A DNA stretch of 64,000 nt, taken from the NCBI RefSeq assembly GCF_013328815.1, contig NZ_JABUHN010000003.1:1-64000 (forward strand), given 5' to 3'. Below, in pieces: positions 1 through 64,000 of this stretch; position 1 is the stretch's first letter, and the number at the start of each line of letters is the position of its first letter. Position numbers and translations under genes: made by a program. This DNA comes from Tabrizicola fusiformis (GTDB taxonomy: Bacteria > Pseudomonadota > Alphaproteobacteria > Rhodobacterales > Rhodobacteraceae). The notes under the pieces were generated by a model, which ran no database searches, was not told where the DNA came from, and worked only from the letters and a program-made list of their open reading frames with translations.

Positions 1-1863
1 CTATCACAGAGGTCGCGGGGTAGGTCTGTCCACGGAAAGGGGAGGTCCCACGATCAACCGATTTGTGCAACAGAGCCATTGTGATGCCTATGTCACCACG
101 TCTCCAAGCGTCCGCAGCATGATCCTCGATACATTGCCACCCGAGGCTGCGGAACGGTTTGCCGTTATCCCGCACGGCCGGGATTTTTCTGATATGCGCC
201 AGAATATCAGATGGCCAAATGCCGAGGACACGGTGCGGATATTGGTTCCGGGCAACATCTCGATCGCAAAAGGGCGCAAGTTGATTGAAGACTTGCTTGA
301 TCCGGACCAAGCGGATCGCCGCCTTAAATTCCATATTCTCGGCGACCATGATTTTCCGGGACCGCGTCGCGGCCTGCATTTCCATGGCAAATATGTCCGC
401 GAAGAGTTTAACAATCATGTGAGCCGCATCGCTCCGCATGTTGGTGCCGTATTCTCCATCTGGGACGAAACCTATTGCCACACGCTCACGGAAATGTGGG
501 CGGCAGGGCTGCCTGTTATTGGCTTGGACTACCCCACCGTTGCCGGACGAATTCGGGCGTCCAATGGCGGCTGGGTACACAGCGAGTCTGATGTTGACAA
601 GCTATATGCGGATATCGTGCGCGACATGAAGGACGGCGACGGCTTTATGGAGCGGTTGCGCGCCGTGATCGAATGGCAGTCGGGCGAAGGCCGATCCAAT
701 ACGACCCGTGTGATGGCTTCAAAATATCACGCGCTTTATCATGAGGTTGCGAATGATCGCCTGCGTCTGCGGGCGCCTGAGATGAGGCTTCCGAACGTCC
801 AAAAGGCGGGCCAATCCCGTGTGGCGGTGGTTTGCCCGGCGGATGCCGCTCAGGAATCGGCGCCCGGTTCGACGCATATCCGGGTTTGGGCACGGACTCA
901 GAACCACGCGAACCGCAAGGTTACATTCGTCCGAATGTCGCCCAAAGAACTTTTGGCGGCCGTAAGATGTGGCGACATCGACAAGGCAATCGTGCAGCGA
1001 AATGCAATTCCTGGTCCGATCTGGCAAAGCCTCAGATCTTTCGTTGAGGCGGGAAAGCTGCGCTATGCCTTGGATATTGATGATGATCTTCTGTCAGTTC
1101 CGGCGGACAAAGATCCTGATGGCAGCTACGCTCTATATGCTCCGGTCCTGACAGATATACTCGCTCATGCGACTTTGGTCATAGCCTCTACCGAAGTTCT
1201 GGCGCGCAGCCTCAAAGACAAGAGCAAAAAGATCAAGGTGCTTCCGAAGCTGCTGTCCGGCGCTATCTGGCGTGGTCGCCTGCCGCGCCGCCGGAATGAA
1301 AACATTGTTCGCGGGCTCTATATGGGCAACCGCAGTCACGACGCTGATTTTGCCATGGTTAAATCGTCCTTTGACGCAATGGCACGGTCAACACCAAATC
1401 TTCGTCTGCGGCTGGTGGGTGCCTTGCAATAGCCGCTCTGGAATGTGCCAGACTGACTTGAGGGTGTTGATATTCCTTTGGCAGCTCGCGGTTATCCGGC
1501 GTTTGTTGGCTGGCTTCGTGATCAATGCGACGAGCTGGATTTCGGTATCGCGCCTTTGGTCAAAGGCCAGTTCAATGAATGCAAGTCTTACCTGAAAATA
1601 CTGGACTATGCCGGTCTGGGATTGCCTGTCCTGGCGTCCAACCATCCCGTCTATACGCCCCTCGCCGGGAATGATCACGTTACCCTGGTGGACAATACTG
1701 CCGCGGCATGGAGACGGCCCTGAAAGGAATGCTGCGGGCAGGAAAACCAAGTGAGGCAAGGCGTGCGGCAATTCGGGACTGGATTTCTGCCAATCATCAG
1801 TTGGAAAGCACGCTTGAGCAGTATGATGACTTGCTGCTCGAGTCCCTGGGAGGTGCCGGCTGA
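1..1863 (+). pseudogene. Glycosyltransferase (GT1/GT4-like), disrupted, 5' end outside window
   Basis: The frame is open from base 2, so the true start lies upstream of the window. The first 455 codons look like a glycosyltransferase, with a family-typical sugar-nucleotide region (CHTLTEMWAAGLPVIGLD, about residue 140) and a second glycosyltransferase-like part with DIDDDLL. The frame then meets TAG at 1430-1432 and TGA at 1454-1456, yet homologous-looking sequence continues in the same frame through DIPLAARGYPAFVGW and DYAGLGLPVLASNHPVY. Near 1705-1720 the reading passes into another frame and ends at TGA 1861-1863. One nonsense codon fits TGG to TGA and the other CAG or similar to TAG. The last frame overlaps the sulfotransferase start (TGATG), so they were once coupled. 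The role was probably transfer of a sugar to a surface polysaccharide. Sequencing error cannot be excluded, but three lesions argue for real decay. Confidence 0.8.
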
Positions 1864-2690
1864 TGAAGCTGCCTAACTTTTTGGTCATTGGTGCGCAGAA
1901 GGCGGGCTCGACCTGGATTTATGATTGTCTCAGGCAGCACCCGGATGTGTTCATGCCGTCGGCCGTTGAACTTCTGTATTTCAACCGGCCGAATTATGCT
2001 GATCCGGCCACGCGCGGAGCTTATGAGGCGCATTTTGTCAACGCCTACGGATATAGGCGCGTAGGTGAAAAGACTCCAGGCTACTTTTGGACCGCGGACC
2101 CCGCCCGTTCCACGACGCAGCCATCGGCGAATCACAACAGGGACATCCCGGGCGCTGTGCGCGATGTATTGGGCGAAGATGTTGATTTCATTGTGTCGCT
2201 GCGCCATCCCGTATGGTGCGCGATTTCGGCATTTGGCCATCACGTCAAGCGCAATCGCATTGATCCGCAGAAGCACCTGCGAGATGTAGCCCATACGATG
2301 GGAATACTCGATATCGGGTTTTATGGCGCACATTTGCGGAGTTGGCTTGAGAGCATGCCCAAAGAGCGGTTCGAAGTGCTGATCTTCGAGGACGACATTG
2401 TTCGGGATCCAGAAGCGGGCTTTCGCAAGTTGTGCAACTTCCTGAAGGTCGATGACAACTTTAAACACGAGGGGCTGCACCTTTCCTCCAATGCCGGCGC
2501 GCCATGCCGGATAAGCAGCGCGGGTATTGCGGTGACCGGGCACCCTCTGCCGATTGATGCTGACGACATCCGCTTCCTGTGCGACAGCTATGCTGCGGAT
2601 ATTGATCTGACCGTCGCGTTGCTGGGCCGCAGCCTGCCAGCCTGGGACGAAGAAAGTGCCCGCTTGCGCGCTTGGTGTGATAGACAGTGA
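1863..2690 (+). CDS. Sulfotransferase domain protein
   Basis: 275 aa and apparently intact. The N-terminus carries the 5'-phosphosulfate-binding loop of PAPS-dependent sulfotransferases (IGAQKAGSTWIYDCL, residues about 9-23). Around residue 115 is the 3'-phosphate-binding segment (SLRHPVWCAISAFGHH). A later IFEDDIVRDP and a KLCNFL block fit the C-terminal half of the fold. It would transfer sulfate from PAPS to a hydroxyl or amino group, most likely on the surface glycan built by the neighbouring glycosyltransferase. The ATG overlaps the preceding stop by one base, showing an operon. Base composition is lower in GC than the rest of the window, as in both neighbours. The acceptor cannot be deduced. 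Confidence 0.8.
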   Translation: MKLPNFLVIGAQKAGSTWIYDCLRQHPDVFMPSAVELLYFNRPNYADPATRGAYEAHFVNAYGYRRVGEKTPGYFWTADPARSTTQPSANHNRDIPGAVRDVLGEDVDFIVSLRHPVWCAISAFGHHVKRNRIDPQKHLRDVAHTMGILDIGFYGAHLRSWLESMPKERFEVLIFEDDIVRDPEAGFRKLCNFLKVDDNFKHEGLHLSSNAGAPCRISSAGIAVTGHPLPIDADDIRFLCDSYAADIDLTVALLGRSLPAWDEESARLRAWCDRQ

Positions 2691-2788
2691 CCCATGGCTG
2701 GTTCGCTTGCTGCACTGAATGGCGAAAATCACATGGCGGATAAGGTAGATGAGTATGGTAGAAAAAGCCCGTTAACTCCCAGCAGAGG

Positions 2789-3564
2789 ATGACGAGCTTT
2801 GGCCTTGAGGCGAGCTTGCGCGTCACGGATGGCCTTGATCGGCGCTTTACCTTCGAACCCCCGGTCCGCCTTTCCAATCTGGCAATGCGGGGCGATTGTT
2901 CCATCGGTGCATTCTCTTATGCCGTTTCGGGTCATGCTTATGGGACTCATATCGGGCGTTATTGTTCGATCGCGCGCGATGTGAATATCGGCCAGGTCAA
3001 TCATACCATGGAATGGCTCTCCACCAGCCCATTCCAGTTTGATCAGGGTTTCAGGTTTAACACCGGGGAGTCCTTTCCCGACAAGGACCAGTATGATGCG
3101 ACGGCGCCTGATCCGGCGTTGTCGGCAAAGGCGCGGCGTGTCCTGACGAGGGTCACGCGCATTGGCAATGACGTTTGGATCGGCCACGGCGCGATCATTA
3201 CCGCGGGTGTCTCTGTTGGCGATGGAGCGGTCGTGGGGCCAATGCCGTTGTGACAAAGGATGTTGCCCCATATGCGATTGTCGGTGGCGTGCCGGCACGG
3301 CTGATCCGATATCGCTTCGATGAGGCTTTGAGAGAGCGGATGCTGCGGGTCAGATGGTGGCAATACGCGACCGGGCAACTTGCCGGTGTGCCGTTCTCGG
3401 ATCCGGACGCGGCTCTCACTGAAATTGAACGGCGTGTGAATGAAGAGGGGATGTTGCCCTATGACCCGGTGCGGGTCACGCGAGCCCTTCTTGATCCAGC
3501 GGTGGAGGAGCCGGAGAGCGGTGTGGCGCCTGTCGATGGGCATGGAGCAACCGGCGAGTCGTGA
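2789..3564 (+). pseudogene. Hexapeptide-repeat acetyltransferase (CatB/WbbJ-like), frameshifted
   Basis: The first frame (2789-3253) encodes left-handed beta-helix repeats: CSIGAFSYAVSG, THIGRYCSIARDVNIG, then RIGNDVWIGHGAIITAGVSVGDGAVVG. It then runs into a stop after the wrong residues PMPL. The expected continuation, ANAVVTKDVAPYAIVGGVPA, lies in the next frame (up to 3564). One missing base in the G-run at about 3236-3239 explains the break. Joined, the protein is about 258 aa, normal for acetyltransferases that decorate O-antigen or exopolysaccharide sugars using acetyl-CoA. There is no convincing ribosome site at the correct distance from ATG 2789, and a stop precedes it in frame, so the true start is uncertain. 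A homopolymer sequencing error is the alternative explanation. Confidence 0.8.
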
Positions 3565-3731
3565 ATGCGATGCCAACGCGCGCGGCTCGCGCCCGCTGCG
3601 CCGCGAAGTGGTTGATGCGGGTCATCGGCAGAGGAGTCTGCTGAGGCCCGTGTTTCAGGGGCCTTTGCGTTTTCAGCCGGAGAATTCCCTACTTCCAATG
3701 CTTTAGACGGTCCGAAAGCAGGGAGGGACGA

Positions 3732-3807
3732 TGGTGCCCGGTGAGGGAGTCGAACCCCCGACCCTCGCTTTACAAAAGCGCAGCTCTGGCCTCTGAGCTA
3801 ACCGGGC
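3732..3807 (-). tRNA. tRNA-Thr (anticodon TGT)
   Basis: Read on the minus strand, the acceptor GCCCGGT pairs with ACCGGGC. A D-arm with TAGCTCAG, an anticodon loop TTTGTAA (anticodon TGT, threonine ACA) and a T-arm GGTTCGACTCC follow in the right order. The 3' CCA is encoded (3732-3734); without it the gene ends at 3735. Its 3' end faces the low-GC decayed polysaccharide genes, the usual geometry for an element inserted at a tRNA gene. Confidence 0.95.
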
Positions 3808-3869
3808 GTCACGCGGCGGATGTAGCAATTGGCGGCGCCCCCTGCAAGTCCCGCGCGGGCCCCTTGCCG

Positions 3870-5528
3870 CTATCGGTCGCGGTTGCCATGGGCCAGCAGC
3901 GCCACCGCCATAAGGCCCAGCGCCACCACCACCAGTGCCGCTGGCGCCGCCTCGCCCAGTTGCTCCAGACTGGCCAGTTCGTAAACCCGGGTGGACAGCG
4001 TGTTGAAATTGAAGGGCCGCAGCAAAAGCGTCGCCGGCAGTTCCTTGACACAATCGACAAAGACCACCAGCAGCGCCGAAGCGACCGAGCCTCGCATCAA
4101 GGGCAGGTAGACGCGCCGCAGCGCCCCGCCCGCCGTCTGGCCAAGCGAGCGGGCAGCCATCGGCAGGCTGGGCGAAATCCGGCCAAAGGCCGCGTCCACT
4201 GCCCCTTGCCCGATGCCGAAGAAGCGCACCACATAGGCCAGCACGATCGCCGCCGAAGTGCCGGTCAGCATCAGCCCCGGATCATGGCCGGTCAGCGCCA
4301 GAACCGCATCGGCAACCCGGTGGTCAAGAGCGGCCAGCGGCACCAGAATGCCCACGGCCAGCACGGCCCCGGGTGCCGCATAGCCCAGCGTGGTGACCGG
4401 CAGCACCAGCCGCGCCATGCCCCGCCCCGCCATCCGCACCCCGTAAACCAGAAACAGCGCCGTCCCCACCGTCAGAACCGCCGCCGCCCCGCCGGTGACC
4501 ACGGTGTTCAGCGCCGCCGACCCCAGCCCCGGTGCAGCCCAGACCTGCGGCTTGGCAATGGCATGGCTGGCCATGACCGAGACCGGCAGCACGAAACCCA
4601 GCGCAAAGGGGATCAGGCAAAGCCCTGTCGCCGCCCAGCCCGCCAGCCCCGGCAGGGTCACGGCACTGACCGGGCGGGGCGCGCGGCTGGGGCGGTGGAA
4701 CCGGGCATTGCGCCGCCCCAGCCGCTCGATGGCGACAAGGCACAGGATCAGCGCCAGGATCACCCCGGAAATCTGCGCCGCGCCGCCCGCATTGCCGCCG
4801 TTCAGCCAGGTGGAGAACACCCCTGTCGTCAGCGTCTGCACCCCGAAATGCTGCACCGTGCCGAAATCGGCCACCGTCTCCATCAGCGCCAGCGCCACGC
4901 CCGCGGCAATCGCCGGCCGGGCCAGCGGCAGGCCCAGCCGCCAGAACACACCCCAGCCGTTCAGGCCCAGCGCCCGGGCCACCTCGTAAATCCCGCCGGA
5001 TTGTTCGCGCAGCGCCTGACGGGTCAGCAGATAGACGTAAGGATACAGCACCGAGGACAACACCAGAATCGCCGCCCATTCGCTGCGGATCGTCGGGAAC
5101 CAATAGTCGCGCGCATTGCGCCAGCCGAACATCGCCCGCAGCGCCGTCTGCAAGGCGCCGGAATAATCCAGGAAATCCACCAGCGCATAGGCCCCGACAT
5201 AGGCCGGGATCGCCAGCGGAAAGAGCAGCGCATGGGCCAGCCAGCCCCGCCCCGGAAAGCGATACATCGTCACCAGCCAGGCCGCCCCCGTGCCCATGGC
5301 CGCGGCCAGCGTGCCCACCCCCGCCATCAGGATCAGCGTCGTGCCCAGATAGCGCGGCAGCACCGTGGCCAGAAGATGCGGCCAGATATTCTCGGTCGGA
5401 TGCAGCGCGATCCACAGCACCGCCAGCATCGGCGCCACGACCACCACCGCAATCGCCAAGGCCCCCAGAGACCAGCCATCGGGGATCAGGTGGCGCAGGC
5501 TTATCCGACTGTTTTGCTGGGACAACAT
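3870..5528 (-). CDS. Iron(III)-type ABC transporter permease (FbpB/ThiP-like, duplicated)
   Basis: 552 aa when started at the ATG at 5528; an upstream in-frame extension of 22 codons lacks membrane or family features. The protein has about twelve hydrophobic segments in two homologous halves. Each half carries a binding-protein-dependent transport loop: EVARALGLNGWGVFWRLGLP (about residue 205) and AARSLGQTAGGALRRVYLP (about residue 470). The double-permease layout is typical of ferric iron uptake systems (FbpB/SfuB); ThiP is the other family with it. No binding protein or ATPase is adjacent, so substrate assignment rests on family resemblance only. It stands alone between the tRNA-Thr gene and a divergent hypothetical gene. 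Confidence 0.8.
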   Translation of the reverse strand: MLSQQNSRISLRHLIPDGWSLGALAIAVVVVAPMLAVLWIALHPTENIWPHLLATVLPRYLGTTLILMAGVGTLAAAMGTGAAWLVTMYRFPGRGWLAHALLFPLAIPAYVGAYALVDFLDYSGALQTALRAMFGWRNARDYWFPTIRSEWAAILVLSSVLYPYVYLLTRQALREQSGGIYEVARALGLNGWGVFWRLGLPLARPAIAAGVALALMETVADFGTVQHFGVQTLTTGVFSTWLNGGNAGGAAQISGVILALILCLVAIERLGRRNARFHRPSRAPRPVSAVTLPGLAGWAATGLCLIPFALGFVLPVSVMASHAIAKPQVWAAPGLGSAALNTVVTGGAAAVLTVGTALFLVYGVRMAGRGMARLVLPVTTLGYAAPGAVLAVGILVPLAALDHRVADAVLALTGHDPGLMLTGTSAAIVLAYVVRFFGIGQGAVDAAFGRISPSLPMAARSLGQTAGGALRRVYLPLMRGSVASALLVVFVDCVKELPATLLLRPFNFNTLSTRVYELASLEQLGEAAPAALVVVALGLMAVALLAHGNRDR

Positions 5529-5616
5529 GAGGCCGCGCTTACAGGAAAGCGGTTTCCCTGTCCAGAAAACCCGATATAACTGCCCAAAGAACAAATGACA
5601 GGCCGGGCAAAGCAGT

Positions 5617-6489
5617 ATGCGGATCGTCTATCATCTCGGGGCGCATTTCACCGATGAAGAGCGTCTTCTGAAATGCCTCGGACGCAACCGTGATCTTCTG
5701 GCGCAGCATTCCATCGTCGTGGCCAATCCCAAACGCTACCGCAGCCTCTTGCGCGAAACCGCGATCCGGCTGAAAGGCGCCGCCGCCACGATCGAGGAAC
5801 AGGCGCTGATCCTGGAACAGATCATGGAGGAAGACCGCGCCGACCGGCTTATCCTGTCATGGGAAAGCTTCATGTCGCTGCCGGCCTGGGTACTGAAGGA
5901 CAAACTTTACCCCTCGGCCGGCGAGCGGACCCGCGCCTTTGCCCAGATCTTCCCCCAGATCGAGGCCGAGTTCCACCTTGGCCTGCGCAACCCCGCCACC
6001 TTCCTGCCGCTGCTTTATGACCGGCTGAAACCTGCCAGCTATGGCGAATTTCTGGCCGGGGCCGATCCTTTCGCGCTGCGCTGGTCGGATGTGGTGGAGC
6101 AGATTCTGGATGCCAACCCCGACGCGCCGCTGACCGTCTGGTGCGACGAGGATACGCCGCTGATCTGGCCCGAGGTGTTGCAGGCAGTCTCCGGCCTGCC
6201 CGAAGGCACGCCGCTTGAAGGCGAAGAGGATCTTGTCGCCTCGCTGATGTCGGGCGAGGGGCTGACCCGGATGAACACCTATATCGCCGGTCACCCGCCC
6301 CAGACCGTGCTGCAACGGCGCAAGATCGTCTCGGCCTTCCTCGACAAATTCGCTTTGCCCGAACGGATCGAGCTGGAATTCGAAATGCCCGGCTGGACCG
6401 AAGACATGGTCGAAGACCTGACCGCGCTTTACGAGGAAGACGTGGCGCGCATCGCCGCCATGCCCGAGGTCACCTTCCTGCACCCCTGA
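5617..6489 (+). CDS. Conserved hypothetical protein, sulfotransferase-like N-terminus
   Basis: 290 aa, normal codon use for this GC-rich genome, and a start 89 bp from the divergent permease start. I do not recognise a characterised family. The opening IVYHLGAHFTDEERLL and the spacing of later blocks (LILSWESFM, EAEFHLGLRNPATFLPLLY) loosely recall proteins that bind a nucleotide phosphate in the way sulfotransferases do, but no proper PAPS loop is visible. There is no signal peptide and no membrane segment, and the protein is acidic at its C-terminus. It is probably a soluble cytoplasmic protein. It ends in front of a large inverted repeat shared with the convergent sulfur operon. Confidence 0.6.
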   Translation: MRIVYHLGAHFTDEERLLKCLGRNRDLLAQHSIVVANPKRYRSLLRETAIRLKGAAATIEEQALILEQIMEEDRADRLILSWESFMSLPAWVLKDKLYPSAGERTRAFAQIFPQIEAEFHLGLRNPATFLPLLYDRLKPASYGEFLAGADPFALRWSDVVEQILDANPDAPLTVWCDEDTPLIWPEVLQAVSGLPEGTPLEGEEDLVASLMSGEGLTRMNTYIAGHPPQTVLQRRKIVSAFLDKFALPERIELEFEMPGWTEDMVEDLTALYEEDVARIAAMPEVTFLHP

Positions 6490-6528
6490 CGCCCCTGCCC
6501 GGCGCCGGGGGCCAGCCCCCGGACCCCC

Positions 6529-6623
6529 GGAGTATTTCAAAAGGTGCAAATGCAGGGGCGGTTGCGCGAACCTGCCCGCGCAACCGCCCCTGCCCCGGGG
6601 ATTTGCACCTTTCGAAATACTCC
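6529..6623. repeat. Long inverted repeat between convergent genes, probable bidirectional terminator
   Basis: A 17-bp perfect stem (GCAGGGGCGGTTGCGCG, 6552-6568, with its complement at 6577-6593) closes an 8-base loop. Outside it AGGTGCAAAT pairs with ATTTGCACCT, and the outermost GGAGTATTT pairs with AAATACTCC. The element lies exactly between two converging transcription units, so it can serve both strands. The outer arms resemble the GGGATATTT repeat found elsewhere in the window. Confidence 0.75.
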
Positions 6624-6677
6624 CGCCGGAGGCAGCGACGCCAGCACCGGGCGCCACCCCTGTCTGATTGCGAAACC

Positions 6678-7544
6678 TCAGCGCGCGGCGGCGGCCTCGA
6701 TCTGGTCGCGCAGGGCGGCGTGGTTGTAGCCGTGCCGCGCCGTGGTGGCGATCATCTCGTCCACCGGCAGTTTGCCCGCATTCATCAGCATCCAGACGAT
6801 GGACGACCGGTTGCCCGAGGCGCAATAGGCAAAGACCGGGCCGCTTGCCGCCTCGACCGCGGCCTTCTGCACCGCGACAACCTCGGCGCTGAGGGCACCC
6901 GGATAGACCGGGTTGATCACGAAGGTCAGGCCCAGCGCCTCGGCCGCGGTCTTGACTTCGGCCCCATGCAGATGGGCCGGAATCTCGCCATCGGGGCGGT
7001 TGTCGATGATGGTGGTAAAGCCGGCGGCCTTCAGCGCGGCAAGGTCGGAAATCTCGATCTGCGGCGAGACGGCATAGGCGGGGGTAAGGGCGCGGATGTC
7101 CATGGCACTCCTGAAAAGGGTGAGTGTGTCGATCCGCTGACGGACCATTGGTGCGAAAACCATAGCCGTGACCATGGCGAGAAGGAAGACCAGACCGCCC
7201 CAGCCGCCAAAGCCCAGCGAGGCCAGCGCCGGCCCGGGGCAGAGCCCCGCCAGCGCCCAGCCCATGCCGAACAGGACCGAACCGATCACCAGATTGGGGC
7301 CGACCTCGCGCTTGGGCGGTTCGGGAAAGGCGCCGCCAAGGACCGGATGATACATCCGCGCCGCCACCCGCCAGGCAACCGCCATCGGCAGGATCGCCCC
7401 GCCCAGCACAAAGGCCAGCGTCGGATCCCAGTCGCCGAACACATCCAGCCAGCCCTGAACCCGGGTGGTGTCGGTCATGCCCGACAAGAGCAGCCCCGCC
7501 CCGAAGATACCGCCCGCCAGCGCCGAAAAGCCAAGGCGCCTCAT
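6678..7544 (-). CDS. YeeE/YedE-family (DUF6691) half fused to DUF442-type sulfurtransferase domain
   Basis: 288 aa from the ATG at 7544, one base after the stop of the preceding YeeE half. Residues about 1-140 form four hydrophobic helices with the family signature GMGWALAGLCPGPALASLG, whose conserved Cys is thought to relay sulfur. Residues about 150-288 match the DUF442/TIGR01244 sulfurtransferase-phosphatase fold, with the active loop FAYCASGNRSS. In characterised Blh proteins DUF442 is fused to a persulfide dioxygenase; here it sits on the channel subunit instead. This suggests direct hand-over of imported or sulfide-derived sulfur to a cysteine at the membrane. It is the last gene of a three-gene operon. 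Confidence 0.85.
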   Translation of the reverse strand: MRRLGFSALAGGIFGAGLLLSGMTDTTRVQGWLDVFGDWDPTLAFVLGGAILPMAVAWRVAARMYHPVLGGAFPEPPKREVGPNLVIGSVLFGMGWALAGLCPGPALASLGFGGWGGLVFLLAMVTAMVFAPMVRQRIDTLTLFRSAMDIRALTPAYAVSPQIEISDLAALKAAGFTTIIDNRPDGEIPAHLHGAEVKTAAEALGLTFVINPVYPGALSAEVVAVQKAAVEAASGPVFAYCASGNRSSIVWMLMNAGKLPVDEMIATTARHGYNHAALRDQIEAAAAR

Positions 7545-7545
7545 G

Positions 7546-7968
7546 TCACAGCACCCCGGCAACGTGGCGCAGCAGCGCCATGGTGACGCCGCCCGCCAGC
7601 ACATAGAACACCGTGGCGACGATGCCCCGCAGGCTCAACCGCGAGATGCCGCACACCCCGTGCCCCGAGGTGCAGCCATTGGCCAGCCGCGTGCCCAGCC
7701 CCACCAGAAGCCCGCCCGCGATGATCAGAAGCCAGTTCTGCGTCAGATGGGTTTCGGCCCCCGCCGCAAGGCCCAGAACCGCCGGAACCGCCACCAACCC
7801 GGCGATGAAGGCCGCCCGCTCGGCCCATGTGCCGCGCCCGCTGCCATCGACCAGCCCGCCAAGGATGCCGGAAATCCCCATCACCCGGCCATTGACCAAG
7901 AGATAAAGCGAAGCCGCCCCGCCGATCAGCAGCCCGCCCAAGAATCCCCAAAGCCAGGACAGTTCCAT
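7546..7968 (-). CDS. YeeE/YedE family membrane protein (sulfur transport, N-terminal half)
   Basis: 140 aa, almost entirely hydrophobic with about four helices. The diagnostic motif GTRLANGCTSGHGVCGISRLS holds the Cys pair expected in YeeE/YedE and PmpA-type proteins, which move thiosulfate or sulfide-derived sulfur. It forms a two-subunit channel with the next gene, from which it is separated by one base. It begins 3 bp after the stop of the metallo-hydrolase gene, so the three are co-transcribed. The substrate is inferred from the family and the sulfur-related neighbours. Confidence 0.88.
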   Translation of the reverse strand: MELSWLWGFLGGLLIGGAASLYLLVNGRVMGISGILGGLVDGSGRGTWAERAAFIAGLVAVPAVLGLAAGAETHLTQNWLLIIAGGLLVGLGTRLANGCTSGHGVCGISRLSLRGIVATVFYVLAGGVTMALLRHVAGVL

Positions 7969-7971
7969 GCC

Positions 7972-8835
7972 TTACAACCCGTTGATCGGAAGTTTCAGAT
8001 AGGACAGGCCATTGTCCTCGGGTTCGGGCATCTGGCCTGCCCGCATGTTCACCTGCAAGGAGGGCAGGATCAGCCGGGGCATTCCCAGCGTGGCATCGCG
8101 CTTTTGCCGCAGCGCCACGAAGTCCTCGCGCGATTTTCCGGCGCCGACATGGACGTTCAGCGCCTTTTGCGCGCCCACTGTGGTTTCCCAGGCAAATTCC
8201 TCGCGCCCCGGCGCCTTGTAGTCATGGCCGACGAAGATGCGGGTTTCCTCGGGCAGCGACAGGATCTTTTGCACCGAATGCCACATGGTTTCGGCCGAGC
8301 CACCGGGGAAATCGCAGCGCGCGGTGCCGAAATCGGGCATGAAGAGCGTATCGCCGACAAAGGCCGCATCGCCGATCACATAGGTCAGGCAGGCCGGAGT
8401 ATGGCCGGGCGTATGCAGCACCTCACCGCGCAACTGGCCGATCATCAGCACATCACCTTCGCGGAACAGCCGGTCGAACTGGCTGCCGTCGCGCTGAAAC
8501 CGCGTGCCCTCGTTGAATATCTTGCCGAAGGTTTCCTGCACCACGGTAATGCGGTCGCCAATGCCGATCTTGCCGCCAAGCCGTTCCTGCAGATAGGGTG
8601 CGGCGGAAAGGTGGTCGGCATGGACATGGGTTTCCAGCACCCATTCCAGCCGCAGCCCCTGATCCCTGATGAATTCCACCACCGCATCAGCCGAGCGCGT
8701 GTCGGTGCGCCCGGACGCCTGATCGAAGTCCAGCACCGAATCGATCACGGCGCAGGCCCGCCCCTCGGGCTCGACCACGACATAGGTGATGGTGTTGGTG
8801 GCCACGTCAAAGAAGCCATGGACGGCGGGTTTCAT
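7972..8835 (-). CDS. MBL-fold persulfide dioxygenase-like hydrolase (ETHE1/Blh type)
   Basis: 287 aa from the ATG at 8835. The longer in-frame extension is rejected because it would run through the promoter -10 box. The metal site is seen in THVHADHLSA (about residue 75), the later HTPGHTPA, and GDTLFMPDFGTARCDFPGGS. The last segment is typical of ETHE1-like persulfide dioxygenases and Blh rather than of glyoxalase II. It should oxidise glutathione persulfide to sulfite in the cytoplasm. It is first in the operon with the channel halves and the DUF442 domain, together a sulfide detoxification unit. No rhodanese or sulfide:quinone reductase is visible nearby. Confidence 0.85.
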   Translation of the reverse strand: MKPAVHGFFDVATNTITYVVVEPEGRACAVIDSVLDFDQASGRTDTRSADAVVEFIRDQGLRLEWVLETHVHADHLSAAPYLQERLGGKIGIGDRITVVQETFGKIFNEGTRFQRDGSQFDRLFREGDVLMIGQLRGEVLHTPGHTPACLTYVIGDAAFVGDTLFMPDFGTARCDFPGGSAETMWHSVQKILSLPEETRIFVGHDYKAPGREEFAWETTVGAQKALNVHVGAGKSREDFVALRQKRDATLGMPRLILPSLQVNMRAGQMPEPEDNGLSYLKLPINGL

Positions 8836-8859
8836 CGCTGCGCTCCGCTTATTCACGAC

Positions 8860-8911
8860 CATATTGGCCGGGTTTTCTGGACTGTCAACATATTTAGCAA
8901 TGAGAATATGT
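8860..8911 (-). promoter_or_regulatory. Sigma70-like promoter with overlapping palindromic operator
   Basis: Reading leftwards, TTGACA (8888-8883), a 17-base spacer and AATATG (8865-8860) form a good promoter for the sulfur operon starting at 8835. Directly upstream, and overlapping the first -35 base, lies a perfect inverted repeat ACATATT-N10-AATATGT (8888-8911). AT-rich palindromes in this position upstream of persulfide-dioxygenase operons are controlled by ArsR-family persulfide sensors (BigR/SqrR) in other alphaproteobacteria. No such regulator gene is in the window, so the binder is inferred. Confidence 0.7.
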
Positions 8912-9001
8912 GTGCCGCCGATCCCTGTTTCAATCATTGATGCATGTCAAGGAAGGTGTTTTGCGGGCAGGCTAGTCTTGCCTCAGTTGCAGGAGGAATC
9001 A

Positions 9002-9319
9002 ATGACCAGCACCGCCGACCGCAAGACCCAGCTTGAAGCGCGCCTTGCCGACCTGAAAGGGCGGCTGACCGGGATCGAAAGCGAACTCGACTCGCATGAT
9101 GCCAAGGACTGGGAAGATCTGGCGACCGAGCGCGAGAGCGATGAGGTGCTGGAGTCGATGGGCGTCAGCGGTCAGCAGGAAATCCGCCAGATCGAGGCGG
9201 CGCTGATCCGCATTGCCGAAGGCGAATACGGCTTTTGCGCCAAATGCGGCGCCGAAATCTCGCAAGACCGTCTGGACGTGCTGCCGCAGACGCCATTCTG
9301 CCGCAACTGCGCGGCCTGA
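9002..9319 (+). CDS. DksA/TraR family zinc-finger protein
   Basis: 105 aa. The start is fixed by AGGAGG at 8991-8996, six bases before ATG 9002; a longer frame runs upstream but without a ribosome site. The N-terminal half is a charged helical coil (QLEARLADLKGRLTGIESEL). The C-terminal half has the four-Cys finger CAKCG...CRNC seen in DksA/TraR proteins. Small members such as this probably bind the RNA polymerase secondary channel and modulate transcription under stress. It is divergent from the sulfur operon and followed closely by a small hypothetical gene. Confidence 0.88.
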   Translation: MTSTADRKTQLEARLADLKGRLTGIESELDSHDAKDWEDLATERESDEVLESMGVSGQQEIRQIEAALIRIAEGEYGFCAKCGAEISQDRLDVLPQTPFCRNCAA

Positions 9320-9340
9320 TCGGGGACAAAGGGGGGAACC

Positions 9341-9556
9341 ATGACCGACAAGACCATCGAAAGCTTTGCCAAGCTGGCCGGCGATCTGACCACCGCCGCG
9401 ATGTCCGGTCAGGGCGCGGGGTTGAGCCTGTTGCAGGCCGAAATGCAGGCCCTCAGCCTGCTGATGCCCGGCGCCACGCTGCCCGCGCGCAGCGATGCCG
9501 AACGGCTGGCCGCCGACGCCGCGATCGAGGCCGATTTCGACAACATGCCGGTTTGA
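9341..9556 (+). CDS. Small conserved hypothetical protein
   Basis: 71 aa, preceded by GGGGGGAA eight bases from the ATG and 21 bp behind the DksA-like gene. It is helical and Ala/Leu rich with an acidic end (EADFDNMPV), and has no signal peptide or membrane segment. I do not recognise a family. Codon use matches its neighbours. The spacing suggests co-transcription with the DksA-like gene. Confidence 0.65.
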   Translation: MTDKTIESFAKLAGDLTTAAMSGQGAGLSLLQAEMQALSLLMPGATLPARSDAERLAADAAIEADFDNMPV

Positions 9557-9638
9557 CCGGCTTTTCCCGTTGCGGGCCCGCTGCGGGATTGCCAGCCCTT
9601 GACCCTTTGCGCTTAATGGCCGGGTCAGGGGTGATTTG

Positions 9639-11417
9639 ATGCAGAACGACAGAACCGATTTCATCGCAGAACAGACGCGCGACCGGGTCCGGTTGATCTG
9701 GCTGCGGCGCGGCCCGGCCAATGCGCTGCATGGCCCGATGATCGCCGAACTGGGGCGGGCCTTGGCCAATGCCGGCGCCGATCCGGCGGTCGGGGCCATC
9801 GTTCTGGCGGCCGAAGGGGCGGTGTTCTGCGCGGGGGCCGATCCCTCTGAACTGACCCGCACCAAGGGCAGCGGTCTGGCCGAACTCTGCCGCGCGCTGG
9901 AAACCGGGGCCAAGCCGGTGGTGGCGGCGCTGCAGGGCAATGCCTTTGGCGCCGGGCTTGAGCTGGCGCTGGCCGCCCATGCCCGCATCGCCCTGCCCGC
10001 CGCCCGTCTGGCCCTACCCGAGGTGGCACTGGGTCTGGTGCCCGCCGCCGGCGCAACCCAGCGCCTGCCCCGGCTGGTCGGCGCCGCCCCGGCGCTGCGC
10101 CTGCTGACCCAAGGTGCGCCGCTGACCGCGGCCGAGGCGCTGGCCATCGGATTGGTGGATCATGTGGTTGAAGACCACCTGATCGACCGTGCCATCGCTT
10201 TGGCCTCCGAGCTTGCCACCCGCCCGCTGATCTCTGCCGAAGACCGGCGCGAGGGGATGCGGGACATGGCCACCTACCGCGCCGCCCTTACCACGGCCCG
10301 CGCCCGCGCCGAGGCGGGCCGGATGCCCGCGCCGATCCGGCTGGTCGAATGCGTCGAGGCGGCGGTGCTGCTGCCCTATGAGATGGGTCTGGCTTTTGAA
10401 CGCGCCGCCTTTGAAGACATGGTCGCCTCGTCCGAGGCGCAGGCCCTGATGCACGCCTTTCAGGCCGAGCGGCGTGCCTTGCAGCCGCCGCCCGCGCTGG
10501 CGGGCCGCCCCGCCCCGCGGCTGGCGACGCTGGGCCTCTGGGGCGGCGGCGGGGCGCTGGCCGATGTGGCGCGGCAGGCGCTTTCGGCGGGGCTGAAGGT
10601 TGTTCTGGCCACGCCCGACCGGGCGACGCTGGTGGCAGCGCTTGAACGGATCGCCGCCCGGCAGGAAGAAATGGTCACCGCCGGGCAGCTTTCCCCCGCG
10701 GCCCGCGATGCCGACTGGGGCCGGCTGACCGGCACGACCGGGATTGAGGCGCTGTCGGGCGCCGATCTGGTGCTGCACACGCCCGAAGCCGGGGCCGCCG
10801 CCCTGCCCGCCACCCTGCCCCGGGCCGCCTTGGGCGACGGCGGCGGATTGTCGTTTTTCCCCGCCCCTGCGACGGGGCTTCTCAGCGAGGTGGTGATCCC
10901 CGCAGGGCAGCCGCCCGAGCCGCTTGCCCTGACCTATGGTCTTGCGCGGCGTCTGGGCGGCAAGGTGGTCACCTGCGGCGCGGGCGGGCCGCTGGATGCG
11001 CGGCTGCGCGCCACGCTCGCCCGGGTGGTCGGCTGGCTGGAAGGTCAGGGCCATGCACGCGATACGGTTGCCACGGCGCTGGCCGCCTATGGCATCGGTG
11101 CGGGCGCCCGTGGCAGGCTGCCCGCCCCGCCCCCCGGCAGCGCCGATCTGCTGGCCGCCTGTCTGGCCGCGCTGGCTTGCGAGGGGCTGCGGCTGATGGA
11201 CGAAGGCACCACGCCACGCGCCGGCGACATCGACGCTGCTGCCACTATCTCCGGCCTGTTTCCGCGCTGGGAAGGCGGGCCGATGTATCAGGCACAGCGC
11301 CGCGGCCTGATGGTGCTGCGCGCCGACCTGCGCGCCCGCGCCGCGACGGCGCCGGCGCTGTTCACGCCACCCCCCCTGCTGGACCGGCTGATCGCCGAAG
11401 GCCGGCGGCTGGAATAG
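9639..11417 (+). CDS. FadB/FadJ-like fusion: crotonase domain plus degenerate hydroxyacyl-CoA dehydrogenase
   Basis: 592 aa from ATG 9639, short against about 700 for a normal FadB. Residues about 10-200 form a crotonase domain with the oxyanion-hole blocks FCAGADPSEL and GNAFGAGLELALAAHA, followed by LPEVALGLVPAAGATQRLPR. The rest should be a 3-hydroxyacyl-CoA dehydrogenase, but the NAD-binding glycine motif is altered (LGLWGGGGALADVAR) and the HFFNP catalytic block reads LSFFPAP, so the active-site His is absent. A C-terminal helical domain with GLFPRWEGGPMYQA is preserved. It probably acts as a hydratase or isomerase only. It is not part of the aromatic cluster by orientation or spacing. 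Confidence 0.8.
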   Translation: MQNDRTDFIAEQTRDRVRLIWLRRGPANALHGPMIAELGRALANAGADPAVGAIVLAAEGAVFCAGADPSELTRTKGSGLAELCRALETGAKPVVAALQGNAFGAGLELALAAHARIALPAARLALPEVALGLVPAAGATQRLPRLVGAAPALRLLTQGAPLTAAEALAIGLVDHVVEDHLIDRAIALASELATRPLISAEDRREGMRDMATYRAALTTARARAEAGRMPAPIRLVECVEAAVLLPYEMGLAFERAAFEDMVASSEAQALMHAFQAERRALQPPPALAGRPAPRLATLGLWGGGGALADVARQALSAGLKVVLATPDRATLVAALERIAARQEEMVTAGQLSPAARDADWGRLTGTTGIEALSGADLVLHTPEAGAAALPATLPRAALGDGGGLSFFPAPATGLLSEVVIPAGQPPEPLALTYGLARRLGGKVVTCGAGGPLDARLRATLARVVGWLEGQGHARDTVATALAAYGIGAGARGRLPAPPPGSADLLAACLAALACEGLRLMDEGTTPRAGDIDAAATISGLFPRWEGGPMYQAQRRGLMVLRADLRARAATAPALFTPPPLLDRLIAEGRRLE

Positions 11418-11463
11418 CCCCGAACCGCCTTCGCATCCGGCTTCCTGCGGCGTCCCTCTCTTC

Positions 11464-11535
11464 CGTAGGGTGCGTGCTTGCACGCACCATCCGCGGGCCA
11501 CCCAAGGTGCGTGCTTGCACGCACCCTACCGGACG
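11464..11535. repeat. Paired 20-bp palindromes in an inverted arrangement
   Basis: GGTGCGTGC-TT-GCACGCACC occurs at 11469-11488 and again at 11506-11525. The outer flanks CGTAGGGTGCG and GCACCCTACCG also pair, so the whole block can fold as one long hairpin. A degraded copy (CGTGTTTGCACGCACC) lies near 28768-28784. It sits downstream of the FadB-like gene and facing the end of a convergent small membrane gene, and is probably a dispersed REP-like element. Confidence 0.75.
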
Positions 11536-11549
11536 GGCCTGCCCGGTCT

Positions 11550-11765
11550 TCAGGCCAGGATCACCCCGAAGACCACCGCCATCAGCCCCAGCCCCGACAG
11601 CGCCAGCGCGCCAAGGTTCCAGACCACCACGCGCTGCAACGCCGCCTTCATCTGGGCATCCGGCAGGCCCGAGCGTTTGGCCCGCACCGCCAGCACGATG
11701 CACCAGACCAGCCCCAGCACCCCCAGAAGCGTCAGCGCCGCCCCGCCCCAGATCACCATTTCCAT
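11550..11765 (-). CDS. Small two-helix membrane protein, hypothetical
   Basis: 71 aa from ATG 11765. The 20-codon upstream extension is basic and low in complexity, so the later start is preferred. Two hydrophobic segments (IWGGAALTLLGVLGLVWCIVLAV and VVVWNLGALALSGLGLMAVVFGVI, both cut short here) flank a basic cytoplasmic loop (RAKRSGLPDAQMKAALQRV). I do not know its function. It stands alone between the repeat and the divergent gapR-like gene. Confidence 0.6.
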   Translation of the reverse strand: MEMVIWGGAALTLLGVLGLVWCIVLAVRAKRSGLPDAQMKAALQRVVVWNLGALALSGLGLMAVVFGVILA

Positions 11766-11904
11766 CGCCGATCCTCCGTTTGACCTGCGCCTAACCTGCG
11801 CAGGCCCCGCGCGCAAGTCCGCCACCCGGCTGCCGCAGCCGCTTGCACCCCGCCCCCGCCCCGCGCTAAACAGGCGGCCAACCCTTCAGACAGGCGAGTT
11901 TCCG

Positions 11905-12159
11905 ATGCCCGACGCTTCCGATCCCTATAACGTCACCGCCGACGAGCTGCGCCAGTTCATCGAACGGGCCGAACAGCTCGCCTCGGAGAAAAAGGACATC
12001 GCCGAGCAGGAGAAAGAGCTTTTCGCCGAGGCGAAGGGCCGCGGCTATGACACCAAGGTCATGCGCAAGGTGATCGCCCTGCGCAAGCGCAAGCCCGACG
12101 AAATCGCCGAGGAAGAGGCGGTGCTGGACATGTACAAGCAGGCCCTTGGCATGAATTGA
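11905..12159 (+). CDS. gapR: GapR/DUF2312 chromosome-structuring protein
   Basis: 84 aa, a full-length member of the UPF0335/DUF2312 family. The diagnostic stretch ADELRQFIERAEQLASEKK is followed by FAEAKGRGYDTKVMRKVIAL and KRKPDEIAEEE. Caulobacter GapR clamps overtwisted DNA ahead of replication and transcription as a tetrameric coiled coil, and the same long helices are visible here. A much longer open frame extends upstream through the neighbouring repeat, but the family begins at this ATG. It converges with the CoA ligase gene, whose stop is 16 bp away. Confidence 0.92.
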   Translation: MPDASDPYNVTADELRQFIERAEQLASEKKDIAEQEKELFAEAKGRGYDTKVMRKVIALRKRKPDEIAEEEAVLDMYKQALGMN

Positions 12160-12174
12160 CGGCGAAGGGCGGGC

Positions 12175-13800
12175 TTAAGCGCCCGCCCCGCCCCGCAGCC
12201 GGAACCGCTGGATCTTGCCGGTCTGGGTTTTCGGCAACGCCTCGGTGAAGATCACCCGACGCGGATATTTGTAAGGCGCGATCACCGCTTTCACATGGTC
12301 CTGCAACAGCTTGACCATCAGGCGGTCGCCCTCATGCCCTGAGGCCAGCACCACATGTGCCTCGACGATCTGGCCGCGATCTTCATCCGCAGCGCCGATC
12401 ACCGCGCATTCCAGAACCGCAGGATGGCTCAGAAGCGCCGCCTCCACCTCGGGGCCTGCGATATTGTAGCCCGCGCTGATGATCATGTCGTCCGACCGGG
12501 CAGCAAAGTGAAAGCGCCCCTCTTCATCCTGCCAGAAACTGTCCCCCGTCAGGTTCCAGCCGTCGCGGACATAGACCCGCTGGCGCGCATCGGCCATATA
12601 GCGGCAGCCAGTCGGCCCGCGCACCGCCAGCCGCCCTACCTCGCCGCGCGGCAGTTCGGCCATGTCGGGGCCGACGATCCGCGCCTCATACCCCGTCACC
12701 GGCCGGCCGGTGCAGCCGGGGCGGTGGTCGTCAAAGCGGTTGGTCAGGAAAATGTGCAGCATTTCGGTGGCGCCGATGCCGTCCAGCATCGGCTTGCCGG
12801 TTTTCGCCTGCCATTCCTCATAGACCGGCGCGGGCAGGGTTTCCCCGGCCGAGACCGCCGCGCGCAGGCTCGACAGGTCGGCGCCCTCGTCCATCGCCTT
12901 CAACATCACCCGGTAAGCCGTTGGTGCGGTAAAACAAACCGTCGCCCGATGCTCTTGGATAATCTGGATCATGTTGGGCGGGCTTGCCTGCTCCAACAGC
13001 GCCGCCGCGGCACCAAAGCGCAGCGGAAACACTGCCAGACCGCCCAGCCCAAAGGTAAAGGCCAAGGGCGGAGAGCCCACAAACACATCCTCGGGCGTGA
13101 CCTGCAACACTTCGCGCGCATAGCCGTCGGCGATGATCAGCAGGTCGCGGTGGAAATGCATCGTCGCCTTGGGTTCCCCGGTCGTGCCCGAGGTGAAGCC
13201 CAGAAGCGCCACATCATCGCGCCCCACCGGCGGCGGATCGAACCGCACCGGCTTGCGCAGCGCCACACGGTCAAGCTCGGCATCATGGTTCGCCGTGCCG
13301 TCAAAGCCCACCACGGTTTTCAGATGGGCGCTGCCGCGCTCGCAGGTGATCAGCTCTTCCATCAACCGCGTGTCACAGAGGGCGTGGCTGATCTCGGCCT
13401 TGTCCACGATCTGCGCCAGTTCGCCCGCCCGCAGCATCGGCATGGTGTTCACCACCACCGCCCCGGCCTTGGTCGCCGCCAGCCAGCAGGCCACCATGGC
13501 CGGATTGTTGGCAGACCGGATCAGCACGCGATTTCCGGGCTTTACACCGTAATCTTCAACCAGCGCATGGGCGATCCGGTTCGACCAATCGGTCAGCTCC
13601 TTGTAGGTCCGGCTGCGGCCATTGCCGATCAGCGCCACATGGTCGCCAAAGCCCTTGGCGACCATGCCATCGGTCAGTTCCACCGCCGCATTCAGCCATT
13701 CGGGATAGTCGAACCCCGCCAGCCGGATTTCCGGCCAATCCGCGGCGGCTGGCAGGCGGTCGCGGGTGAATGTGTCTTCATGTCCGCTTGGTCCCAACAT
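12175..13800 (-). CDS. 2-aminobenzoate (anthranilate)-CoA ligase-like acyl-CoA synthetase
   Basis: 541 aa from ATG 13800, chosen because GGGAGG lies 9 bases upstream; GTG 13824 and ATG 13806 are in frame but badly spaced. This is an ANL-superfamily enzyme: LLGFTSGTTGEPKATMHFH (P-loop), DGIGATEMLHIF, GDSFWQDEEGRFHF and the closing LPKTQTGKIQRFRLR, whose Lys is catalytic. The subgroup resembles benzoate-CoA ligases. It should activate anthranilate (2-aminobenzoate) with ATP and CoA. It is the last gene of the operon that encodes a 2-aminobenzoyl-CoA monooxygenase/reductase homologue, which supports that substrate over benzoate. Confidence 0.82.
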   Translation of the reverse strand: MLGPSGHEDTFTRDRLPAAADWPEIRLAGFDYPEWLNAAVELTDGMVAKGFGDHVALIGNGRSRTYKELTDWSNRIAHALVEDYGVKPGNRVLIRSANNPAMVACWLAATKAGAVVVNTMPMLRAGELAQIVDKAEISHALCDTRLMEELITCERGSAHLKTVVGFDGTANHDAELDRVALRKPVRFDPPPVGRDDVALLGFTSGTTGEPKATMHFHRDLLIIADGYAREVLQVTPEDVFVGSPPLAFTFGLGGLAVFPLRFGAAAALLEQASPPNMIQIIQEHRATVCFTAPTAYRVMLKAMDEGADLSSLRAAVSAGETLPAPVYEEWQAKTGKPMLDGIGATEMLHIFLTNRFDDHRPGCTGRPVTGYEARIVGPDMAELPRGEVGRLAVRGPTGCRYMADARQRVYVRDGWNLTGDSFWQDEEGRFHFAARSDDMIISAGYNIAGPEVEAALLSHPAVLECAVIGAADEDRGQIVEAHVVLASGHEGDRLMVKLLQDHVKAVIAPYKYPRRVIFTEALPKTQTGKIQRFRLRGGAGA

Positions 13801-13824
13801 CTGCATTCCCTCCCTGGTCTGCAC

Positions 13825-14223
13825 TCAGTCCGGCACCACCGCCGTCGCCTCGATTTCCACCTTGGCGCGGTCCTCGACCAGCGCCACCACCTGAACCAGC
13901 GCCATCGCCGGGAAATGCCGGCCGATGATCTCTTTATACGCTTGTCCAAGACCTTTCAGCCCGGCCAGATATTCGCGCTTGTCGGTCACATACCAGGTCA
14001 GCCGCACCAGATGCTCAGGGCCCGCCCCGCCCTCGGCCAGCACCGCGACGATCGAGCGCAGCGCCTGCGCCGCCTGTTCGACGAAATCGTCGCTTTCAAA
14101 CTCCTGCTCGGCATTCCAGCCGATCAGTCCGCCGGTAAAGATCATCTTGCCCCGGGCCGCGACGCCGTTGGCATAGCCCTTGGCCGGTTTCCAGTTCTTC
14201 GGATGCAGGATTTCAAAGCTCAT
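13825..14223 (-). CDS. RidA family enamine/imine deaminase
   Basis: 132 aa; the ATG overlaps the stop of the thioesterase gene by four bases. RidA-like blocks are MIFTGGLIGWNAEQ, AAQALRSIVAVLAEGGAGPEHLVRLT (cut short here) and a C-terminal EIEATAVVPD. RidA proteins hydrolyse reactive enamines and imines to ketones plus ammonia. In this pathway the ring-reduced 2-amino-cyclohexene-carboxyl-CoA is exactly such an enamine, so this protein is a good candidate for the step that releases the nitrogen. The canonical arginine that binds a substrate carboxylate is not obvious, suggesting a substrate other than 2-aminoacrylate. Confidence 0.85.
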   Translation of the reverse strand: MSFEILHPKNWKPAKGYANGVAARGKMIFTGGLIGWNAEQEFESDDFVEQAAQALRSIVAVLAEGGAGPEHLVRLTWYVTDKREYLAGLKGLGQAYKEIIGRHFPAMALVQVVALVEDRAKVEIEATAVVPD

Positions 14224-14630
14224 GCGGCTTCCTCCATGAATGTGACCATGCGCGCGCGCATCTCTTCGGGCCAGGGCGCGGCGCGGCCGCCCTCGATCCA
14301 GACCAGCGTCAGGCGAAGCCGCATCCGCTCTTCCTCGCCCAGCCGTGCCCGGATCGAAAACTCGGCACTCGCGCCGCCCAGTTTCACAATCTCCAGCGTG
14401 AAAAACACCTTCTCGCCCAATCTTGAAGGTGCGACAAATTCTGCCTCGATCCTGACCGTCGGCACACCATTGCCCTGCCCAAGGTGCATCTGGGCAAAGC
14501 TGCGCCCCACCACATCGGCAAAGAAATTCTCGACGACCGAGTTCACCATCTCGAAATAGCGCGGATAAAAGACGATCCCCGCAGGGTCGCAATGGTTGAA
14601 CTCGATCTGGTTAAGGCGCTGGTAGGGCAT
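14220..14630 (-). CDS. 4-hydroxybenzoyl-CoA-type thioesterase
   Basis: 136 aa with a hot-dog fold. The active loop is FNHCDPAGIVFYPRYFEM at residues about 11-28, where the Asp is the catalytic residue of 4-hydroxybenzoyl-CoA thioesterases. It lies 3 bp after the cupin gene and overlaps the RidA gene. It probably hydrolyses an aromatic or alicyclic acyl-CoA as a safety valve that recycles CoA when 2-aminobenzoyl-CoA accumulates. The precise substrate is inferred from context. Confidence 0.88.
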   Translation of the reverse strand: MPYQRLNQIEFNHCDPAGIVFYPRYFEMVNSVVENFFADVVGRSFAQMHLGQGNGVPTVRIEAEFVAPSRLGEKVFFTLEIVKLGGASAEFSIRARLGEEERMRLRLTLVWIEGGRAAPWPEEMRARMVTFMEEAA

Positions 14631-14633
14631 GGC

Positions 14634-15083
14634 TCAGTCGTTGGCCTCGGGCGGCAGGAAATCCACGTCATGCGCTGCCGAGGCCGCGATGATCGCCGGA
14701 ATGTCGGTCATGTCATGCAGCGTCTCGAACAAAGCCTCAAGCTTGCCCGCGGGCGAGACCCAGAACAGCGCCCGCGCCGGCTTGTCGGATTTGTTGAAAT
14801 AGCCATGCGGCACGCCCTTGGGCATCCGCACCAGATCGCCCGCCTTTGCGGTCTGCCATTTGCCGTCCAGCTTCAGCTCAAGCTGGCCTTCCTGCACCAG
14901 AATGAATTCATCCTGCGTCGGGTGGACATGGACCGGCACGAACTGACCCGGCTCGCTGTTGGTCTCAAAGCTGTAGGTCGTGTCGCAAGACGTCTTGGGG
15001 AAATACCGCTGTCCAAGGATATTCAGCATCCGCCCGTGATAGGCGGTGCCGTCGCGGGTGATGCCGCCGTCAAGATCTGCCAT
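14634..15083 (-). CDS. Single-domain cupin protein
   Basis: 149 aa. The metal motif is recognisable as PVHVHPTQDEFILVQEGQLEL (cut) followed by MPKGVPHGYFN, so a 2-His-1-Glu-1-His site is likely. There is no signal peptide. Such cupins can be dioxygenases, isomerases or ligand-binding proteins, and the sequence does not decide between these. The position between the acyl-CoA dehydrogenase and the thioesterase, with gaps of 14 and 3 bp, says it belongs to the 2-aminobenzoyl-CoA pathway. A role on an early ring-opened or enol intermediate is possible. Confidence 0.75.
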   Translation of the reverse strand: MADLDGGITRDGTAYHGRMLNILGQRYFPKTSCDTTYSFETNSEPGQFVPVHVHPTQDEFILVQEGQLELKLDGKWQTAKAGDLVRMPKGVPHGYFNKSDKPARALFWVSPAGKLEALFETLHDMTDIPAIIAASAAHDVDFLPPEAND

Positions 15084-15097
15084 GTCTTCCTCCTCTG

Positions 15098-16234
15098 TTA
15101 TCCCAGAATGCTGCGGGCGATCACCACCCGCTGCACGTCGCTGGCGCCTTCGTAAATCCGCAAGGCCCTGATTTCGCGGTAAAGACTTTCCACCACCGCG
15201 CCATGCCGCACCCCCTCGCCGCCATGCAGTTGCACCGCGATGTCGATGACTTTCTGCGCCGCCTCGGTGGCGTAAAGCTTGGCCATGGCCGCCTCGCGCG
15301 TGACGCGGGCCGCCCCCCGGTCCTTGGTCCAGGCGGCGCGGTAGATCAGCAGCGCCGCCGCGTCGATCTGCAGCGCCATATCGGCCAGATGCCCCTGCAC
15401 CATCTGCAGTTCGGCCAATGCAGCCCCCTGAATCCGCCGCGCCTTTACCCGCGCCAGCGCCTCGTCCAGCGCGCGGCGGGCAAAGCCCAGTGCCGCCGCC
15501 CCGACGGTCGAGCGGAAGACATCCAGCACCGACATGGCGATCTTGAACCCCTCGCCCGGCGCGCCGATCAGCGCGGCCTCAGGCAGCACCACGTCGCGCA
15601 GACCCAGCCGGGCAAGCGGATGCGGCGCGATCACCTCAAGCCGCTCCTCCACCGTCAGCCCCGCCACATCGGCGGGCATGAGGAAGGCCGACAAGCCCCG
15701 CGCCCCCGGCGCCTCGCCGGTGCGGGCGAAGATCACATAGATATCGGCAATCCCGCCGTTGGAAATCCAGGTCTTCTCGCCATTCAGCACCCAGCCTTGG
15801 GGGCCGCGCGTGGCCGTCGTCGCCGTCGCCGCCACATCCGACCCGGCCCCCGGCTCGGTCAGGGCAAAGGCGGAAATCGCGGCTCCGGCGCGGGTGCGCC
15901 GCAGCCATTCTCGCTGCACATCCGTCCCAAAAAGCGAGACCGCTCCCATGCCAAGCCCCTGCATGGCAAAGGAAAAATCCGCCAACCCGTCATGCCGTGC
16001 CAGAGTCTCGCGGATCAGGCAGAGGCTGCGCACATCCAGCCGCTCGCCCGCACCCGCCCCGGAATGCTGCAACCAGCCCCCGGCCCCCAGCGCCGCCACC
16101 AGCCCGCGACAGGCCGCGTCGACATCGCCGTGATCCACCGGCAGATGCGCCTTTGCCCATTCCTCCAGCCCCGCCGCCAAAGCACGGTGACGGTCTTCGA
16201 AAAACGGCCAATCAAGGAAGCTCAGATCACTCAT
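15098..16234 (-). CDS. Acyl-CoA dehydrogenase
   Basis: 378 aa, full length. Family blocks appear in order: [17 protein letters not shown] and [14 protein letters not shown] (FAD and substrate binding), the helical domain with [27 protein letters not shown], and the C-terminal [19 protein letters not shown] whose Glu is the expected base. It oxidises an acyl-CoA to the 2,3-enoyl-CoA and passes electrons to ETF. In this operon it should desaturate the ring-opened or ring-reduced CoA thioester from 2-aminobenzoyl-CoA. A dispersed repeat (16235-16263) directly precedes its ATG. Confidence 0.9.
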
Positions 16235-16329
16235 GCTTTCATCTGTCTCTAAATATCCCGGGGTAGCCCGTTGGTTTCGCCATTGGTTCGAGAAACCAAT
16301 GGGCTGGGGGGCTGGCCCCCGGTCCTGCT
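16235..16329. repeat. GGGATATTT-type dispersed repeat plus hairpin
   Basis: Read on the minus strand the block carries CCCCGGGATATTT followed by CAGATGAAAGC right before the acyl-CoA dehydrogenase ATG. Next to it CATTGGTTtcgagAAACCAATG forms a hairpin, with a further GGGGGCTGGCCCCC palindrome-like run. Related repeats are at 23780, 26992 and 40500. It is the only sizeable gap inside the nine-gene minus-strand run and may modulate expression between upstream and downstream genes. Confidence 0.7.
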
Positions 16330-17142
16330 TCAGTCACCCGCGAAAACGGGTTTCTCTTTGGCGACAAAGGCCCGGTAGGCCCGCTCAAAGTCCTTGGTCT
16401 GCATACAGATCGCCTGCGCCTGTGCCTCGGCCTCGATCGCTTGCTCCAGACCCATGTTCCATTCCTGGTTGAGCTGGGTCTTGGTGATGCCGTGGGCGAA
16501 GGTCGGCCCCGACGCCAGCCGGGCAGCCAGTTTCATCGCTTCGGCCTCCAGCACATCGGCGCCGTGCAGGGCGTTCCAGAAGCCCCAACGCTCACCCTCG
16601 TCGGCACCCATCACCCGGCCGGTGTAAAGCAGTTCCGCCGCCCGGCCCTGCCCGATGATCCGGGGCAGCATCGCACAGGCCCCCATGTCGCAACCCGCCA
16701 GCCCAACCCGCGTGAACAGGAAGGCGCATTTCGCCTCTGGAGTCGCCAGCCGCAGATCGGACGCCATCGCAATGATTGCCCCCGCCCCCACCGCCACGCC
16801 GTCCACCGCCGCGATGATCGGTTTGCCGCAGGAAATCATCGCCTTGACCAGATCGCCCGTCATCCGGGTAAAGGCCAGCAGCTCTTTCATCGGCAGGCCG
16901 ATCAGCGGCCCGATGATGTCATGCACATCGCCGCCCGAACAGAAATTGCCGCCTTTCGAGGCGAAAACCACCACATCGACGTCCTCGGCATAAACCAGCG
17001 CGCGGAAGGTGTCGCGCAACTCGGCATAGCTTGCAAAGGTCAGCGGGTTCTTGCGGTCGGGCCGGTTCAGGCGGACCGTCGCAATGCGGTCCTTGACCTC
17101 CCACAGGAAATGTTCGGGCTTCAGCCCCGCCATCTTGGTCAT
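16330..17142 (-). CDS. Enoyl-CoA hydratase/isomerase (crotonase family)
   Basis: 270 aa; the ATG overlaps the MarR stop by four bases, with another in-frame ATG three codons on. Crotonase signatures are [19 protein letters not shown] and [20 protein letters not shown] (oxyanion hole) and [20 protein letters not shown], where a Gly/Asp pair replaces the usual Glu of hydratases. That change occurs in crotonases with non-hydratase chemistry, so ring hydrolysis or isomerisation is possible. It belongs to the 2-aminobenzoyl-CoA operon, probably acting on an alicyclic intermediate. Confidence 0.87.
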
Positions 17143-17570
17143 GTCTTGCCCATCCGTTTCAGAATATCGGTCAGCGTGTCGAGATCGGCCTCGGACAGCC
17201 CGGCGAACAGCCGGTCCACCTCGGCCTCATGTTCCACGGCCAACCCTTCGAACTGCCCCAGCCCTTCGGCGGTCAGCGCGACAAAGACCGTGCGGCGGTC
17301 GGCCTCGGACGGGGTGCGGCGCACGAGGCCATCCTTCTCCAGCCGGTCCACCACCGCCGTCGCATTGCCGTTCGAAACCAGCAGCATCCGGCTGAGTTCG
17401 CTCATCGTCACGCCGTCGCGGCGGCGCCAGAGGGCCGCCAGAACGTCAAACCGCGGCAGGGTGGTTTCGTGCTTCACCCGCAGGAATTCGCGCAACTCCC
17501 CCTCGGCGGCGCGGGTCACGCCCAGAAGGCGTATCCACATTTTCAGCCGACGCTTTGACAGGGCGCTCAT
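17139..17570 (-). CDS. MarR family transcriptional regulator
   Basis: 143 aa from ATG 17570, which overlaps the SDR stop (ATGA). The winged-helix core [40 protein letters not shown] and the wing [21 protein letters not shown] are clear. It sits inside the catabolic operon, so it is likely an autoregulated repressor whose effector is an aromatic CoA thioester such as 2-aminobenzoyl-CoA, as for other CoA-thioester-responsive MarR proteins. The inverted repeat at 20658-20685 in front of the operon is the best candidate operator. Confidence 0.9.
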
Positions 17571-18310
17571 ACCTCGCCCCCCGAGATGGTGATGGCCTGC
17601 CCGTTGACGCCGCCCGCGCCCTCGCTGCACAGCCAGAGCGCGGCAGAGGTGACCTCTTCCGGCTGATAGAGGCGGCTCTGCGGGCTCATCGCCTCCAATG
17701 CGGCGCGGGCCTGTTCGGGGCTGCGCCCGGTCTTTTCGCTGATGACGCGGATGGAGTGCTCGGTCATTTCCGTATCCAGAAAGCCGGGGCAGATGGCGTT
17801 CACCGTGACCGGCCCGCGCGCCACCTCAAGCGCAAGGCTGCGAACCATCCCCATGACCCCATGCTTGGCCGCCGCATAGGGGGCAACCTTGGCATAGCCC
17901 TTGATCCCGGCGGTGGAGGAGACGGCAATCAGCCGCCCCCAGCCCGGCATCTGTCGCAGCCCTTCGCGGAAGGTCAGGAAAACCCCGGTCAGGTTCACCG
18001 CCAGCATAGCATTCCACTGCGCCAGTGTGGTTTTGGCAAAGGGCGCGGAATCGGCCTGCCCGGCATTGGCGATCACGATGTCCACCGGCCCAGCCGCCGC
18101 ATAAAGGGCGGCAACCGAAGCCTCATCCGTCACGTCGCATTGCAGCGCGCGGAGGGCGGGATGGCGGGCAGCGGTCGCTTGCAGCGCCTCAACCCGGCGG
18201 CCGCAGATCACCACTTCGGCCGCCCCCGCCGCCGCGAAGCCCAGCGCAAGGCTGGCCCCCGCGCCCGAGCCGCCGCCCGTCACCAATACCCGCCGCCCCG
18301 CGATAGTCAT
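17567..18310 (-). CDS. Short-chain dehydrogenase/reductase
   Basis: 247 aa from ATG 18310, overlapping the upstream stop by four bases; the longer frame upstream lies inside the monooxygenase gene. Classical SDR motifs are all present: [15 protein letters not shown] (cofactor), NAGQAD, then Ser in SSTAGIKG and YAAAK as the catalytic Tyr/Lys. A PGFLDTEM block follows. It should interconvert a hydroxy and oxo group of a cyclohexane-carboxyl-CoA or beta-oxidation intermediate. Translational coupling to the monooxygenase/reductase makes it a dedicated member of the 2-aminobenzoyl-CoA route. Confidence 0.9.
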
Positions 18311-20592
18311 GCCCGGATCACCTCTGTCGCCTTTTCCCGCAGCCGCCGCGCCTGATCGCGTCCTGCCAGATAGGGCAGCGGCCATTCGGCGCCAGTGTCG
18401 CCCGATTGCACGGCCGCGTGCAATGTCCAGTAGGGATCGGCCAGATGCGGGCGGGCAAGGCAGACCAGATCGGCCCGGCCTGCGAGGAGGATCTGATTGA
18501 CCTGCTCGGCCTCGGTGATGTTGCCCACCGCCATGGTGGCAAGGTTCGCCTCGTTGCGGATGCGGTCGCTGAACGGGGTCTGGAACATCCGGCCATAGAT
18601 CGGCTTGGCTTGCGTCGAGGTCTGGCCCGCCGACACGTCGATGATATCGGCGCCAGCTGCTGCGAACATCCGGGCGATTTCAACCGCCTCCGAGGGGGTC
18701 ACCCCTTCGGCGCCGACCCAGTCATTGGCAGAAATCCGCACCGACATCGGCTTGCCTGCCGGCCAGACCGCCCGCATGGCGCGCAGCACCTCCAACGGCC
18801 AGCGCATCCGGTTTTCAAGGCTGCCGCCATAGGCATCGGTCCGGTGGTTCGAGACCGGGCTGATGAAGCCGGAAATCAGATAGCCGTGGGCCGCATGCAG
18901 TTCCACCATGTCAAAGCCCGCCCGCGCCGCCATTTCGGTGGCCGCGACGAATTCCGCCGTGACCGCCTCCATATCCCCCCGGGTCATCTCGCGCGGGGTG
19001 GCATTTTTCGGCGACCACGGCAGGGCCGAAGGTGCGATGATTTCCCAGTTGCCGGATTTCAGGGGCGCGTCCCCCTCTTCCCAGCCGACCTGCGTCGAGG
19101 CTTTGCGCCCGGCATGGCCGATCTGGCAGCACAGCTTGGCATCCGTTTCGGCATGGACGAAATCGACCAGCCGTTTCCACGCCGCCTCATGCTCGGGGGC
19201 GTAAAGCCCGGGGCAGCCGGGGGTGATGCGGCCCTGCGCCGAAACGCAGGTCATTTCGGTATAGACCAGCCCTGCCCCGCCCTTGGCCCGCTCGGCGTAA
19301 TGCACGAAATGCCAGTCGGTCGGGCAGCCATCGACCGCCTTGTATTGCGCCATGGGGCTTACCACGACGCGGTTCTTCAGGGCCACATCGCGCAATTGGA
19401 AGGGCGCGAACATCGGCGCGCGGCCCGGCTGACCGCCCGCCTGTTTCTGGAACCAATCCTCGGCGCTGCGCAGCCATTTCGGATCGCGCAGGCGCAGGTT
19501 TTCGTGCGAAATCCGCTGGCTGCGGGTCAAGAGCGAATAGGCGAACTGTTCCGGCGGCAGGTCAAGATAGCGCTCGACCTCTTCGAACCATTCAAGGCTG
19601 TTGCGCGCCGCCGATTGCAGGCGCAGCACCTCGACCCGGCGTTCATCCTGATAGCGCTGGAAGGCGCCTTCCAGCGTCGGTTCGCTGTGCAGATATTCGG
19701 CCAGCGCAATCGCAGAGTCGAACGCCAGACGCGAGCCGGAACCGATCGAGAAATGCCCCGTCGCCGCCGCATCGCCCATCAGCACCACGTTCTGATGATA
19801 CCATTTCTGGCAGATCACACGGGGAAACTGCATCCACACCGCAGAGCCGCGCAGGTGGGCGGCGTTCGACATCAGGTCATGCCCGCCCAGATGGCGTTCA
19901 AAGATCTTGCGGCAGGTCTCGACGGTTTCTTCCTTGCTCATCGCCTCAAAGCCCAGCTTGTCCCAGGTCTCGGGCAGGGTTTCGACGATGAAGGTCGCGG
20001 TGTTGTCATCGAACTGATAGACATGGGCCCAGACCCAGCCATGTTCGGTCTTCTCGAAGATGAAGGTGAAGGCGTCGTCGAATTTCTGATGGGTGCCTAG
20101 CCAGACGAACTTGCACTTGCGGGTGTCGATGTCGGGCTGGAACACATCGGAATATTCGCGCCGCACCAAGGAGTTGATGCCGTCCGAGGCGACCACCAGA
20201 TCGTAGTCCTTGCGGTAATCCTCGGCGGTCTTGAACTCGGTCTCAAACCGCATGTCCACGCCCAGCTCACGCGCCCGGGCCTGCAACAGGATCAGCATTT
20301 GTTTGCGCCCGATCCCGGCAAAGCCATGCCCGCCCGACACCGTGCGCACGCCGTCATGGATCACCGCGATATCGTCCCAATAGGCGAAATGGCTGCGGAT
20401 CGCGTCGGTGGAAACCGGATCGTTCTTCTGCATCCGGCCAAGTGCATCGTCCGACAGCACCACACCCCAGCCAAAGGTGTCATTGGCGCGGTTGCGTTCC
20501 AGCACCGTCACCTGATGCGCCGGATCGCGCAGTTTCATCGAGATGGCGAAGTAAAGTCCGGCGGGGCCACCGCCAAGGCAGAGAATCTTCAT
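18307..20592 (-). CDS. 2-aminobenzoyl-CoA monooxygenase/reductase-type fusion (salicylyl-CoA hydroxylase/oxidoreductase family)
   Basis: 761 aa from ATG 20592. Residues about 1-385 form a class A flavin monooxygenase: [19 protein letters not shown] (FAD), [24 protein letters not shown] and [14 protein letters not shown]. Residues about 395-761 form an Old Yellow Enzyme-type reductase: [38 protein letters not shown] and YGGSLENR. This unusual two-domain layout is that of Azoarcus evansii 2-aminobenzoyl-CoA monooxygenase/reductase, which hydroxylates and then reduces the ring to 2-amino-5-oxocyclohex-1-ene-carboxyl-CoA with two NADH. Database labels often call relatives bifunctional salicylyl-CoA 5-hydroxylase; RidA, ligase and isatin-forming neighbours favour the 2-amino substrate. 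First gene of the operon. Confidence 0.85.
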
Positions 20593-20657
20593 GGCAAGCT
20601 TCCTTGCAAGGGGGCGTCGCGCGCCGATGGCCACAGGCTGGCACTCGGCACAAACAA

Positions 20658-20685
20658 TTTCAAGCTTAAAATTTCTAGCTTGAAA
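20658..20685. promoter_or_regulatory. Inverted-repeat operator between divergent catabolic operons
   Basis: TTTCAAGCT (20658-20666), a 10-base spacer and AGCTTGAAA (20677-20685) form a perfect 9-10-9 inverted repeat in an AT-rich island of an otherwise GC-rich 121-bp divergent region. It lies about 65 bp from the monooxygenase/reductase start and 28 bp from the hydratase start. The shape and position fit a MarR-family operator, most simply for the MarR encoded at 17139-17570, controlling both directions. Confidence 0.72.
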
Positions 20686-20713
20686 AATTTATCCAGCCCG
20701 CCATGATGCAGGC

Positions 20714-21469
20714 ATGGACCTGATCATCGAACATCTGCCCGGCTGGTCGCGGCTGACCATTCACCGGCCCGAAGCCAAGAATGCGCTGAACACCGCCCTT
20801 CTGGGGCGGATTGCGGCGGAACTGATGCGGCTGGCGGAGGATTCCGCCTGCCGCGCCGTGGTGCTGACCGGGGCCGAGGGCAATTTCGCCGCCGGCGCCG
20901 ACATTGGCGAGATCGCGGACAAGACCACAGCCGAAGGCGCCATTGACCCGCGCAAGGGGCACTGGGCCGCCATCCGCGCCTTCCCCAAGCCGCTGGTGGC
21001 GGCGGTGGACGGCTTTGCCCTTGGCGGCGGGTTCGAACTGGCGCTGATGGCCGATTGCATGGTGCTGGGGGCCACGGCGCGGCTGGGCCTGCCGGAAACC
21101 AACCTTGGCCTGATCCCGGGCGCGGGCGGCGGGCAGCGGCTGATGGCGCTTGCGGGCCGGGCGCGGGCGACGCGGCTGGTGCTGACGGGTGAAATCATCG
21201 ACGCGGCGACGGCGCATGACTGGGGCATTGCCGGCTGGTTTTGCGATGGCCCTGCCCTGCCACAGGCCGAGGCGCTGGCCGCACGGCTTGCCCTGCGCGC
21301 GCCGTTGGCTTTGCAAGCGGCCAAGGCGGCGCTGGTCGCAGGCGGAGAGCAGGCACTGGCGCTGCAAGATGAGCGCGCGGGGTTCGAGCGGCTGCTCGAC
21401 AGCGCCGACAAGGCCGAAGGCATCGCCGCCTTCCGCGAAAAACGCAAACCGCAATTCCGGGGGGAATGA
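20714..21469 (+). CDS. Enoyl-CoA hydratase
   Basis: 251 aa crotonase. The sequence EGNFAAGADIGEIADK and AVDGFALGGGFELALMADC gives the oxyanion hole, and LPETNLGLIPGAGGGQRL carries the Glu/Gly pattern of true enoyl-CoA hydratases. It starts a three-gene operon divergent from the 2-aminobenzoyl-CoA operon and shares its operator region. Together with the next two genes it gives a complete hydratase-dehydrogenase-thiolase set for the linear acyl-CoA left after ring opening. Confidence 0.93.
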   Translation: MDLIIEHLPGWSRLTIHRPEAKNALNTALLGRIAAELMRLAEDSACRAVVLTGAEGNFAAGADIGEIADKTTAEGAIDPRKGHWAAIRAFPKPLVAAVDGFALGGGFELALMADCMVLGATARLGLPETNLGLIPGAGGGQRLMALAGRARATRLVLTGEIIDAATAHDWGIAGWFCDGPALPQAEALAARLALRAPLALQAAKAALVAGGEQALALQDERAGFERLLDSADKAEGIAAFREKRKPQFRGE

Positions 21470-21470
21470 C

Positions 21471-22574
21471 ATGATCATCGGCGTGGCGGGCCTTGGCACC
21501 ATGGGCCTTGGCATCGTGCAAACCTATGCGCAGGCAGGATTTTCCGTGCTGGCAACCGATGCCCACGGCCCGGCACGCGGCAGCGCCCTTGCCCGGCTGG
21601 CCGCAGCCCTTGCCCCCCGCGTCGCCAAGGGCGCGATGACGGATGAGGCACGCGATGCCCTTCTGGCGCGGGTCACCGTGATCGACAGCGCCGATCAATT
21701 CGCCCCCGCCGCCCTGATCATCGAGGCGATTGTCGAACGGCTGGACGCCAAGCAGGCGCTTTTCACAGCCCTTGCCGCGGCGGCGCCCGAAGCGGTGCTG
21801 GCCACCAACACCTCTTCCATTCCGGTGCATCAGATCGCGGCGGGGCTGGCGCGGCCGGAACGGCTGCTGGGCTTGCATTTCTTCAACCCGGCGCCGGTGA
21901 TGAAGCTGGTCGAACTGATCGGTCCTGTGGGCTGCGACCCGCAGGCGCTGGCCCTTGCCCGGCAGGTGACAGAGGCGGCCGGCAAGACCGTGATCAACGC
22001 CCCCGACCGACCCGGTTTCATCGTCAACCGCTGTGCCCGCCCGTTCTATGGCGAGGCGCTGGCGCTTCTGGAAGAGGGCCGCAGCCCGGGCGAGATTGAC
22101 GCCGCCATGCAGGCCGCAGGCTATCGCCTTGGCCCCTTCGCCCTGATCGATCTGATCGGTGCCGACATCAACCTTGCCGCGACCGAGGGGCTGTCGGCGG
22201 CGATGGGCGGCCATCCGCGCTATCACGTCTTTGCCGCGCTGCGGGCGCAGGTGGCCGCGGGCGCGCTGGGGGCCAAGACCGGGCGCGGCTTCACCTTTAA
22301 AGGTGAAGCCGCGCCCGTTCCCCCGGATGCTGCCTCCATTGTGGCGCGGATCGAGGCGGCCTTGGTGAACGAAGCCTGCTGGCTTCTGTCCGAGGGCGGG
22401 GTGACGCGCGACGGCATCGACACCGCCCTGAAGCTTGGCCTCAACTTCCCGCGCGGACCGTTCGGGATGCTGGACCACCACGGCGCCGCCACGATCCGCG
22501 CCACCCTCGCCGCCCTTGAGGCGGCAACATCGCTCAAGGGCCGTTACGCCCCCGCACCGGAGCTTGCCGCATGA
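21471..22574 (+). CDS. 3-hydroxyacyl-CoA dehydrogenase (two C-terminal domains)
   Basis: 367 aa from ATG 21471, one base after the hydratase stop. The NAD motif is IGVAGLGTMGLGIVQ, the middle ATNTSSIPV and the catalytic segment LLGLHFFNPAPVMKLVELI with the active His. The C-terminal all-helical domain is followed by a second copy-like region (VNEACWLLSEGGVTRDGIDTA), so it is longer than single-domain enzymes of about 285 aa and resembles the dehydrogenase half of FadB or PaaH. It oxidises the 3-hydroxyacyl-CoA made by the preceding hydratase. A 36-bp perfect DNA palindrome lies inside the gene at 22281-22316. Confidence 0.92.
   Translation: MIIGVAGLGTMGLGIVQTYAQAGFSVLATDAHGPARGSALARLAAALAPRVAKGAMTDEARDALLARVTVIDSADQFAPAALIIEAIVERLDAKQALFTALAAAAPEAVLATNTSSIPVHQIAAGLARPERLLGLHFFNPAPVMKLVELIGPVGCDPQALALARQVTEAAGKTVINAPDRPGFIVNRCARPFYGEALALLEEGRSPGEIDAAMQAAGYRLGPFALIDLIGADINLAATEGLSAAMGGHPRYHVFAALRAQVAAGALGAKTGRGFTFKGEAAPVPPDAASIVARIEAALVNEACWLLSEGGVTRDGIDTALKLGLNFPRGPFGMLDHHGAATIRATLAALEAATSLKGRYAPAPELAA
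22281..22316. repeat. 36-bp perfect palindrome inside coding sequence
   Basis: GGGCGCGGCTTCACCTTT is followed immediately by its exact reverse complement, with no loop bases other than the central TTTAAA. It encodes GRGFTFKGEAAP between the two C-terminal domains of the dehydrogenase. Such a sequence can extrude a cruciform in DNA or form a very stable mRNA hairpin. Confidence 0.95.
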
Positions 22575-23746
22575 CCGAGGTTTTCCTTTGCTCCCACCGC
22601 CGCACCCCGATTGGCCGCCACGGCGGCGCTTTGGCCATGCTGCGGCCCGACGATATGGCCGCCCATGTGATCGACGGGCTGCTGGACCTGCACCCCGGGC
22701 TGGCGGTGGATGAGGTGATCTTCGGCTGTGCCAATCAGGCGGGCGAGGATAACCGCAATGTGGCGCGGATGGCTGTGCTGCTGTCGCGCCTGCCGGAAAC
22801 GGTGCCGGCGCTGACGGTGAACCGGCTTTGCGCCTCGGGTCTGGATGCGGTGATCGCGGGGGCGCGGGCGGTGCGTGACGGGGCCGATCTGGTGATCGCG
22901 GGCGGGGTCGAAAGCATGACCCGCGCCCCCTTCGTTCTGGGCAAGGCGGAAACCGCCTTTGCCCGCGCGGCAGAGATACATGACACCACCATCGGCTGGC
23001 GCTTTGTGAATGACCGGATCGCGCAGGCTTATGGCGTTGAATCCATGCCGGAAACCGCCGAGAATGTGGCCGCCGACCATGGCATTTCCCGCGCCGATCA
23101 GGATGCTTTCGCGCTGCGCTCGCAGGCGCGCTATGATGCGGGCTGGCACGCAAGCGATATCCTGCCGGCCACCCTCCGGGGCCGCAAGGGCGATACGGTG
23201 GTCAATGCCGACGAACACCCCCGCGCCACCACGATCGAGAAACTGGCAGCCCTGCCCGCGCCGTTCCGCAAGGGCGGCACGGTGACGGCGGGCAATGCTT
23301 CAGGCGTGAATGACGGAGCGGCGGCGCTGATCCTTGCTTCGGCGGCAGGGGTGAAGCGGTTCGGCTTGCAGCCGCTGGCCCGGGTCGGGCGGGCGGCTTC
23401 GGCGGGGGTCGCGCCGCGGGTCATGGGCATCGGGCCGGTGGCGGCGGTGGAGCGGCTGGTGGCGCGCGGCGCCCGCAGACCGGGCGACATGGATGTGATC
23501 GAGCTGAACGAGGCTTTCGCGGCGCAGGCGCTGGCCTGCACCCGAGCCTGGGGTCTGGCCGATGACGACGCCCGCGTGAACGCCCATGGCGGCGGCATCA
23601 GCATGGGCCATCCCTTGGGCATGTCCGGCGCCCGCATCGCCGGCACCGCCGCGCGGCGACTGGCCGAGGGCGGCAGTGCCGCTGCGCTGGTCACGCTCTG
23701 CGTCGGCGTCGGGCAAGGGGTGGCGCTGGAACTGTTGGCGGTCTGA
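22571..23746 (+). CDS. Acetyl-CoA acyltransferase (3-oxoadipyl-CoA/acyl-CoA thiolase)
   Basis: 391 aa; the ATG overlaps the dehydrogenase stop (ATGA). Thiolase signatures are VNRLCASGLDAVIAGAR with the nucleophilic Cys near residue 90, the central NASGVNDGAAALILAS, ELNEAFAAQ, NAHGGGISMGHPLGMSGAR with the His, and LCVGVGQGVALELL with the second Cys. It most resembles PcaF/PaaJ-type enzymes, which cleave 3-oxoadipyl-CoA to succinyl-CoA and acetyl-CoA. Here it should finish degradation of the dicarboxylic acyl-CoA from the aromatic ring. Confidence 0.93.
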   Translation: MTEVFLCSHRRTPIGRHGGALAMLRPDDMAAHVIDGLLDLHPGLAVDEVIFGCANQAGEDNRNVARMAVLLSRLPETVPALTVNRLCASGLDAVIAGARAVRDGADLVIAGGVESMTRAPFVLGKAETAFARAAEIHDTTIGWRFVNDRIAQAYGVESMPETAENVAADHGISRADQDAFALRSQARYDAGWHASDILPATLRGRKGDTVVNADEHPRATTIEKLAALPAPFRKGGTVTAGNASGVNDGAAALILASAAGVKRFGLQPLARVGRAASAGVAPRVMGIGPVAAVERLVARGARRPGDMDVIELNEAFAAQALACTRAWGLADDDARVNAHGGGISMGHPLGMSGARIAGTAARRLAEGGSAAALVTLCVGVGQGVALELLAV

Positions 23747-23775
23747 TACTGGCCGATGTCCGGGGCGCGGCCCCG

Positions 23776-23806
23776 GGCCCCGGGATATTTGAGCCAAGAT
23801 GAAAGC
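23776..23806 (+). repeat. GGGATATTT dispersed repeat
   Basis: CCCCGGGATATTTGAGCC continues into AAGATGAAAGC, between the convergent thiolase and BNR-protein genes. Its closest relatives in the window are at 26992-27017 and, inverted, at 16240-16263. Confidence 0.75.
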
Positions 23807-23814
23807 CGGGGGCG

Positions 23815-24972
23815 TCAGGCGGGTTCCAGCACCTCGACACAGAGGACCGTGGGCAGGTGGCGGGCAATCTCGGTCCACTGGTCGCCCTCATCCGCCGTGG
23901 CAAAGACCGAGCCGCTGTTGGTGCCGAAATAGACCCCGGCGGGGGATTGCCGGTCGGTCGCCATCGACTGACGCAGCACGGTGAAGAAGCAATTCTTGCC
24001 CGGCAGGCCGTTGTCCAGCGCCTGCCAGTTTGCGCCGCCATCGCGTGAGCGCCAGACCTTGGCGGCGGCATCGGGCGGAAAGCGGCCCTTGGTATCGCCG
24101 TTCAGCGGCAGCACCCAGAGGGTTTGCGGATCGGCCGGATGCACGGCAATCGGAAAGCCGAAGGTAGAGGGCAGACCTTGGGTGATTTCCACCCAGTTGC
24201 GCCCGCCATCGGGGCTGCGGAAGACGCCGTGGTGGTTCTGCTGATAGAGCAGGTCGGCACCCGGCAGCGGCCCCGGCGCGCGCACCATGTTGTGAACGCA
24301 AAAGCCCACGTCATGGCCGCAGGCGCCGTGATCATCTTCGGTCGCCTCATTGGCGCGGCGGTTCCGCCGGTCCCAGGTGGCGCCGCCGTCTTCGGTGGCG
24401 AACACCCCGGCGGCCGAGATGCCGACCCAGAGTTTGGCCGGATTGGACGGGTCAGAGATGATCGTATGCAGCACCAGCCCCGCGCCACCCGGCTCCCAGC
24501 TTGGGCCAGAGGGGTGGTCCGACAGGCCCTGCACAAGGGTCCAGCTTGCGCCGTCGTCATGGCTGGCGAAAAGCTGTGCCGGTTTGGTGCCGGCATAAAG
24601 AATGCCCCCCGCCCGGTGCAGCGACCAGATCGCCTTGACGCTGCCGGTATAGGGGGCGGGCGGGGCGGCGGTCATGCCGGTATAGGTGGCCATTTCGGGG
24701 TTTTCGGCCAGCCAGACATCCGCCTGACCGTTGGAGAGTTTGGACAGCGCCCATGTCGCCCCGCCATCGGTCGAGCGGAACACCCCGGCCCCGTGCCAGT
24801 CGCCGCCCCCCGCCGCCCAGAGCGTGCCGGTAGCGGGATCGCCGATCACATGGTTGATCGGCCAGCCCTCGCAGAGCGGGCCGCTGACCTGCCAGTCCTG
24901 CCGCGCGGCATCGCCGTCGAGAATGAATACCCCCTTGGTGGTGCCGACCAGCACCCGAACCCCGTCACCCAT
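23815..24972 (-). CDS. BNR/Asp-box beta-propeller protein (sialidase-like), function unknown
   Basis: 385 aa with repeated Asp-box motifs: FRSTDGGATWALS, FASHDDGASWTLV, FATEDGGATWDRR, FRSPDGGRNWVEI, WRSRDGGANWQAL and FATADEGDQWTEI. At least six blades are therefore visible, as in the exo-sialidase/photosystem-stability (Ycf48) fold. The catalytic Arg triad of real sialidases is not apparent, and no signal peptide precedes VRVLVGTTKGVFILDGD, so a secreted glycosidase is unlikely. It lies between the thiolase operon and the AraC gene, and its link with aromatic degradation is only positional. Confidence 0.8.
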   Translation of the reverse strand: MGDGVRVLVGTTKGVFILDGDAARQDWQVSGPLCEGWPINHVIGDPATGTLWAAGGGDWHGAGVFRSTDGGATWALSKLSNGQADVWLAENPEMATYTGMTAAPPAPYTGSVKAIWSLHRAGGILYAGTKPAQLFASHDDGASWTLVQGLSDHPSGPSWEPGGAGLVLHTIISDPSNPAKLWVGISAAGVFATEDGGATWDRRNRRANEATEDDHGACGHDVGFCVHNMVRAPGPLPGADLLYQQNHHGVFRSPDGGRNWVEITQGLPSTFGFPIAVHPADPQTLWVLPLNGDTKGRFPPDAAAKVWRSRDGGANWQALDNGLPGKNCFFTVLRQSMATDRQSPAGVYFGTNSGSVFATADEGDQWTEIARHLPTVLCVEVLEPA

Positions 24973-25011
24973 GCCGCACCCTCCCGATGGATGCCGGATG
25001 CTAACACGGAA

Positions 25012-26019
25012 TCAGCTTTCGTCACCCTGCCCTGTCGCGGCGCGCAGCGTGTCGCGCGGGCAAAGGCCAAAGCGGGCGCGGTAGAGTTCCGAGAAGCGGC
25101 CGAAATGGCTGAAACCCCAGCGCAGGGCGACCTCGGTGACGGTGGTGCCGGGGGCGGCGGCCGTCAGATCGGCATGGGCACGGGCCAGCCGCGCCTCGCG
25201 CCAGAAGCCGAGCGGCGTGGTGCCGCGATGGGCGCGGAAGGCCAGTTGCAACCCGCGCGGGCTGATCCCGGCCGCGGCGGCCACCTCTTCCAATGTGATC
25301 GGCTGATCGAGATGGGCGGCGATGAACCCTTCGGCCAGCCGCAGGTGGCGCGGGCGGGGTGCGGCGCGGTGGCGCTGCATCAGGGCGGCATGATCGTGTC
25401 GCCCGGCCTCGAGCAGGCCCGACAGAACCGTGCTTTCGATCTGCCGCGCCATCAGGCTGGGGCCGATCGGCGGGCTGCCCGCATCGGTCTCGGCCACCAG
25501 CCAGAGGACCAGCCGCTTCAGCGCCGCCCCCGCCCCCGTGGTCAGGTCGAGCGGACCTTCAAAGGTCAGGGGTCGGTCCGAAGCGCCACCGAGCGCCGCC
25601 GCCAGATGGTCCTGCATGGCGGCTCGGGCGATCTGCACCAGAACCTGTCGCGTGCCCGCCTCCCAGACCATGCGGGTCGGCAGATGCGGGTTCAGCACCG
25701 CCGCCTGCGCCGGGCTGGACAGATAGCGGCCCGCGCCGTTGGAAATCTCTGCCCCGCCGGACAGCGGGATTTGCAGCAGGTAGAACCCGCCCAGTTCCCC
25801 CGGCGCAATCAGGGTGCGGGCACCATATTCGATATAGTTCAGCGACAGGCGCTGTCCGGGCAGATGGTGGTGGCTTGCATCAAACCCCGCCTGCCGCCCC
25901 TCGGTCTCAAGCCGGTGCGGACAGAACACCGCCGCCACCCGCTCGCGCGCCTCATCAAGGTCGCGGGTGCGAAACAGCGCATGGCCGGCAAGCGGCGCGG
26001 GGAAATGGGTGGCCGTCAT
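25012..26019 (-). CDS. AraC family transcriptional regulator (candidate indole-module activator)
   Basis: 335 aa from ATG 26019, preceded by GGGAGT. The C-terminal 100 residues hold two helix-turn-helix units (ITLEEVAAAAGISPRGLQLA and VTEVALRWGFSHFGRFSELY). The N-terminal 200 residues resemble the AraC_binding_2 sensor of regulators for aromatic compounds. It is divergent from the SDR/monooxygenase/flavin reductase operon, the same arrangement as IifR in the Acinetobacter indole cluster. The directly repeated CGGATAG at 26111-26137 is its likely binding site. The effector may be indole or a derivative. Confidence 0.88.
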   Translation of the reverse strand: MTATHFPAPLAGHALFRTRDLDEARERVAAVFCPHRLETEGRQAGFDASHHHLPGQRLSLNYIEYGARTLIAPGELGGFYLLQIPLSGGAEISNGAGRYLSSPAQAAVLNPHLPTRMVWEAGTRQVLVQIARAAMQDHLAAALGGASDRPLTFEGPLDLTTGAGAALKRLVLWLVAETDAGSPPIGPSLMARQIESTVLSGLLEAGRHDHAALMQRHRAAPRPRHLRLAEGFIAAHLDQPITLEEVAAAAGISPRGLQLAFRAHRGTTPLGFWREARLARAHADLTAAAPGTTVTEVALRWGFSHFGRFSELYRARFGLCPRDTLRAATGQGDES

Positions 26020-26110
26020 CGGGACTCCCTTGGCTGGGGTCAGCGTAACACGGCCCGGGCCGATCCGGCGCGCCAATCCGTCGCCCCGGAGTCACGATTT
26101 TTTCGTTTTT

Positions 26111-26137
26111 CGGATAGGCCGCGCGCCCTGCGGATAG
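26111..26137. promoter_or_regulatory. Candidate AraC-type direct-repeat operator
   Basis: CGGATAG at 26111-26117 recurs at 26131-26137, exactly 20 bp apart, so the copies lie on nearly the same face of DNA, as AraC-family dimers require. The pair sits about 60-90 bp upstream of the SDR start in the divergent region. Confidence 0.55.
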
Positions 26138-26197
26138 CGGATCGCAGGGGAGCGGTCACAATTCCTTCAAACCCAAAGCAATAACAGGGAGAATGCC

Positions 26198-26965
26198 ATG
26201 AAGGGTCTTGCGGGCAAGGTTGCCATCGTGCCGGGCGGGGTGACCAAGATCGGACGGGCGGTGGTTGATGGCTTCCGCGCGGCGGGGGCCGAGGTGATGG
26301 TGGCCGACCTCGCGCCCGGTGAGGGATTCTCCTCCGACGTGGGTTTCCAGAACTGCGACCTGCGCGACGATGCCCAGATTGCCGCGCTGGTGGCGGCGAC
26401 GAAAGAGCGGTTCGGGCGGATCGACTTTCTGGTCAATGTCGCCTGCACCTATCTGGACAATGGCGCCGCCTCGACCCGGGCGGAATGGCTGGATGCGCTG
26501 GATGTGAACATCGTCGGCTCGGTCATGCTGATGCAGGCGGCGCGGGCGGAATTGGCCAAGAACAAGGGCGCCATCGTCAACTTCGGCTCGATTTCCAGCC
26601 GCGTCGCGCAGACCGGGCGCTGGCTTTATCCGGTGTCGAAGGCCGCGATCCTGCAACTGACCCGCAATCAGGCGATGGATCTGGCGCCCGAAGGCATCCG
26701 GGTGAATGCCGTCTCGCCGGGCTGGACATGGAGCAACATCATGGACCAGTTGACCGGCGGCGACCGGGCGAAAACCGATGCGGTGGCAGCACCCTTCCAC
26801 CTTTTGGGCCGGGTGGCCGACCCCGAGGAGGTGGCGCAGGCGGTGCTGTTCCTGTGTTCGGACGCGGCCAGCTTCATCACCGGCACCGATATCTGTGTGG
26901 ACGGCGGATATACCGCCATGGGCCCGGAACAGGCGGTGCCCGCAATTCCCAAACTGATGGCGTAA
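26198..26965 (+). CDS. Short-chain dehydrogenase, IifB-like, with altered cofactor motif
   Basis: 255 aa. The catalytic Ser (NFGSISSRVAQTG) and YPVSK are present, and the tail ends in ITGTDICVDGGYTAMGPEQ. Two hallmark motifs deviate: the cofactor loop reads VPGGVTKIGRAV instead of TGxxxGIG, and NNAG reads NVACTY. It opens the operon with the flavin monooxygenase and reductase. In Acinetobacter the equivalent IifB oxidises indole-2,3-dihydrodiol to 3-hydroxyindolin-2-one (dioxindole), which fits this context. Start ATG 26198 follows CAGGGAGAA. The assignment of substrate is inference from synteny. Confidence 0.82.
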   Translation: MKGLAGKVAIVPGGVTKIGRAVVDGFRAAGAEVMVADLAPGEGFSSDVGFQNCDLRDDAQIAALVAATKERFGRIDFLVNVACTYLDNGAASTRAEWLDALDVNIVGSVMLMQAARAELAKNKGAIVNFGSISSRVAQTGRWLYPVSKAAILQLTRNQAMDLAPEGIRVNAVSPGWTWSNIMDQLTGGDRAKTDAVAAPFHLLGRVADPEEVAQAVLFLCSDAASFITGTDICVDGGYTAMGPEQAVPAIPKLMA

Positions 26966-26991
26966 TGCCCTGCCCCGGCCGGGGCTCCGGC

Positions 26992-27017
26992 GGGGATATT
27001 TGGGCCAAGATGAAAAC
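26992..27017 (+). repeat. GGGATATTT dispersed repeat upstream of monooxygenase
   Basis: GGGGATATTTGGGCCAAGAT followed by GAAAAC, ending 12 bp before the monooxygenase start and next to its ribosome site (CAGGGAGA). It is nearly identical to the copy at 23776. Confidence 0.75.
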
Positions 27018-27029
27018 AGGGAGACAAGA

Positions 27030-28262
27030 ATGAGAAAGATCACCATCATCGGCGGCGGCCAGTCGGGTCTGCAACTGGGCATCGGCCTGTTGCAGCAAGG
27101 CTATCGGGTGCGGATCGTGCAGAACCGCACCGGGGCCGAGATTGCCGCGGGCAAGGTTCTGTCCAGCCAGTGCATGTTTTCCAACGCGCTGGCGCATGAG
27201 GCCGCGCTTGGCATCGACTTCTGGGCGAAAGAGTGCCCGCCGGTGCAGGGCATCAACTTCATCGTGCCGAACCCGGATGGATCAGGCAGCAAGGTGATCG
27301 ACTGGGCGGCGCGGCTGGACCATGACGCGCAATCGGTGGATCAACGGGTGAAAATCCCGCGCTGGATGGAGGAATTTGAGCGGCTGGGCGGCGAGATGGT
27401 GATTGCCGATGCCGGCATTGCCGAGATTGATGGCTATGCCGCCGAGGATGATCTGGTGATCGTGGCCTCGGGCAAGGGCGAGGTCGGCCGGATGTTCACC
27501 CGCGATGCCGCACGCTCCGCCTATGACAAACCGATGCGGGCGCTGGCCCTGACCTATGTCACCGGCATGACCCCGCGCCAGCCGCATTCGGCGGTGGAGT
27601 TCAACCTGATCCCGGGGGTGGGTGAATATTTCGTCTTCCCGGCGCTGACCACCACCGGGCCTTGCGAGATCATGGTGTTCGAAGGCATCCCCGGCGGCCC
27701 GATGGATTGCTGGGGCGATGTCACCACGCCCGAGGCACATCTGGCCAAGTCGCTGGAGATTCTGAAGACCTTCCTGCCCTGGGAATATGAGCGGTCGAAG
27801 GACTGCCAACTGACCGATGACAACGGCATTCTGGCGGGCCGCTTTGCCCCGACGATCCGCCATCCCGTGGCCACCCTGCCTTCGGGCCGCAAGGTGCTGG
27901 GTCTGGGCGATGCCGTCTGCCTGAACGATCCGATCACCGGGCAGGGGTCGAACAATGCGGCCAAGGCGGCGGCGGTCTATCTGGAACGGATTGTCGCCCA
28001 TGGCAACCGGCCGTTTGACGAGGCGTTCATGCAGGGCACATTCGAGGCGTTCTGGGACTATGCGCAATGGGTGGTGGGCTGGACCAACATGCTCCTCCTG
28101 CCGCCGCCACCCTTTATCCTGAACATCATGGGCACCGCCTGCGCCGAGCCGCGGCTGGCACACCGCATGGCCAACGGCTTTGACGATCCGCGCGATTTCT
28201 TCCCGTGGTTCGCCGATCCGGCGGCGGCAGAAGCCTATCTTGAAGACCTCAAGGCGGCCTGA
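27030..28262 (+). CDS. Styrene/indole monooxygenase, group E flavoprotein oxygenase (StyA/IifC-like)
   Basis: 410 aa from ATG 27030. FAD-binding motif ITIIGGGQSGLQLGIGLLQ at the N-terminus; a second flavin block VLGLGDAVCLNDPITGQGSN near residue 295; and conserved FNLIPGVGEYFVFPALT and RWMEEFERLGG segments. This pattern belongs to StyA and to indole monooxygenases, which use reduced FAD from a separate reductase to epoxidise styrene or indole. The reductase follows after one base, and an IifB-like SDR precedes. With isatin hydrolase and anthranilate genes nearby, indole is the most likely substrate (product indole 2,3-epoxide or dihydrodiol); styrene is the alternative. Confidence 0.88.
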   Translation: MRKITIIGGGQSGLQLGIGLLQQGYRVRIVQNRTGAEIAAGKVLSSQCMFSNALAHEAALGIDFWAKECPPVQGINFIVPNPDGSGSKVIDWAARLDHDAQSVDQRVKIPRWMEEFERLGGEMVIADAGIAEIDGYAAEDDLVIVASGKGEVGRMFTRDAARSAYDKPMRALALTYVTGMTPRQPHSAVEFNLIPGVGEYFVFPALTTTGPCEIMVFEGIPGGPMDCWGDVTTPEAHLAKSLEILKTFLPWEYERSKDCQLTDDNGILAGRFAPTIRHPVATLPSGRKVLGLGDAVCLNDPITGQGSNNAAKAAAVYLERIVAHGNRPFDEAFMQGTFEAFWDYAQWVVGWTNMLLLPPPPFILNIMGTACAEPRLAHRMANGFDDPRDFFPWFADPAAAEAYLEDLKAA

Positions 28263-28263
28263 G

Positions 28264-28761
28264 ATGGGAGTGGCGGTCGATATCGGCAGCTTCCGCGCCG
28301 CCATGGCGCGGTTCCCCGGGGCGGTGACCATTGTCACCGCCTGCACCGCCGAGGGCGAGCGGCGCGGCATCACCGCCACCGCCGTTTGTTCGGTCAGCGC
28401 CGAACCGCCCAGCCTGCTGGTCTGCCTGAACCGCAAGACCGGCACCTGTGCCGCCGTGCGCGAAACCGGGCGCTTCAACGTCAGCCTGCTGACGGAAGGG
28501 GCGGCGGCGGTGGCACTGCAATTCGCCGGGATGGGTGGCGCCACCGGCGCTGCCAAGTTTGACACCGGCGACTGGCAGGCCGATGCCCGTGGCCTGCCGC
28601 TGCTGGCGGGCGCCGTGGTGCAGTTTTCCTGCGATGTGGCAGAGGTCACGGATGCCGGTTCGCATACCGTTTTCATCGGCCATATCGTGAACCTTGCCAG
28701 CGCCGAGGCACCGGCGCTGGTTTACGAGCAGGCGCGGTTCCATCGGCTGTTGCCGTTGTAG
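28264..28761 (+). CDS. Flavin reductase (StyB/IifD-like)
   Basis: 165 aa from ATG 28264, one base after the monooxygenase stop. The flavin reductase-like fold is shown by FRAAMARFPGAVTIVTACT, ITATAVCSVSAEPPSLLVCL (cut before the Asn) and the closing FIGHIVNL. It should use NADH to reduce FAD or FMN and supply the monooxygenase; it could also serve the LLM-type enzyme encoded at 29469. It ends the indole-oxidation operon. A degenerate GCACGCACC repeat follows. Confidence 0.9.
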   Translation: MGVAVDIGSFRAAMARFPGAVTIVTACTAEGERRGITATAVCSVSAEPPSLLVCLNRKTGTCAAVRETGRFNVSLLTEGAAAVALQFAGMGGATGAAKFDTGDWQADARGLPLLAGAVVQFSCDVAEVTDAGSHTVFIGHIVNLASAEAPALVYEQARFHRLLPL

Positions 28762-28791
28762 GGGGCCGCGTGTTTGCACGCACCTTGCCCC

Positions 28792-29355
28792 CTACCCCCG
28801 CCGGTGGGTGGCCGCGACGCGCGAGATTTCCTCGTAAATCCCCGAAAGCAGGTTCAGCGTCCGGGTGGCTTCGGCCAGCCGGGCGGCAAAGCCCGGCACA
28901 TTGCCCACCGCCGCAATCAGCAGCGCCCGCCGCAGCGCGCCGTAATCATCGGTCACCCGCCGCCCCTCTTCCGTCACCTCATAGGTCACGCCAGAGCGCC
29001 CTGCCCCCTTGCGCAGCACCAGCCCGGCACCGATCAGCTTGCGCAGCGAATACTGGATGTTCGGCACGTCGTCGCGGTTGGTCAGCCGCGCCAGATCCTT
29101 CAGCGTCTTGGGCCGGTCGTTCATGCGGATGATGTGCAGCATGGCATTTTCCGGCCCCGTCGCCGCCAGATCGCAGACTGAGGCGAGGCATTCCGATTGC
29201 CAGCGCCCGAATCCCTCAAACGTCCGCATCAGGGCAAATTCCAGCTCGGTCGTCTCGACCTCGGCCGGACCCTGCGACAGATGCCAGTGATAGTCGATGC
29301 CCGGCCGGGCAGCCGCCGCGGCATCATTTTGAATTTGAACCTTTTTTTCGGCCAT
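28792..29355 (-). CDS. Winged-helix DNA-binding protein (MarR-like)
   Basis: 187 aa. An N-terminal segment of about 60 residues precedes the winged-helix part (KTLKDLARLTNRDDVPNIQ, SLRKLIGAGLVLRKG, then the wing GVTYEVTEEGRRV). The helix EFALMRTFEGFGRWQSECLA should help dimerise. It is divergent from the LLM monooxygenase gene and separated by 113 bp of AT-rich DNA containing several TTTCAA/TTTGAA half-sites, so it probably controls that gene. Effector unknown. Confidence 0.82.
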   Translation of the reverse strand: MAEKKVQIQNDAAAAARPGIDYHWHLSQGPAEVETTELEFALMRTFEGFGRWQSECLASVCDLAATGPENAMLHIIRMNDRPKTLKDLARLTNRDDVPNIQYSLRKLIGAGLVLRKGAGRSGVTYEVTEEGRRVTDDYGALRRALLIAAVGNVPGFAARLAEATRTLNLLSGIYEEISRVAATHRRG

Positions 29356-29468
29356 CGCTTTAGGCCCTCCCGGCGCCCATCCTGACCTGCACGAGACCGT
29401 TGACGCAATGCGAATTTACGATAGACTTTCAAACATAAAATAAAACCTAACCCAACAGGATGATCCCA

Positions 29469-30560
29469 ATGCCCCAACACCCGATGCTCTCGGGCGACCG
29501 CTTTCGCCTTGGCACCTTCTCGACCAATTGCTCTTCGGGCATGACGCCCACCAAGATCGCCGCCCGCTGGAACAACAGTTGGGACAACAACCTGAAACTG
29601 GCGCAGATGCTGGATGCGGCGGGGATCGACTTCATGCTGCCCATCGCGCGCTGGATCGGTTACGGCGGCGAGACGGATTTCCACGGCGGCGTGCTGGAAA
29701 CCATGACCTGGGCCGCGGGCCTCTTGGCGGCGACGAAGAACATCGCGGTTTTCGCCACCATCCATACCGCCGCCAACCACCCGGTCGTGGTGGCCAAGCA
29801 GATCGCCACCATCGACCAGATCGGCCATGGCCGGGCCGGGCTGAACATCGTGGCAGGCTGGAACAAGCCGGAATATGAAGCACTGGGCCTGAGCCTGCCC
29901 GACGATCACGAAACCCGCTATGCCTATGCGCAGGAATGGTATGACCTGATCCGCAAGCTCTGGACTTCGGACGCGCATTTCGACTGGGACGGCAAGTATT
30001 TCAAGGCAAAGAAGGTCAAGGGCGACCCCAAGCCGATCCGGGACGGCGTGCCGATCATCAACGCGGCGGGCAGCCCGCAGGGACGGGGCTTTGCCACCGA
30101 CAATGCCGATTTCCTCTTCACGCCGGCCATCGACCTCAGCCGCTCTGTCGGCGAGATTGCCGAGCTGAAGGCGCAGGCGGCGGCCAAGGGGCGCAAGGTG
30201 GATGTGCTGACCTTCTCCCATGTGATCTGCCGCCCGACCGAGAAAGAGGCGCAGGAGTTCCTGCATTACACCGCTGTCGAGAATGCCGATACCGATGCGG
30301 TGGACAATCTGGTGAACCTGCAATTCGCCCATGCCCACAGCTTTCCGCATGACCTTCTGGCACAGATCAAGCATCTGTTCGCCATGGGTCATGGCGGCTT
30401 CCCCCTGGTTGGCACGCCCGATCAGGTGGCCGAGGGCATTCTCAAGCTGCACAAGACGGGCTTTGCCGGGACCACGCTGTCTTTCGTCGATTACATCGAG
30501 GAATTTCCCTATTTCCGCGACGAAGTTCTGCCCCGGCTGGAGAAAGCCGGCATCCGCTGA
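29469..30560 (+). CDS. LLM-class FMN-dependent monooxygenase (RutA/SfnG-like)
   Basis: 363 aa from ATG 29469, chosen because AGGA lies eight bases upstream; ATG 29460 is in frame but overlaps that site. The TIM-barrel pattern of the luciferase-like family is clear: RFRLGTFSTNCSSGMTPTK, WNNSWDNNLKLAQMLDAAGI, DQIGHGRAGLNIVAGWN and a late GTPDQVAEGILKLH. Relatives include RutA, which opens the uracil ring at an amide, and dimethyl-sulfone monooxygenase. Reduced FMN could come from the upstream reductase. Position between the indole-oxidation operon and the isatin operon makes an oxindole or isatin-type lactam a conceivable substrate; this is not shown by the sequence. Confidence 0.85.
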   Translation: MPQHPMLSGDRFRLGTFSTNCSSGMTPTKIAARWNNSWDNNLKLAQMLDAAGIDFMLPIARWIGYGGETDFHGGVLETMTWAAGLLAATKNIAVFATIHTAANHPVVVAKQIATIDQIGHGRAGLNIVAGWNKPEYEALGLSLPDDHETRYAYAQEWYDLIRKLWTSDAHFDWDGKYFKAKKVKGDPKPIRDGVPIINAAGSPQGRGFATDNADFLFTPAIDLSRSVGEIAELKAQAAAKGRKVDVLTFSHVICRPTEKEAQEFLHYTAVENADTDAVDNLVNLQFAHAHSFPHDLLAQIKHLFAMGHGGFPLVGTPDQVAEGILKLHKTGFAGTTLSFVDYIEEFPYFRDEVLPRLEKAGIR

Positions 30561-30564
30561 ATTC

Positions 30565-30650
30565 AGGGGGCGCAAGCCCCCTGCCCAATTTCCTTCCAAG
30601 GAAATTGCAAGTTTCTTGGAAGAAACTTGCAAAATTCTTCCAAGAACTTT
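30565..30650. repeat. Cluster of palindromes between convergent genes
   Basis: After a GGGGGC-gcaa-GCCCCC hairpin come three tandem palindromes sharing a TTCTT-SS-AAGAA core: AATTTCCTTCCAAGGAAATT (30587-30606), a 24-bp perfect one from GCAAGTTTCTTGG to AACTTGC (30607-30630), and an imperfect third (30632-30650). They fill the gap between the LLM gene and the end of iorB and could stop transcription from both sides. Confidence 0.85.
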
Positions 30651-30668
30651 GGCCCCGGTTGCCGCCGT

Positions 30669-32210
30669 TCAGGCGAAACTGCGGATCGTGGCGATGGCCC
30701 CGTCCAGCGCCTTGCCCTCTTCATCCTGCAAGGCCGCCTCGCGCAGGCGCCGCGCCCAGTCGGCGCCATCCTCGCGGCCAGCCACCAGCGCAATCCCCTC
30801 CAGCACCCGGTCGAACTTGGACAAGCCGCGCGCATGGGTGTCGGAATAGCCTTTCACCAGACGGCGGCAGCGGATCACCTCGACCGCGAGGTCATAGCGC
30901 GGCAGGTAACCCAGCGCGCGGTCCAGCCAGTCTTGCAGATGCGCCCGCTCTTCGGCGTGGCGCAGCGTCCGGCGGCGCCAGCCCTTGAGACCACCCAAGA
31001 GATACAGCGCCAGAAAGGCGCGCAGGCTGTCGCTGCGCATCCGGCGGCCCTTGTTGAACCAGCGGTCCAGCCGCGCCATCCAGACCGGGCTGGCCTGCAC
31101 CCTCGCTCCCATGCGGGCGGGCATAAGCCCGGCAATCTCTTCGGCGCGCGGATGCAGATATTCGGTGAGCTGCATCAGATTGCCGTCTTTCACCCGCATT
31201 TCGCTCTGGATACGGGCAAGGCGGGGCGCGCGGGTCTTGAGGTCGGCCACCCGGATCACATCGTCATAAGCCATGGCATTGGCAATGTATTTCGCCGCCT
31301 CGCGCGTCAGCACGTGGCCTTGCGCCGCGCTGTCGCGGGCCAGAACAATGTCCAGCCGGTCAAGGTATTCTGCGCCGTAAGCCAGATCCTGAAACTCCAC
31401 CACCTTGCGCAGGCCCGCCAGCGCCATATCGGCCACCGGCGCGGGCAACGCCATAACGCGCGCCTCCAGCGCAGCCCATACCGCCGTCAGACGGGCCGGA
31501 CCCTTGACCGCCGGGGCAGCCGGAGCAGCCTTGACCGGCGCGGTCGCCACCACAGGCGCCTGTGCCGCGTCATAGGCGGCCCCAAAGGCCCGCAGCGAGC
31601 CTTCCACGCCCTTGCCCCCGGCGCGGATCGCGGCCTCGAACGCCTCACGCGGGAAGGGCAGCGCGCCCGACCCCGCCAGCGCCCCGAACAGGCTTGCCGA
31701 AATCACCGAGCCGTTGCGGATCGCCAGCGCGTCGAAATCGGCGGCGATGAAGCGGCGGGCGGCAATATCCGCCGCTGCCATCACCTCGGCGGAACTGGCA
31801 ATGCCATCGCCCGGCGCCATCTTTTCCGACACCGCCAGCGCCCGGTGGGTTGAGGCGATCAGCGTGGTACGGTCCGGCGTCACAAACCCCCGGATGATGG
31901 AACGCCCGGCCTCCATCATCTCGGCGGCGATCATGATATCGACATCGCCCGCCGCCGGCATCAGCGAGAAGACGGGCACGCCCCCCGCCATCGGCGCCAT
32001 TTCCAGATAATAGACCGTGGCGCCGGTGCGCTGCGCCACCCCGGCAACCGAAGTGGATTGCGCGGCATAGCCATTGGCGCGGGCCATATCCTCGATCCAG
32101 CCGGTCAGGACGCCGCCGCCCTGCCCGCCCACGGCCAGCACGGCCAGTTTGATGATGCCCGACAGCCGCGGGTCGGCGGATTTCTGCGGCAGGGTTTCAT
32201 GCAGGGTCAT
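30669..32210 (-). CDS. iorB: Indolepyruvate oxidoreductase subunit beta, long form
   Basis: 513 aa, against about 200 for archaeal IorB. Residues about 20-210 are the pyruvate-oxidoreductase gamma-type domain (KLAVLAVGGQGGGVLTGWIE, TSVAGVAQRTGATVYYLEM). The rest is an extra helical domain (DUF6537-like: RVADLKTRAPRLARIQSEMR, LAFLALYLLGGLKGWRRR region) typical of the long bacterial form. It begins 3 bp after iorA. Together they form a thiamine- and iron-sulfur-dependent 2-oxoacid oxidoreductase making an acyl-CoA, CO2 and reduced ferredoxin. It ends the isatin hydrolase operon. Confidence 0.88.
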   Translation of the reverse strand: MTLHETLPQKSADPRLSGIIKLAVLAVGGQGGGVLTGWIEDMARANGYAAQSTSVAGVAQRTGATVYYLEMAPMAGGVPVFSLMPAAGDVDIMIAAEMMEAGRSIIRGFVTPDRTTLIASTHRALAVSEKMAPGDGIASSAEVMAAADIAARRFIAADFDALAIRNGSVISASLFGALAGSGALPFPREAFEAAIRAGGKGVEGSLRAFGAAYDAAQAPVVATAPVKAAPAAPAVKGPARLTAVWAALEARVMALPAPVADMALAGLRKVVEFQDLAYGAEYLDRLDIVLARDSAAQGHVLTREAAKYIANAMAYDDVIRVADLKTRAPRLARIQSEMRVKDGNLMQLTEYLHPRAEEIAGLMPARMGARVQASPVWMARLDRWFNKGRRMRSDSLRAFLALYLLGGLKGWRRRTLRHAEERAHLQDWLDRALGYLPRYDLAVEVIRCRRLVKGYSDTHARGLSKFDRVLEGIALVAGREDGADWARRLREAALQDEEGKALDGAIATIRSFA

Positions 32211-32213
32211 GGC

Positions 32214-34355
32214 TCAGACCTCAAAGCTCAGACGACGGGCAGAGCGGCGGGCCTGAAGCCAGCCGATGATGCGGGTGCGGAAGGCTGCAAGGCGCACCTC
32301 CCATTTCGTGGGGTTATGCACCACCCGCGCCTCGTAGAAGGACGGGCAAAGGATGGCGGCATCGGCAACCTCGCCGCAGTTGCCGCAGCCGACGCAGCTT
32401 TGGTCGATCGAGGCCACAGGATCATCCCGCAACGGATCATCCAGCTTTTTCAATGACAAGGACGGACAGCCCGACAGCCGGATACAGGCATGGTCGCCGG
32501 TGCAGATCGCCTCATCCACGCCGAAGCGGGGGGTTTCCACCCGGCGCCCCTCTTTGATCGCCTGTGCCGCCAGCGGCTTCTCGCGGCGCTGCTTGTTCAG
32601 CATACACTCGGACGAGGCGACAATCACCTTGGGCCCCGGCGTTTTGGTGGTCAGCGCCTCGCGCAGCACATCGCGCATATGGCCCACGTCATAGGTGCGG
32701 TTCACTTCACGCACCCAATTGATGCCGATGCCTTTCAGCGCCTTGGAGATCGGGTTCTTCGTCGCCTTGGTCGCATTGTCGGCGCGCGAGGACATCACAT
32801 CCTGCCCGCCGGTCGCGGCGGAATAGTAATTGTCCACGATCACCGCGACCGAATCCGACTTGTTGAAGGCCATGTTGCCAAAGCTGGACGACAGCCCGTT
32901 GTGCCAGAACCCGCCATCGCCGATCACCGAAACCGGGCGCCGCTCACCGCCGCCGTCAAAGGCGGCATTGGCAGCGGGGCCAAGCCCGTAACCCATGGTG
33001 GCGCCACCGATTTCAAACGGCGGCAGCGCGGCGAACAGGTGACAGCCGATATCGGCGGTGATCTGCAACTTGCCGGTTTCCTTCTGCACCAGCTTCATCG
33101 CGGCAAAGATCGGACGCTCCGGGCAGCCGGTGCAGAACCCCGGCGGGCGGATCGGCACGGTTTTCGTCAGGTCCGGGATCTGCGGGCGGTCTTCGTTCGG
33201 CGCCCGGTGGACGGCGGCCAGCAGCGCCGGTGCCGCCTGTTTCAGGAAGTCACCGATGCTGTCCAGCATCACCTGCCCGGTATATTCCCCCGCCATCGGG
33301 AAAATATCCTTGCCGCGCAGCTTCACCGCCGAACCCGCGCGGTAAAGGTAGGTGGTCAGTTGCTGTTCGATGAACTCGGGCTGGCCTTCCTCGATGACCA
33401 GAACCTGATCCTTGCCCTCGCAGAAGGCCAGAAACTCATCACAAACCAGCGGATAGGTGACGTTCAGCACATAAAGCGGCACTTCGGAATGGCCGTGGAT
33501 ATCGGCCAGCCCCAGCCGCTGCAACGCGCGGATCACGCCGTTATACATGCCGCCCTGCAATACGATGCCGACGGGCGCCACCGCCGGGCCGAAGCGTTCG
33601 TTCAGGCCGCGGTCGCGGATGAACTTCTCGGCGGCGGGCCAGCGGTTCTTTATCTTGTCCTGTTCATGCGCATAGGACATCGGCGGCAGCACCACCCGGG
33701 CGAAATCCGACCGCGGGTTCGACAGCGCCTCTTTCACCGACAGCTTGGGCCGCTGGTTGTCGCGGGTCTGGAAACTGCCCGAGACATGGCAGGACCGGAT
33801 GCGCACCATCAGCATGACCGGGGTATTCGACACTTCCGACAGTTCGAACCCGTCCGACACCGCCTTGGTGATCGAGGGCAGGTTGGGGCGCGGGTCCAAG
33901 AGCCAGAATTGCGATTTCATCGCAAAGGCATGGCTGCGCTCCTGCATGATTGAGGAACCTTCGCCATAATCCTCGCCCACGATGATCAGCGCACCGCCCG
34001 TCACCCCCGAAGACGCCAGATTGGCCAGCGCATCCGAGGCCACATTGACCCCGACAGAGCCTTTGAACGTCACCGCCCCCCGGATCGGGTAATGCACCGA
34101 GGCCGCCAGCATCGCCGCCGCCGCCGCCTCATTCGCATTCGCCTCAAAGCGCACGCCAAGCTCGCCCAGCAAATCCTGCGCATCGGCCAGCACATCCATC
34201 AGATGGCTGATCGGCGCACCCTGATAGCCGCCGACATAGCCCACCCCGTTTTCAAGGAGGGCCTTGGTGATGGCGAGAATCCCCTCGCCGGTGAAGGTGT
34301 CACCCGCACCCTTGCGAAGATGCTCGACCTCTGCCTTGAACGACCGTTCTGCCAT
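32214..34355 (-). CDS. iorA: Indolepyruvate:ferredoxin oxidoreductase subunit alpha (aryl 2-oxoacid oxidoreductase)
   Basis: 713 aa, normal length. N-terminal pyrimidine-binding part with GGYQGAPISHLMDVL and ANANEAAAAAMLAASVHYP; thiamine diphosphate domain with FCTGCPERP, ADIGCHLFAALPPFEIG and SVIGDGGFWHNGLSSSFGN; C-terminal ferredoxin-like domain (about residues 610-675) with CTGDHACIRLSGC and CVGCGNCGEV...CP for iron-sulfur clusters. The family oxidatively decarboxylates aryl 2-oxoacids to CoA thioesters. The operon also encodes an isatin hydrolase-type enzyme whose product, isatinate (2-aminophenylglyoxylate), is an aryl 2-oxoacid, so 2-aminobenzoyl-CoA is a plausible product. Indolepyruvate is the classical alternative substrate. 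Confidence 0.9.
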   Translation of the reverse strand: MAERSFKAEVEHLRKGAGDTFTGEGILAITKALLENGVGYVGGYQGAPISHLMDVLADAQDLLGELGVRFEANANEAAAAAMLAASVHYPIRGAVTFKGSVGVNVASDALANLASSGVTGGALIIVGEDYGEGSSIMQERSHAFAMKSQFWLLDPRPNLPSITKAVSDGFELSEVSNTPVMLMVRIRSCHVSGSFQTRDNQRPKLSVKEALSNPRSDFARVVLPPMSYAHEQDKIKNRWPAAEKFIRDRGLNERFGPAVAPVGIVLQGGMYNGVIRALQRLGLADIHGHSEVPLYVLNVTYPLVCDEFLAFCEGKDQVLVIEEGQPEFIEQQLTTYLYRAGSAVKLRGKDIFPMAGEYTGQVMLDSIGDFLKQAAPALLAAVHRAPNEDRPQIPDLTKTVPIRPPGFCTGCPERPIFAAMKLVQKETGKLQITADIGCHLFAALPPFEIGGATMGYGLGPAANAAFDGGGERRPVSVIGDGGFWHNGLSSSFGNMAFNKSDSVAVIVDNYYSAATGGQDVMSSRADNATKATKNPISKALKGIGINWVREVNRTYDVGHMRDVLREALTTKTPGPKVIVASSECMLNKQRREKPLAAQAIKEGRRVETPRFGVDEAICTGDHACIRLSGCPSLSLKKLDDPLRDDPVASIDQSCVGCGNCGEVADAAILCPSFYEARVVHNPTKWEVRLAAFRTRIIGWLQARRSARRLSFEV

Positions 34356-34358
34356 GGT

Positions 34359-34832
34359 TCAAATCTCGTGTTTGCGGATATTGGCCAGCATCTTTTGCAA
34401 GGTGCCGACGAAAGCCCGCTTTTCGGTGTCGGGAATGCCGCGGAACATGCGGTCCTGCGCGGCGGCCATATGGGGCCAGAGCGTTTCAAACGAGGCCCGC
34501 CCGGCTTCGGTGATGAAGACCCGCGTGGCGCGACTGTCTTCGGCATCAGTCTCGCGGCGGATCAGGCCGTCGGCCTGCAACTGATCCAGCGCGCGGCTCA
34601 GGGTGGATTGCTCCACCACGGCATAGATCGCCAGTTCGCGGATCAGCGGCCCCTCGATCACCGACAGCACCGCCAGCGCCCGCATCTTGGGCGTGGACAG
34701 GCCAAGCTGGGCCATTTCCTCGCGAAGGCTGGCGTTATAGCGCCCCATGATCCGGTTCATCAGATAGGGCGCGTAATTGGTCAGGCCGATCTCGCCCAGA
34801 CGCGGCGCGGCGGGGGGGCTTTCGTCATTCAT
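34359..34832 (-). CDS. MarR family transcriptional regulator
   Basis: 157 aa from ATG 34832, overlapping the FAD oxidoreductase stop (ATGA). Winged-helix part: LSTPKMRALAVLSVIEGPLI, ELAIYAVVEQSTLSRALDQL, wing RRETDAEDSRATRVFITEAG. It lies inside the isatin hydrolase/ior operon, 3 bp ahead of iorA, so autoregulation is likely. The overlapping palindromes at 37284-37299, in front of the operon, are a candidate site. Its ligand may be isatin, isatinate or an aryl-CoA. Confidence 0.9.
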   Translation of the reverse strand: MNDESPPAAPRLGEIGLTNYAPYLMNRIMGRYNASLREEMAQLGLSTPKMRALAVLSVIEGPLIRELAIYAVVEQSTLSRALDQLQADGLIRRETDAEDSRATRVFITEAGRASFETLWPHMAAAQDRMFRGIPDTEKRAFVGTLQKMLANIRKHEI

Positions 34833-36379
34833 GCGCCCAGCCTTTTCGCCGCAAGATACCCCGAACCGCCGCCCAGCCCCGGGCCGGGATGGGTCGAGGC
34901 GCCGATATGGATCAGCCCGCGCACCTTGTCCGCCGCATGGGGATAGGGCCGCCAGAGGAAGAACTGGTCGATGCCGCATTGCCCGCCATAGGGATCGCCG
35001 CCGACAAGGTTGACGTTCATCCGTTCCAGATCGGCGGGCGAACAGGCGGTCCGGGCCAGCTTGATCTGGTCAAAGTCTTTGATATGGCGCGCAAGAATGG
35101 CCTCGATCCGGTCGGCGAACGCCTCTTTGGCGCTGTCCCAGTCGGTCGCCGCTATCTCGCCCGCCGCATCGCCCTTGATCACGCGGGGCGCATCGGGGAT
35201 TTGCAGCCAGAGGATGGCCTTGCCTTCGGGGCAGCGTGCGGGGTCCAGCCGGCTGGGCTGGCCGACGCAGATCGTCGGCGCCGCCGGGAACAGGCCCCGC
35301 TCCGCCTCATTCGCGGATTTCGAGACGGAATCGATGCCATCGGCCAGATGGATCAGCGCCACATCCTCAAGCCCCGGGGTCAGCCATTCAGGCGCCCGGT
35401 CCAGCGCGTAATGCAGTTGGAAATCGCCGCGACCATGGCGGAATTTCCGCGCCGCCGCCTGATCTTCGGGCAGGTTCACCTCGCGCAGCAGGCGGTTCTG
35501 CAACTGCCCCGGCGCCACCGAGGCGAGGACCGAGGCGCAGGGAATCACCTCGCCCCCGGTCAAGGCGACGCCCGTCACCTTGCCGTCCTTCACCACGATC
35601 TGGTCCACATCGGCGCCGGTGCGGAAGGTGCCGCCCTGTTCCTCGATCAGCGCGCGAAAGGCCGCCACCGCCTGCCCCGCACCGCCCTTGGCAATCGGCG
35701 CCCCGGCGGCCTCAAGTGCAAAGGCAATCACCTTGCCCATCTGGCCGGAATAGGTGCTTTCCGGTGTCAGCCCGCAATGCAGCACCCAAGGCGCGAACAG
35801 CGCCTGCGCCAAGGGGCTTTGATACGAGGTTTCCAGCCAGCCGCGCGCCGGGGTCAAAGCCTGCCCGAACCACGCCGCCAGCCCGCGCAGGCCCCGCTTG
35901 CGCGCCTGCCCGAACAGCAGTTTCGCGGTGCCCCAGCTCCACAGATTGCCGCCGAGAAGCGCAAAGAGAAACGGCGCATCCGCCCCGATCCCGCCGGTAT
36001 CCGCCGACAGCGCCGCACCATCCCCCGGCGCCAGCGCCTCGAACGCCGCGACATTCGCCGCATGGTCCATCGTCAGAACCAGCGACGACCCATCCGGCCG
36101 CAAAACCGCAGTCGGATGGGCGGTGTGGCAATAGTCAAAGCCATGCCGCGCCAGATGGGGGCCAAGGGTGGCCCCCGCCGGGCTTGTCATGAACAGCACA
36201 AAGGTTGCGGCCATCACATCATGCTGAAAACCGGGCAACGTGATTTCAGCGCTGTGCAGACAACCGCCCAGACGCTCTTCCCGCTCCAGCACCAGCACCT
36301 TTCGGCCCTTGAGCGACAGCAAAGCCGCCGCCACAAGGCCGTTGATGCCTGACCCGATGATGACGTGATCCGGCCGCAT
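34829..36379 (-). CDS. FAD-dependent oxidoreductase, phytoene desaturase-like
   Basis: 516 aa from ATG 36379, four bp after the cyclase stop. N-terminal dinucleotide fold HVIIGSGINGLVAAALLSLK followed by VLEREERLGGCLHSAEITLPG; C-terminal GLIHIGASTHPGPGLGGGSG closes the FAD site, as in the CrtI/amine-oxidase superfamily. There is no signal peptide or carotenoid gene nearby. A paralogue sits divergently at 37331, and both may oxidise or desaturate a nitrogen heterocycle in the indole-isatin route, for example dioxindole to isatin. That role is inference from position only. Confidence 0.82.
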   Translation of the reverse strand: MRPDHVIIGSGINGLVAAALLSLKGRKVLVLEREERLGGCLHSAEITLPGFQHDVMAATFVLFMTSPAGATLGPHLARHGFDYCHTAHPTAVLRPDGSSLVLTMDHAANVAAFEALAPGDGAALSADTGGIGADAPFLFALLGGNLWSWGTAKLLFGQARKRGLRGLAAWFGQALTPARGWLETSYQSPLAQALFAPWVLHCGLTPESTYSGQMGKVIAFALEAAGAPIAKGGAGQAVAAFRALIEEQGGTFRTGADVDQIVVKDGKVTGVALTGGEVIPCASVLASVAPGQLQNRLLREVNLPEDQAAARKFRHGRGDFQLHYALDRAPEWLTPGLEDVALIHLADGIDSVSKSANEAERGLFPAAPTICVGQPSRLDPARCPEGKAILWLQIPDAPRVIKGDAAGEIAATDWDSAKEAFADRIEAILARHIKDFDQIKLARTACSPADLERMNVNLVGGDPYGGQCGIDQFFLWRPYPHAADKVRGLIHIGASTHPGPGLGGGSGYLAAKRLGA

Positions 36380-36383
36380 CGCC

Positions 36384-37175
36384 TTATGCCTTCGGCACGA
36401 GGGCCAGCGCCCGGATGGGCGAGCCGGTGCCGCGCTTGATCTTGAGCGGAGCCGCAATCAGGATGGCACCCTTCGGCGGCAGCTTGCCCAGATTGGCAAG
36501 GCTGGCCAGACCAAAGCGGTTGTTGGCGTGCAACAGGTTATGCGCCGGATAGGGCGGGGTCATGCCGCCCGCCTGCCCCGCATCGGTGCCGATGCACTGG
36601 CTGCCCCAGCCGACGATGCCCTTGGCGATCAGGTATTGAATGACCTCGGGGGTCGGGCCGGGGGTATGGGGGCCGGTTTCGTTGGCATTCAGGAAGGCCG
36701 CCTCGTCATCGGCGAACCTGTCCCAGTCCGAGCGCAGGACAACCCATTCACCTTCGTTGATCGGGCCATGCTTGGCCTCCCAATCCTGCACATGGGCGAC
36801 GGTCAGCAGGAAGTCCGGGTCGGCGGCGCATTCACGGCTGAAATCCAGCACGTTGACCGGCGCCACCAGCCGCTGCACGTCCAGCGAATCGGTATAGCCG
36901 TCTGGATATTCCTTGCCGGTGATCCAGTGATGCGGCGCGTCGAAATGGGTGCCGGAATGTTCGCCCAGTTCCAGCCAGTTCCAGGCCCAGAACGGCCCGT
37001 CCTGATCATATTCGCTGATCCGGTGAATCTTGATCGGCGGGGTGTCCTTGGCGAAATCCGGCGGCAATTTCAGAAGCGGGGTTTCCGGCCCCAGCACGCC
37101 CGAGCAATCCACCACCTCGACCCCACCCGAGGCCAGTAGGCCCGCAAGCTGGGTCAACACAGTTGCTGATGTCAT
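36384..37175 (-). CDS. Isatin hydrolase-type cyclase family protein
   Basis: 263 aa with ribosome site GGGAG. The metal motif HSGTHFDAPHHW (about residues 73-84) is that of the cyclase family (HxGTHxDxPxH). The additional segments VVDCSGVLGPETPLLKLPP, WVVLRSDWDRF, GWGSQCIGTDAGQAGG and the end GTGSPIRALALVPKA are what I recall of the Mn-dependent isatin hydrolase of Labrenzia aggregata, and it is longer than kynurenine formamidases of about 210 aa. It should hydrolyse isatin to isatinate. It is first in the operon with an FAD oxidoreductase, MarR and IorAB, which could process isatinate further. Confidence 0.82.
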   Translation of the reverse strand: MTSATVLTQLAGLLASGGVEVVDCSGVLGPETPLLKLPPDFAKDTPPIKIHRISEYDQDGPFWAWNWLELGEHSGTHFDAPHHWITGKEYPDGYTDSLDVQRLVAPVNVLDFSRECAADPDFLLTVAHVQDWEAKHGPINEGEWVVLRSDWDRFADDEAAFLNANETGPHTPGPTPEVIQYLIAKGIVGWGSQCIGTDAGQAGGMTPPYPAHNLLHANNRFGLASLANLGKLPPKGAILIAAPLKIKRGTGSPIRALALVPKA

Positions 37176-37279
37176 GTCACTCTCCCTGTCGCGCGTTTCG
37201 CGCCTGTTTCGTGGAGACGGAGGGAAGACGGAAAGAAGACGCCCTCTTGCCCGCCGCCGGTGAGAATCATGCTAGACAG

Positions 37280-37300
37280 ATTTAAATGCATTTGCAAATA
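37280..37300. promoter_or_regulatory. Overlapping palindromes in the divergent isatin-operon promoter region
   Basis: AAATGCATTT (37284-37293) and ATTTGCAAAT (37290-37299) are perfect 10-bp palindromes overlapping by four bases, in an AT-rich patch between the cyclase gene (minus strand) and the FAD oxidoreductase gene (plus strand). MarR-type regulators commonly bind such sequences, and one is encoded in the operon. The binder is inferred. Confidence 0.55.
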
Positions 37301-37330
37301 TCATCGCAACGATAAACGGGGAGACACGAT

Positions 37331-38896
37331 TTGACGCAGTTCGACGCCGTGCTGATCGGTGCGGGCCACAACAGCTTGGCAGCCGCCCTGCATCTGGCCG
37401 CCAAAGGCTGGCGGGTGGCGGTCTTTGAACAGGCGGCAGAACCGGGGGGCGCGGTGAAGACCGGGGAATATACCCTGCCCGGCTTTCGCCATGACTGGGC
37501 GGCGATGAACCTGTCCCTCTTCGCCGGAAGCCCGTTTTTCAAGCAGTATGGGGCCGAACTGACCGGGCACGGCTGCGCCTTCGCGCCGGTGTCGCGGCCG
37601 TTCTCGTCGTCCTTCTCGGATGGCAACTGGCTGGGCGTTTCGACTGATCTTGAGGAAACAGCGACGCAGATCGCCCGCATTTCCGCCGCCGATGCCGCGA
37701 CCTGGCGCAGCCTTGTCGCCGGCTTCGGGGCGCAGGCGCCGCATCTGTTCGGGCTTCTGGGCAGCCCGATGAAAACCCGTGCGCTTGCATATTTCATGTT
37801 TAAAACGTTCCGCGCCAAGGGCTTGGCCGGAACGATGGATTTCACCCGCTTTCTGCTCTCCTCCCCGCGCCAGTGGCTGGAAGAAACCTTTGTCCATCCG
37901 CAGACCCGCGCCCTGCTGGGCGCTTGGGGGATGCATCTGGACTTTGCCCCCGATATCGCGGGCGGCGCGATGTTTCCCTATCTTGAAGGCATGGCCGGGC
38001 AGGCGTTCGGCATGGCGATCGGCGCGGGCGGGGCGGATACGATCGTCAAGGCGCTGGTCGCAGCCATCCGGGCGCGCGGCGGCGTGGTGGAATGCAACGC
38101 CCCGGTGGCGCGCGTGCTGCGCGAAGGCGGGCGGGCTTCGGGCGTGGAGCTGGCCGACGGGCGGGTGATCAAGGCGGCCAAGGCGGTGATTGCCGGTGTC
38201 GCACCGCGCGCCCTGCCCCGGCTGACCGGGGCCACCACACCCACCTTTGACGGCGCGATGACCCGCTATGCCCATGCGCCCGGCACGATGATGATTCATC
38301 TGGCGATGGACGGCCTGCCCGACTGGCGGGCGGGCACCGCGCTGCAACGCTTTGCCTATGTGCATCTGGGCGACAGCCTTGACCAGATGGCCGAGGTCTA
38401 TGCGCAGGCCAAGGCAGGGCTGTTGCCCGCGCGCCCCCTGCTGGTGGTGGGTCAGCCGACCGTGGTGGACCCCTCCCGCGCGCCCGAAGGCAAGCATGTG
38501 CTGTGGGTGCAGGTCCGCATGGCGCCGGGCACGATCACCGGCGACGCGGCGGGGCAGATCGCGGCGGCCGACTGGGCCAGCGCCGCCGAACCCTTTGCCG
38601 AACGGGCGCTGGATATTCTGGACTCCCACGCGCCGGGCACGCGGGCGAAAATCCTCGCCCGCCGCATCGTCACCCCGGCCGAGCTTGAGGCGGATAACCC
38701 CAATCTCGTCGGCGGCGATCAGGTCTGCGGCAGCCACCACCTTGCGCAGAACTTCCTCTTCCGCCCGGCGCGGAGCCATGCCGATGGCACAACCCCGGTG
38801 CCGGGATTGCATCTGACCGGGGCCGCCGTCTGGCCCGGGGCGGGAACCGGGGCGGGGCCGGGGTATCTTCTGGCCCGCAAGCTTGCCGGAAACTGA
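37331..38896 (+). CDS. FAD-dependent oxidoreductase, phytoene desaturase-like (TTG start)
   Basis: 521 aa. The start is TTG 37331, placed eight bases after GGGGAG; no ATG is available before the FAD motif AVLIGAGHNSLAAALHLAAK. Next come VFEQAAEPGGAVKTGEYTLPG and, at the end, LHLTGAAVWPGAGTGAGPGY, completing the CrtI-like FAD fold. It is clearly a paralogue of the protein encoded at 34829-36379, with similar length and segment order (MVHRQ-like central part differs). It leads the ABC importer genes, 34 bp upstream of the binding protein, so it may act on the imported compound. Confidence 0.82.
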   Translation: MTQFDAVLIGAGHNSLAAALHLAAKGWRVAVFEQAAEPGGAVKTGEYTLPGFRHDWAAMNLSLFAGSPFFKQYGAELTGHGCAFAPVSRPFSSSFSDGNWLGVSTDLEETATQIARISAADAATWRSLVAGFGAQAPHLFGLLGSPMKTRALAYFMFKTFRAKGLAGTMDFTRFLLSSPRQWLEETFVHPQTRALLGAWGMHLDFAPDIAGGAMFPYLEGMAGQAFGMAIGAGGADTIVKALVAAIRARGGVVECNAPVARVLREGGRASGVELADGRVIKAAKAVIAGVAPRALPRLTGATTPTFDGAMTRYAHAPGTMMIHLAMDGLPDWRAGTALQRFAYVHLGDSLDQMAEVYAQAKAGLLPARPLLVVGQPTVVDPSRAPEGKHVLWVQVRMAPGTITGDAAGQIAAADWASAAEPFAERALDILDSHAPGTRAKILARRIVTPAELEADNPNLVGGDQVCGSHHLAQNFLFRPARSHADGTTPVPGLHLTGAAVWPGAGTGAGPGYLLARKLAGN

Positions 38897-38929
38897 ACGA
38901 AAACAATGACAACCAACAGGGAAACGACC

Positions 38930-40453
38930 ATGAACCTCAACCGCCGCAGCCTTTTGAAGCTGTCCACCGCCGCCATGGCGCTGGGCATCACGGGCCTGCC
39001 CGCCCGCGCCCAAGCCATTGACGAGCTGGTGATCGCCTATAACGTCACCCTGCCCTCCTGGGATCCGACCGTGGGTCCGAGCGCGGTGAACCCCACGATT
39101 CAGGGCCTCTATCAGTCGGTCTTCGACCAATACATCCTGCAACAGCCCGACCTGAAACCGGCGCCGGGCCTGCTGACCGAATGGGGCTGGAGCGAGGACA
39201 AGAAACAGGTCTGGATGACCGTGCGCGAAGGCGTGAAATGGCATGACGGCTCGGACTTCACCGCCGAGGATGTGGCGTGGAGCCTTGCCCGCGTCGCCAA
39301 CCCCGAAACCGGCAGCCCGATTCAGTTCGTCTGGGGCACGCTGGCCAATCACCGGGTTGAAGGCAACAAGGTCATCGCCGATGTGACCCAGTTCGATCCG
39401 ACGATCTTCAAATGGATGTATTTCCTGACCGGCTATGTCCTGCCGAAAGCCTATTACGAAAAAGTCGGCGCCGAAGGGTTCGAGGCCGCCCCGATCGGCA
39501 CCGGCCCCTATATGGTCGAGAAATTCGAGCGCAATGCCTTCGTGCGGCTGAAGGCCAATGAAAACTATTGGGGCGGCGCACCCGAGTTCAAGACCGTGAC
39601 GATCAAGTTCGTGCCCGACGCCGCCGCCCGGGTGGCGGAAGTGGAATCGGGCAATGCCCATGTCACGCTGGAAATGCCTTATGAGGAATACGACCGTCTG
39701 AAGGGCGGGCCGCTGGCCGGGGTCGCCACCCCGATTTCGGATATCGGGATGATCTTCCTCAACGATATCGAGGTGATGACCGACCCGAACGTGCGCAAGG
39801 CCGCCGCCCATGCCATCGACAAGCAGACCATCATCGACCGGCTGCTGTCGGGATACGGCGTCAAGATCGACACGCTGCAAACCCCGGAGTATGAGGCTTA
39901 TGACCCCTCGATCACCGTGGAATACAGCCCTGAAAAGGCGGTGGAGCTGCTGGCGGCCTCGGGCTACTCTGTTGATAATCCGGTGAAGTTCAAGATCCAG
40001 ACCACCAAGGGCTTCAAGCCCAAGGATTACGAGATGATCCAGGCCATCGTGGGCCTGTGGCGCAAGGTGGGGATCGAGGCGGAAATCGAAGTCTACGAAA
40101 TCGCCAAGCACTACGAGCTGCGCGCGGCAGATCAGCTTGCCCCGGCCGCCTTCTACAACTGGGGCAATTCGGTGGGCGACCCCACGACCTCGACCGGCTT
40201 TGCCATGTTCGGCCCCAGCCCGCATTCGGTCTGGGACGGGCAGGATCTGATCGACATGATCGGCCCCTTGTGGGGCGAGGCGGATGAGGCCAAGCGGATT
40301 GCAGGCTGGAAAGCGGTGGACAAGTTCGTTGCCGAAAACGCGCTGGCCATCCCGCTTCTGCAATATGTGCAGCCGATCCTGCACGCGCCGGGTGTGGTGG
40401 TGACGCCCCATGCCTCGGGCGCGCTGTTGCCGCATCTGATGAAGCGGGCGTAA
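38930..40453 (+). CDS. ABC transporter substrate-binding protein, Opp/Dpp family (SBP_bac_5)
   Basis: 507 aa from ATG 38930. The signal sequence NLNRRSLLKLSTAAMALG has a twin-arginine look (RRSLLK) and ends ARAQA. Family blocks include WHDGSDFTAEDVAWSLAR, GTGPYMVEKFERN and RKAAAHAIDKQTIIDRLL. It is exported and should capture a peptide or a larger heterocyclic or aromatic solute for the permeases encoded next. The genetic link with the isatin operon suggests an indole-related compound, unproven. Confidence 0.9.
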   Translation: MNLNRRSLLKLSTAAMALGITGLPARAQAIDELVIAYNVTLPSWDPTVGPSAVNPTIQGLYQSVFDQYILQQPDLKPAPGLLTEWGWSEDKKQVWMTVREGVKWHDGSDFTAEDVAWSLARVANPETGSPIQFVWGTLANHRVEGNKVIADVTQFDPTIFKWMYFLTGYVLPKAYYEKVGAEGFEAAPIGTGPYMVEKFERNAFVRLKANENYWGGAPEFKTVTIKFVPDAAARVAEVESGNAHVTLEMPYEEYDRLKGGPLAGVATPISDIGMIFLNDIEVMTDPNVRKAAAHAIDKQTIIDRLLSGYGVKIDTLQTPEYEAYDPSITVEYSPEKAVELLAASGYSVDNPVKFKIQTTKGFKPKDYEMIQAIVGLWRKVGIEAEIEVYEIAKHYELRAADQLAPAAFYNWGNSVGDPTTSTGFAMFGPSPHSVWDGQDLIDMIGPLWGEADEAKRIAGWKAVDKFVAENALAIPLLQYVQPILHAPGVVVTPHASGALLPHLMKRA

Positions 40454-40475
40454 GCGCGGCCAAGGGCGGACCGGG

Positions 40476-40525
40476 GGTTTCACACCCCCGGACCCCCGTG
40501 GGATATTTTCAGACAGATAAAAGGG
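40476..40525 (+). repeat. Hairpin plus GGGATATTT-like dispersed repeat
   Basis: CCGGGGGTTT-cac-ACCCCCGG is a hairpin followed by GTGGGATATTTTCAGACAGA and TAAAAGG. It lies in the 101-bp gap between the binding-protein gene and the first permease gene, where it could protect or attenuate the binding-protein part of the message. Confidence 0.7.
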
Positions 40526-40554
40526 CTTGCGGGCCTTTCTTTTGGGGCGGGCGG

Positions 40555-41565
40555 ATGCGGCTTTTGCGGACCTTTCTGATGCGGCTGGCGACGACGGCGG
40601 TGACGCTGTTCGGGGTGGCCGTGATCGTTTTCGTGGTGATCCGGGTGGTGCCCGGCAATCCCATTGCCATGATGCTGCCGCCCGGCGCGACCGAGGCGGA
40701 TGTGGCACGGCTTTCGGCGCTCTACGGGCTGGACAAATCCATTCCGCAGCAATTCCTGATCTGGGCGGGCGGCGTGTTGCAGGGCGATTTCGGCACCTCG
40801 ATCACCACGCGGCAGCCGGTGCTGGCGCTGGTCTTGGGCCGGTTGCCGGCCACGCTGGAATTGTCGGTGATGGCGCTGGTGATGGCGGTGATCATCGGCG
40901 GCTTTGCCGCGCTGACCGGCACGCGGCTGCGCGGCACCCGGACCGAGGGGGCGATCGACGTGGCCAATGGCATGGCGCTGTCGGTGCCGGATTTCCTCTG
41001 GGGGCTGGTGCTTATCCTGATGTTCGGGGTGCTGGTGCCGATATTTCACATCTCGGGCCGGGTAACGCCCAGTCTGGACCTGCCCTTCGTCACCAATTTC
41101 TACCTGTTCGAAAGCCTGATCCGGCTGCGGCTGGACCTGTGGGCCGACATCGTGGCGCATATGTTCATGCCGGCGCTGGCGCTGGCGATCCCGCTTTCGG
41201 CGATCATCGGGCAGCTCCTGAAGCAGAGCCTGAAGGAAACCATGCATCTGGATTATGTGACGCTTTCCCGCACCAAGGGTTACGGCGAGAACCATGTGAT
41301 CCTGCGCGAGGCGCTGCCCAATGCCATCCTGCCGACGCTGACGCTGGTGGGGGTGCAGTTCACCTTTCTGATCGGCGGCACGGTGATCATCGAGCGGCTG
41401 TTTTCCTATGAGGGGCTTGGCAATATGGCCATTGATGCGGTGATCAACCGCGACCTGCCGCTGATTCAGGGCATCGTGATCCTGTTCGCGGCGATCTTTA
41501 CCGCAGTTAATCTGCTGGTCGATCTGGCCTATGCCGCGCTGAACCCGAGGTTGCGCCATGCTTGA
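40555..41565 (+). CDS. ABC transporter permease, DppB-like
   Basis: 336 aa from ATG 40555. About six membrane helices; N-terminal VIVFVVIRVVPGNPIAMMLP, GDFGTSITTRQPV, and the ATPase-contact loop ... YVTLSRTKGYGENHVILREA with LPNAILPTLTLVG, ending in IERLFSYEGLGNMAIDAV. These are standard for the DppB/OppB family. It overlaps the next permease start by eight bases. Confidence 0.93.
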   Translation: MRLLRTFLMRLATTAVTLFGVAVIVFVVIRVVPGNPIAMMLPPGATEADVARLSALYGLDKSIPQQFLIWAGGVLQGDFGTSITTRQPVLALVLGRLPATLELSVMALVMAVIIGGFAALTGTRLRGTRTEGAIDVANGMALSVPDFLWGLVLILMFGVLVPIFHISGRVTPSLDLPFVTNFYLFESLIRLRLDLWADIVAHMFMPALALAIPLSAIIGQLLKQSLKETMHLDYVTLSRTKGYGENHVILREALPNAILPTLTLVGVQFTFLIGGTVIIERLFSYEGLGNMAIDAVINRDLPLIQGIVILFAAIFTAVNLLVDLAYAALNPRLRHA

Positions 41566-42409
41566 CGGCCGGGGAAGTGTGAAACGCCGGGCCGGGGCGC
41601 GGCTGTGGCTGTCGGCGGGCTGGCTTGCGGTGCTGGTGCTGGCGGCGCTGCTGGCGCCGTGGATCACGCCGAAAGACCCTTTGGCGCAGGATCTGTTTTT
41701 GGGCCGTCTGCCGCCCTTCTGGGAGACGGGGGCCGAGCCGGGCTATTACCTTGGCACCGATAGTCTGGGGCGCGATGTTCTCAGCCGCATTCTTTATGGC
41801 GCGCGGCTGGCGCTGATCGTGGCGCTGGTGGCGGGGTCGATCACCTGCCTCTTGGGCGCCGGGCTGGGCCTGCTGGCGGGGTTCCTGCGTGGTTGGGTGG
41901 ATGTGCTGATCAGCCGGTTCATCGACATCTGGATGGCCTTTCCGCCGGTGCTGTTTTCCATCCTGCTGATCGCCGTGATCGGGCCGGGGCTGGGGTCGAT
42001 CATCCTTGCCATCGTGATCATCGACTGGACACGCTTTGCCCGGGTGGTGCGGGCCGAAGCCATGGCGCAGGGGGCAATGGATTACGTCGCTTCGGCCCGG
42101 GTGGCGGGGCGCGGGCGGCTGGGCATCATGCTGCGGGAAATCCTGCCGAACGTGCTGCCGACCATCGTCGTCCTCCTGACGCTGGAGATGGGGATTGCGG
42201 TGATCGTCGAGGCCATTCTTTCCTTCGTGAACCTGTCAATCTCCACCGATGACCCGACCTGGGGCGGCATGATCGCCGAGGGGCGGGCCGCCGTCTATCA
42301 GGCGTGGTGGGTGCTGGTCTTCCCGCTGATCACATTGTTCCTGACCGTCCTGAGCTTTTCCCAATTGGGTGAGGGGCTCAAGGACCGCTTCGACCCGGTG
42401 CTGCGATGA
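41558..42409 (+). CDS. ABC transporter permease, DppC-like
   Basis: 283 aa. N-terminal helix then PGYYLGTDSLGRDVLSRILY, the hallmark of DppC/OppC, and the ATPase-contact loop MDYVASARVAGRGRLGIMLR followed by EILPNVLPTI. C-terminal DDPTWGGMIAEGR. Partner of the preceding permease. The four-base overlap with the following ATPase gene shows co-translation. Confidence 0.93.
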   Translation: MLDGRGSVKRRAGARLWLSAGWLAVLVLAALLAPWITPKDPLAQDLFLGRLPPFWETGAEPGYYLGTDSLGRDVLSRILYGARLALIVALVAGSITCLLGAGLGLLAGFLRGWVDVLISRFIDIWMAFPPVLFSILLIAVIGPGLGSIILAIVIIDWTRFARVVRAEAMAQGAMDYVASARVAGRGRLGIMLREILPNVLPTIVVLLTLEMGIAVIVEAILSFVNLSISTDDPTWGGMIAEGRAAVYQAWWVLVFPLITLFLTVLSFSQLGEGLKDRFDPVLR

Positions 42410-43275
42410 GCTATCTTGAGATTGACCGGCTTTCGGTGCGGCTGAGGGGGGGCGGGCCGCTGTTGCGGCAGGTCTCGCTGACCGTGGCGGCGGGCGAGGT
42501 GCGCGGGCTGGTGGGCGAAAGCGGCGCCGGCAAGTCGATGATCGGCAAGGCGGTTCTGGGCATCCTGCCGCGTTCAACCGAAATAACGGCGGGGCGAATC
42601 GTGCTGGACGGGGTGGACCTGTTGACCCTGCCCCCGGCAGAGCGGCGGCGGCGGATCGGCGCCACCTGCGCGCTGATCCCGCAAGACCCGCTGACGGCGC
42701 TGAACCCCTCGCGCCGGATCGGGCCGCAGATCACCGATCGTCTGGTGGACATTCTGGGCTGGCCGCGCGTCAGGGCCGAGGCGCGGGCGCGCGAACTGCT
42801 GGCCGAGGTGTATATTCCCGACCCCGAGCGGGTGATGCGGTCCTATCCACATGAGCTTTCGGGCGGGATGCGGCAGCGGATCCTGATCGCATCGGCCTTT
42901 GCCGCCGAGCCGAAGCTGATCGTCGCGGATGAGCCGACGACGGCGCTGGATGTGACGGTGCAAAAGCAGATCCTCAAGCTGATCAAGGAGATGCAAGAGC
43001 GGCATGGCACGGCGCTGCTTTTTGTCACCCATGACCTTGGCGTGGTGTCGAAGGTCTGCCAGAGCCTGTCGGTGCTGTATGCCGGGCTGGTGGTGGAGGA
43101 TTGCGCGGTGCGCGATTTCTTCCGCGCGCCGGGCCATGCCTATTCGGCGGCCCTGTTGGCCGCCACCCCGAAATACACCGATGCCGTGGCCAGTCTGACC
43201 CCGGTTCCCGACACGGTGATTGCCGCCGTGCGGGCCGAAGTGGCCGCAGCCGACCGGAGGATGTCCCATGGCTGA
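42406..43275 (+). CDS. ABC transporter ATP-binding protein, DppD-like
   Basis: 289 aa. Walker A GLVGESGAGKSMIGKAVLG, Q-loop IPQDPLTALNPSRRIG, signature HELSGGMRQRILIASAF, Walker B LIVADEPTTALDV and switch His FVTHDLGVVSK are all intact. It energises the importer together with the next ATPase, whose start overlaps its stop by eight bases. Confidence 0.93.
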   Translation: MSYLEIDRLSVRLRGGGPLLRQVSLTVAAGEVRGLVGESGAGKSMIGKAVLGILPRSTEITAGRIVLDGVDLLTLPPAERRRRIGATCALIPQDPLTALNPSRRIGPQITDRLVDILGWPRVRAEARARELLAEVYIPDPERVMRSYPHELSGGMRQRILIASAFAAEPKLIVADEPTTALDVTVQKQILKLIKEMQERHGTALLFVTHDLGVVSKVCQSLSVLYAGLVVEDCAVRDFFRAPGHAYSAALLAATPKYTDAVASLTPVPDTVIAAVRAEVAAADRRMSHG

Positions 43276-44068
43276 CCTTTATGACGTGCGCGGCCTGCGG
43301 CTGTCCTTGGCCGACATGACGCGCAAGCCGCTGTTTGGCGCGGCACCGCGGCTGGAAATCCTCAAAGGGCTTGATTTCACCATCCCGCAGGGCGCGGTGA
43401 TGGGGATTGTCGGCGGCTCCGGTTCTGGCAAATCGACGCTGGGCCGGGTGCTGGTGCGGCTGCTGGAGCCTTCGGGCGGTTCGGTACGGTTTGACGGGGT
43501 GGACATCACCCATCTGGACGAGGCGGCGCTGCGGCCCCTGCGGCGGCGGTTCCAGATGATCTTTCAAGACCCGATGAGCAGCCTGAACCCCCGCCACCGC
43601 GTCGGCACCCTGATTGCCGAGCCGTTGAAATTGCACGGGTTTGACGATGTGGCGGGCCGCGTGGCCCGCGCGCTGGACCATGTGGGGCTGCCCGCGGGGT
43701 TTGCCGCGCGGTATCCGCATGAGCTTTCAGGCGGGCAGCGGCAAAGGGTGGGCATCGCTCGGGCCATCGCGCTGGAACCCGATTTCATTCTCGCGGATGA
43801 GATCGTCTCGGGGCTGGATGTGTCCAGTCAGGCGCAGGTGCTGAACCTGCTCGAAGGGCTGGTGCGGGAACTGGGGCTGACGCTGGCCTTCATCAGCCAT
43901 GACCTCAGCGTGATCCGGCGGCTGTGCAGCCGGGTGATGGTGCTGCACCATGGGGTGATCGTCGAAGACCGCGCCACGGCGGACCTGTTTGACAGCCCGC
44001 AGGCCGCCTATACCCGCGAGCTTCTGGACGCGATCCCCCTGCCCGACCCGGATCAGGTCTGGGCCTGA
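43268..44068 (+). CDS. ABC transporter ATP-binding protein, DppF-like
   Basis: 266 aa from ATG 43268. Walker A GIVGGSGSGKSTLGRVLVRL, QDPMSSLNPRHRVG, signature HELSGGQRQRVGIARAI, Walker B FILADEIVSGLDV, switch ISHDLSVIRR. In Walker B the usual EPTSALD is EIVSGLD, which keeps the catalytic Glu. The last 16 bp overlap the end of the convergent thioesterase gene. Confidence 0.92.
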   Translation: MADLYDVRGLRLSLADMTRKPLFGAAPRLEILKGLDFTIPQGAVMGIVGGSGSGKSTLGRVLVRLLEPSGGSVRFDGVDITHLDEAALRPLRRRFQMIFQDPMSSLNPRHRVGTLIAEPLKLHGFDDVAGRVARALDHVGLPAGFAARYPHELSGGQRQRVGIARAIALEPDFILADEIVSGLDVSSQAQVLNLLEGLVRELGLTLAFISHDLSVIRRLCSRVMVLHHGVIVEDRATADLFDSPQAAYTRELLDAIPLPDPDQVWA

Positions 44069-44502
44069 ACCGGCCTGCGCTCGGGGGTGGCAGGGGCAAG
44101 GAAGCTTTCCAGCTTGGCCTTCACGTCATCGGGCCATTGCATCGAGGTGTGCTTGTCCAGCCAGCTTGCCGCCAGAACCTGCTCGCCCGACCAGCGCGGT
44201 TCATCACCGCAGTAGATCGCGTGCGAAAGCCGGACCGAGGATTTGCCGACCTTGATCACCGTCAGCCGGAAGGTCAGCTTGTCGCCAAAGAACGAGGGTT
44301 TCGAGAAGTCGCAGGAGAGGTGAACGGTGGGCGTGCCCCAGCGTTCCTTCCAGATGATTTCGTGCCAAGGATAGCCAATCTTGGTCCAGAACTCTTCGAC
44401 CACCCCGTTGAGAATATTGAGATAAGCCGGGAAATAGGCGGTTCCCGAAATATCGCAATCGCCGAAATTGAGCATCCGGTCGGTGGTGAAGCTGACGGTC
44501 AT
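44053..44502 (-). CDS. Hot-dog thioesterase (4-hydroxybenzoyl-CoA thioesterase-like)
   Basis: 149 aa from ATG 44502, with GGGAGGG upstream. The active loop LNFGDCDISGTAYFPAYLNI holds the conserved Asp but has an Ile-Ser in place of the usual Pro-Ala. Later segments (FFGDKLTFRLTVIKVGKSS) match the fold. It converges on the ABC importer operon and probably hydrolyses an aromatic acyl-CoA. It is a second thioesterase of the supercluster beside that at 14220. Confidence 0.85.
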   Translation of the reverse strand: MTVSFTTDRMLNFGDCDISGTAYFPAYLNILNGVVEEFWTKIGYPWHEIIWKERWGTPTVHLSCDFSKPSFFGDKLTFRLTVIKVGKSSVRLSHAIYCGDEPRWSGEQVLAASWLDKHTSMQWPDDVKAKLESFLAPATPERRPVQAQT

Positions 44503-44565
44503 GGCGCCCTCCCTGGCATGTCGGACCAGTTGCACCCCGGGCGGGCGGCGCTGTCAAGCCGCCCC

Positions 44566-46188
44566 CTAGCCGCGGGCGAGGTCTTCGAACAGCCGCGCCA
44601 CGCCTTCGGCCCCCGGATCGTTGAAGCCAGCCAGACGGTCGGCAGAGATATAGCTGGCCCGGCCCGCCTTGGCCCGCGTCATCGCTGCGGTGGCATTGGC
44701 CCCAGCCCGCGCCGCGGTGGCCGCCGCGCCCACGCCCTGCGGCAGCGCCGCCAGCGCCGGGGACAAAGCGTCGATCATGGTGCGGTCGCCGGGGCTGGCG
44801 CCGCCCACCTGCATCACCCGCGCCAGACCCGCCGTCAGCGCGCCGATCCAGTTCTTGCCGCTGGCCGAAGCATCGCCCGCCGCCGCAAAGAAAATTGCCA
44901 GCAAGACGCCCGAAGACCCGCCCATGGTCTGGCTCAACTCCATCCCCACCGCGCGGTAAAGCTGCGTCGGATCGGCCAGCGGCAGCCGGTCCAGCGCCCC
45001 CGTCAGCGCCCGCGCCGCCGTGGCCAGGGTGCTGCCGGTGTCGCCGTCGCCGGTCTTGGCATCCAGCGTGTTCAGATCGGCCTCGGCCGCGATCAGGGCC
45101 GCGCAGCAGCGCGCGATCAGCGCCCGGCGCTGCGGATGGGCCGAAGGTTCCGGCTGGATCGGGGTCAGGCCATCGGGCAAGGGGCGCAGGGCCACCTCGC
45201 CAAACCCCGCCAGCCCCGGCCATGCCGGCGGCGCCACCGGGGCGGCCAGCGCCTGCACCTGCTCCCCCGTCACCGGCAAGAGCGAGACCGAAAAGCCATG
45301 CATGTCGAGCGAGGTCATCAGCGCCCCCGGCCCGATGATCCAGCGGATACGCCCGCCAAGCGGCGAGCGCGCCAGCTCCTCGGCCAGAATGCTCATTTCC
45401 AGCGGAGTCGTGGAACCGAGGTTATTCAAAAGCGCCACATGGTCGGCCTTGCCGATATGCGGCGCCAGACGCTCTGCCACCATGGCCATGGCATTGCGGG
45501 CGCCTGCGAAATCCACCTGCTCCACCCCGGCCTCGCCATGAATGCCAAGGCCAAGCTCGGCCTTGCCGGCGGCGATGCGGTCTTCGCGCGGGTTGCCGGG
45601 CACGGTGCAGGTGTCAAGGCTCATCCCGATCGAGACCGCGCCCTGAATGACCGCCTGCGCCGCTGCCGTGACGGCATCCAGATCGGCCCCGGCCTCGGCC
45701 AAGGCACCTGCGATCTTATGGACGAAGAGCGTTCCCGCCACGCCGCGCGCCTGCGGCAGGTCGGGCAGCGCCACATCATCATCGACGATCACCATGGAAA
45801 CCTTGAGGCCAAAGGCCCGCGCCCGTTCCGCCGCAAGGCCGAAGTTCAGCCGGTCGCCGGTGTAGTTCTTGACGATCAAGAGGCAGCCCGCCTTGCCCGT
45901 GACCGCCAGAATCCCCGCCAGAACGGCATCGACCGAAGGCGAGGCGAAGACCTCCCCACAGACCGCCGCCGTCAGCATCCCCTGCCCGACAAATCCGGCA
46001 TGGGCCGGTTCATGCCCCGAACCGCCGCCCGAGACCAGCGCCACCTTGCCCCTGTCCCAGTCGGTGCGGACGACAACCTTGATATGCGGATAGCCGTCCA
46101 GCCGCGCCAGCGCCCCGCCCGAGGCGCGCACCAGCCCGTCCACCGCCTCGGTGACCAGCGTGTCCTTGCCGTTCATGAACTGCTGCAT
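44566..46188 (-). CDS. Dihydroxyacetone kinase, fused DhaK-DhaL
   Basis: 540 aa from ATG 46188 (GGAGA upstream). Residues about 1-330 are DhaK: VSGGGSGHEPAHAGFVGQGM, KNYTGDRLNFGLAAE and GLGIHGEAGVE, whose His forms the covalent hemiaminal with dihydroxyacetone. Residues about 350-540 are DhaL with LDAKTGDGDTGSTLATAA and QTMGGSSGVLLAIFF, binding ATP. The fused, ATP-dependent type phosphorylates dihydroxyacetone or a related triose or tetrulose. It is last in the polyol ABC transporter operon, so the importer probably supplies glycerol, dihydroxyacetone or a C4 sugar alcohol. Confidence 0.92.
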   Translation of the reverse strand: MQQFMNGKDTLVTEAVDGLVRASGGALARLDGYPHIKVVVRTDWDRGKVALVSGGGSGHEPAHAGFVGQGMLTAAVCGEVFASPSVDAVLAGILAVTGKAGCLLIVKNYTGDRLNFGLAAERARAFGLKVSMVIVDDDVALPDLPQARGVAGTLFVHKIAGALAEAGADLDAVTAAAQAVIQGAVSIGMSLDTCTVPGNPREDRIAAGKAELGLGIHGEAGVEQVDFAGARNAMAMVAERLAPHIGKADHVALLNNLGSTTPLEMSILAEELARSPLGGRIRWIIGPGALMTSLDMHGFSVSLLPVTGEQVQALAAPVAPPAWPGLAGFGEVALRPLPDGLTPIQPEPSAHPQRRALIARCCAALIAAEADLNTLDAKTGDGDTGSTLATAARALTGALDRLPLADPTQLYRAVGMELSQTMGGSSGVLLAIFFAAAGDASASGKNWIGALTAGLARVMQVGGASPGDRTMIDALSPALAALPQGVGAAATAARAGANATAAMTRAKAGRASYISADRLAGFNDPGAEGVARLFEDLARG

Positions 46189-46198
46189 TGCTGTCTCC

Positions 46199-47191
46199 TT
46201 ACAGGCGGTTGCCGCTGGCATCGAACCAGAGCGGGGTTTGAGGCTGAATGGCAAGGGTATCGCCGGGGGCAAGGCGGCTGTCGGGCGGGGCCAGCGTGAC
46301 AATCTCATGCGGGCCCATCTGCAGATGCAGCCGGGTCTGGTCGCCCAGATGCTCCAGCCGCCGCACGGTGGCAGGTTGACCACTTCCCTGCTGGATATGC
46401 TCGGGGCGCAACCCGATCTGCACCGCGCCGGGCGGAGCGGGGCCAAAGGCATCGGCAGGCAGCAGGGTGATGCGCGGCTGGCCCAGACGGCTGGCAACAT
46501 AGGTGCTGACCGGGTTTTCGTAAATCTCGCGCGGGGTGCCGAACTGCACCAGCCTGCCCCGGTCCAGCACGCCGACATGGGTGGCCATGGTCATCGCCTC
46601 GATCTGGTCATGGGTGACATAAAGGAAGGTGGCGCCAAGCTCGGCATGGATGCGTTTCAGCTCCACCCGCAGATCGGCACGCAGCTTGGCGTCAAGGCTG
46701 CTAAGCGGTTCATCCATCAGGTAAATCCGCGGATTTCGCACCAGTGCGCGCCCGATGGAAACCCGCTGCATTTCGCCCCCGGAAAGCCGGGTCGCCTTGT
46801 TGTCGAGCTTGTGGGCGATGCGCAGCACCGAGGCCACCTCGGCCACGCGGGCGGCGATCTGCGCCTCGCCCCAGTTCATCATCGGGGAGCGGAGCGGGAA
46901 GGCAAGGTTCTCGCGCACGGTCAGATGCGGGTAGAGCGAGTATTGCTGAAACACCATGGCCACGTCCCGCTCGGCCGGGGTGTCGGCCAGAACCGAGGCG
47001 CCGCCGATGGCGATGTCGCCTGCGTCGGGTTTTTCAAGCCCGGCGATCAGCCGCAGCGTGGTGGTCTTGCCCGCGCCGGTGGGGCCAAGCAGCACCACAA
47101 AGGCGCCGTCGGGAATGGTCAGCGAGACATCGGACAGCGCCTGCGTGGCGCCGAAAGCCTTGGAAACATTGCTCAAACGGACCTCAGCCAT
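46199..47191 (-). CDS. Sugar/polyol ABC transporter ATP-binding protein (UgpC/MalK-like)
   Basis: 330 aa from ATG 47191, overlapping the preceding ATPase stop by eight bases. Walker A LLGPTGAGKTTTLRLIAGL, QQYSLYPHLTVRENLAFPL, signature RLSGGEMQRVSIGRALVR, Walker B IYLMDEPLSSLDAK, switch YVTHDQIEAM, and a C-terminal OB-fold regulatory domain (QIGLRPEHIQ). Two unequal ATPases in one importer are a feature of the rhizobial glycerol transporter GlpST. Confidence 0.9.
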   Translation of the reverse strand: MAEVRLSNVSKAFGATQALSDVSLTIPDGAFVVLLGPTGAGKTTTLRLIAGLEKPDAGDIAIGGASVLADTPAERDVAMVFQQYSLYPHLTVRENLAFPLRSPMMNWGEAQIAARVAEVASVLRIAHKLDNKATRLSGGEMQRVSIGRALVRNPRIYLMDEPLSSLDAKLRADLRVELKRIHAELGATFLYVTHDQIEAMTMATHVGVLDRGRLVQFGTPREIYENPVSTYVASRLGQPRITLLPADAFGPAPPGAVQIGLRPEHIQQGSGQPATVRRLEHLGDQTRLHLQMGPHEIVTLAPPDSRLAPGDTLAIQPQTPLWFDASGNRL

Positions 47192-48281
47192 GATACACCC
47201 CGCTGTTGGCGGCGGTGCGGAAGGCGCGGCCGGTTCCGGCATCAAACAGCGCAAGGCGCGAAGGCGTCAGGTCCAGCCCCACCACTTCGCCCGTCCGTGC
47301 CACCTGCCCCGAAGGGATGCGCGCCTTGACGGTGCCGTTGGCGGTGGCAAGCGTCACGATCTGGGTGGTGCCAAGGTATTCCGTCGCCTCGATCCGACCG
47401 CGATACTGCCCGGCATCGGTTAACGTCACATGCTCGGGCCGCGCGCCAAGAACCAGCGCCCGGCCCGCAACCTCTTCGTGCAGTTCTGGCACAGCGATTT
47501 CGACACCCGACAGGGTGACCGAACGGTCGCCGGGGCGGAAACCGCCCTCGAACCGCAGGAAATTCATCGCCGGGCTGCCGATGAAATCGGCCACAAACAG
47601 CGTGGCGGGATGGTCGTAGATTTCCTGCGGCGTGCCAAACTGTTCGACAACCCCATGATTCATCACCACAATCTTGTCACCCATCTGCATCGCCTCCAAC
47701 TGGTCATGGGTGACATAGACGGTGGTGGCGCCCATGCGGTCATGCAGGGCGCGCAGCTCCAGCGACATATGCTCGCGGAACTCGGCATCCAGCGCGCCAA
47801 GGGGTTCGTCCATCATGAACGCCTTGGGGCTGCGCACGATGGCACGGCCAAGGGCCACGCGCTGCCGGTCGCCGCCCGAAAGGCCGCCGACCGGCTTGTC
47901 GAGGATGCTTTCGATGCCCAGAATCCGCGCCACCTCGGCCACTTTGGCCTGTATCTGGGCGCGGGGCATTCCCTGGCTGACAAGGGGGTAGGAGATGTTT
48001 TTGCGAACGTTCATATGGGGATAGAGGGCGAACATCTGGAAGACCATGGCGATGTCGCGCTGGCTGGCGGGGCGCTGCGACACATCTTCGCCGTCAATCA
48101 GAATCTCGCCCGATGTGGGCAGCTCCAGCCCGGCGATCATCCGCAGGGTGGTGGTCTTGCCGCAGCCGGACGGGCCGAGCAGCATGAAGAACTCCCCATC
48201 GCCGATGGTGAAGGTCGAGCCTTTGACGGCAGTAAAATTCCCGAATTCTTTCCGCAGGTTACGGATCACAATCTCGGCCAC
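47184..48281 (-). CDS. Sugar/polyol ABC transporter ATP-binding protein (GTG start)
   Basis: 365 aa, starting at GTG 48281 with GGAG eight bases upstream. Walker A LLGPSGCGKTTTLRMIAGL, VFQMFALYPHMNVRKNI, signature GGLSGGDRQRVALGRAIV, Walker B FMMDEPLGALDAE, switch YVTHDQLEAMQMG, C-terminal domain with LGARPEHVTL. It is the first of two tandem ATPases and likely pairs with the second as a heterodimer. Confidence 0.9.
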   Translation of the reverse strand: MAEIVIRNLRKEFGNFTAVKGSTFTIGDGEFFMLLGPSGCGKTTTLRMIAGLELPTSGEILIDGEDVSQRPASQRDIAMVFQMFALYPHMNVRKNISYPLVSQGMPRAQIQAKVAEVARILGIESILDKPVGGLSGGDRQRVALGRAIVRSPKAFMMDEPLGALDAEFREHMSLELRALHDRMGATTVYVTHDQLEAMQMGDKIVVMNHGVVEQFGTPQEIYDHPATLFVADFIGSPAMNFLRFEGGFRPGDRSVTLSGVEIAVPELHEEVAGRALVLGARPEHVTLTDAGQYRGRIEATEYLGTTQIVTLATANGTVKARIPSGQVARTGEVVGLDLTPSRLALFDAGTGRAFRTAANSGVYHG

Positions 48282-48285
48282 GGGG

Positions 48286-48474
48286 CTACTCCGGGAAATG
48301 GCTGGTGATGATGAACATCACCGTGCCGGTCAGGGTCACGACAAAGGACCAGGTGAAGGCCCAAAGCGCGAAAGGTTGCATCAGCATCACCACGCCAAGC
48401 GCGATCAGGATGGTGGCCAGCATCTCCCACGGGCCGCGGCGGAAGGAGAGGAGACCGGAGATAAAGGCGGTCAT
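48286..48474 (-). CDS. Small membrane protein of the polyol ABC operon (GlpU-like position)
   Basis: 62 aa with two hydrophobic helices (EMLATILIALGVVMLMQP and WAFTWSFVVTLTGTVMFII). It lies between permease and ATPase genes with a 4-bp gap. In the Rhizobium leguminosarum glycerol transporter an equally placed small membrane protein (GlpU, DUF2160) occurs, but this one is shorter and I cannot confirm homology by eye. The second permease gene ends only 68 bp away, so it is co-transcribed. Confidence 0.7.
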   Translation of the reverse strand: MTAFISGLLSFRRGPWEMLATILIALGVVMLMQPFALWAFTWSFVVTLTGTVMFIITSHFPE

Positions 48475-48541
48475 GGCTGTATGTTCCTCGTCGTTTCTGC
48501 GTATTTTTCCCGTAATTTTTCCGTATATACAGCGCGGCCCG

Positions 48542-49483
48542 TCATTTCCGCACCGCCCCGAAGGTGATCCCGCGCAACAGATGCTTGCGCAGCAGGATGG
48601 TGAAGATCATGACCGGCAGCAGGAACAGCGTCGCCCCGGCGGCCACGGCGGGCCAGTCCTGACCGCCGACGCCGATGATGGTGGGGATGAAGGGCGGTGC
48701 GGTCTGGGCATTGCCCGAAGTCAGCAGCACGGCGAAGGCATATTCGTTCCACGCAAAGATCAGGCAGAAGATCGCGGTCGAGGCGATGCCGGTCGCCGCC
48801 TGCGGCAGCACGACTTGGCGGAACGCCTGAAAGCGGGTGTAGCCGTCGATCAGCGCCGCCTCTTCATATTCGCGCGGGATTTCGTCGATGAAGCCTTTCA
48901 GCAGCCAGACCGCAAGGCTGATATTCACCCCGGTATAGAGGAGGATCATACCCAGATGCGTGTCGCTGAGGCCCAGCGTGCGATACATCAGGAAGATCGG
49001 GATGGCGACGGCGATGGGCGGCATCATCCGGGTGGAGAGGATGAAGAACAGAAGATCATCCTTGAGCGGCACCTTGAAGCGGCTGAAGGCATAGGCGGCC
49101 AGCGTCCCCAGCATGATCGACAGGAAGGTCGAGCCGAAGCCGATGATGACCGAGTTCAGGAACCGCTCGCCAAAGCGCGAGGGGCCGGTGATCACCTCGT
49201 TCCGCTTGCGCACGATTTCCTCGGCGAAATTGGCCGGGGGCGGCATGGTGGCCAGTTGCTCGGTCGTGGCGCGGGTGCGGTTGGTGAAGAGGTTCACATA
49301 GCCCTCGACCGTCGGAGAAAAGATCGCCTTGGGCGGATAGCTGATGCTGTCAGGGCCGGTCTTGAAGCTGGTGGAGATGATCCAGAGGAGCGGCAAAAGG
49401 GTGATGACCGCGTAAAGCACGACCAGAACGGCGGCGACGGATTTCGAGCGGGCCGAAGGCTCGGTGACGGAATAGCTGCTCAT
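48542..49483 (-). CDS. Carbohydrate ABC transporter permease (UgpE/MalG-like)
   Basis: 313 aa from ATG 49483, overlapping the upstream permease stop (ATGA). Six helices; contact loop YEEAALIDGYTRFQAFRQVV and LPQAATGIASTAIF match the EAA motif of MalG-type permeases. An unusually long loop after helix 1 (residues about 45-115, with RTRATTEQLATMPPPANF) faces the periplasm and is typical of this polyol group. Confidence 0.92.
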   Translation of the reverse strand: MSSYSVTEPSARSKSVAAVLVVLYAVITLLPLLWIISTSFKTGPDSISYPPKAIFSPTVEGYVNLFTNRTRATTEQLATMPPPANFAEEIVRKRNEVITGPSRFGERFLNSVIIGFGSTFLSIMLGTLAAYAFSRFKVPLKDDLLFFILSTRMMPPIAVAIPIFLMYRTLGLSDTHLGMILLYTGVNISLAVWLLKGFIDEIPREYEEAALIDGYTRFQAFRQVVLPQAATGIASTAIFCLIFAWNEYAFAVLLTSGNAQTAPPFIPTIIGVGGQDWPAVAAGATLFLLPVMIFTILLRKHLLRGITFGAVRK

Positions 49484-50424
49484 CTTTCCTTCACCTTGTT
49501 CAGGGCTTTGACATAGATCGAGGCAAGGCCGAAGACGGTCACGAACAGGATGATCGCATAGGCACTGGAATAGCCGGTGCGCCATTTTTCAAAGGCTTCG
49601 CGCTTGAGTTCGATGGACGAAAGCAGCGTCGTGTCGCCCGGGCCGCCGCCGGTGAGTTGCACCACAAGATCGAACATCTTGAAATTCTCGATGCCGCGGA
49701 AGAGGACCGCCAGCATCAGGAATGGCAGCACCATGGGCACCGTCATGGTCCAGAACTGCCGCCAGGGCGAGGCACGGTCCACTTCGGCCGCCTCATAGAT
49801 GTAATCGGGGATCGAGCGCAGCCCGGCGAGGCAGATCAGCATGACAAAGGGCGTCCACATCCATGTATCGACGATCACGATGGCCCAGGGGGCAAGGGTG
49901 ACCGAACCCAGCATGGAAAAGCTTGAGGCGGGGATGCCGGTGAAGAATTCGACCGCGTAATTGATCAGGCCGATCTGCGGCTGGTAAAGGAAGGTCCAGA
50001 AATTGCCGACCACGGCGGGCGACAGCATCATCGGCAGCACGATCAGCGTGGTCAGCAGGTCATTGCCGCGGAATTTGCGGTTGATGAGCCATGCAAGGGT
50101 GAAGCCGATCAGCACCTGAAGAACGATGGTCCAGACCAGAAAATGCGCGGTGGCCTGCATGGTCTGCCAGATGTCCGGGTCGGTCAGGATGCGTTCATAA
50201 TTGCGCAGGCCGACCCATTTCACCTCGGCATTCGGCTTGTTGGCGGCGAAATTGGTAAAGCTGAGGCGGATGGTCCAGATCAGCGGAAAAATGTTGATCG
50301 CCAGAAGAAGAAAGATCGTGGGGGCGACAAAGGCCCAGGCGATGGCGCGGTCGGAAAGCCCGCGCAGCTTGCGCGCGATGCGGTCGGGCGTGGCCCGCGC
50401 GGCGGTGTCGAGGGGGTTGGGCAT
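49480..50424 (-). CDS. Carbohydrate ABC transporter permease (UgpA/MalF-like)
   Basis: 314 aa with six helices. The EAA loop is YIYEAAEVDRASPWRQFWTM followed by VPMVLPFLMLAVLF. The N-terminus WAFVAPTIFLLLAINIFPLI is standard for MalF/UgpA. It follows the binding-protein gene after a 104-bp gap holding a stable hairpin and heads the remaining operon. Confidence 0.92.
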   Translation of the reverse strand: MPNPLDTAARATPDRIARKLRGLSDRAIAWAFVAPTIFLLLAINIFPLIWTIRLSFTNFAANKPNAEVKWVGLRNYERILTDPDIWQTMQATAHFLVWTIVLQVLIGFTLAWLINRKFRGNDLLTTLIVLPMMLSPAVVGNFWTFLYQPQIGLINYAVEFFTGIPASSFSMLGSVTLAPWAIVIVDTWMWTPFVMLICLAGLRSIPDYIYEAAEVDRASPWRQFWTMTVPMVLPFLMLAVLFRGIENFKMFDLVVQLTGGGPGDTTLLSSIELKREAFEKWRTGYSSAYAIILFVTVFGLASIYVKALNKVKER

Positions 50425-50468
50425 GGGGTTCCTGCTGAACTTTGGTATGGCGGGGCGGACCCGCCCTG

Positions 50469-50495
50469 CCCTCCCCCCGCGTTGCGGGGAGAGGG
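50469..50495 (-). repeat. Intercistronic hairpin after the binding-protein gene
   Basis: CCCTC-c-CCCCGC-gtt-GCGGGG-a-GAGGG folds into an 11-bp stem with one mismatch and a 3-base loop, in the gap between binding-protein and permease genes. Such REP-like hairpins commonly raise the amount of binding-protein mRNA relative to downstream genes. Confidence 0.7.
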
Positions 50496-50528
50496 AGGCG
50501 CCCGGACGGGAGGGCCGGGCGGCGGGTG

Positions 50529-51848
50529 TCAGAGCTTGCCTTCATCCTCGAAGGTGGTGGTCCAGTCCTGAACCAGACCGTCCAGCGCCTCTTGCGCAGT
50601 GCCGTTGCCGGCGACCACATAGTCATGCAGGCGTTTCTGGGTGTCCTGCAACAGGGTGGCATAGCTCGGCTCGGCCCAGAAATCCTTCACGATGGCCATG
50701 CTGTCGAGGAAAGCCTGCGCATAGGGCTGCGAGGTGGCAAAACCGGGGTCTTCCACCACGGCGCGCAGGCAGGAGAAGCCGCCCATCGACCACCATTTCG
50801 CCTGGGTTTCCGGCTTGGCGAACCATTTGATATATTCCAGCGCCGCATCCTGCTTCTCGGAATAGGCGACGACCGAAATCCCCTGCCCGCCCAACTGGGC
50901 ATAACGCTCGCCATCGGGACCGGCGGGGTTCACCAGATAGCCGGTCTTGCCGCCGCCGACATTCGGGTCCACCTCGAAGCCCGGCCAGGTGAAGGCAAAG
51001 TTCATCTGCAACGCGACCTGACCCGACTTATAGGCGTCGATCCCCTCGCCCATATAGCCGTTGGAGGAACCGGGCGGCGTGCAGCAATCGTAAAGCGACT
51101 TGTAGAACTCCAGCCCCGCGACGGCGCCGGGGGAATTGACGAAGCCCGCCATATCGTAGGGTTTTTCGGGATTGTCGTATTTGAAGCCGAAGGAATACAT
51201 CACGTCCATGGCGCCCATGGTGATGCCCTCGGACCCCCGCTCGGTATAGATCGAGGCGCCGTAGACGGTCTTGCCGTCGATCTCGCGGCCCTGGAAGAAT
51301 TCGGCGATGTCCTTGAGTTCGGCAAAGGTCTGCGGCGCCACAAGGTCGCGGCCGTATTTCGCCTTGAACTCGGCCGCGATTTCCGGCCGCTCGAACCAGT
51401 CCTTGCGGTAGGTCCAGCCGACCACATCGCCAAAGGCGGGCAGCGACCAATAGTTCGGCGTGTTCTTCGGCCATTCGGAATAGCCGGTCACCGTGGCGGG
51501 CACGAAGGCATCCATGCTGATGTCATTGGCCGCGAAGAAATCGTTCAGCTTCACATAATGGCCGCTTTCGGCGGAACCACCGATCCACTGGCTGTCGCCG
51601 ATCATCAGATCGCAAAGCTTGCCGCCCGAGTTCAGCTCGTTCAGCATCCGGTCGGCGAAATTGGGCCACGGCACGAATTCGAACTTCATCTTGATGCCCG
51701 ACTGGGCCTCGAAGTCCTTCGAGAGTTCCACCAGCGCATTCGCCGGATCCCAGGCGGCCCAGCAGAGCGTGAGTTCGGTCTGCGCCTGCGCGGCGCCTGC
51801 CGCCATCCATGCGGCAGCCGTCGTCGCGGCAAGAAGTTTTGCCTTCAT
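50529..51848 (-). CDS. Carbohydrate/polyol ABC transporter substrate-binding protein
   Basis: 439 aa from ATG 51848 (GGGAGGAGA upstream). Signal peptide of about 22 residues ends AAGAAQAQ. Family 1 extracellular solute-binding protein: TELTLCWAAWDPANALVELS, KFEFVPWPNFADRMLNEL, MIGDSQWIGGSAESGHYV and LPAFGDVVGWTYRKDWF. Exported to the periplasm. The Trp-rich pocket and the downstream dihydroxyacetone kinase suggest a polyol or small sugar ligand. Confidence 0.9.
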   Translation of the reverse strand: MKAKLLAATTAAAWMAAGAAQAQTELTLCWAAWDPANALVELSKDFEAQSGIKMKFEFVPWPNFADRMLNELNSGGKLCDLMIGDSQWIGGSAESGHYVKLNDFFAANDISMDAFVPATVTGYSEWPKNTPNYWSLPAFGDVVGWTYRKDWFERPEIAAEFKAKYGRDLVAPQTFAELKDIAEFFQGREIDGKTVYGASIYTERGSEGITMGAMDVMYSFGFKYDNPEKPYDMAGFVNSPGAVAGLEFYKSLYDCCTPPGSSNGYMGEGIDAYKSGQVALQMNFAFTWPGFEVDPNVGGGKTGYLVNPAGPDGERYAQLGGQGISVVAYSEKQDAALEYIKWFAKPETQAKWWSMGGFSCLRAVVEDPGFATSQPYAQAFLDSMAIVKDFWAEPSYATLLQDTQKRLHDYVVAGNGTAQEALDGLVQDWTTTFEDEGKL

Positions 51849-51954
51849 CGTCGTCTCCTCCCTATCGATTGCTAGCGCCGGGGCATTGCACAGCCCGGAC
51901 ATCGTTCTTGTTCCTCTCACGATGCGGCGCAGCGGGGCGCTTGTCCAGCATTTT

Positions 51955-51970
51955 TGAGGCACGTTCCTCA
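51955..51970. promoter_or_regulatory. LacI-type operator upstream of the polyol ABC operon
   Basis: TGAGGCACGTTCCTCA is palindromic at 14 of 16 positions around a central ACGT, the classic shape for LacI-family operators. It is about 107 bp upstream of the binding-protein ATG and about 52 bp from the end of the LacI gene. The sequence TGAGGCACGT recurs at 53087 before the LacI gene. Confidence 0.65.
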
Positions 51971-52022
51971 TTTTGCGACAAGACCCTGAATCGGCGCTGG
52001 TTTTGCCGAAATTTCCTGGGGG

Positions 52023-53063
52023 TCAGAGCGGCTGATCCGGCAGATTCTCGCGCAGGATGATCTCGATCCGCAGCCGCTCCTGCGATTCGTCAATCGGCAG
52101 ACGGTCAGCCTTGGCGCGCAGCACGCGCAGGGTGCTGCGGGCAATATGGCCGGCATTCTGGGCAATCACCGCGTCCAGCCAGCCCGAGGCCAGCGCCTCA
52201 CGCGAATGCGGGGTCAGCTCATGCCCGACGATCACCGGATGGCCCAAAAGCCCGCGCTCGGACAGCACCCGCCCCAACGCCCGCAGGCCGGAGCCAAGCA
52301 GATAGATGCCGCCCACCGTGCCTTCTGCGGCCAGAATTTCGGTCACGACCTGCCGCAACGCGGTGGGCGAGCCATGGGTTTCCAGCGTCTGCAACACCTC
52401 GACACCCGGGAAATCGCGCAGCATCACCTCGTCAAACCCGCGCCGCCGCTCAATGCTTTCGCGCAGATGCATCGAATTGGCGATGACCATGACCTTGGGC
52501 GGACGCGCGCCCAGAAAGCGGCCCATCAGCACGCCCGCCGTGCGGCCCGCCGCGCGGCTGTCGATGCCAACATAATGATCCGGCTCACTATTCGGCAGGT
52601 CCGACACCAAGGCCACCACCGGCACCCCCTGCCCCCGCAGTGCGCGCAGCGCGTCGCGGATCACGGGGGTTTCCGGCGCCATCAGGGCGATGCCCGAACA
52701 GCCCTCCTCTGCCAGCCGGCGCAGCGTGGCGGCCAGGGCATGCATGTCTTCGGCAGCAAAGCGGATCAGCTCCACCCCCATCCGCGCCGTCACCGCCGAA
52801 GCCGCCGCCTCGCGCAGCGCCTCTTCCAGGGTCTGGACGAACTGGCTTTCCGTATCGGGCAGCAGAACCACCATCCGGTAGCTGCGGCTGCGCGCTAGAT
52901 TGGCGGCGGCAATGTCACGGACATAGCCCAGCCGCCCGATCGCCTCATTCACCGCCGCGATGGTCTTGGCCCGCACCCCGGGGCGTGCGTTCAGCACACG
53001 GTCCACCGTGGCAAGGCTGACGCCAGCCTCCCGTGCAATGTCGATGACCGTGGGCCTGTTCAT
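52023..53063 (-). CDS. LacI family transcriptional regulator
   Basis: 346 aa. DNA-binding domain at the N-terminus: TVIDIAREAGVSLATVDRVL, NARPGVRAKTIAAVNEA, and hinge helix DIAAANLARSRSYRMVVLLP. The remainder is a periplasmic-binding-protein-like sensor (HYVGIDSRAAGRTAGVLMGR, MVIANSMHLRESIERRRGFD). It lies directly upstream of the polyol ABC operon on the same strand and likely represses it until the sugar alcohol is present. TGAGGCACGT sites precede both this gene and the operon, suggesting autoregulation. Confidence 0.92.
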   Translation of the reverse strand: MNRPTVIDIAREAGVSLATVDRVLNARPGVRAKTIAAVNEAIGRLGYVRDIAAANLARSRSYRMVVLLPDTESQFVQTLEEALREAAASAVTARMGVELIRFAAEDMHALAATLRRLAEEGCSGIALMAPETPVIRDALRALRGQGVPVVALVSDLPNSEPDHYVGIDSRAAGRTAGVLMGRFLGARPPKVMVIANSMHLRESIERRRGFDEVMLRDFPGVEVLQTLETHGSPTALRQVVTEILAAEGTVGGIYLLGSGLRALGRVLSERGLLGHPVIVGHELTPHSREALASGWLDAVIAQNAGHIARSTLRVLRAKADRLPIDESQERLRIEIILRENLPDQPL

Positions 53064-53086
53064 CCCCTACCTTTAGCGCCCGGATT

Positions 53087-53102
53087 TGAGGCACGTCAAT
53101 CT
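53087..53102. promoter_or_regulatory. Half-site like operator before the LacI gene
   Basis: TGAGGCACGTCAATCT shares its first ten bases exactly with the palindrome at 51955-51970, 24 bp upstream of the LacI ATG. TTGA-GGCACG-TCAA is a shorter palindrome within it. Confidence 0.5.
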
Positions 53103-53214
53103 TCTTGCCACGGCGGCCCGCGCCGCCCGCTCTTGCTGCCCCAACCCGCAATGCGTGGTAATCCCCGCTTTCCCCTTGCACCCCGCCCCCCGGGCAGGCT
53201 AAACACCGCGCCAC

Positions 53215-53304
53215 GGACAGGTGGCCGAGTGGTCGAAGGCGCACGCCTGGAAAGTGTGTAGGCGGGGAACCGTCTCGAGGGTTCGAATCCCTCTCTGTCC
53301 GCCA
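53215..53304 (+). tRNA. tRNA-Ser (anticodon GGA)
   Basis: Acceptor GGACAGG pairs with TCTGTCC (one G-T pair). Anticodon stem CACGC/GTGTG encloses CTGGAAA, anticodon GGA for serine TCC. A long variable arm (TAGGCGGGGAACCGTCTC) and a T-arm GGGTTCGAATCCC follow; 3' CCA is encoded. Length 90 nt, as for serine tRNAs. Confidence 0.96.
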
Positions 53305-53539
53305 TCACCTTAAGATTTATCTTTCTCGGTCGCTTGTGAGGCGGCTTATCAAACTATTGCAGCCCGTCGGCAACCATATGGCAGCGGGGCCACTCGGGCC
53401 GGAGGGGACATTCGGTTCGCCTGTGATGGGGTGTATCTGGAAACTGACCGCTGACGAGAGCGGGCGTGCGCAGCTTCGGCCAATACGGAGTTCGATCGTC
53501 GGCGGAAGCCGCCGCCAGATGCTTCCAGAGACCTGCGCC
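53305..53539. other. Intergenic stretch without recognisable gene
   Basis: About 235 bp between tRNA-Ser and the end of the sensor kinase gene. Short open frames on both strands (for example 53336-53611) show no family features, poor start signals, and overlap the kinase gene. It could contain a relic left by insertion at the tRNA 3' end, but no attachment repeat is visible. Confidence 0.4.
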
Positions 53540-54880
53540 TCATTCGGCCCGTTTCTGGCCCATCATGCGAAACCTCGCTTCAAAGCCTGCTTCACTCGAT
53601 GTGCGTGGTGACCGGATCTCGAAGCTGCTTCCGGTCCGGTCCGCGATGGATCTCACGATCGCAAGCCCGAGACCACTGCCCCTGGTATCGGAGTTGGCGC
53701 GTTCGAACCGTTTCGTCAGCCGTTCGAGGTCTTCTGCGGGGATGACGGGGCCGTCATTGGTCACGGTCAGCGTGCCGTCTATCGCAAGCGATACCTCAAC
53801 CGGAGAGCCGGGCTGACCGTAACGCAAGGCATTCTCGATCAGGTTGCGCAGAAGGATGGCGAAAGCGTCGGGGTCCAGATCCGACATGATGGCATTGTCA
53901 GGAAGCGTCAGGAGGAGGCGCCCGGGCCCTGCAACGCGCGCCAGATCATCGACAATCAGCCGGGCCACGGGGCGGAGGTCGGCGGCCACATCGCGGCGCA
54001 GACGACCGCCCTCGGCCCGCGCCAGTTGCAGCAGGCGCTCGGCCAGGCGCGTCAGGCGCTTCAGTGTGGCTTCGATCTCGGCCGCACGCGCCTTTGTGTC
54101 GGCGTCGCGCGTCTCGGCCTGCAGCCGTTGCGCCTGCGCTATGGCACCGGCCAGCGGCGTGCGGAGTTCATGTGCGGCATTCGCCGCAAAGCTGCGCTCC
54201 GCCTCAAAGGCCGCCTCCAGCCGCGCCAGAAGGCCGTTCATCGCATCGGCCAGCGGGGCGACTTCGATGGGCAGATCGGCGCTGCCGACCGGGCTGAGGT
54301 CGCGCGCGCCCCGCGCCGACAGCCGGTCACGGAACTGGCGCAGGGGCGCAAGGCTGGCGCGAACGGCAAGCATGATGGCCAGAAGTGCCACAGGCAGCAC
54401 GACCAACAATGGCAGGCCCAAGCCCATCTGGATTTCGCGGGCGACGCCGGCGCGATGGTCCAGCGGCTCGGCCACGGTGATGCGGATCGTGCCCTGCACG
54501 GCCTCGTCGTTATAGAGCCGATGCGTCGCGGTCTGGCGAAAGCCGGTCCCGTCCCAGACGGGAAACACGCCCGGATCGGCGGTATGGGATTGCAGCAGGA
54601 TGCGCCCCTGATCGTCGCGGACGATGTAGGTGAAGAACTCGTCATGCCCGCGGATCGTGGCAAGGCGCTGGCTGATGCCCGCCTCCTCGCGGTTGAGGAT
54701 ATCGACGACGGCCAGCGGCAGGATGCGCTGCGCGGTTTCCTGCAGGGCGGAATCGAAGACCTCTTCGATCTCACCCCGTGCGATCAGCGCCGTCACGCTG
54801 GCCGCCAGAACCCAGAGCAGCGTGAGAGCAACGCCCAGCCAAAGCCCCAGCCGACCCTGAAGGCTCCGCGGCGCCCTCAT
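53540..54880 (-). CDS. Two-component sensor histidine kinase (QseC/TctE-like)
   Basis: 446 aa from ATG 54880, overlapping the regulator stop (ATGA). One membrane helix near residues 10-32, a periplasmic sensor of about 110 residues, a second helix near 155-175, then HAMP, HisKA (ANAAHELRTPLAGAIAQ, phospho-His) and HATPase (NLIENALRYG, SGLGLAIVRSI). The signal is unknown. The pair is divergent from the PepSY/DUF2271/ApbE set, making redox or metal stress a likely stimulus. Confidence 0.92.
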   Translation of the reverse strand: MRAPRSLQGRLGLWLGVALTLLWVLAASVTALIARGEIEEVFDSALQETAQRILPLAVVDILNREEAGISQRLATIRGHDEFFTYIVRDDQGRILLQSHTADPGVFPVWDGTGFRQTATHRLYNDEAVQGTIRITVAEPLDHRAGVAREIQMGLGLPLLVVLPVALLAIMLAVRASLAPLRQFRDRLSARGARDLSPVGSADLPIEVAPLADAMNGLLARLEAAFEAERSFAANAAHELRTPLAGAIAQAQRLQAETRDADTKARAAEIEATLKRLTRLAERLLQLARAEGGRLRRDVAADLRPVARLIVDDLARVAGPGRLLLTLPDNAIMSDLDPDAFAILLRNLIENALRYGQPGSPVEVSLAIDGTLTVTNDGPVIPAEDLERLTKRFERANSDTRGSGLGLAIVRSIADRTGSSFEIRSPRTSSEAGFEARFRMMGQKRAE

Positions 54881-55536
54881 GCGCGGCCCAGCCGGTAGCC
54901 GAGGCCACGTTCGGTCTCGATCACATCCGCCCCGAGTTTCTTGCGCAGGCGGCTGATATGCACCTCGATCGTGTTGCTTTCGATCTCGGCTCCGAAGGCA
55001 TAGAGCTTGTCCTCGAGCTGTGCCTTGGACAGAAGCTGCCCGGGGCGGGACAGGAATGCCTCGAGCAAAGCCCATTCGCGGGCGGTCAGGTTCACCGGCC
55101 GGCCGTCGCGGCGGATGCTGCGGGCGGCAAGGTCGATCTCCAGCGGCCCATGCGTGACAATCGGGTTGGGGTTGCCCGCATAGCGCCGGGCCACCGACCC
55201 GATGCGGGCAGAGAGTTCAGCCAGATCGAAGGGTTTCACCAGATAGTCGTCGGCGCCTGCGTTCAGCCCCTCGATCCGGTCGCTGATCTGGTCGAGCGCG
55301 GTCAGGATGATGACGGGCGTCACATCGCCTCTGGCTCTCAGGCGGCGCAGAAACGGGATGCCCCGGCCATCGGGCAACATCAGGTCCAGAAGCACAAGGT
55401 CGTAGCTTGCCCCGGCCATCGCATCCCCAGCCGCATCCAGCCGCTGGACCCAGTCAACCGAATGGCCATCGGCGGCGATCTGGTCGCGCACGGCCGCACC
55501 CAGAACCATGTCATCTTCGATCAGCAATATGCGCAT
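54877..55536 (-). CDS. OmpR-family response regulator
   Basis: 219 aa from ATG 55536; a longer frame upstream is not conserved in character. Receiver domain with RILLIEDDMVLGAAVRDQ and LVLLDLMLPDGRG (phospho-Asp), then winged-helix domain NLTAREWALLEAFLSRPGQL and SNTIEVHISRLRKKLGADVI. QseB/PmrA-like. Upstream of its kinase in the operon. The 152-bp region to the PepSY gene must hold both divergent promoters. Confidence 0.93.
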   Translation of the reverse strand: MRILLIEDDMVLGAAVRDQIAADGHSVDWVQRLDAAGDAMAGASYDLVLLDLMLPDGRGIPFLRRLRARGDVTPVIILTALDQISDRIEGLNAGADDYLVKPFDLAELSARIGSVARRYAGNPNPIVTHGPLEIDLAARSIRRDGRPVNLTAREWALLEAFLSRPGQLLSKAQLEDKLYAFGAEIESNTIEVHISRLRKKLGADVIETERGLGYRLGRA

Positions 55537-55688
55537 GGTCGTCTGCCGTCCCTTTGACCCCGGGCTGGTTTGCTTTTGACCCTCTCTCCTGACAGCAGGC
55601 TGAAGCCATGGATCAGCCGTCTTCAGGCTGCCGTCAGCTTCGGCGCGCATTCCATCCTCCAGACTGGCCGTAACCCGGAGTGTGGCCC

Positions 55689-55997
55689 ATGCGAAAGACC
55701 CTGACAATTCTTGCGTTTCTTGCCAGCCTTCCCGCCGGTATGGCGTTGGCCGACAATAATTGCTTCGTGCCGATGGCTGATTGGCAACCGCGCGAGGCGG
55801 TGGCCCGGTTCGCCACCGCGCAAGGTTGGGACGTCCGCCGCATCAGAATCGACGATGGTTGCTATGAGATCGACGGCCGCGACGCGCAAGGCCGCGCGAT
55901 CGAGGTCAAGCTGCATCCCGGCACACTCCAGATCGTCGAATTCGAGTTCGAGGATGACGATGAGGGTCTCGAACGCGAAGGGCAGAAAAATGACTGA
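55689..55997 (+). CDS. PepSY domain periplasmic protein
   Basis: 102 aa from ATG 55689. Signal peptide RKTLTILAFLASLPAGMALA, then a PepSY-like fold (WQPREAVARFATAQGWDVRR, GCYEIDGRDAQGRAIEVKLH) and an acidic tail (EFEFEDDDEGLEREGQ). Small PepSY proteins are common targets of QseBC-type systems and often accompany flavin-based electron transfer. Its function is not known. Confidence 0.87.
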   Translation: MRKTLTILAFLASLPAGMALADNNCFVPMADWQPREAVARFATAQGWDVRRIRIDDGCYEIDGRDAQGRAIEVKLHPGTLQIVEFEFEDDDEGLEREGQKND

Positions 55998-56152
55998 CGC
56001 ATTTCCGGGCGGGCGAAGGGTGTGGCGGCCATGCCCGTCTGCGACCGGCTGGTGCGAGGGCCGGTGCGATGATCAGCGAAGAGAAGCACGCCGCTGACCC
56101 CGGCGACATCGCCTGATCTCTTTTCTGGCCACGCTGTCCCTGTGGCCTGCCT

Positions 56153-56186
56153 GGCCCTGCCGTTTTCCGGCAGGGCCTTTTTCTTC
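56153..56186 (+). terminator. Rho-independent terminator
   Basis: GGCCCTGCCG-tttt-CGGCAGGGCC followed by TTTTTCTTCC is a textbook intrinsic terminator. It separates the PepSY gene from the acidic-protein gene, so the latter should have its own promoter within 56187-56280. The 155 bp before it (55998-56152) hold nothing recognisable. Confidence 0.9.
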
Positions 56187-56280
56187 CTGACGCCAAGCTG
56201 AAGCAGAAACCTTGGCGGCGTCAGGAACGGCTCAGGTCCAGGGCCCAGCTTGGCAGCATCAGATCCAAGGAGATCCCGCC

Positions 56281-56613
56281 ATGACATCCCGATTTTCCGT
56301 TCTTTTCACCTCGACGGCCCTGACCGTGGCGCTCGGCCTGCCGGCCCTTGCCGCGATACAGACCCAAGGCAACGCGCAGGGCCGGTGCAGCGGCGTTTGC
56401 GCCGCCGTGTTCGGCGCAGACGATCTGTCCGTGCCCCTTGTCCGTGTGAGCGGAGAGGACGAGGACGACGAGGACTGCGACGAGGAGGAGGACGAAGATG
56501 ATGATGACGCATGCACCGGCGCGCTCGGCGCCCCTGCGCCCGCAGGGACTGTGGCCCCGCCCGCGAACGGGCTGTTTGGCAACGGCGCGGCGCCCGTCGC
56601 TGTGACCAACTGA
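56281..56613 (+). CDS. Secreted acidic low-complexity protein
   Basis: 110 aa from ATG 56281. Signal peptide (FTSTALTVALGLPALA). The mature chain has a Cys pair (GRCSGVCAAVF) and then an almost uninterrupted acidic run of about twenty residues, SGEDEDDEDCDEEEDEDDD, with a Cys inside it, then an Ala/Pro-rich tail. I do not recognise a family. The acidic run and four Cys suggest binding of metal ions such as iron or calcium in the periplasm. It heads the operon with the DUF2271 and PepSY-reductase genes. Confidence 0.75.
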   Translation: MTSRFSVLFTSTALTVALGLPALAAIQTQGNAQGRCSGVCAAVFGADDLSVPLVRVSGEDEDDEDCDEEEDEDDDDACTGALGAPAPAGTVAPPANGLFGNGAAPVAVTN

Positions 56614-56675
56614 TCCCCGATTGCCACCGTCCGCCCCCGCCTGCGGGGCGCCCTGCCTTGTCGAAAGGACATCAG

Positions 56676-57143
56676 ATGAAATCCCTTCTCGCAACCCTCG
56701 CGCTGACCACCGCGCTGACCGTGCCGGGGCTGGCGATGGCCCGTCCCGTTACGCTGACCACCAGCCTGAACACCTATGGCGGCGGTGGCGCCTATCTGGC
56801 GCTTTACGTCACCGATGCCTCGGGTGCCTATGTCGGCAGTCTCTGGATGGCTGGCGGAAAGTCGAAATATTATGAGCATCTTCGCGGCTGGTATGCCGCC
56901 ACGGGGGGCGACCCCGCCCAGATCAACGGCATCACCGGGGCGAGTGTCGGCGCGGGTCGGACGCTGGAAATCACGCTCGATCTGGCCGATGCGCTGTTCG
57001 ATGCGGGCTACACGCTGCACATCGACGCGGCGGTCGAGGACATGCGCGACAGCCCGAACGAGGTCGCGGTGCCGCTGACCGCCGCGGGCGCAGGCGCGCC
57101 CGTGCAAGGCCGCCGCTACATCGCCAGCTTCGTCTATCAGTAA
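56676..57143 (+). CDS. DUF2271 family periplasmic protein, candidate flavinylated carrier
   Basis: 155 aa from ATG 56676 with GAAAGGA upstream. Signal peptide KSLLATLALTTALTVPGLAMA. The mature part has LTTSLNTYGGGGAYLALYVT, SLWMAGGKSKYYEHLRGW and INGITGASVGAGRTL. The TGAS segment resembles the motif at which ApbE links FMN through phosphoester to Thr, and an ApbE gene follows in the same operon. It is thus a likely one-electron or two-electron carrier in the periplasm. Family assignment is firm; flavinylation is inference. Confidence 0.82.
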   Translation: MKSLLATLALTTALTVPGLAMARPVTLTTSLNTYGGGGAYLALYVTDASGAYVGSLWMAGGKSKYYEHLRGWYAATGGDPAQINGITGASVGAGRTLEITLDLADALFDAGYTLHIDAAVEDMRDSPNEVAVPLTAAGAGAPVQGRRYIASFVYQ

Positions 57144-57155
57144 GGCGACAGACCG

Positions 57156-59363
57156 ATGATCCGCGCGCTTCACCGCTGGCCGGGGCTTCTGGCCCTTGTC
57201 CTTGTGACCATCCTCGCGCTCAGTGGTGCGGCGCTGTCGGTCTTTCCCATGGCCGAACGTCTGGCGGCGCCGCAGCCCGTTGCGGGGCAAAGCGTGGCCG
57301 ACCTTGCCGCCCGCGTGGCCGCCGTGCATCCGGGGCTGGAGGAAATCCGCCGCACGCCTTCGGGCACGATCACCGCCTGGTGGTTCGTGGGCGGCACCCC
57401 CGGATCGGCGGTGATCGACCCCGCGACGGGAGCGGATGACGGCTCGGCTGACCCGAACGGGGTGGAGCGCTGGCTGACCACGCTGCACAGGTCGCTGTTT
57501 CTGGACGACGGCGGACGGCTTATCATGGCTGCGGGGGCTGCGGCGATGCTGGTGCTGGCCCTGTCGGGGGCTGCCCTTGTGGCGCGGCGCGCAGGCGGCT
57601 GGCGACACTGGTTTGCGCGCTTGCGCGGGCCGCAGCCCGGGCGCCTGCATGTGGAACTGGCGCGCGTCGCTGCCCTCGGCCTTACCCTTTCGGCGACCAC
57701 CGCGCTGTGGATGACGGCCTCGACCTTTGACCTTCTGCCAGATGGCGCGCAGCACCCGGCCGATCCTGTGGCGGTCAGCGGACAAATGGCCTTCCCGCTG
57801 GAGCGGATGACCGCGCTTCAGGATGTGCCGGTCAGCAGCTTGCGCAAGTTCAGCTTTCCCTATGCGGGCGATGCGCAGGATGTGTTCACCCTGTCCACCG
57901 ACGCGGGCACCGGCCAGATCGACCAAGGGACCGGCGTGCTTTTGTCTTGGGCAGAGCTGACGCCGTGGCAGCGGGTGTCGGAAACCATCTACATGCTGCA
58001 CACCGGCCAGGGCGCGGCGGTTCTCGGGCTGATCCTGGGCCTGATCACGCTGAGTGTCCCGGTGATGGGCGTGACCGGCGCGCTGATCTGGATCGCCGGG
58101 CGGCGCGGGCGGCCAGACTTGCGCAACAACGCCCCGGCTGGCCGCGCGGAAACGGTGATCCTTGTGGGGTCGGAAGGCGGCAGCACCTGGGGCTTTGCCG
58201 CCACACTGGCGCAAGCCCTGCGGGAGGGCGGACAGGCGGTGCATGTCGCGCCGATGTCGGCCTTCGACCCGGCCAGTCACCCCCGGGCGGAACGCGTCCT
58301 GATCCTTGCCGCGACCTATGGCGAAGGCGACGCGCCCGCTTCGGCGCGAGGGTTCCTTGACCGGCTGGCGCGCCTGCCCACGGCGCCCGCCGCCCCGCTG
58401 GCCATTCTGGGCTTTGGCGACCGCAGCTTTCCGGCCTTCTGCGCCTTTGCCGCAGAGGCAGAGGCCGCCGCCCGCGCCAAGGGCTGGGCCGCCCTCCTGC
58501 CCATGGACACGGTGGACCGCCAGTCACCACAGGACTTCGCGCGCTGGGGCCGGGCTCTGGGAGATGCCCTTGGCCTGCCGCTGGACCTGAACCACCGGCC
58601 CGCCCGCCCCGCCGCCGACAGCCTGACGCTTGTTTCCCGCCGCGACTATGGGGCCGAGGTGCAATCCCCGACCGCGATCCTGCGATTTGCCCTTCCGAAG
58701 GCGACCGTTTGGGCGCGGCTGACCGGCGGGGGCATCGCAGGGTTCCGGGCGGGTGACCTGCTGGGCATCCTGCCCGAAGGCGCGGCCGTGCCGCGCTTCT
58801 ATTCGCTGGCATCGGGCAGCCGGGACGGCTTCGTCGAGATCGTGGTGAAGAAGCACCCGGGCGGCCTTTGCTCGGGCCAGCTGCTGGCACTGGAACCGGG
58901 CGAAGCTGTGCGGGCCGTCCTCCGCCGCAATCCGGGCTTTCATGCCGGGCGGGGCCGGGCGCCCCTGATCCTGATCGGGGCCGGCACGGGCATCGGGCCA
59001 TTGGCCGGGATCATCCGCGCCAATGCCCGCCGCCGCCCGGTCCATCTGTTCTTCGGGATGCGCCATCCGGACAGCGACTTTCTTTATGGCGACGATCTGG
59101 CCAAATGGCAGGCCGAAGGAAGGCTGACGCGCCTTTCCACCGCCATCTCGCGCGGGGTGCGGCCGCATTATGTGCAGGACGCCCTGCGGGCCGAAGCGGC
59201 CGAGGTGGCCAAGGCGATCCGCAGCGGCGCAAAAGTGATGGTCTGTGGCGGGCGTGACATGGCGCAAGGCGTCGCATGGGCATTGGATGACATCCTTGCG
59301 CCGATGGGCCTGACGCCCGCGACGCTCAAGGCCGGAGGGCGTTATGTTGAAGATGTCTACTGA
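57156..59363 (+). CDS. PepSY-membrane domain / flavodoxin / NADPH-flavin reductase fusion
   Basis: 735 aa. Residues about 1-320 are a PepSY-associated membrane region with helices at the N-terminus, near 125-145, 165-185 and 285-310 and histidines suited to haem or flavin relay (HRWPGLLALVLVTIL, HTGQGAAVLGLILGLI). Residues about 330-470 are flavodoxin-like (ILVGSEGGSTWGFAATLAQ, AATYGEGDAPASARGFLD). Residues about 490-735 are an FAD/NADPH reductase (RFYSLASGSRDGFVEIVVKK, ILIGAGTGIGPLAGII, VMVCGGRDMA) like sulfite reductase alpha. It would carry electrons from cytoplasmic NADPH across the membrane to periplasmic flavoproteins. Confidence 0.88.
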   Translation: MIRALHRWPGLLALVLVTILALSGAALSVFPMAERLAAPQPVAGQSVADLAARVAAVHPGLEEIRRTPSGTITAWWFVGGTPGSAVIDPATGADDGSADPNGVERWLTTLHRSLFLDDGGRLIMAAGAAAMLVLALSGAALVARRAGGWRHWFARLRGPQPGRLHVELARVAALGLTLSATTALWMTASTFDLLPDGAQHPADPVAVSGQMAFPLERMTALQDVPVSSLRKFSFPYAGDAQDVFTLSTDAGTGQIDQGTGVLLSWAELTPWQRVSETIYMLHTGQGAAVLGLILGLITLSVPVMGVTGALIWIAGRRGRPDLRNNAPAGRAETVILVGSEGGSTWGFAATLAQALREGGQAVHVAPMSAFDPASHPRAERVLILAATYGEGDAPASARGFLDRLARLPTAPAAPLAILGFGDRSFPAFCAFAAEAEAAARAKGWAALLPMDTVDRQSPQDFARWGRALGDALGLPLDLNHRPARPAADSLTLVSRRDYGAEVQSPTAILRFALPKATVWARLTGGGIAGFRAGDLLGILPEGAAVPRFYSLASGSRDGFVEIVVKKHPGGLCSGQLLALEPGEAVRAVLRRNPGFHAGRGRAPLILIGAGTGIGPLAGIIRANARRRPVHLFFGMRHPDSDFLYGDDLAKWQAEGRLTRLSTAISRGVRPHYVQDALRAEAAEVAKAIRSGAKVMVCGGRDMAQGVAWALDDILAPMGLTPATLKAGGRYVEDVY

Positions 59364-60324
59364 CCTTGCCCGCCATGCCCTGAACGGCCCGACGATGGGC
59401 ACAAGGTGGAGCGCATTGTTCTTTTCGCCGCCGGGGTTCGACCCCGCACCCCTGCGGGCCGCCCTTCAGGTCGCGGTCGATGCGGTCGATGCGCAGATGT
59501 CCACCTGGAAGCCCGACAGCGCCCTGATGCGCCTGACCGCGGCCCCCGTGCGGGAATGGCAGGACATCCCCACCGAACTGGCGCATGTGCTGGCGCTTGG
59601 TCTCGCCATCGGCCGCGCCTCGGGCGGGGCCTTTGACATCGGGATGGGCGATGCGGTGCGGGCCTGGGGCTTTGGCCCCGCCGCTGCCGATCCGCAGGCC
59701 ATCCGCGCCACGATGCAGACCGCCCGCCGCCCGGCCCATGAGGTGCTGGAGCTTGACGGAAACCGGGCGCGCAAGTCGGCTCCGATCACGCTGGACCTGA
59801 ACGGCATCGCCAAGGGCCATGGCGTGGACCGTCTGACGCAGGTGCTGAAGGACCACGGCATCCGGCAGGCGCTGACCGGCATCGACGGCGAGATGCGCGC
59901 CATTGGCCTGCGCCCCGACGGCAAAGCCTGGACCATCGCGGTCGAGGAGCCGGACCGTGCCCGCCGCGCGCCCCATTCCATCCTGACCTTGCAAGATGCC
60001 GCAGTCGCCACCTCGGGCGACTATCGCCACTGGGTGACGGTGCAGGGTCATACCCTGTCCCACACGATGGACCCGTGGCGCGGCGCGCCACTTCTGCACT
60101 CCCCCGCCTCGGTGACCGTGGTTGCGCCCACCTGCGCCGAAGCCGATGCCTGGGCGACGGCGCTGATGGTGGCGGGCGTCGATGCGGGTGTGCGTCTGGC
60201 GGCGGCACAGGGTCTGGACGCCCTGTTTCTTGCCCGCGATGATGCAGGCGGCATGCAAGCACGTGCCGTCGGGCGCCTTTTTTCGCACAGGCCGACGGCG
60301 ACGGCCCCGGCCCATGGAGACTGA
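59344..60324 (+). CDS. apbE: FAD:protein FMN transferase (ApbE family)
   Basis: 326 aa, overlapping the preceding gene by 20 bases. ApbE motifs: PTMGTRWSALF, STWKPDSALMRL, ITLDLNGIAKGHGVDRL (metal-binding Asp and Lys/Gly), TSGDYRHWV and LSHTMDPWRGAPL. It moves FMN from FAD to Thr in target proteins. Unlike most ApbE it shows no signal peptide or lipobox, so it may modify its target in the cytoplasm before export, or use another route. Its operon partner DUF2271 holds a TGAS motif. Confidence 0.9.
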   Translation: MLKMSTDLARHALNGPTMGTRWSALFFSPPGFDPAPLRAALQVAVDAVDAQMSTWKPDSALMRLTAAPVREWQDIPTELAHVLALGLAIGRASGGAFDIGMGDAVRAWGFGPAAADPQAIRATMQTARRPAHEVLELDGNRARKSAPITLDLNGIAKGHGVDRLTQVLKDHGIRQALTGIDGEMRAIGLRPDGKAWTIAVEEPDRARRAPHSILTLQDAAVATSGDYRHWVTVQGHTLSHTMDPWRGAPLLHSPASVTVVAPTCAEADAWATALMVAGVDAGVRLAAAQGLDALFLARDDAGGMQARAVGRLFSHRPTATAPAHGD

Positions 60325-60329
60325 CCGCT

Positions 60330-60527
60330 TTGGATCACGCGCAGACTGACCAGCTCGAGCCCCCTCCCCTCAGCATCCATGCGACCTTTGGCGGGACACT
60401 GGCCGCCGCCGTGATGCATTCGGCCCGCATCGACATCGCAGCCATCCTGAACGCGCTGCGCGCCTTGCCTGTTTCACCTGCGGCCCCCACAGCGCCGCAA
60501 TCCCGTTTTGAAGGAGTCCCGGCATGA
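60330..60527 (+). CDS. Small hypothetical protein coupled to VIT gene (TTG start)
   Basis: 65 aa, if started at TTG 60330; the stop overlaps the next start (GCATGA), five bases after the ApbE stop. It contains HATFGGTLAAAVMHSARIDI and is Ala/Pro rich. I do not recognise a family. The tight packing argues for a real gene, but the short length and weak start keep it doubtful. Confidence 0.45.
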   Translation: MDHAQTDQLEPPPLSIHATFGGTLAAAVMHSARIDIAAILNALRALPVSPAAPTAPQSRFEGVPA

Positions 60528-61225
60528 GCCGCCTGTCCCATTCCGAAATTCACATGGTGCATCGCATCGGCTGGCTGCGTGCGGCGGTGCTGGGTGCCAA
60601 TGACGGTCTTGTTTCGACATCGAGCCTTGTCGTTGGCGTCGCGGCAGCCGGGTCGGGAAAACCCGAGGTGCTGATTGCCGGGCTGGCCGGTCTCGTGGCT
60701 GGCGCGATGTCGATGGCGGCGGGTGAATACGTCTCGGTGAGTTCGCAGACAGATGCCGAACAGGCCGACCTTGCACGCGAGGCGCGCGAACTGGCGGAAA
60801 CGCCCGAGGCGGAGCTTGAGGAACTGACCACCATCTATGTCAAACGAGGACTCGACCGCGATCTGGCCGAGAAGGTGGCCCTCCAGCTAACGGAACGCGA
60901 CGCGCTGGGGTCGCATGCCCGCGACGAACTCGGCATCTCCGAAACGGTGACGGCCCGCCCGATTCAGGCAGCGCTGGTTTCCGCCTTGACCTTCGCTGTC
61001 GGTGCCGTGGTTCCGCTGATCGTGGTCCTTCTTGTGCCAGAGGCACAGATTGCCGTGCTTGTGGCAGCATCTACCCTTCTTGGCCTTGCCGTCCTTGGTG
61101 GCCTTGGGGCTTCAGCCGGTGGCGCAGGGATCGTCCGGGGGGCTGCACGGGTCACCTTGTGGGGCGCGCTTGCGATGGCGGCGACAGCAGCCGTCGGTGC
61201 AATCTTCGGGGTGACCGCCGGTTAA
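60524..61225 (+). CDS. VIT1/CCC1-type iron/manganese transporter
   Basis: 233 aa. GWLRAAVLGANDGLVSTSSL and AGLVAGAMSMAAGEYVSVSSQTD (cut before Asp) in helices 1 and 2 are diagnostic; a hydrophilic metal-binding domain (EEL...LTERDALGSHARDELG) follows and three further helices end the protein. The family moves Fe2+ or Mn2+ out of the cytoplasm. Placement behind the flavin reductase and ApbE ties this operon to iron handling. Confidence 0.9.
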   Translation: MSRLSHSEIHMVHRIGWLRAAVLGANDGLVSTSSLVVGVAAAGSGKPEVLIAGLAGLVAGAMSMAAGEYVSVSSQTDAEQADLAREARELAETPEAELEELTTIYVKRGLDRDLAEKVALQLTERDALGSHARDELGISETVTARPIQAALVSALTFAVGAVVPLIVVLLVPEAQIAVLVAASTLLGLAVLGGLGASAGGAGIVRGAARVTLWGALAMAATAAVGAIFGVTAG

Positions 61226-61239
61226 GGGCGCCAGGCGGA

Positions 61240-61926
61240 TCAGGTCGCCATAAGGCGATAGCCTGCGCCGGCCTCGGTTCGGATGATTGCGGGATTGGTC
61301 GGGTCCGGCTCGATCTTGGCGCGAAGCTGGCCGATGAACACCCGCAGATACTGGGTGTCGTCGTGATGGGCCGGCCCCCAGACCGCGGTCAGAATCTGGC
61401 GATGGGTGACAACCCGGCCGGCATTGCGGGCAAGCACCGCGAGAAGGGCGTATTCCTTGGGCGTCAGCCGCAAAGGCCGGCCCGCACGCGCGACAAGCTG
61501 TTTGTCAAGGTCGATGACCAGATCGCCGGCCTCGATCCGGGTGACTTCGCCCTTCTCGCGCAAGGCATGGCGGGCTGCCGTCCGAAGACGTGCCTGCAAT
61601 TCACTGATACCAAAGGGTTTTTCTAGATAGTCGTCGGCCCCCAGATCAAGGGCCGCCACCTTTTCGGCCTCGCGGTCCCGCGCGGACAGAATGATGACCG
61701 GCACTTGGGAGAAGGCCCGGATGTCCTGCAACACGTCTTTGCCGTCCCGGTCCGGCAGGCCAAGGTCGAGCAGGATGGCATCCGGCGCGATGCTGGCGGC
61801 CAGCCGCACGGCTTCGTGGCCGGTCAGGGCGGGGCGGGTTTCATAACCCGCACTTTCCAGCCCGATGCGCAGCATCGTCTGAATCTGCGGGTCGTCATCC
61901 ACGATCAGAATGCGCCGGATGCTCAT
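61240..61926 (-). CDS. kdpE: Response regulator KdpE
   Basis: 228 aa. Receiver RRILIVDDDPQIQTMLRIGL with DAILLDLGLPDRDGKD and the VIILSARDREAEKVAALDLG (switch) segment. DNA-binding domain LTPKEYALLAVLARNAGRVV and DTQYLRVFIGQLRAKIEPDP, typical of KdpE. The start overlaps the KdpD stop by four bases. It activates the kdpFABC potassium pump genes, which are not in the window. Confidence 0.93.
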   Translation of the reverse strand: MSIRRILIVDDDPQIQTMLRIGLESAGYETRPALTGHEAVRLAASIAPDAILLDLGLPDRDGKDVLQDIRAFSQVPVIILSARDREAEKVAALDLGADDYLEKPFGISELQARLRTAARHALREKGEVTRIEAGDLVIDLDKQLVARAGRPLRLTPKEYALLAVLARNAGRVVTHRQILTAVWGPAHHDDTQYLRVFIGQLRAKIEPDPTNPAIIRTEAGAGYRLMAT

Positions 61927-64000
61927 GTTGCAGCGCCGTCCTCAAGGGGCAGCTCTGCCGCCGGCAGGCGCACGATCAGGCGCGTGCCGCGCCGCCGCGC
62001 GGCCGGGCTTTCGGCCTGAATGGTGCCGCCCATCGCCTGCACCAGCCCCTTGCAGATCGACAGGCCAAGGCCAGTGCCCGGTTTGCGCCTATCGGTGCCG
62101 CCGCCACGATAGAACTTCTCGAAGACACGTTCGAGGTCCGCCGGTCTGATCCCCGGACCCTCATCCGTCACGCTGATCACCACCTTGTCCTCTTCATTGC
62201 GGGCGTGGACGGAAACCTCGCCCTCGTCCGAGTATTTGTGGGCATTGTCGAGCAGGTTGAAAACAACCTGCCCCAAAAGGTGCTGATCCCCACGCACAAA
62301 ACGCAGGTCCACGGCAAGGCTGATCTTGGTCTTGCGGGCCGGATGGGCTTTGGCGCAGCGTTCGGCGGCGGCGCGGATGGCGTCGCCCACGTCAACCCAG
62401 TCCCGCTTAACCTTGATGGCGCCGGATTCGATCCGGCTCATCTCCAGAAGATTGGTGACAAAGCGATTGAGCCGCCCCGCCTCTTGCCGGATGGTTTGCA
62501 GCAGGTCTTGCCTCTGGTCCTCTGCAAGGGTGGCGCCCGTCTGTTGCAGCGTCGAAACCGAGCCGGTGATCGCCGCCAGAGGCGTGCGCAGATCATGGCT
62601 GAGAGAGGTCAGCAAGGCGTCACGGATGTTCTCGTTTTCCTGAAGCGCCGCCGCCTTGACCGCTTCGCGCACAAGCAGGGCGCGGTCCAGCGCGATGGCC
62701 GCCTGTTCTGCCAGCACGGCCAGCGCCGTTTCGTCTTCAGCGCTCAGGGGTGTGTTGCGGTCCAGCGGTTCAAACCCAAGGACCGCAACCGCGCGGCCCG
62801 ACAGGATCAGCGGCTGGAAACGAAAGCGGATATTGGGCAATGTGCCGGTGCGCCATCCGGCGGCCTCGCCCTTTTCCAGAGACCACCGGGCGGCAGACAA
62901 TTCGGCAGGGTCGGCCAGTTCATCCGGCGGCCAGGCGGCGCGGGGCAACAGATCGCCCCCTTCCGGCACCAGCAGAATGGCATTGCCGCCCAGCATGGTG
63001 TGAACCTGTGTCGCCGTTGCCCAAAGCACGTCATCCCCGGTGGAAGCGGCGGCAAGCTTGCGCGAAAAGGCCGCCTGCGCTTCGATCACGCGGGTTTGGG
63101 CCATGGCGGCGCGCGCCTGAGCGCGAACGCGGCCTGTCAATGATCCGGTCAGCATGGCCACAGCCAGAAAGATCAGCAGCGCGAAAAACTCATGCGGCCT
63201 TGCCACGGTCAGGGTGTGGAGCGGTTCGATGAAGAAGAAGTTGTAGGCCATGAAAGACAAGAGCGCCGCCAGCACCGCCGAACGGGTGCCCCTGAGCGCC
63301 GAACAGGCCAGAACATTGACCAGAAAGACCATCGACAGATTGGGCAATTCAAGGGCAGCGTCCAGCGCCACACCGACGGCGGCCCCGACTGCGGTGCCAC
63401 AGAAGGCAAGGCCCAGATCAACCCAGAAACCCGGGCGCGCCGCCTTGGTGATCAGCCGGGCCACGAAATGCGGGGCCGCCTCGGCCTTGTCGGTCAAGGG
63501 CATCACCATCACACGGATTTCGTCGGCCTGCCGCAGCAGCTCATCCGGCAAGGACCGGGAAAACCACCGCAGAAGCGGCCGCGACACTCTGCGCCCCACG
63601 ACGATCTGGGTCACGTTTTCGCGGCGGGCGATGCGCAGGATATCTTGCGTGAAGTTGTCGCTGGTCAGCCGCTGAACCTCGGCGCCGACGCTCGCGGCCA
63701 GAGACATCGCGCCGGAAATCCGCCGGTCGCGCGCCGGATCGGCAGCAAGGCCGGGGCGCGTCAGGGTCACCGCGATCCAGCCTGCATTCAGCGCCGATGC
63801 AAGCCGCGCCGCCTGCCGGACAAGGCGTTCGCCCGCATCATCCGGGCCAATGCAAACCAGAAGCCGCTCTGTCGCGCCCCAAGGCCCTTCGATGGCCTTC
63901 TGCCGCAGGATCTGCGTCATCTGATCTTCGACCCGGTCGGCGGTGCGGCGCAGCGCCAGTTCGCGCAGCGCGGTCAGATTGCCGGGGGTGAAGAAATTCT
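61923..64000 (-). CDS. kdpD: Sensor kinase KdpD, N-terminus cut by window end
   Basis: The frame stays open to the window edge. The first 26 codons inside the edge (NFFTPGNLTALRELALRRTA) are the end of the KdpD nucleotide-binding domain, so the apparent Met at 63920 is internal and the gene continues beyond 64000. Visible parts: universal stress domain (LVCIGPDDAGERLVRQAARL), four membrane helices of DUF4118 (AFCGTAVGAAVGVALDAALE, FMAYNFFFIEPLHTL), GAF, HisKA (LLTSLSHDLRTPLAAITGS) and HATPase (VFNLLDNAHKYSDEGE, GTGLGLSICKGLVQAMGG). Senses K+ limitation. Confidence 0.95.
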   Translation of the reverse strand, partial: NFFTPGNLTALRELALRRTADRVEDQMTQILRQKAIEGPWGATERLLVCIGPDDAGERLVRQAARLASALNAGWIAVTLTRPGLAADPARDRRISGAMSLAASVGAEVQRLTSDNFTQDILRIARRENVTQIVVGRRVSRPLLRWFSRSLPDELLRQADEIRVMVMPLTDKAEAAPHFVARLITKAARPGFWVDLGLAFCGTAVGAAVGVALDAALELPNLSMVFLVNVLACSALRGTRSAVLAALLSFMAYNFFFIEPLHTLTVARPHEFFALLIFLAVAMLTGSLTGRVRAQARAAMAQTRVIEAQAAFSRKLAAASTGDDVLWATATQVHTMLGGNAILLVPEGGDLLPRAAWPPDELADPAELSAARWSLEKGEAAGWRTGTLPNIRFRFQPLILSGRAVAVLGFEPLDRNTPLSAEDETALAVLAEQAAIALDRALLVREAVKAAALQENENIRDALLTSLSHDLRTPLAAITGSVSTLQQTGATLAEDQRQDLLQTIRQEAGRLNRFVTNLLEMSRIESGAIKVKRDWVDVGDAIRAAAERCAKAHPARKTKISLAVDLRFVRGDQHLLGQVVFNLLDNAHKYSDEGEVSVHARNEEDKVVISVTDEGPGIRPADLERVFEKFYRGGGTDRRKPGTGLGLSICKGLVQAMGGTIQAESPAARRRGTRLIVRLPAAELPLEDGAAT

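What the first reader, a model, noticed from the sequence alone, without database searches (positions are those of the whole stretch)
6678..8911. Sulfide operon with DUF442 fused to the YeeE-type channel rather than to the dioxygenase
In Blh proteins DUF442 and the ETHE1-like domain are one chain. Here the DUF442 domain is attached to the C-terminal half of the YeeE/YedE channel and the dioxygenase is separate. This implies sulfur transfer coupled to membrane passage. A clean promoter with an abutting ACATATT-N10-AATATGT palindrome suggests persulfide-sensor control by a regulator encoded elsewhere.
Basis: partly seen in the sequence, partly recalled or inferred. Interest (0 to 1): 0.6.

Follow-up and report, generated by a model that had tools for sequence, protein, structure and literature searches.

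The report
Sulfur importer fused to its sulfurtransferase
In a small group of Rhodobacter-like bacteria, half of a membrane importer for reactive sulfur has become joined to the enzyme that normally sits next to it as a separate protein, and the DNA at the joint still carries an intact-looking start signal, so the one gene may make both a membrane-tethered and a free form of the enzyme.

Summary
The fusion is real. Window 6678-7544(-) encodes 288 aa: DUF6691 (a PmpB-type half of a YeeE/YedE channel) joined to DUF442/TIGR01244, the only DUF442 in the genome. PmpA (7546-7968) and a stand-alone Blh-type dioxygenase (7972-8835) lie upstream. The gene order is ordinary: in most Rhodobacteraceae checked, PmpB and DUF442 are separate genes, usually 8-14 nt apart. 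The fusion is a derived, clade-limited loss of the PmpB stop codon (21 distinct fused loci found; 6 of 295 family genomes). New here: all 21 fused genes keep an internal ATG and nearly all a Shine-Dalgarno sequence at the junction, written with a codon rare elsewhere in the gene. That suggests two products, fused and free. The palindrome is real, overlaps the -10 hexamer, is one mismatch from the SqrR site, and is conserved (44 of 64 upstream regions against 0.4 expected). A SqrR-like repressor lies on another contig. Best reading: sulfane-sulfur import, transfer to glutathione and oxidation to sulfite, under SqrR control. New variant of a known kind.

The parts
6678..7544 (-). PmpB (DUF6691, 4 predicted TM) fused to DUF442/TIGR01244 sulfurtransferase, 288 aa; channel Cys102 (GLCPG), catalytic Cys241 in C-x-S-G-x-R
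   Evidence: Cys102, Cys241 and Arg246 invariant in all aligned rows; AlphaFold2 model pLDDT 88, pTM 0.67
6678..7103 (-). possible free DUF442 product (141 aa) from the internal ATG, codon 148
   Evidence: ATG in 21/21 fused loci; split relatives start their separate gene at the same Met
7104..7112 (-). internal Shine-Dalgarno AGGAG (7108-7112) and 4-nt spacer before the internal ATG
   Evidence: duplex energy -6.2 against -2.2 expected with synonymous codons, p 0.018 for this locus; AGG in 16 of 17 Arg codons at this position of fused loci against 4.4% elsewhere
7546..7968 (-). PmpA (YeeE C-terminal-half homologue), 140 aa, Cys99
   Evidence: PF04143 254-307/310; aligns to 200-325 of TsuA 6leo/8j4c
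7972..8835 (-). stand-alone Blh/ETHE1-type persulfide dioxygenase, 287 aa (start ATG at 8835)
   Evidence: NF040641 141-422, E 1.6e-123; PF00753
8888..8911 (.). palindromic operator ACATATT-N10-AATATGT; minus strand holds ATTC-N8-AAAT, one mismatch from the SqrR site ATTC-N8-GAAT
   Evidence: SqrR consensus as quoted in PMC9774250
8905..8933 (-). sigma-70-type promoter TTGAAA-17-CATATT; its -10 lies inside the operator
6529..6623 (.). 95-nt near-perfect hairpin between this operon and the convergent gene 5617-6489(+); probable bidirectional terminator
   Evidence: folding z -9.2 for 6520-6640

Best explanation
This is a SqrR-controlled operon for importing sulfane sulfur and oxidising it. PmpA and PmpB together form a YeeE-like path that passes sulfane sulfur inward over one conserved cysteine in each half (Cys99, Cys102). 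DUF442, held at the cytoplasmic end of PmpB by a short linker, takes the sulfur on Cys241 and gives it to glutathione; the separate dioxygenase oxidises the glutathione persulfide to sulfite. With no persulfide, a SqrR-type repressor made elsewhere binds the palindrome over the -10 and shuts the operon. The fusion arose by loss of the PmpB stop codon in a widespread gene order. Because the old DUF442 ribosome-binding site and ATG are kept, the gene probably makes both tethered and free DUF442. Shown by sequence: architecture, conserved cysteines, conserved operator, repressor homologue with both sensor cysteines, clade restriction, conserved internal start. Inferred: transport, direction, sulfur hand-over, repression, translation of both products.
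For: Domains and gene order. Only one DUF442 in the genome, so any DUF442 activity serving the dioxygenase must come from this gene. Channel Cys102, catalytic Cys241 and Arg246 invariant in every aligned row. PmpA aligns to TsuA 200-325. PmpAB-type YedE1E2 with a dioxygenase imports zero-valent sulfur into GSSH, and both conserved cysteines are needed (PMC10812762). A natural YeeE-YeeD channel-sulfur-carrier fusion exists, and a YeeE-YeeD fusion modelled on it is solved (PMC11073785). Blh DUF442 is a sulfurtransferase coupled to its dioxygenase domain, and BigR binds the -10 region (PMC5823870). Operator: 44/64 upstream regions within 3 mismatches, 0.4 expected. SqrR homologue, best match 6o8k E 2.8e-38, both cysteines kept. 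Charge pattern puts the PmpB C-terminus inside. Internal start.
Against: No transport, enzyme or expression data exist for these proteins. R. capsulatus has a Blh-type fusion (rcc01824) reported as not SqrR-regulated (PMC9995734), so SqrR control is not universal for such dioxygenases. Short PmpAB need not act in sulfur oxidation: H. denitrificans pmpAB did not respond to thiosulfate (PMC11582611). No close homologue of the Agrobacterium-type SQR was found in the genome (best 27% identity, E 2e-6), so the internal source of persulfide is unclear. The stronger internal Shine-Dalgarno of fused against split loci cannot be separated from shared ancestry: the tree gave too few independent pairs. 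The membrane part of the model is only moderately confident (pLDDT about 65-90) and no complex was modelled.
Confidence: 0.7

Rival explanations
1. Neutral fusion: the PmpB stop codon was lost by chance, the fused chain works just as the two neighbouring proteins do, and tethering has no function. The internal start simply goes on making DUF442 and the fused chain is a tolerated by-product.
For: Gene pair adjacent in most relatives; fusion limited to one clade with split relatives mixed in; internal ATG kept 21/21.
Against: The fused genes have diverged to 62-78% identity to the window while keeping the open reading frame through linkers of different length and sequence, and both cysteines stay invariant.
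Confidence: 0.3
2. Obligate tethering: only the fused chain is made, and the junction ATG and AGGAG are relics. DUF442 acts solely at the channel mouth, as YeeD does for YeeE.
For: Precedent of YeeE-YeeD single chains (PMC11073785); short linkers; cytoplasmic C-terminus.
Against: AGG, GGA or AGA is kept at the junction (21/21 have G at -8) while AGG is 4.4% of Arg codons elsewhere; the motif survives in different amino-acid contexts (R-S-K, G-S-T, A-G-A-K).
Confidence: 0.2
3. The operon is mainly for export or detoxification of sulfite or thiosulfate, not import of sulfane sulfur.
For: The Acinetobacter yeeE-yedE-pdo2 operon is described as detoxification with an unknown sulfur form moved (PMC7315123).
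Against: YedE1E2 sped up import but not export of zero-valent sulfur (PMC10812762).
Confidence: 0.1

Closest known systems
YedE1E2/PmpAB zero-valent sulfur importer with persulfide dioxygenase (Cupriavidus, Sinorhizobium, Serratia, Acinetobacter)
   Same: Two short 4-TM halves, one key cysteine each, dioxygenase encoded alongside in many, BigR-type control in some
   Different: DUF442 is not part of the channel there; here it is joined to PmpB
Blh (DUF442-ETHE1) of the bigR operon, Xylella/Agrobacterium
   Same: Same two enzyme domains; BigR/SqrR-type regulation at the -10
   Different: Blh is one chain; here the dioxygenase is free and DUF442 is on the channel
YeeE-YeeD (TsuA-TsuB) single-chain thiosulfate uptake, e.g. 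Corynebacterium
   Same: Channel with a cytoplasmic sulfur-carrying domain fused at its C-terminus
   Different: Full-length 9-TM channel and a TusA-like domain, not a half channel and a PTP-like rhodanese
DUF442-SQR proteins, e.g. Agrobacterium F2 plasmid EGP54065.1
   Same: DUF442 gene directly after SDO-PmpA-PmpB, about 14 nt from PmpB
   Different: DUF442 is fused downstream to a flavoprotein, not upstream to PmpB

Membership tests
PmpAB/YedE1E2 short YeeE-family pair | two short subunits of about 140 aa, N- and C-half homologues of YeeE, encoded together | tested here: met
   the PmpB half carries an extra C-terminal domain here
PmpAB/YedE1E2 short YeeE-family pair | one conserved cysteine per subunit | tested here: met
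   Cys99 (PmpA) and Cys102 (PmpB part); Cys102 invariant
PmpAB/YedE1E2 short YeeE-family pair | imports zero-valent sulfur | not testable with these tools
   needs an uptake assay
DUF442/TIGR01244 sulfurtransferase | TIGR01244 above cut-off and C-x4-R loop (CxSGxR) | tested here: met
   120.1 bits against 85.85; C241 and R246 invariant
Blh (NF040641) | DUF442 and ETHE1-like domains in one chain | tested here: not met
   two separate ORFs, neither reaches the 625-bit cut-off
SqrR/BigR-controlled operon | operator like ATTC-N8-GAAT at the promoter | tested here: met
   one mismatch at 8888-8911, over the -10; conserved upstream of homologues
SqrR/BigR-controlled operon | ArsR-family repressor with two sensor cysteines in the genome | tested here: met
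   L112:1429-1800(+), best solved match 6o8k; LMILCHL and LFCG cysteines; below the NF040642 cut-off (92.6 of 155 bits), so SqrR-like rather than the BigR equivalog
SqrR/BigR-controlled operon | repressor binds the operator and releases it with persulfide | not testable with these tools
   needs gel shift

The most novel reading that the evidence does not exclude
One gene makes two forms of a sulfurtransferase, a channel-tethered one that unloads imported sulfur at the membrane and a free one for the dioxygenase, with the ratio set by the strength of an internal start site kept by selection across a clade after the stop codon was lost.
Probability: 0.45. Interest if true: 0.6.

Novelty: new variant of a known kind. 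Interest (0 to 1): 0.42.

Why it matters
It ties DUF442 physically to the PmpAB importer and so gives a simple genetic handle on an open question: how imported sulfane sulfur leaves the channel and reaches glutathione and the dioxygenase. It also gives a clean case of a natural gene fusion that appears to have kept its internal start, with split sister genes as ready controls.

Tried and rejected
Fixed in-frame spacing between PmpB and DUF442 as a sign of stop-codon read-through: rejected. The loci first found were biased to one frame because a single match spanned both genes; in a further sample of 39 loci from genomes outside that set, 34 had DUF442 next door in the other two frames, most with gaps of 8-14 nt. 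Independent-pairs test of fusion against Shine-Dalgarno strength: no power. Sequence profile of DUF6691 against solved structures: nothing at E<=1; the half assignment rests on Pfam positions and on Li et al. 2024. Fold search matched only the DUF442 half in its top list, to phosphatase-like folds. Pseudorhodobacter turbinis (L176), the best plasmid hit, turned out to be split by an in-frame stop. Paper searches for DUF6691 and for DUF442 with YeeE found nothing, which covers open-licence papers only.

Full report
Observation. The ORF at 6678-7544(-) is a single uninterrupted chain of 288 aa with DUF6691 at its N-terminus and DUF442/TIGR01244 at its C-terminus. The start used here is the ATG at 7544, just downstream of the PmpA stop. 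Upstream on the same strand are a 140-aa YeeE-family protein (7546-7968) and a 287-aa dioxygenase matching the C-terminal two thirds of Blh (7972-8835). The genome has one DUF442 match in all. The palindrome at 8888-8911 is exact, and ATATT-N10-AATAT occurs at four places in the 4.4-Mb genome against none for the reversed control.

Which half. The upstream partner aligns with 200-325 of the solved TsuA chain and with the end of the Sulf_transp profile, so it is PmpA-like. The DUF6691 part aligns with positions 31-102 of that profile, so it is PmpB-like, the N-terminal half, in line with Li et al. 2024 (PMC11582611).

How common. In 295 genomes of the family, 270 have a match; six have both domains in one open frame (G000, G121, G077, G247, G021, G283). 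The GTDB contig scan adds more, giving 21 distinct fused rows and 80 split rows. Among 398 genomes across the phylum the only listed stop-free match spanning both domains was the window itself (that list is cut, but spanning matches rank at its top). Split neighbours are the rule: 34 of 39 in a sample of loci not chosen for sharing a frame, and an Agrobacterium plasmid carries SDO-PmpA-PmpB-DUF442/SQR in the same order. In a tree built from the two domains all fused rows fall in one well-supported set of 28 rows with 7 split rows; the best tree needs six changes, but well-supported branches force only one, so the number of origins is open.

Internal start. At the junction of the window the ancestral start is intact: AGGAG-TGCC-ATG-GAC-ATC-CGC. 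All 21 fused rows keep ATG and G at -8; 19 of 21 have a strong Shine-Dalgarno match against 34% of split rows and 15% of other in-frame ATGs in the same genes. Arg three codons before the ATG is AGG in 16 of 17 cases while AGG is 4.4% of Arg codons elsewhere in these genes; in the other rows the codon is GGA or AGA, so the motif is kept in different amino-acid contexts. For the window alone, synonymous recoding reaches the observed strength with p 0.018; over loci the combined value is small but the loci are related, so it is indicative only. The comparison of fused with split rows is confounded by ancestry.

Regulation. Sixty-four distinct upstream regions of dioxygenase homologues were scored: 44 hold ACATATT-N10-AATATGT with at most three mismatches against 0.4 expected in dinucleotide shuffles, and 22 are within one mismatch of ATTC-N8-GAAT against 4.6 expected. 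These regions are related to each other, but they are non-coding. ATTC-N8-GAAT is the SqrR site as quoted in PMC9774250. The site covers the -10 hexamer, which is where BigR acts in Xylella (PMC5823870). The genome's best SqrR/BigR-like protein is on contig C34, best solved match 6o8k, with both sensor cysteines. That 6o8k is R. capsulatus SqrR is from my own knowledge; the record names it only as an ArsR-family regulator.

Mechanism. PmpAB-type YedE1E2 imports zero-valent sulfur, makes GSSH and needs both conserved cysteines (PMC10812762). The Blh DUF442 domain is a sulfurtransferase coupled to its dioxygenase (PMC5823870). YeeE-YeeD shows that a channel can carry its sulfur acceptor in the same chain (PMC11073785). 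Charges around the four hydrophobic segments place the PmpB C-terminus inside, and the model shows the last helix running to residue 142 with the DUF442 fold starting near 150. Transport, hand-over and repression are inferred.

Verdict. The architecture is genuine, rare and not described in the open-licence papers searched, but it is a small change to a well-known gene order. The conserved internal start is the more informative part.

Noticed in passing
window 6529-6623: 95-nt near-perfect hairpin (folding z -9.2) between the convergent genes 5617-6489(+) and the fusion; probable shared terminator.
   Followed up: partly
L182-L185 near position 1501 (contigs C1, C2, C12 of the window's genome): A family of perfect 22-bp palindromes CAAATTC[CG]TTNNAA[CG]GAATTTG, at least 22 copies in the genome and none in the window; the four looked at sit beside other palindromes of similar shape.
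   Followed up: partly
genome C12:187566-187587 (L120, L180): Second near-perfect SqrR-type site (ATTC-N8-GAAT exact), upstream of an ORF resembling protein-L-isoaspartate methyltransferase; a possible further target of the repressor.
   Followed up: no
split relatives, e.g. L016, L019, L027: Many split PmpB-DUF442 pairs have a 9-11 nt gap and no recognisable Shine-Dalgarno before DUF442, which suggests translation coupled to the upstream gene.
   Followed up: no
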